Shown piece by piece: positions 1 through 9,579 of a stretch of 9,579 nt of DNA. The position numbers and the translations under genes are program-made. Origin of the DNA: Candidatus Woesearchaeota archaeon (GTDB taxonomy: Archaea > Nanobdellota > Nanobdellia > Woesearchaeales > GW2011-AR9); assembly GCA_016181345.1 (NCBI GenBank), contig JACOZM010000071.1:1-9579 (forward strand), written 5' to 3'. The notes beneath the pieces are model-generated. The model had not been told where the DNA came from. It did not search any database and saw only the letters and a list, made by a program, of their open reading frames with translations. The number at the start of each line of letters is the position of its first letter. Positions within the stretch are counted from its first letter, which is position 1.

Positions 1-2
1 AG

Positions 3-1712
3 ATCTATGGAATTGCTCTTCATCCTACGACGAAGCCGGACTTTATGCACACTAAACTGATCAGCGAGTTTCCTGATGGAAACCTCTTAGAAAGCTATGA
101 GTTTGGAGATAAAGAAAAAGCTCAAGTAAATATTTTCGGCTTTGATGACAATGTTAAAGTGATGTATCACCTCATTCCGCAAGAGTTCCAGTTTAAAGAA
201 GAATATTACCTTTTATTAGACGATGCTAAACGCATCATGTCCGAACATAAGCCGACGAAAGAAGAGTTCGTCGACCCTGAGCGAATGAGAGAAGTCTTTT
301 TTAACATCGGCAAAGATCTCATCACTGACTTATTACAGCATAAAAACATGAGTTTAGACGAAGAAGAAGTAGATCTATTGGCTCAAGCTTTGCTGAGATA
401 TACAGTAGGTTTTGGCTTGATTGAACTTCTTCTTTCCGATCCAAAAGTCCAAGACGTTAACGTCAACTCGCCGAATGGTGAACTCCCTATTTTCATTGTC
501 CATCAGGATTATGGAGATTGTTACACGAACGTTTATCCTACTCATTCAGAAGTCCAGTCTTGGGCGACAAAATTAAGATTGATCTCCGGACGGCCGTTAG
601 ATGAAGCCAACCCTATTCTAGATACAGAATTAAAAGTAAGAGGTTTCTCCTCGAGAGTTTCTGCTATTACTGCTCCCTTAAGCCCAACAGGATTAGCTTT
701 CTCCTTCAGAAGACATCGGGATTATCCTTGGACATTTCCATTATATATGCAGCCAAAGATTAGGTATATGAATTCTTTAGCTGCAGGATTGATCAGTTTT
801 TTGATTGAAAATAACGCTACTATTTTAGTTGCTGGAACACGATCAAGTGGAAAATCTTCATTGCTAGGATCATTCCTTGTCGAAATCATGCGTAAAGCCA
901 GGATTATTACCATCGAAGATACATTTGAACTTCCGCAAGAATCTTTGCGTGCATTAGGATATAATCTCGAGCCGTTAAAAGTAGCTTCCGCTTTATCATC
1001 TCCTGGATCAGAAGTTGATCCTGCTATCGGAATTAGATCAACATTACGGATGGGCGATTCCGCAATATTTGTTGGTGAAGTACGATCTAAAGAAGCTATT
1101 GCCTTATTTGAAGCTATGCGCGTAGGAGCTGCAGCTAACGTGGTAGCTGGAACAATTCACGCTGATTCTCCTTATGGGGTATATGACCGAGTAGTCAATG
1201 ATATCGGCGTTCCTAAAACATCATTTAAAGCTATTGACATTGTTGTTACTACGAATCCTGTCATCTCTGGATTAAAAAAATATAAGCGGATCCTGAGAAT
1301 TACTGAAGTCCGAAAAGAATGGGACGACGACCCATTAAAAGAAAATGCCTTTGTTGATCTGATGGTATATAATTCTAAAACCGACCAACTGGAAGTTACC
1401 GATGATTTAAAGAACGGAAATTCCGATATTTTGAAAAGAATGGCCGGCCGGGTCAAAGAATTTGCCGGAGACTGGGATGCAGTCTGGAATAATATTGTGT
1501 TACGAGGAGAATGTAAACAGGCTATCGTTGACCTTTTTAACGAAACTAAAGACGATTCAGTTTTAGAAGCCGATTTTGTTGTCAAAGCCAACGATCAATT
1601 TCATTTAATTGCTGACAGGATTAAAGAACGACTAGGATATTTTGATTCTAAAGAAATCTTATTTCGATATAAAGAATGGATCAGAAAAGAAGCTAAAAAG
1701 AAAAAAGAGTAG
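3..1712 (+). CDS. Type II/IV secretion (type IV pilus/archaellum-like) ATPase, left-truncated
   Basis: Hexameric secretion ATPase of the PilT/GspE/FlaI superfamily, which powers pilus or archaellum-like filament assembly from the cytoplasmic face of the membrane. Numbering from the Met at base 45: Walker A GTRSSGKSS at 264-272, Asp box TIEDTFELP at about 289-297, Walker B region SAIFVGEVRS at 339-348 with presumed catalytic Glu345, and His box GTIHADSP at 369-376. An all-family N-terminal domain (about 80-240) precedes the core and a roughly 140-residue, mostly helical C-terminal part follows. The frame stays open to base 3 and reads plausible protein (IYGIALHPTTKPDF) before Met45. No Shine-Dalgarno lies before Met45, so the gene probably starts left of the window. 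Its expected partner, a TadC-like membrane protein, lies 3.2 kb downstream beyond an opposite-strand Fe-S block. The family is secure; which machine it drives is not shown. Confidence 0.93.
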   Translation: MYGIALHPTTKPDFMHTKLISEFPDGNLLESYEFGDKEKAQVNIFGFDDNVKVMYHLIPQEFQFKEEYYLLLDDAKRIMSEHKPTKEEFVDPERMREVFFNIGKDLITDLLQHKNMSLDEEEVDLLAQALLRYTVGFGLIELLLSDPKVQDVNVNSPNGELPIFIVHQDYGDCYTNVYPTHSEVQSWATKLRLISGRPLDEANPILDTELKVRGFSSRVSAITAPLSPTGLAFSFRRHRDYPWTFPLYMQPKIRYMNSLAAGLISFLIENNATILVAGTRSSGKSSLLGSFLVEIMRKARIITIEDTFELPQESLRALGYNLEPLKVASALSSPGSEVDPAIGIRSTLRMGDSAIFVGEVRSKEAIALFEAMRVGAAANVVAGTIHADSPYGVYDRVVNDIGVPKTSFKAIDIVVTTNPVISGLKKYKRILRITEVRKEWDDDPLKENAFVDLMVYNSKTDQLEVTDDLKNGNSDILKRMAGRVKEFAGDWDAVWNNIVLRGECKQAIVDLFNETKDDSVLEADFVVKANDQFHLIADRIKERLGYFDSKEILFRYKEWIRKEAKKKKE

Positions 1713-1755
1713 ATAGGATAACACATAGGACAATAGAAAGATTAGCTTTAAAAAG

Positions 1756-1785
1756 AATTAAAAAACTGTTTTTTATTTGATATCT
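1756..1785. terminator. Bidirectional T-tract terminator between convergent genes
   Basis: A short A6-CTG-T6 symmetry (1760-1774) lies between the convergent ends of the ATPase gene (+) and the CxC protein gene (-). It gives a T-run on the plus strand (1769-1778) and, on the minus strand, T-rich sequence from 1765 down to 1751. Archaeal RNA polymerase terminates at T-tracts, so this can serve both genes. Inferred from composition and position only. Confidence 0.5.
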
Positions 1786-1789
1786 TTAT

Positions 1790-2260
1790 TTAATGATAAA
1801 AATCATTCTTTTTCGAACTTCCACTATGCCCATAACCAGAATCAAAACTATATCCTGTCTTTCTCGATCCAGAAGTACCATATCCATGGCTAGAAGAAGA
1901 AGAACTATACCCTTGACCACCTTGAAGATTTAACGGCAATTCATTCACTTCAATAACATCTCCTTTAAAGATCGCTTCCCATTTCTTGCCACAATTACAG
2001 CCGAAAGAAACTTCACTTCCCGAATGGCCATAATCTGCTTTTACCGAATGAACTTGCCGAACAACATCTTCTCTTGATTCCTTAGAAGGACTTCCTTCAT
2101 CATCAAAATAATGAGGTTTTCCTTCCGGATGCAATTCAACAGGAGTTCCGTCATAATGCTGATGGACCTGAGAAATCTTCTTCTCCATCTTATGAAGAAA
2201 CTGTTCTTCCCTATGCCTATCTTCAGCTTTAAACTGAAATTCGCGAGTAGAAAATTCCAT
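1790..2260 (-). CDS. Unrecognised CxC protein with Gly/Ser/Tyr-rich tail, end of Fe-S block
   Basis: I do not recognise this 156-residue protein. Residues 1-75 are charged and predicted helical. A single CxCG pair (Cys88, Cys90, in FGCNCGKKWEAIF) sits in a short beta-like segment (84-105) resembling half a zinc ribbon. Residues 114-156 form a low-complexity, probably disordered tail rich in Gly, Ser, Tyr and His. There is no signal peptide or membrane segment. The start is supported by GGAG 6 nt upstream of the ATG. It lies 43 nt after the HTH regulator on the same strand and is the last gene of the isc-like block, suggesting co-expression. Its two Cys and many His could bind iron or zinc, or an Fe-S cluster if it dimerises, but no function can be assigned from sequence. 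Confidence 0.8.
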   Translation of the reverse strand: MEFSTREFQFKAEDRHREEQFLHKMEKKISQVHQHYDGTPVELHPEGKPHYFDDEGSPSKESREDVVRQVHSVKADYGHSGSEVSFGCNCGKKWEAIFKGDVIEVNELPLNLQGGQGYSSSSSSHGYGTSGSRKTGYSFDSGYGHSGSSKKNDFYH

Positions 2261-2303
2261 CTTAATCTCCTATTTAAAAGGTATTCATCTCCAATTTAAA
2301 ATT

Positions 2304-2660
2304 TTAGTCATAGCAAACATTACAGGTAGATAAATCTTTTTCAAATGAAAGATGGATTTTACATAATGCTTTTGATTCTCGAACATATTTGCTTACTTCC
2401 TGAATTTGTCGATAGGCAGTCTTTTCATCATGGATCTTTTCCGCAGCTTTCTTTAGAAAACTCTTCACATCTGGAGGTAAAGTAAGATCATTCGCTCTTT
2501 TATTTTTAAGATATTGAGAAACTGCCGCTTCAGTTATACCTAGAATTTTTGCCACTTGGCGTTGAGACTTTCCCCTCTTAACAAGATCAACGGTTAATTC
2601 TTTCCGGATAGCCGGAATAACATACCATACTTCTATCTCTTGCGGATGGCGTAAGGGCAT
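2304..2660 (-). CDS. Small HTH transcriptional regulator with C-terminal Cys cluster
   Basis: Predicted 118-residue archaeal DNA-binding protein. It opens with MPLRHPQEIEVWYVIPAIR, then has a helix-turn-helix with XRE/Cro-like character (QRQVAKILGITEAAVSQYL, about residues 33-51). A helical linker follows, and the C-terminus carries Cys100, Cys113 and Cys116 (C-x12-C-x2-C). This arrangement resembles archaeal predicted regulators grouped as COG2522. Start choice: the longest frame begins at base 2774, overlapping the scaffold gene by 14 nt and adding 38 Ser-rich residues. However, AAGGAG (2667-2672) sits exactly 6 nt before the ATG at 2660, and the family-like sequence begins there, so 2660 is preferred. 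Its place behind iscS and iscU-type genes and its Cys residues suggest an Fe-S- or metal-sensing repressor of this operon; that is inference. Confidence 0.85.
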   Translation of the reverse strand: MPLRHPQEIEVWYVIPAIRKELTVDLVKRGKSQRQVAKILGITEAAVSQYLKNKRANDLTLPPDVKSFLKKAAEKIHDEKTAYRQIQEVSKYVRESKALCKIHLSFEKDLSTCNVCYD

Positions 2661-2666
2661 GATATT

Positions 2667-2672
2667 CTCCTT
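2667..2672 (-). promoter_or_regulatory. Shine-Dalgarno deciding the HTH regulator start
   Basis: Minus-strand AAGGAG lies 6 nt before the ATG at 2660. The upstream candidate ATG at 2774 has only a weak AAAGAG-like purine run, so this site favours the shorter protein. Confidence 0.7.
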
Positions 2673-2760
2673 GATTTCTAAAGAGCAAGAGTCTTCCGCA
2701 TCAGAACTACACGTACTGGCTGAATGATGACTTAGCTTAATTCCTGAACTTTTCTTCATC

Positions 2761-3552
2761 TCACTCACTGCCATAATATTTCTCTTTATAAAACTTTATC
2801 AATTGTTCTACTTCCGGGATGCATTGCTTGTTCGCGACTCCTACTTTTGTCTTCTTTTGGACTGCCTCAAACGTCGTTGCTCCTTCTAAAACTGCTTCTT
2901 CAATATCATGATCAGTCACTTTAGCGATATGATCGATCATCCTGTGTTTTTCTTCAATAACTTTTTCTTGATGCCCATGCTTGGCATAATAATCATTAAT
3001 TGCTGCTCGTAAAGCCTTATCTCCTAAAACAGAACAATGAAACTTTCTAGCCGGCAAATCGCCTAAACGTTTAACGATATCCTGTGGCTTAAGATGCATA
3101 GCTTCCTCTAAGACCATACCTTCATTTTCTGTAATCATAACAGACATCATTGATGTAGAAGCAATAGCTGAAGCACAGCCAAATGTCTGCCACTTACATT
3201 CCTTGATCCGATCATCTTTCACTTGAATCCAAATCTTCATCATATCCCCGCAAGCTGGGCTCCCTACAAAACCCATTCCATCAGAGAAATAAGTATCAGC
3301 TTCTTCTTTCGTCTTAAACAAGTTTCTGGGATTAAAGAAATGCTCCTTCACAATATCTGTATAAAACCACGATTTATTGCTGGCAGAAACGTCTCCAGCT
3401 GTCGCGTTATGATCTGAAGTGCCCTGATGAGCTTTCTCTTCATGAGTATTTCCAACTAGAGTATTTCCAACTCCCTGGCCTAAAGTACCATGTTCTGACG
3501 TAGAGCTAGATAAACCAGCTTCTTCAATTTGAATTTCTATTTCTCCTTCCAT
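2761..3552 (-). CDS. iscU: IscU-type Fe-S scaffold with N-terminal extension and decayed BFD-like domain
   Basis: Scaffold on which Fe-S clusters are assembled with sulfur from the adjacent desulfurase. The IscU domain spans about residues 62-192 and keeps all three cluster-ligand Cys: Cys101 (ACGDMMKI, with the conserved Asp103), Cys126 (FGCASAIAS) and Cys173 (HCSVLGDKA). Residues 1-60 are a low-complexity Ser/Gly/Thr/His-rich extension absent from ordinary IscU. Residues about 205-255 match the shape of the NifU central [2Fe-2S]/BFD domain (VTDHDIEEAVLEGATTFEAV), but by alignment three of its four Cys are gone and only Cys244 remains. The start is well fixed: GAGGTGAT lies 8 nt before the ATG, and the ATG is one base after the iscS stop (translational coupling). 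The next in-frame Met (93) lies inside the domain. At 263 residues it is about twice the usual IscU length. Confidence 0.92.
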   Translation of the reverse strand: MEGEIEIQIEEAGLSSSTSEHGTLGQGVGNTLVGNTHEEKAHQGTSDHNATAGDVSASNKSWFYTDIVKEHFFNPRNLFKTKEEADTYFSDGMGFVGSPACGDMMKIWIQVKDDRIKECKWQTFGCASAIASTSMMSVMITENEGMVLEEAMHLKPQDIVKRLGDLPARKFHCSVLGDKALRAAINDYYAKHGHQEKVIEEKHRMIDHIAKVTDHDIEEAVLEGATTFEAVQKKTKVGVANKQCIPEVEQLIKFYKEKYYGSE

Positions 3553-3553
3553 C

Positions 3554-4747
3554 TTAATTAATCACCTCTTCAACCGTTAAATTCACAGGAGATATCTTTC
3601 GCAGCGATTCAACCACAACGGGAAGAACATCCAATACTTTCTGAATCTCCTTTTCCGTCGTCCTTTTACCTAACGTAAATCGTAATGTTCCATGTGCAGC
3701 CTCATACGGTAAACCCATAGCTAAAATAACATGACTTGGGTCTAGACTTTGCGATGTACAAGCTGATCCCGAAGACGTGCAGATCCCATACTCATTGAGA
3801 TACAGCATCATCGCTTCTCCTTCCACATCTAAAATGGTGATATTAGCATTATTTGACAAACGTTCTTGTGGATGGCCATTTAAGAATACTTTAGGTACTC
3901 GTTCTTTAATACCTTCAACCAACATTTCTCTCAGCTGAATTAAACGTTTATTTTCTTGTTCTCGTTCCTCTTGAGCAAGTTCTAATGCTTTAGCAAAACC
4001 GACGATAAAAGAAACATTTTCTGTTCCACTCCTAAGCCTAAATTCCTGGCCCCCGCCATGAATAATCGGATGAATTTTCACCCCACTTTTCAGATAAAGC
4101 ATTCCAATCCCTTTAGGACCATAAATCTTACTCCCATTAAGTGTCATCATATCTACGCCAAGATGTTCAAGATGAATATCTAAGGCTCCTCCAGCTTGAC
4201 AAGCATCAGTATGAAAAATAACCTCTTTCTTCACGCTCTTAGCTGCCTTAACTAACTCATGGATCGGCTCAATCGTCCCTACTTCATTATTTGCATACAT
4301 AATGGAGATAAGAATCGTATTATCCTTAATTGCAGATTTTAAATCTTCAACGGAAACTCTTCCAGATCTATCAACATCTAAATACGTCACTTCAAATCCT
4401 TCGTATTTCTCTAAATAAGCGCAAGTTTCTAAAACTGCTTCATGCTCAATCTTACACGTAATAATATGATTTCCTTTAGTCTTATTCGCACGACAAAAAC
4501 CCTTGATGGCTAAATTAATGCTTTCCGTTCCTGAGCCGGTAAAAATGATTTCTTCAGCTCTTTTTGCTCCAATAAGCTTTCGTACGGTTTCTCGAGCTGA
4601 ATTAACCGCTTCCTTAGCGCGTAAGCCAATAGTATGAAAACTTCCTGGATTACCAAATTCTTCAGAGAAATATCTATCCATAACTTCTTTGACTTCTTTC
4701 CTTACATACGTTGTTGCCGCATGATCCAAATAAATTTCTATTACCAT
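3554..4747 (-). CDS. iscS: Cysteine desulfurase (IscS/NifS type)
   Basis: PLP-dependent class V aminotransferase-fold enzyme that converts L-cysteine to alanine and passes the sulfur, as a persulfide, to the Fe-S scaffold encoded next. Visible features over 397 residues: LDHAATT at 7-13; the GSGTESIN cofactor loop at 71-78; His103; Asp181 and Gln184 in FHTDACQAGG; PLP Lys207 in NGSKIYGPKG; RLRSGTEN at 237-244; and catalytic Cys330 in the mobile loop SSGSACTS. Length and motif order fit a complete enzyme. The ATG at 4747 is preceded by GTGAGGT (4758-4764) about 10 nt away. It heads the minus-strand Fe-S block and is followed after a single base by the scaffold gene. The clear SSGSACTS loop suits the IscS/NifS group rather than SufS. 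Regulation may involve the inverted repeat at 4830-4847. Confidence 0.96.
   Translation of the reverse strand: MVIEIYLDHAATTYVRKEVKEVMDRYFSEEFGNPGSFHTIGLRAKEAVNSARETVRKLIGAKRAEEIIFTGSGTESINLAIKGFCRANKTKGNHIITCKIEHEAVLETCAYLEKYEGFEVTYLDVDRSGRVSVEDLKSAIKDNTILISIMYANNEVGTIEPIHELVKAAKSVKKEVIFHTDACQAGGALDIHLEHLGVDMMTLNGSKIYGPKGIGMLYLKSGVKIHPIIHGGGQEFRLRSGTENVSFIVGFAKALELAQEEREQENKRLIQLREMLVEGIKERVPKVFLNGHPQERLSNNANITILDVEGEAMMLYLNEYGICTSSGSACTSQSLDPSHVILAMGLPYEAAHGTLRFTLGKRTTEKEIQKVLDVLPVVVESLRKISPVNLTVEEVIN
3561..3568 (-). promoter_or_regulatory. Strong Shine-Dalgarno of the IscU-type gene inside the iscS 3' end
   Basis: Minus-strand GAGGTGAT is embedded in the last codons of the desulfurase gene, 8 nt before the scaffold ATG. 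It supports tight coupling of the two genes and shows that the low-complexity N-terminal extension is translated. Confidence 0.8.
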
Positions 4748-4829
4748 TTGAAATAAAACCTCACTAAAATCTTGCTGATATCAAGCAGAGGTAAAGCCCA
4801 TCTAAGCCGATAAGCTAAACATCGAGATT

Positions 4830-4847
4830 ACTTAACTATCGTTAAGT
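4830..4847. promoter_or_regulatory. 18-bp inverted repeat, candidate operator of the Fe-S block
   Basis: ACTTAAC-TATC-GTTAAGT forms perfect 7-bp arms around a 4-bp centre. It abuts the shared TATA-like box (4849-4857) on the side of the iscS-type gene. A dimeric HTH protein bound here would sit between TATA box and start site for the minus-strand operon, and against the upstream edge of the TATA box for the plus-strand gene. The HTH protein at 2304-2660 is an obvious candidate ligand, by inference only. Confidence 0.5.
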
Positions 4848-4857
4848 TATTTATAAA
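4848..4857. promoter_or_regulatory. Near-symmetric TATA box serving divergent genes
   Basis: The sequence reads TATTTATAAAG on plus and CTTTATAAATA on minus, so TBP could bind for either direction. Expected starts are near 4878 (+, about 85 nt of leader before the TadC-like ATG) and near 4825 (-, about 75 nt of leader before iscS). No other equally good box is seen in the 216-bp gap. Confidence 0.55.
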
Positions 4858-4963
4858 GTTTATGCATTATTTTTTGAAATAGCCAGGTTAGGGCCGAAAT
4901 GATCAACCTCGCAACATTTTTAAACACTCTTGCATTAGCCTTTAGAGAGGTAGATAGAAAGAG

Positions 4964-7168
4964 ATGAAAGAAGAAGAATATGCTGAACTTCTGCACAAGT
5001 ATAAAGATAGGATCAGAAAAGAGTTTGGCGAAAAAGCAGCCAAAACTCCGGCAAAAGTTACTAGTACTGAATACACTGAATTCAAAAAAGAGCTCTATCC
5101 AGCGCACTACACTTTATTTGAAAAAGCTTGTAATGCGTCTGAAAAAATTCTTAACTTAAAAGCTGATGCTAAAAAATCAGTTCAAGTCCAAAAAAATCTC
5201 GATATCTGCCATCTTAATGTTACTCCCTCGGGAGTCCTTTCTTTTGCTATTCTTGCTGGATTGTTCATTATGGTCGTCGGCTCGTTATCAACGTTCGGTC
5301 TGCCGATGCTCTTTGGTGGAGAACCGATGATGGTTTTCGTCTTCTTTTTCATGGCCGGAGGTTTAGTCGCGATTCCCGCGATCCAAAAACTTCCTGATTT
5401 TATGGCCAATACATGGAGGATGAAATCTTCTAACCAGATGGTCCAGGCAATATTTTATTTGGTAACGTATATGCGCCATACGTCTAACTTAGAACGAGCG
5501 ATTGAGTTTGCTGCCGACCATTTAGAAGCTCCTCTGTCTTTAGACTTTAGAAAAATCTTATGGGATGTAGAAAATCAGACGTTTAGTACTATCAAAGAAT
5601 CAGCCGAATCATATCTAGAGATCTGGAAAGACTGGGACAAAGATTTCGTAGAGTCATTTCACTTAGTCGAATCTTCATTATATGAAGGCTCTGAAGACCG
5701 AAGATTATCATTGCTCGATAAATCCTTAGATGTCATTCTCAACGGAACGTATGAAAATATGCTTCATTATGCACATAACTTAAAGTCGCCGATGACGATG
5801 CTCCATATGTTGGGAGTTATCCTTCCCATCTTAGGATTAGTCATTTTACCGTTAGTAGTCAGCTTTATGGGAAATTCTAATAATCCGTTCACAACCGCAA
5901 TTTACATCTCCTTGTTATACAATGTCTCTCTCCCCATTGGAGTATATTATCTTGGAAAGAGCATTCTTTCTCAGCGTCCAGCCGGCTATGGAGCCGTTGA
6001 CATTAGTGAAAAAGAAGAAGTGAAAAGATACCGTAACATCATCATACCTTTGGGCGGAAAAGTTTCACTTGCAGTAAATCCTATTTATATTTCCATCATG
6101 GTTTTCATCGTCTGTATGCTCATCGGTTTTAGCCCAATGATCCTCCATACGCTCGGTTCTGCCGATTTTTCCTTAGATGGAAAAGGAAATCTAAAGATGC
6201 TCGATTATGTTTGCCCACCATCAAATATCAACTGCCAAGAGCAAGATAAGGTCGGCCCTTATGGAATGGGTGCTTCGGTATTATCTTTAGTTGTCATTAT
6301 CGGTTTAGGCGTTTCTATCGGGTTATACTTCTCATTGCGTTCAAAAAATGTGATTAAGATCAGAGAACGAACAAAATCACTAGAAGATGAATTCTCTTCT
6401 GCTTTGTTTCAGTTGGGAAATAGATTAGCCGATGGATTGCCGGCAGAGATTGCTTTCTCTAAAGTTGCTAATACAATGGAAGGGACAACATCAGGAGAAT
6501 TCTTTAATCTGGCTGAAAAAAATATCACTAAATTAGGCATGGGCTTAGAGGATGCCTTATTCGACGAAAAAGTAGGTGCACTAGCTAGCTTTCCATCAAA
6601 AGTTATTGAATCTTCGATGAAAGTCCTCATTGAAAGCATCAAAAAAGGTCCAAGGATTGCTGCTCAAGCCTTGTTATCAATGTCCAGGTATATTAAAGAA
6701 ATCCATCGTGTTGAAGAAAGATTAAGCGACCTAATGGCTGATGTTATCTCTTCTATGAAGTCTCAGGTAAAATTTTTAACTCCCGCAATTGCTGGAATTG
6801 TTATCGGGATCTCTTCTATGATCTCTACCATCTTAACAAAATTGTCTGCTCAACTAAATTGTTTCGCGCAGAATTCTAGTGATGCTTCTGGATTCGGGAA
6901 TATGTTGGACATTTTTGGCATTGGAATTCCTACATTTCATTTCCAGATTGTTGTAGGGATCTATATTGTTCAAATCGTTTATATCCTGACTATCCTAAGT
7001 TCAGGAATTGAAAACGGAGCTGACAAACTAGGAGAAAGATTTGAACTAGGCAAGAACTTAGTAAAAAGCACGTTGCTTTACGCCGCCTTATCAGCCATTG
7101 TCATGGTCCTCTTCAACGTCTTTGCTACTTCGATTATGGCTGCTTCTTTAACAGCTTGTGGAGCTTAG
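4964..7168 (+). CDS. TadC/FlaJ-like two-domain pilus platform membrane protein
   Basis: Polytopic membrane protein that should anchor and couple to the secretion ATPase encoded at the left edge. The 734-residue protein has a charged, helical cytoplasmic N-terminus (1-80). Hydrophobic segments lie near 90-110, 122-142, 280-302, 310-332, 373-397, 436-457, 603-625, 655-680 and 702-728. Two T2SF/GspF-like helical cytoplasmic modules precede membrane pairs: about 155-275 (MVQAIFYLVTYMRHTSNLERAI) and about 473-600 (EFSSALFQLGNRLADGLPAEIAF). This duplicated layout is typical of archaeal pilus platform proteins. A 40-residue loop with two Cys (Cys417, Cys424) lies between membrane segments near 400-435, probably outside. 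The start is preceded by a purine-rich stretch with GAGAGG about 13 nt away. It appears to have its own promoter (4848-4857), consistent with separation from the ATPase gene. Confidence 0.9.
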   Translation: MKEEEYAELLHKYKDRIRKEFGEKAAKTPAKVTSTEYTEFKKELYPAHYTLFEKACNASEKILNLKADAKKSVQVQKNLDICHLNVTPSGVLSFAILAGLFIMVVGSLSTFGLPMLFGGEPMMVFVFFFMAGGLVAIPAIQKLPDFMANTWRMKSSNQMVQAIFYLVTYMRHTSNLERAIEFAADHLEAPLSLDFRKILWDVENQTFSTIKESAESYLEIWKDWDKDFVESFHLVESSLYEGSEDRRLSLLDKSLDVILNGTYENMLHYAHNLKSPMTMLHMLGVILPILGLVILPLVVSFMGNSNNPFTTAIYISLLYNVSLPIGVYYLGKSILSQRPAGYGAVDISEKEEVKRYRNIIIPLGGKVSLAVNPIYISIMVFIVCMLIGFSPMILHTLGSADFSLDGKGNLKMLDYVCPPSNINCQEQDKVGPYGMGASVLSLVVIIGLGVSIGLYFSLRSKNVIKIRERTKSLEDEFSSALFQLGNRLADGLPAEIAFSKVANTMEGTTSGEFFNLAEKNITKLGMGLEDALFDEKVGALASFPSKVIESSMKVLIESIKKGPRIAAQALLSMSRYIKEIHRVEERLSDLMADVISSMKSQVKFLTPAIAGIVIGISSMISTILTKLSAQLNCFAQNSSDASGFGNMLDIFGIGIPTFHFQIVVGIYIVQIVYILTILSSGIENGADKLGERFELGKNLVKSTLLYAALSAIVMVLFNVFATSIMAASLTACGA

Positions 7169-7241
7169 TATTTTCATTTTAGAACACGATAAAAAAGCTA
7201 TAGGATCATTTTATCTTCTAATCTTAAAGAAAGGAGTCCCA

Positions 7242-7265
7242 ATGCACCAAAATATCATAAACTAA
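7242..7265 (+). other. Micro-ORF (MHQNIIN) with a good Shine-Dalgarno
   Basis: AAGGAG (7231-7236) lies 5 nt before an ATG followed by six codons and TAA. The ribosome site is better than those of some real genes here, but the peptide is only seven residues. It may be a leader peptide, the remnant of a lost gene, or chance. Confidence 0.2.
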
Positions 7266-7275
7266 AGCAAAATCC

Positions 7276-7283
7276 TTATAAAT
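7276..7283 (+). promoter_or_regulatory. TATA box of tRNA-Phe
   Basis: TTATAAAT lies 26-33 bp before the first base of the mature tRNA (7309), the normal archaeal TBP position if transcription starts close to the 5' end of the tRNA. Confidence 0.75.
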
Positions 7284-7328
7284 AGATATTTAATTTACCT
7301 CCTCAGTTGGGAACGTAGCTCAACCTGG

Positions 7329-7363
7329 GACTTGCCGGGCCTGAAAAGACTCGCAAACAGGAA
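7329..7363 (+). other. Putative D-loop intron of tRNA-Phe (about 34 nt)
   Basis: Extra sequence in the D-loop, with boundaries uncertain by 1-2 nt at each end. It can fold: CCTG (7324-7327) with CAGG (7358-7361), then TTGC (7332-7335) with GCAA (7353-7356), around a 17-nt loop. The unpaired GGAC and A between the helices give a relaxed bulge-helix layout rather than a textbook bulge-helix-bulge. Confidence 0.65.
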
Positions 7364-7399
7364 AGAGCACCAGACTGAAGCTCTGGGTGTTGAGGGTTC

Positions 7400-7435
7400 A
7401 AATATCTTTAAGGAAAAATTCCTTTAGGTTCGAAA
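7400..7435 (+). other. Putative T-loop intron of tRNA-Phe (about 34 nt)
   Basis: Extra sequence in the T-loop. Cutting after base 7399, 7400 or 7401 with the matching 34-nt excision gives the same mature loop TTCAAGT. The insert forms a hairpin, 7406-7415 with 7419-7428 (one U-U mismatch, AAGGAA/TTCCTT core, AAA loop). A second T-loop-like GGTTCGAA sits at its 3' end (7427-7434), so the insert partly duplicates the target sequence. Confidence 0.65.
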
Positions 7436-7450
7436 GTCCCTCCGTTCCCA

Positions 7451-7485
7451 CATTTATTTTCTCGCTTTAATTCTTTTCTTCTTTT
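7451..7485 (+). terminator. T-rich terminator of tRNA-Phe
   Basis: The stretch after the tRNA holds several runs of four T within pyrimidine-rich sequence, as expected for archaeal termination. The foldback element is inserted at its end. Confidence 0.5.
7478..7485. repeat. Left copy of 8-bp target-site duplication (CTTCTTTT)
   Basis: Exact match to 7671-7678, directly abutting the left terminal inverted repeat of the foldback element. The sequence is simple (pyrimidine-rich), so chance cannot be fully excluded. Confidence 0.6.
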
Positions 7486-7670
7486 GTACGTATTTAATTC
7501 TGTCAAAAATTGTGGCTTGGTCAAGGGTAAAATTCATTATGAACATCGTAAGATAGGACTAGTTGCGAGACTTTAAGCTTAAAATAGTTACTGATGCTAT
7601 CAGTTGTTAGATGAAGTCTCGCTGAATTTTACGACCTGCCACAATTTTTGTTGTGGAACTAAATACGTAC
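7486..7670. mobile_element. 185-bp foldback (MITE-like) element
   Basis: Non-coding element ending in perfect 11-bp inverted repeats, GTACGTATTTA (7486-7496) and its complement (7660-7670). Further nested arms match: 7504-7516 with 7638-7650 (13 bp), 7519-7522 with 7633-7636, 7527-7535 with 7624-7632 (9 bp) and 7565-7573 with 7614-7622 (9 bp). A small hairpin ACTGAT-GCT-ATCAGT lies near the centre (7590-7604). It is flanked by exact 8-bp direct repeats, the mark of transposition. No ORF is present, so it would be a non-autonomous element; I cannot name the parent IS family. The alternative is a structured RNA gene, since the whole element folds as one long branched hairpin. Confidence 0.7.
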
Positions 7671-7678
7671 CTTCTTTT
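7671..7678. repeat. Right copy of 8-bp target-site duplication (CTTCTTTT)
   Basis: Exact partner of 7478-7485, abutting the right terminal inverted repeat. Confidence 0.6.
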
Positions 7679-7739
7679 GATAGTGTAGTCTTTAATAGTC
7701 TTGAAAACTGACAAATAATCCTCCAAGACGAGCAACAAC

Positions 7740-7748
7740 TTTATATAC
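7740..7748 (+). promoter_or_regulatory. TATA box giving a leaderless or near-leaderless transcript
   Basis: TTTATATAC is centred about 25 bp before the ATG at 7769, so transcription should start at or next to the start codon. No Shine-Dalgarno is present, in agreement. Confidence 0.7.
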
Positions 7749-7768
7749 TATTATGAATTACTAGACGT

Positions 7769-8530
7769 ATGCCAAAAAAGAGGAATGCGCATCGGTTACT
7801 AAAACGAGATCAACCATTAAGAAAACACTCATTAACCAAAAAAGAATTGAGCCATAGAAGTTTTTGGGTAGCCTTCTTAGTATTATTTTTCGTTTCAATA
7901 ATCACGATCCTTATTCAATCAGAAGATCTTATTACTGGGAATGCTGTATTTCAGACAATCTCGTTTGTCAAAGCTGGAGGAGTTATCGATTCAGAAATAA
8001 ACGTCGGCGGCATCAAATTAGCAAAGATTTATCTTAAAACAGATATCAGCAATTCTGTCATTAAATATGAAGAGGATAGTACTATCCCGTTTTCCGGAGT
8101 CTTCTATTCAAAAGTAAAAATATCATCCGCAGATGCCGATAAGTTTCAAAAGATAGATTTGACCTTAAAGATTAAAGAACAGGACTTGCTCAGTTTAGGA
8201 ATAGGAAGAAGTGATGTTGCAGTCTTCATCAATAATAAAGAAGTTCCCGCTATATTCACAAAAATAGAAGATAATTATGTTTATTATCAATCAACAATTA
8301 CAGAGATTGAAGATCTGGTTATCGCTAGAAAAACCTTGGTTCTTGAAAAAGCTTCAGCACAAAAGATACTAGAAGAGGAGATGCCAGGATCTGATGTCAG
8401 GCTTGAAGAACCTATCCCTGAAGAAACTACAGAAAATCCTGAGCTAGTTATCGTTGAAGTAGAACCTCTCCCGCAAGAGCCTAACTTATGGCAGAAGATT
8501 ATTATTTTCTTTAAGAATATTTTTAGTTAG
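7769..8530 (+). CDS. Single-pass surface protein with ITGNAV motif, PGF-pre-PGF-like
   Basis: A 253-residue protein with a very basic cytoplasmic N-terminus (1-30), one membrane segment (about 32-50) and then ITGNAV (55-60), a motif I associate with the start of exported domains in DPANN archaea. An extracellular beta-rich domain (about 62-190) follows; its pattern (SGVFYSKVKISS, IDLTLKIKEQDLLSLGI, VAVFINNKEVPAIFTKIEDNYVYYQSTI) resembles the archaeal PGF-pre-PGF domain. Residues 201-238 form an acidic Pro/Glu-rich linker, and the protein ends with a short hydrophobic/amphipathic helix (LWQKIIIFFKNIF). There are no Cys residues and no enzymatic motif. The likely role is a surface or envelope component. 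The start is supported by the TATA box at leaderless distance. Family assignment is tentative. Confidence 0.85.
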   Translation: MPKKRNAHRLLKRDQPLRKHSLTKKELSHRSFWVAFLVLFFVSIITILIQSEDLITGNAVFQTISFVKAGGVIDSEINVGGIKLAKIYLKTDISNSVIKYEEDSTIPFSGVFYSKVKISSADADKFQKIDLTLKIKEQDLLSLGIGRSDVAVFINNKEVPAIFTKIEDNYVYYQSTITEIEDLVIARKTLVLEKASAQKILEEEMPGSDVRLEEPIPEETTENPELVIVEVEPLPQEPNLWQKIIIFFKNIFS

Positions 8531-8540
8531 AGGTAAAGAG

Positions 8541-8551
8541 CTTCTTTTTTT
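8541..8551 (+). terminator. T-run terminator of the surface protein gene
   Basis: CTTCTTTTTTT begins about 11 nt after the stop codon; a seven-T run is a typical archaeal intrinsic stop. Confidence 0.5.
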
Positions 8552-8594
8552 AGTGGACATGGTAATTAAAATTTAGTGAACATGATTATTAAAA
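8549..8594. repeat. 23-bp tandem direct repeat, two copies
   Basis: Copies at 8549-8571 and 8572-8594 match at 20 of 23 positions. The core is AGTGRACATGRTWATTAAAA. The unit is non-coding and lies just after the terminator. Head-to-tail GTGGACAT-type repeats recall the ends of some IS21/IS481-like elements, but no transposase or matching inverse end is in the window. The stretch from 8595 to 8707 holds nothing else I can support. Confidence 0.6.
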
Positions 8595-8707
8595 AAAAAG
8601 AGAGTAAGTTTAATCTATCCAAGAATAAGTAAACAAGAAGATTTAATGACAGATAAATAATATTAAAAAAACATTGAACATAACAGCAGAGACAATCCTA
8701 GATAAAG

Positions 8708-8729
8708 TAAAAAAAAGAAAAAGAAAAAA
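8708..8729 (-). terminator. T-tract terminator of the zinc-ribbon gene
   Basis: On the minus strand, immediately after the zinc-ribbon stop codon, lie TTTTTT, TTTTT and TTTTTTTT runs separated by single C bases. This supports transcription of the small gene in this direction. Confidence 0.55.
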
Positions 8730-8732
8730 CAG

Positions 8733-8867
8733 TTAGTATCCGCGGCAGTCGGTGCAATAATATCTGTTCGCATTCTCTACGACAATCCGTTTGCCACAGC
8801 CCTTACAGCAGCGCTGTATCTTAAATTTTTTAACTTCTTGGAAGACGTTTTGCTTTATTTTAATCAC
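8733..8867 (-). CDS. 44-residue zinc-ribbon protein
   Basis: Small basic protein, read from a GTG: VIKIKQNVFQEVKKFKIQRC... with RCCKGCGKR at 19-27 and YYCTDCRGY at 36-44. The Cys21-x2-Cys24 and Cys38-x2-Cys41 knuckles, 13 residues apart and each followed by Gly or Arg-Gly, form a classic treble-clef/zinc-ribbon pair, with the protein ending straight after the second. Such mini-ribbons usually bind nucleic acid or act in transcription or ribosome-associated complexes; the role here is unknown. The start is uncertain: no ATG exists in frame, a stop lies three codons upstream of the GTG, and a good Shine-Dalgarno-like GAGGGTGATT overlaps the GTG itself. A poly-T terminator follows. The plus-strand frame across this region looks like a shadow of it. 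Confidence 0.6.
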   Translation of the reverse strand: MIKIKQNVFQEVKKFKIQRCCKGCGKRIVVENANRYYCTDCRGY

Positions 8868-8885
8868 CCTCTTTTATGAAGGTTC

Positions 8886-9017
8886 AGAAATCTTTTGGAT
8901 TTCTATTCACCTTCTTTTTAGAAAGCAAAGAAATCTAATACCTATCGATTTCTATTCACCTTCTTTTTTCTCAAAAGAAGACCCAGAAAAATGTATTTTT
9001 CTTGTGCCTTCTTTTTT
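8886..9017. repeat. Three hairpin repeats with about 49-nt spacing
   Basis: Each unit, read on plus, is a 7-bp hairpin followed by a tail ending in CCTTC and a T-run. Stems: 8886-8892/8898-8904 (AGAAATC/GATTTCT, loop 5), 8929-8935/8947-8953 (same stem, loop 11) and 8985-8991/8996-9002 (AGAAAAA/TTTTTCT, loop 4). The 3' arms start at 8898, 8947 and 8996, exactly 49 nt apart; the CCTTC boxes start at 8910, 8959 and 9007. Units 1 and 2 share an identical 22-bp block (8898-8919 and 8947-8968). The third stem differs at two positions on each arm while staying paired. Confidence 0.65.
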
Positions 9018-9044
9018 TTCGAGCACCCAATCGCTTCCTGCCAC
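8952..9044 (-). CDS. Possible 30-residue small ORF
   Basis: A minus-strand GTG at 9044 opens a 30-residue frame beginning VAGSDWVLEKKEG and ending FEKKEGE. Its start lies about 27 bp after the centre of a TTTATAAAT box (9067-9075), a distance that fits a leaderless mRNA. Composition is protein-like, but the frame runs through two of the hairpin repeats, whose T-runs encode both EKKEG motifs, and I recognise no family. It may instead be the non-coding leader of the zinc-ribbon gene. Confidence 0.25.
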   Translation of the reverse strand: MAGSDWVLEKKEGTRKIHFSGSSFEKKEGE

Positions 9045-9066
9045 TTTTAATAGAATATTGCCCGTA

Positions 9067-9075
9067 ATTTATAAA
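9067..9075 (-). promoter_or_regulatory. Minus-strand TATA box upstream of the hairpin repeats and zinc-ribbon gene
   Basis: TTTATAAAT on minus predicts a start near 9044-9048. The transcript would run through the three hairpins to the zinc-ribbon gene and the poly-T stretch at 8708-8729. Confidence 0.5.
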
Positions 9076-9158
9076 GGAGTGAGAATAACTATATAAACAT
9101 TTCGCTGTTTTACGACGATAAAGAACAACTTATCCCAGCTGTTTCTGTTTCGTAAGTA

Positions 9159-9166
9159 ATATATAT
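9159..9166 (+). promoter_or_regulatory. TATA box of the right-edge gene
   Basis: AATATATA is centred about 25 bp before the ATG at 9187, again predicting a leaderless transcript; there is no Shine-Dalgarno. Confidence 0.6.
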
Positions 9167-9186
9167 CCGCTAATCTATAACAAAAT

Positions 9187-9579
9187 ATGAACAGATTATT
9201 GTCTGGAGAAGAAGTTATTCAACAGATCTACCAGCAATTAGTAGCCACCGCTAATCCTGAAAAACTTACACTTCCAGAATCAACTTCTATTTTTGCCGGA
9301 AGAGCTAATGGCCCTTCTGGAACTTCTATCATTCTTACTTACCAAGAATTTGCTGTTTTTCAATTTAAAGATGATACAACTAGAAAAGATCGCGCTCAAG
9401 AGACCTATTGGGTCATCGGAAAAGGACAAACAAATAGCAAGATCGACCAAGGTTACACTGCTGATCTTTTAGGAATAAGATTGAAAAGCCCAAATCTTAC
9501 AGCGCAAGATTTAATGCGCGCTTTGCCCCGATGCACAATGCTCTCCCAATCATTACTTCAAGCCAGCACTTCAGGAGCA
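9187..9579 (+). CDS. Unrecognised protein, right-truncated
   Basis: The frame stays open from the ATG to the window end (131 residues seen). I do not recognise it. It starts MNRLLSGEEVIQQIYQQLVA, a helical segment, followed by a mixed alpha/beta region with ITGN-free soluble character (SGTSIILTYQEFAVFQFKDD, ETYWVIGKG, GYTADLLGIRLKSPNLTAQDLMRAL). A single Cys (Cys115) is visible, with no signal peptide, membrane segment or nucleotide-binding motif in the part seen. The composition looks like an ordinary coding gene, and the TATA box at leaderless distance supports this start. The rest lies outside the window. Confidence 0.75.
   Translation, partial: MNRLLSGEEVIQQIYQQLVATANPEKLTLPESTSIFAGRANGPSGTSIILTYQEFAVFQFKDDTTRKDRAQETYWVIGKGQTNSKIDQGYTADLLGIRLKSPNLTAQDLMRALPRCTMLSQSLLQASTSGA

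Follow-up and report, generated by a model that had tools for sequence, protein, structure and literature searches.

A tRNA-Phe(GAA) gene of a Candidatus Woesearchaeota archaeon with probable bulge-helix-bulge-type introns in the D-loop and the T-loop

Non-canonical introns of archaeal tRNA genes are known at several positions, among them 20/21, 30/31, 53/54 and 59/60, and are abundant in Crenarchaeota and Nanoarchaeota, with splicing endonucleases of the alpha-2-beta-2 type in intron-rich groups (PMC4090602). The crenarchaeal endonuclease EndA is an (alpha-beta)2 enzyme that possesses a Crenarchaea-specific loop, or CSL (PMC4090602, PMC6379350), and alpha-type EndA without specificity loops has been described as narrow in its specificity (PMC6379350). 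The number of introns per tRNA gene was estimated at 0.84 for Thermoproteales and 0.21 overall across 217 archaeal genomes (PMC8450103); the word DPANN is absent from the main text of that paper. Reports of tRNA introns in Woesearchaeota were not found in the open-access literature, most subscription papers being outside this coverage, and PMC6125680 concerns group I introns in rRNA. Here we analyze a stretch of 9,579 nucleotides from a Candidatus Woesearchaeota archaeon (hereinafter the window; its own genome is denoted G000) that contains a twice interrupted gene which probably encodes a functional tRNA-Phe(GAA), with both 34-nt inserts predicted from the sequence to be removed as archaeal bulge-helix-bulge (BHB)-type introns.

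The gene occupies positions 7309..7450 of the plus strand (142 nt unspliced), with the discriminator base A at 7450 and the CCA not encoded. Alignment with an intron-tolerant tRNA-Phe profile, which was derived from 13 uninterrupted tRNA-Phe genes of relatives, divides the gene into exon 1 (7309..7329, tRNA positions 1-20), a 34-nt D-loop insert at 20/21 (7330..7363), exon 2, which carries the anticodon arm (7364..7402, positions 21-59), a 34-nt T-loop insert at 59/60 (7403..7436) and exon 3 (7437..7450, positions 60-73). By direct reading, the anticodon GAA (7377..7379) is located in an uninterrupted loop, CTGAAGC, and the stems are GGGAACG/CGTTCCC (acceptor), GCTC/GAGC (D-stem), CCAGA/TCTGG (anticodon) and GAGGG/CCCTC (T-stem); in the unspliced gene, the D-loop comprises 43 nt and the T-loop 41 nt. 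In the profile alignment, the insert-free tRNA-Phe is paired at every stem position (21 of 21 pairs), and its T-loop consensus is whole after splicing. The direct reading and the profile alignment bear out the preliminary description of this locus, which was made from the sequence alone, as a tRNA-Phe(GAA) broken in the D-loop and the T-loop, with an intact anticodon loop, perfect stems and the above loop sizes. Its proposal that removal of two inserts of about 34 nt would yield a 74-nt tRNA likewise agrees with the two 34-nt inserts delineated by the profile, which imposes the product length of 74 nt and does not impose the stem pairing. A TATA-box-like element, CTTATAAATA, is located at 7275..7284 of the plus strand, approximately 34 nt upstream of the gene, and, of the 43 genes for tRNA-Phe examined in G000 and its relatives, 24 have a TATA-like hexamer between -36 and -28.

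The profile score of positions 7309-7450 is 81.6 bits, compared with -12.1 for the best of 300 mononucleotide shuffles, and the remainder of the window scores -16.2 on the plus strand and -20.6 on the minus strand with the same profile. A covariance-model search, which had been proposed as a check of the locus, finds the gene with an E-value of 1.6e-14, a match that is not independent, the six training sequences of the tRNA-Phe model including the spliced form of this very gene. ARAGORN, run on the window with introns allowed, reported no tRNA, the Rfam search of the window detected no tRNA, and the Rfam tRNA model gave no match to the gene in its own genome at E <= 10; at E <= 0.1, this model also did not list the tRNA-Phe genes of two relatives, G013 and G033. 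Given that the gene is missed by both ARAGORN and the Rfam model, and that the latter also misses G013 and G033, genomes of this sort probably contain more tRNA genes than are counted. For the spliced tRNA-Phe, the cloverleaf is the fold of minimum energy; the optimum of the unspliced RNA (-49.3 kcal/mol) is not a cloverleaf, and the enforced cloverleaf (-47.8 kcal/mol) is costlier by 1.5 kcal/mol.

The splice motifs were assessed with a BHB test that combines a central helix (H) of 4 bp, bulges of 3 nt with the cut following their second base, and flanking helices, and compares the result with shuffles of the intron. For the D-loop insert, CCTG (7324..7327, plus strand) would pair with CAGG (7358..7361, plus strand), which gives an H of 4/4 with the bulges GG^A and AA^A (p 0.002 against shuffles), so that by this test the insert is predicted to be a BHB-type intron. 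The fold of the D-arm contains the D-stem, the CCUG/CAGG central helix, the bulges and an intron stem, its stability is ordinary (z -1.31), and, because a 2x3 internal loop takes the place of a strict bulge on the 3' side, the form is a relaxed one. For the T-loop insert, the predicted central helix consists of TTCA (7397..7400, plus strand) and CGAA (7431..7434, plus strand) with one A.C mismatch (H 3/4, p 0.090); this helix is not part of the lowest-energy fold of the T-arm (z -0.72), and the insert is predicted to be an intron of the relaxed-BHB type. The ends of both inserts coincide with the expected EndA cut points. The earlier statement that neither insert forms an obvious strict BHB is to be corrected for the D-loop insert, in which a 4-bp helix with bulges is present, though with a relaxed 3' side. 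The equal length of the two inserts, which had been singled out as odd, is likely a coincidence because insert lengths vary among relatives, from 20 to 43 nt at 20/21 and from 24 to 44 nt at 59/60. Group I introns were considered and rejected: the inserts, at only 34 nt, have no core of several hundred nucleotides, and Rfam gives no match at the locus.

The tRNA-Phe genes were compared across 60 genomes, namely G000 and 59 relatives. A pattern search for the anticodon arm, with one mismatch allowed, matched in 7 of the 60 genomes (one pattern match, L056, was discarded by eye as not a tRNA), and a tRNA-Phe covariance model (R1) was used instead, with a hit in all 60; a MAFFT alignment of the unspliced genes misplaced the introns and was kept out of the model. 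The best hits were examined in 50 genomes (all except G011, G017, G019, G022, G024, G027, G031, G047, G048 and G050), of which 43 yielded tRNA-Phe and seven yielded other tRNAs (G015, G016, G021, G030, G041, G053 and G058). The hit in G034 was extended by a single upstream base, and the genes of G037 (72 nt) and G057 (73 nt) were counted as uninterrupted and excluded from the profile. Altogether, 28 of these tRNA-Phe genes carry inserts and the remaining 15 are continuous, the interrupted share being 21 of 26 inside the family of the window and 7 of 17 outside it. These 28 genes contain 41 inserts, 17 at 37/38 and 24 elsewhere: eight at 20/21, seven at 59/60, three at 30/31, two each at 19/20 and 53/54, and one each at 18/19 and 42/43. 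At least one intron outside 37/38 is present in 19 genes, and in 11 genes the introns are exclusively outside this site. Two introns in one gene, which had been regarded as unusual, turn out to be common here, given that 12 of the 28 interrupted genes contain two or more, and the gene of G033 is interrupted three times (20/21, 37/38 and 59/60). Once the inserts are removed, with the 74-nt length imposed, every stem pair is retained in 28 of 28 interrupted genes.

The arrangement found in the window, with inserts at 20/21 and 59/60, is shared by G013, and several other genomes, e.g., G003 and G033, carry comparable inserts at the same positions that are similar yet diverged in sequence; the uninterrupted tRNA-Phe genes of relatives match the pattern of the spliced sequence of the window. 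For the secretion-type ATPase gene at 45-1712 of the window, all the named relatives at 76% identity or more are labelled Candidatus Woesearchaeota, Nanoarchaeota or 'archaeon'. Together, the spliced structure, the genes of the relatives and these named relatives support the suggestion that introns outside the anticodon loop occur in a DPANN-type archaeon, and BHB-type introns appear to have accumulated at several tRNA positions across the lineage. In the tRNA-Phe genes of G007, G010 and G023 (L150, L161 and L152, respectively), the introns at 30/31 are 19 nt long, lie inside the anticodon stem and have perfect CACT/AGTG central helices.

Across the 41 introns, H is 4/4 in 20 and at least 3/4 in 36. 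The pairing reaches p <= 0.05 against intron shuffles in 28 introns, and the 13 that do not reach this level comprise 11 introns at 37/38 and two at 59/60, that of the window and that of G044 (p 0.499); the Fisher-combined p of 2e-35 for pairing above that of shuffles is calculated over related introns that are not independent. All eight introns at 20/21 have the 4/4 central helix, and the H pair at position 16 in these introns is C-G, U-G or U-A, that is, a compensatory series. Among the seven introns at 59/60, H is 4/4 in G013, G033 and G054 and 3/4 in the other four, and the D and T arms of G013 fold into near-strict BHBs with H formed (z -2.92 and -3.18, respectively). A perfect H is found in 17 of the 24 introns outside 37/38 versus 3 of the 17 at 37/38 (Fisher p 0.0013, the introns not being independent), the junctions having been picked for the best motif among equivalent slides in the same manner for both groups. 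This distribution suggests that a plain enzyme may rely on tRNA context at the anticodon loop but need a strict helix at sites elsewhere in the tRNA.

The type of EndA encoded in the genome had been named as another point to be checked, and only one EndA gene, of the plain alpha type, was found in G000 (L020, 227 aa, one catalytic unit). Residues 57-227 of this protein align with residues 2-171 of the alpha-4 EndA of M. jannaschii (1A79) with a one-residue gap (E 3.5e-38), and the match to the alpha subunit of N. equitans (3IEY) is about as good (E 1.6e-35). Tyr163, His173 and Lys204 sit at the places of the Tyr, His and Lys residues of M. jannaschii that we take to be its catalytic triad. The enzyme would form an alpha-4 homotetramer. 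PF01974 has a match in 58 of the 60 genomes, G000 included, and the match is single in each except G017, where two overlapping pieces resemble one broken gene; G018 and G022 have no PF01974 match, and the sole addition from a protein search at E <= 1 is a doubtful stretch of 35 residues in G022. Like G000, the relatives thus appear to possess just the plain, single-gene form of the enzyme. No gene for a beta subunit was found in the 60 genomes with PF01974 and the protein search at E <= 1, the sensitivity of which to a diverged beta subunit is uncontrolled.

Of the 58 genomes that match PF01974, 30 contributed to the EndA alignment, and the CSL insertion of the A. pernix type is absent from the EndA of G000 and from the 30 aligned EndA rows; the aligned rows do not possess the 11-18-residue CSL/ASL loop with a Lys that is the mark of broad specificity. 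Near the position that aligns with the CSL, 20 of the 22 rows from the family of the window have a Lys, though within a short loop, and G004 and G013 have Arg. A link between this Lys and specificity is only an idea because G013 has the Arg and yet contains two non-canonical introns. RtcB is present in 54 of the 60 genomes, including G000, which has one, uninterrupted rtcB gene. In the proposed mechanism, the tRNA-Phe gene would be transcribed, EndA is predicted to cut out both inserts at BHB-type junctions, and the exons would then likely be sealed by the ligase RtcB.

Points against this mechanism are the weak motif of the T-loop insert, the 13 of 41 inserts with p above 0.05, the unspliced RNA's optimum that is not a cloverleaf, the relaxed 3' side and ordinary stability of the D-arm, the incompleteness of the genome, and the difficulty of reconciling a relaxed T site with a narrow alpha-type EndA. 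The weak motif would also fit a decayed pseudogene in which the inserts are debris, with an intact tRNA-Phe gene in the missing third of the genome, which is 68% complete (902,592 bases in 146 contigs). Such decay appears improbable given that the spliced form preserves every one of the 21 stem pairs as well as the T-loop consensus, the TATA-like element is retained, the inserts end at the expected EndA cut points, and the same insertion points are found in other genomes. The search for another uninterrupted tRNA-Phe gene, which had been suggested as a check, found none in G000, of which 68% is available and in which the model gave nine further hits, and in the 97%-complete G013 no second tRNA-Phe and no GAA anticodon was seen by eye among 21 other tRNA regions, several of which are not typed by ARAGORN. 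It is very improbable that the inserts are retained and the tRNA functions with expanded D- and T-loops. The anticodon arm requires no splicing, and a few unusual tRNAs have enlarged arms, but the retained inserts would disrupt the contact between the D-loop and the T-loop, the insert-free relatives show the pattern of the spliced sequence, and the junction helix of the D-intron covaries. The fragmentation and incompleteness of the genome would be compatible with inserts that are artefacts of assembly or binning, an explanation to which we assign a negligible probability, given the comparable inserts at the same positions elsewhere, alike yet diverged in G003 and G033.

A different alternative accepts the introns as real and holds that they are removed not by an alpha-4 EndA but by an enzyme that includes an additional beta-like subunit, overlooked here, of the kind present in Nanoarchaeum. 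Reviews associate enzymes of the (alpha-beta)2 or epsilon-2 type with multiple introns and with introns at non-canonical sites (PMC4090602, PMC6379350), the EndA of G000 is almost equally close to the N. equitans alpha subunit and to the M. jannaschii enzyme, and a diverged beta subunit might escape the PF01974 and protein searches, which had no positive control. Given the single-copy PF01974 match in 58 of the 60 genomes, with G017 having one broken gene, and given that the protein search added nothing for G018 and only the doubtful piece for G022, we consider a beta-like subunit unlikely, while conceding it a real chance. Removal of both inserts as BHB-type introns from a functional tRNA-Phe(GAA) is the reading that we adopt, with considerable confidence.

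Inserts are also found in other tRNA genes of G000. In the tRNA-Val(TAC) gene (L014), the D-loop is interrupted by an insert whose central helix is 4/4, and a D-loop insert was recognised by eye in tRNA-Leu (L015), where the BHB scan offered no suitable junction in the D-loop. By eye, an Ile-like tRNA (L013; G000:C129, from 1501) is interrupted after position 37 and again at 59/60, where the insert measures about 85 nt and has a TTCA/TGAA pairing, and the tRNA-Arg(TCT) of G013 (L187) has a T-loop insert of the same build. The window itself contains an imperfect palindrome of about 185 nt between the tRNA gene and the next ORF (7486-7670), with three nested inverted-repeat arms of 15, 13 and 10 nt that are 93-100% complementary, and, on the minus strand (2761-4747), adjacent genes for a NifU-like scaffold with a BFD-type domain and a class-V aminotransferase, a pair that is likely involved in iron-sulfur cluster assembly.

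In nine genomes, the rtcB gene is broken by short inserts with in-frame stops or frame breaks, located at motifs of strong conservation; the regions were chosen for stops or breaks, so that nine of the 18 fetched is not a rate, and 11 of these 18 regions were searched by tblastn. The insert follows CMPDGH in G010 (L211), G012 (L212), G025 (L213), G002 (L215), G106 (L224) and G155 (L225), and lies near GHWGY/GFP in G019 (L214), G102 (L226) and G084 (L227); a second insert is located near GFDI/NCG in G019 and G102, and slightly downstream of the first in G106. The insert of G012 forms a bulge-flanked central helix, GGTC/GACC, and CMPDGHWGYGF is regained when the insert is taken out, although an alternative junction, at the cost of three residues, outscored this one by one point. 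The insert of G025 folds like that of G012, the frame-restoring junction not being among the three listed by the scan. The junctions listed for G010, G002 and G155 do not restore the expected protein, and the BHB scan listed none for G019 and G106. The inserts of G012 and G025 look like BHB introns, and if the rtcB inserts are spliced out, maturation of the rtcB mRNA would require RtcB itself. No paper on archaeal rtcB introns was found by title in the literature search, and, in a 2009 paper, splicing of archaeal pre-mRNA was described as confirmed only for cbf5 (PMC2738675). Some order-level genomes, e.g., G113, G146, G150 and G162, have two-piece RtcB matches within one open frame of approximately 970-1005 aa; the break is near PF01139 position 50 and near a putative mRNA intron site of G019 and G102, and these two-piece matches likely reflect inteins.

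The inserts are most likely archaeal BHB introns, of a kind and at positions already known, and what sets them apart is the plain alpha-type enzyme and the lineage, for which the open-access literature searched gave no such report. Of the novelty initially attributed to the locus, the occurrence in DPANN is supported, and the insertion sites 20/21 and 59/60 are already on record for other archaea (PMC4090602). A DPANN lineage joins Thermoproteales as a place of tRNA intron spread, and diverse introns combined with a plain-looking enzyme test the accepted view that intron diversity goes together with an EndA that is heteromeric or loop-bearing; the chances that the rule requiring such an EndA is indeed broken here seem to us evenly balanced.

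The closest parallels differ in the enzyme. Several BHB or relaxed-BHB introns outside 37/38 likewise occur in Thermoproteales, e.g., in tRNA-Pro(UGG) of Pyrobaculum islandicum at 25/26 and 56/57 in addition to the canonical site (PMC4090602); unlike Crenarchaeota, the DPANN lineage analyzed here has one alpha-type EndA gene, with no CSL in the aligned rows. Nanoarchaeum equitans, with its (alpha-beta)2 EndA (3IEY), has an alpha subunit closely similar to the EndA described here and, in addition, a beta subunit, the gene for which was not found in the genomes searched. ARMAN-2 (Micrarchaeum) is likewise an ultrasmall archaeon with relaxed BHB introns (PMC6379350, PMC12397907), but its epsilon-2 EndA consists of 390 aa with three units and the ASL loop (PMC6379350), whereas the EndA of G000 consists of 227 aa with one catalytic unit and without a loop insertion. 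Introns in the D-arm and the T-arm of one gene are also described for a eukaryote, in which the same arrangement is combined with a Sen-type endonuclease (PMC4090602).
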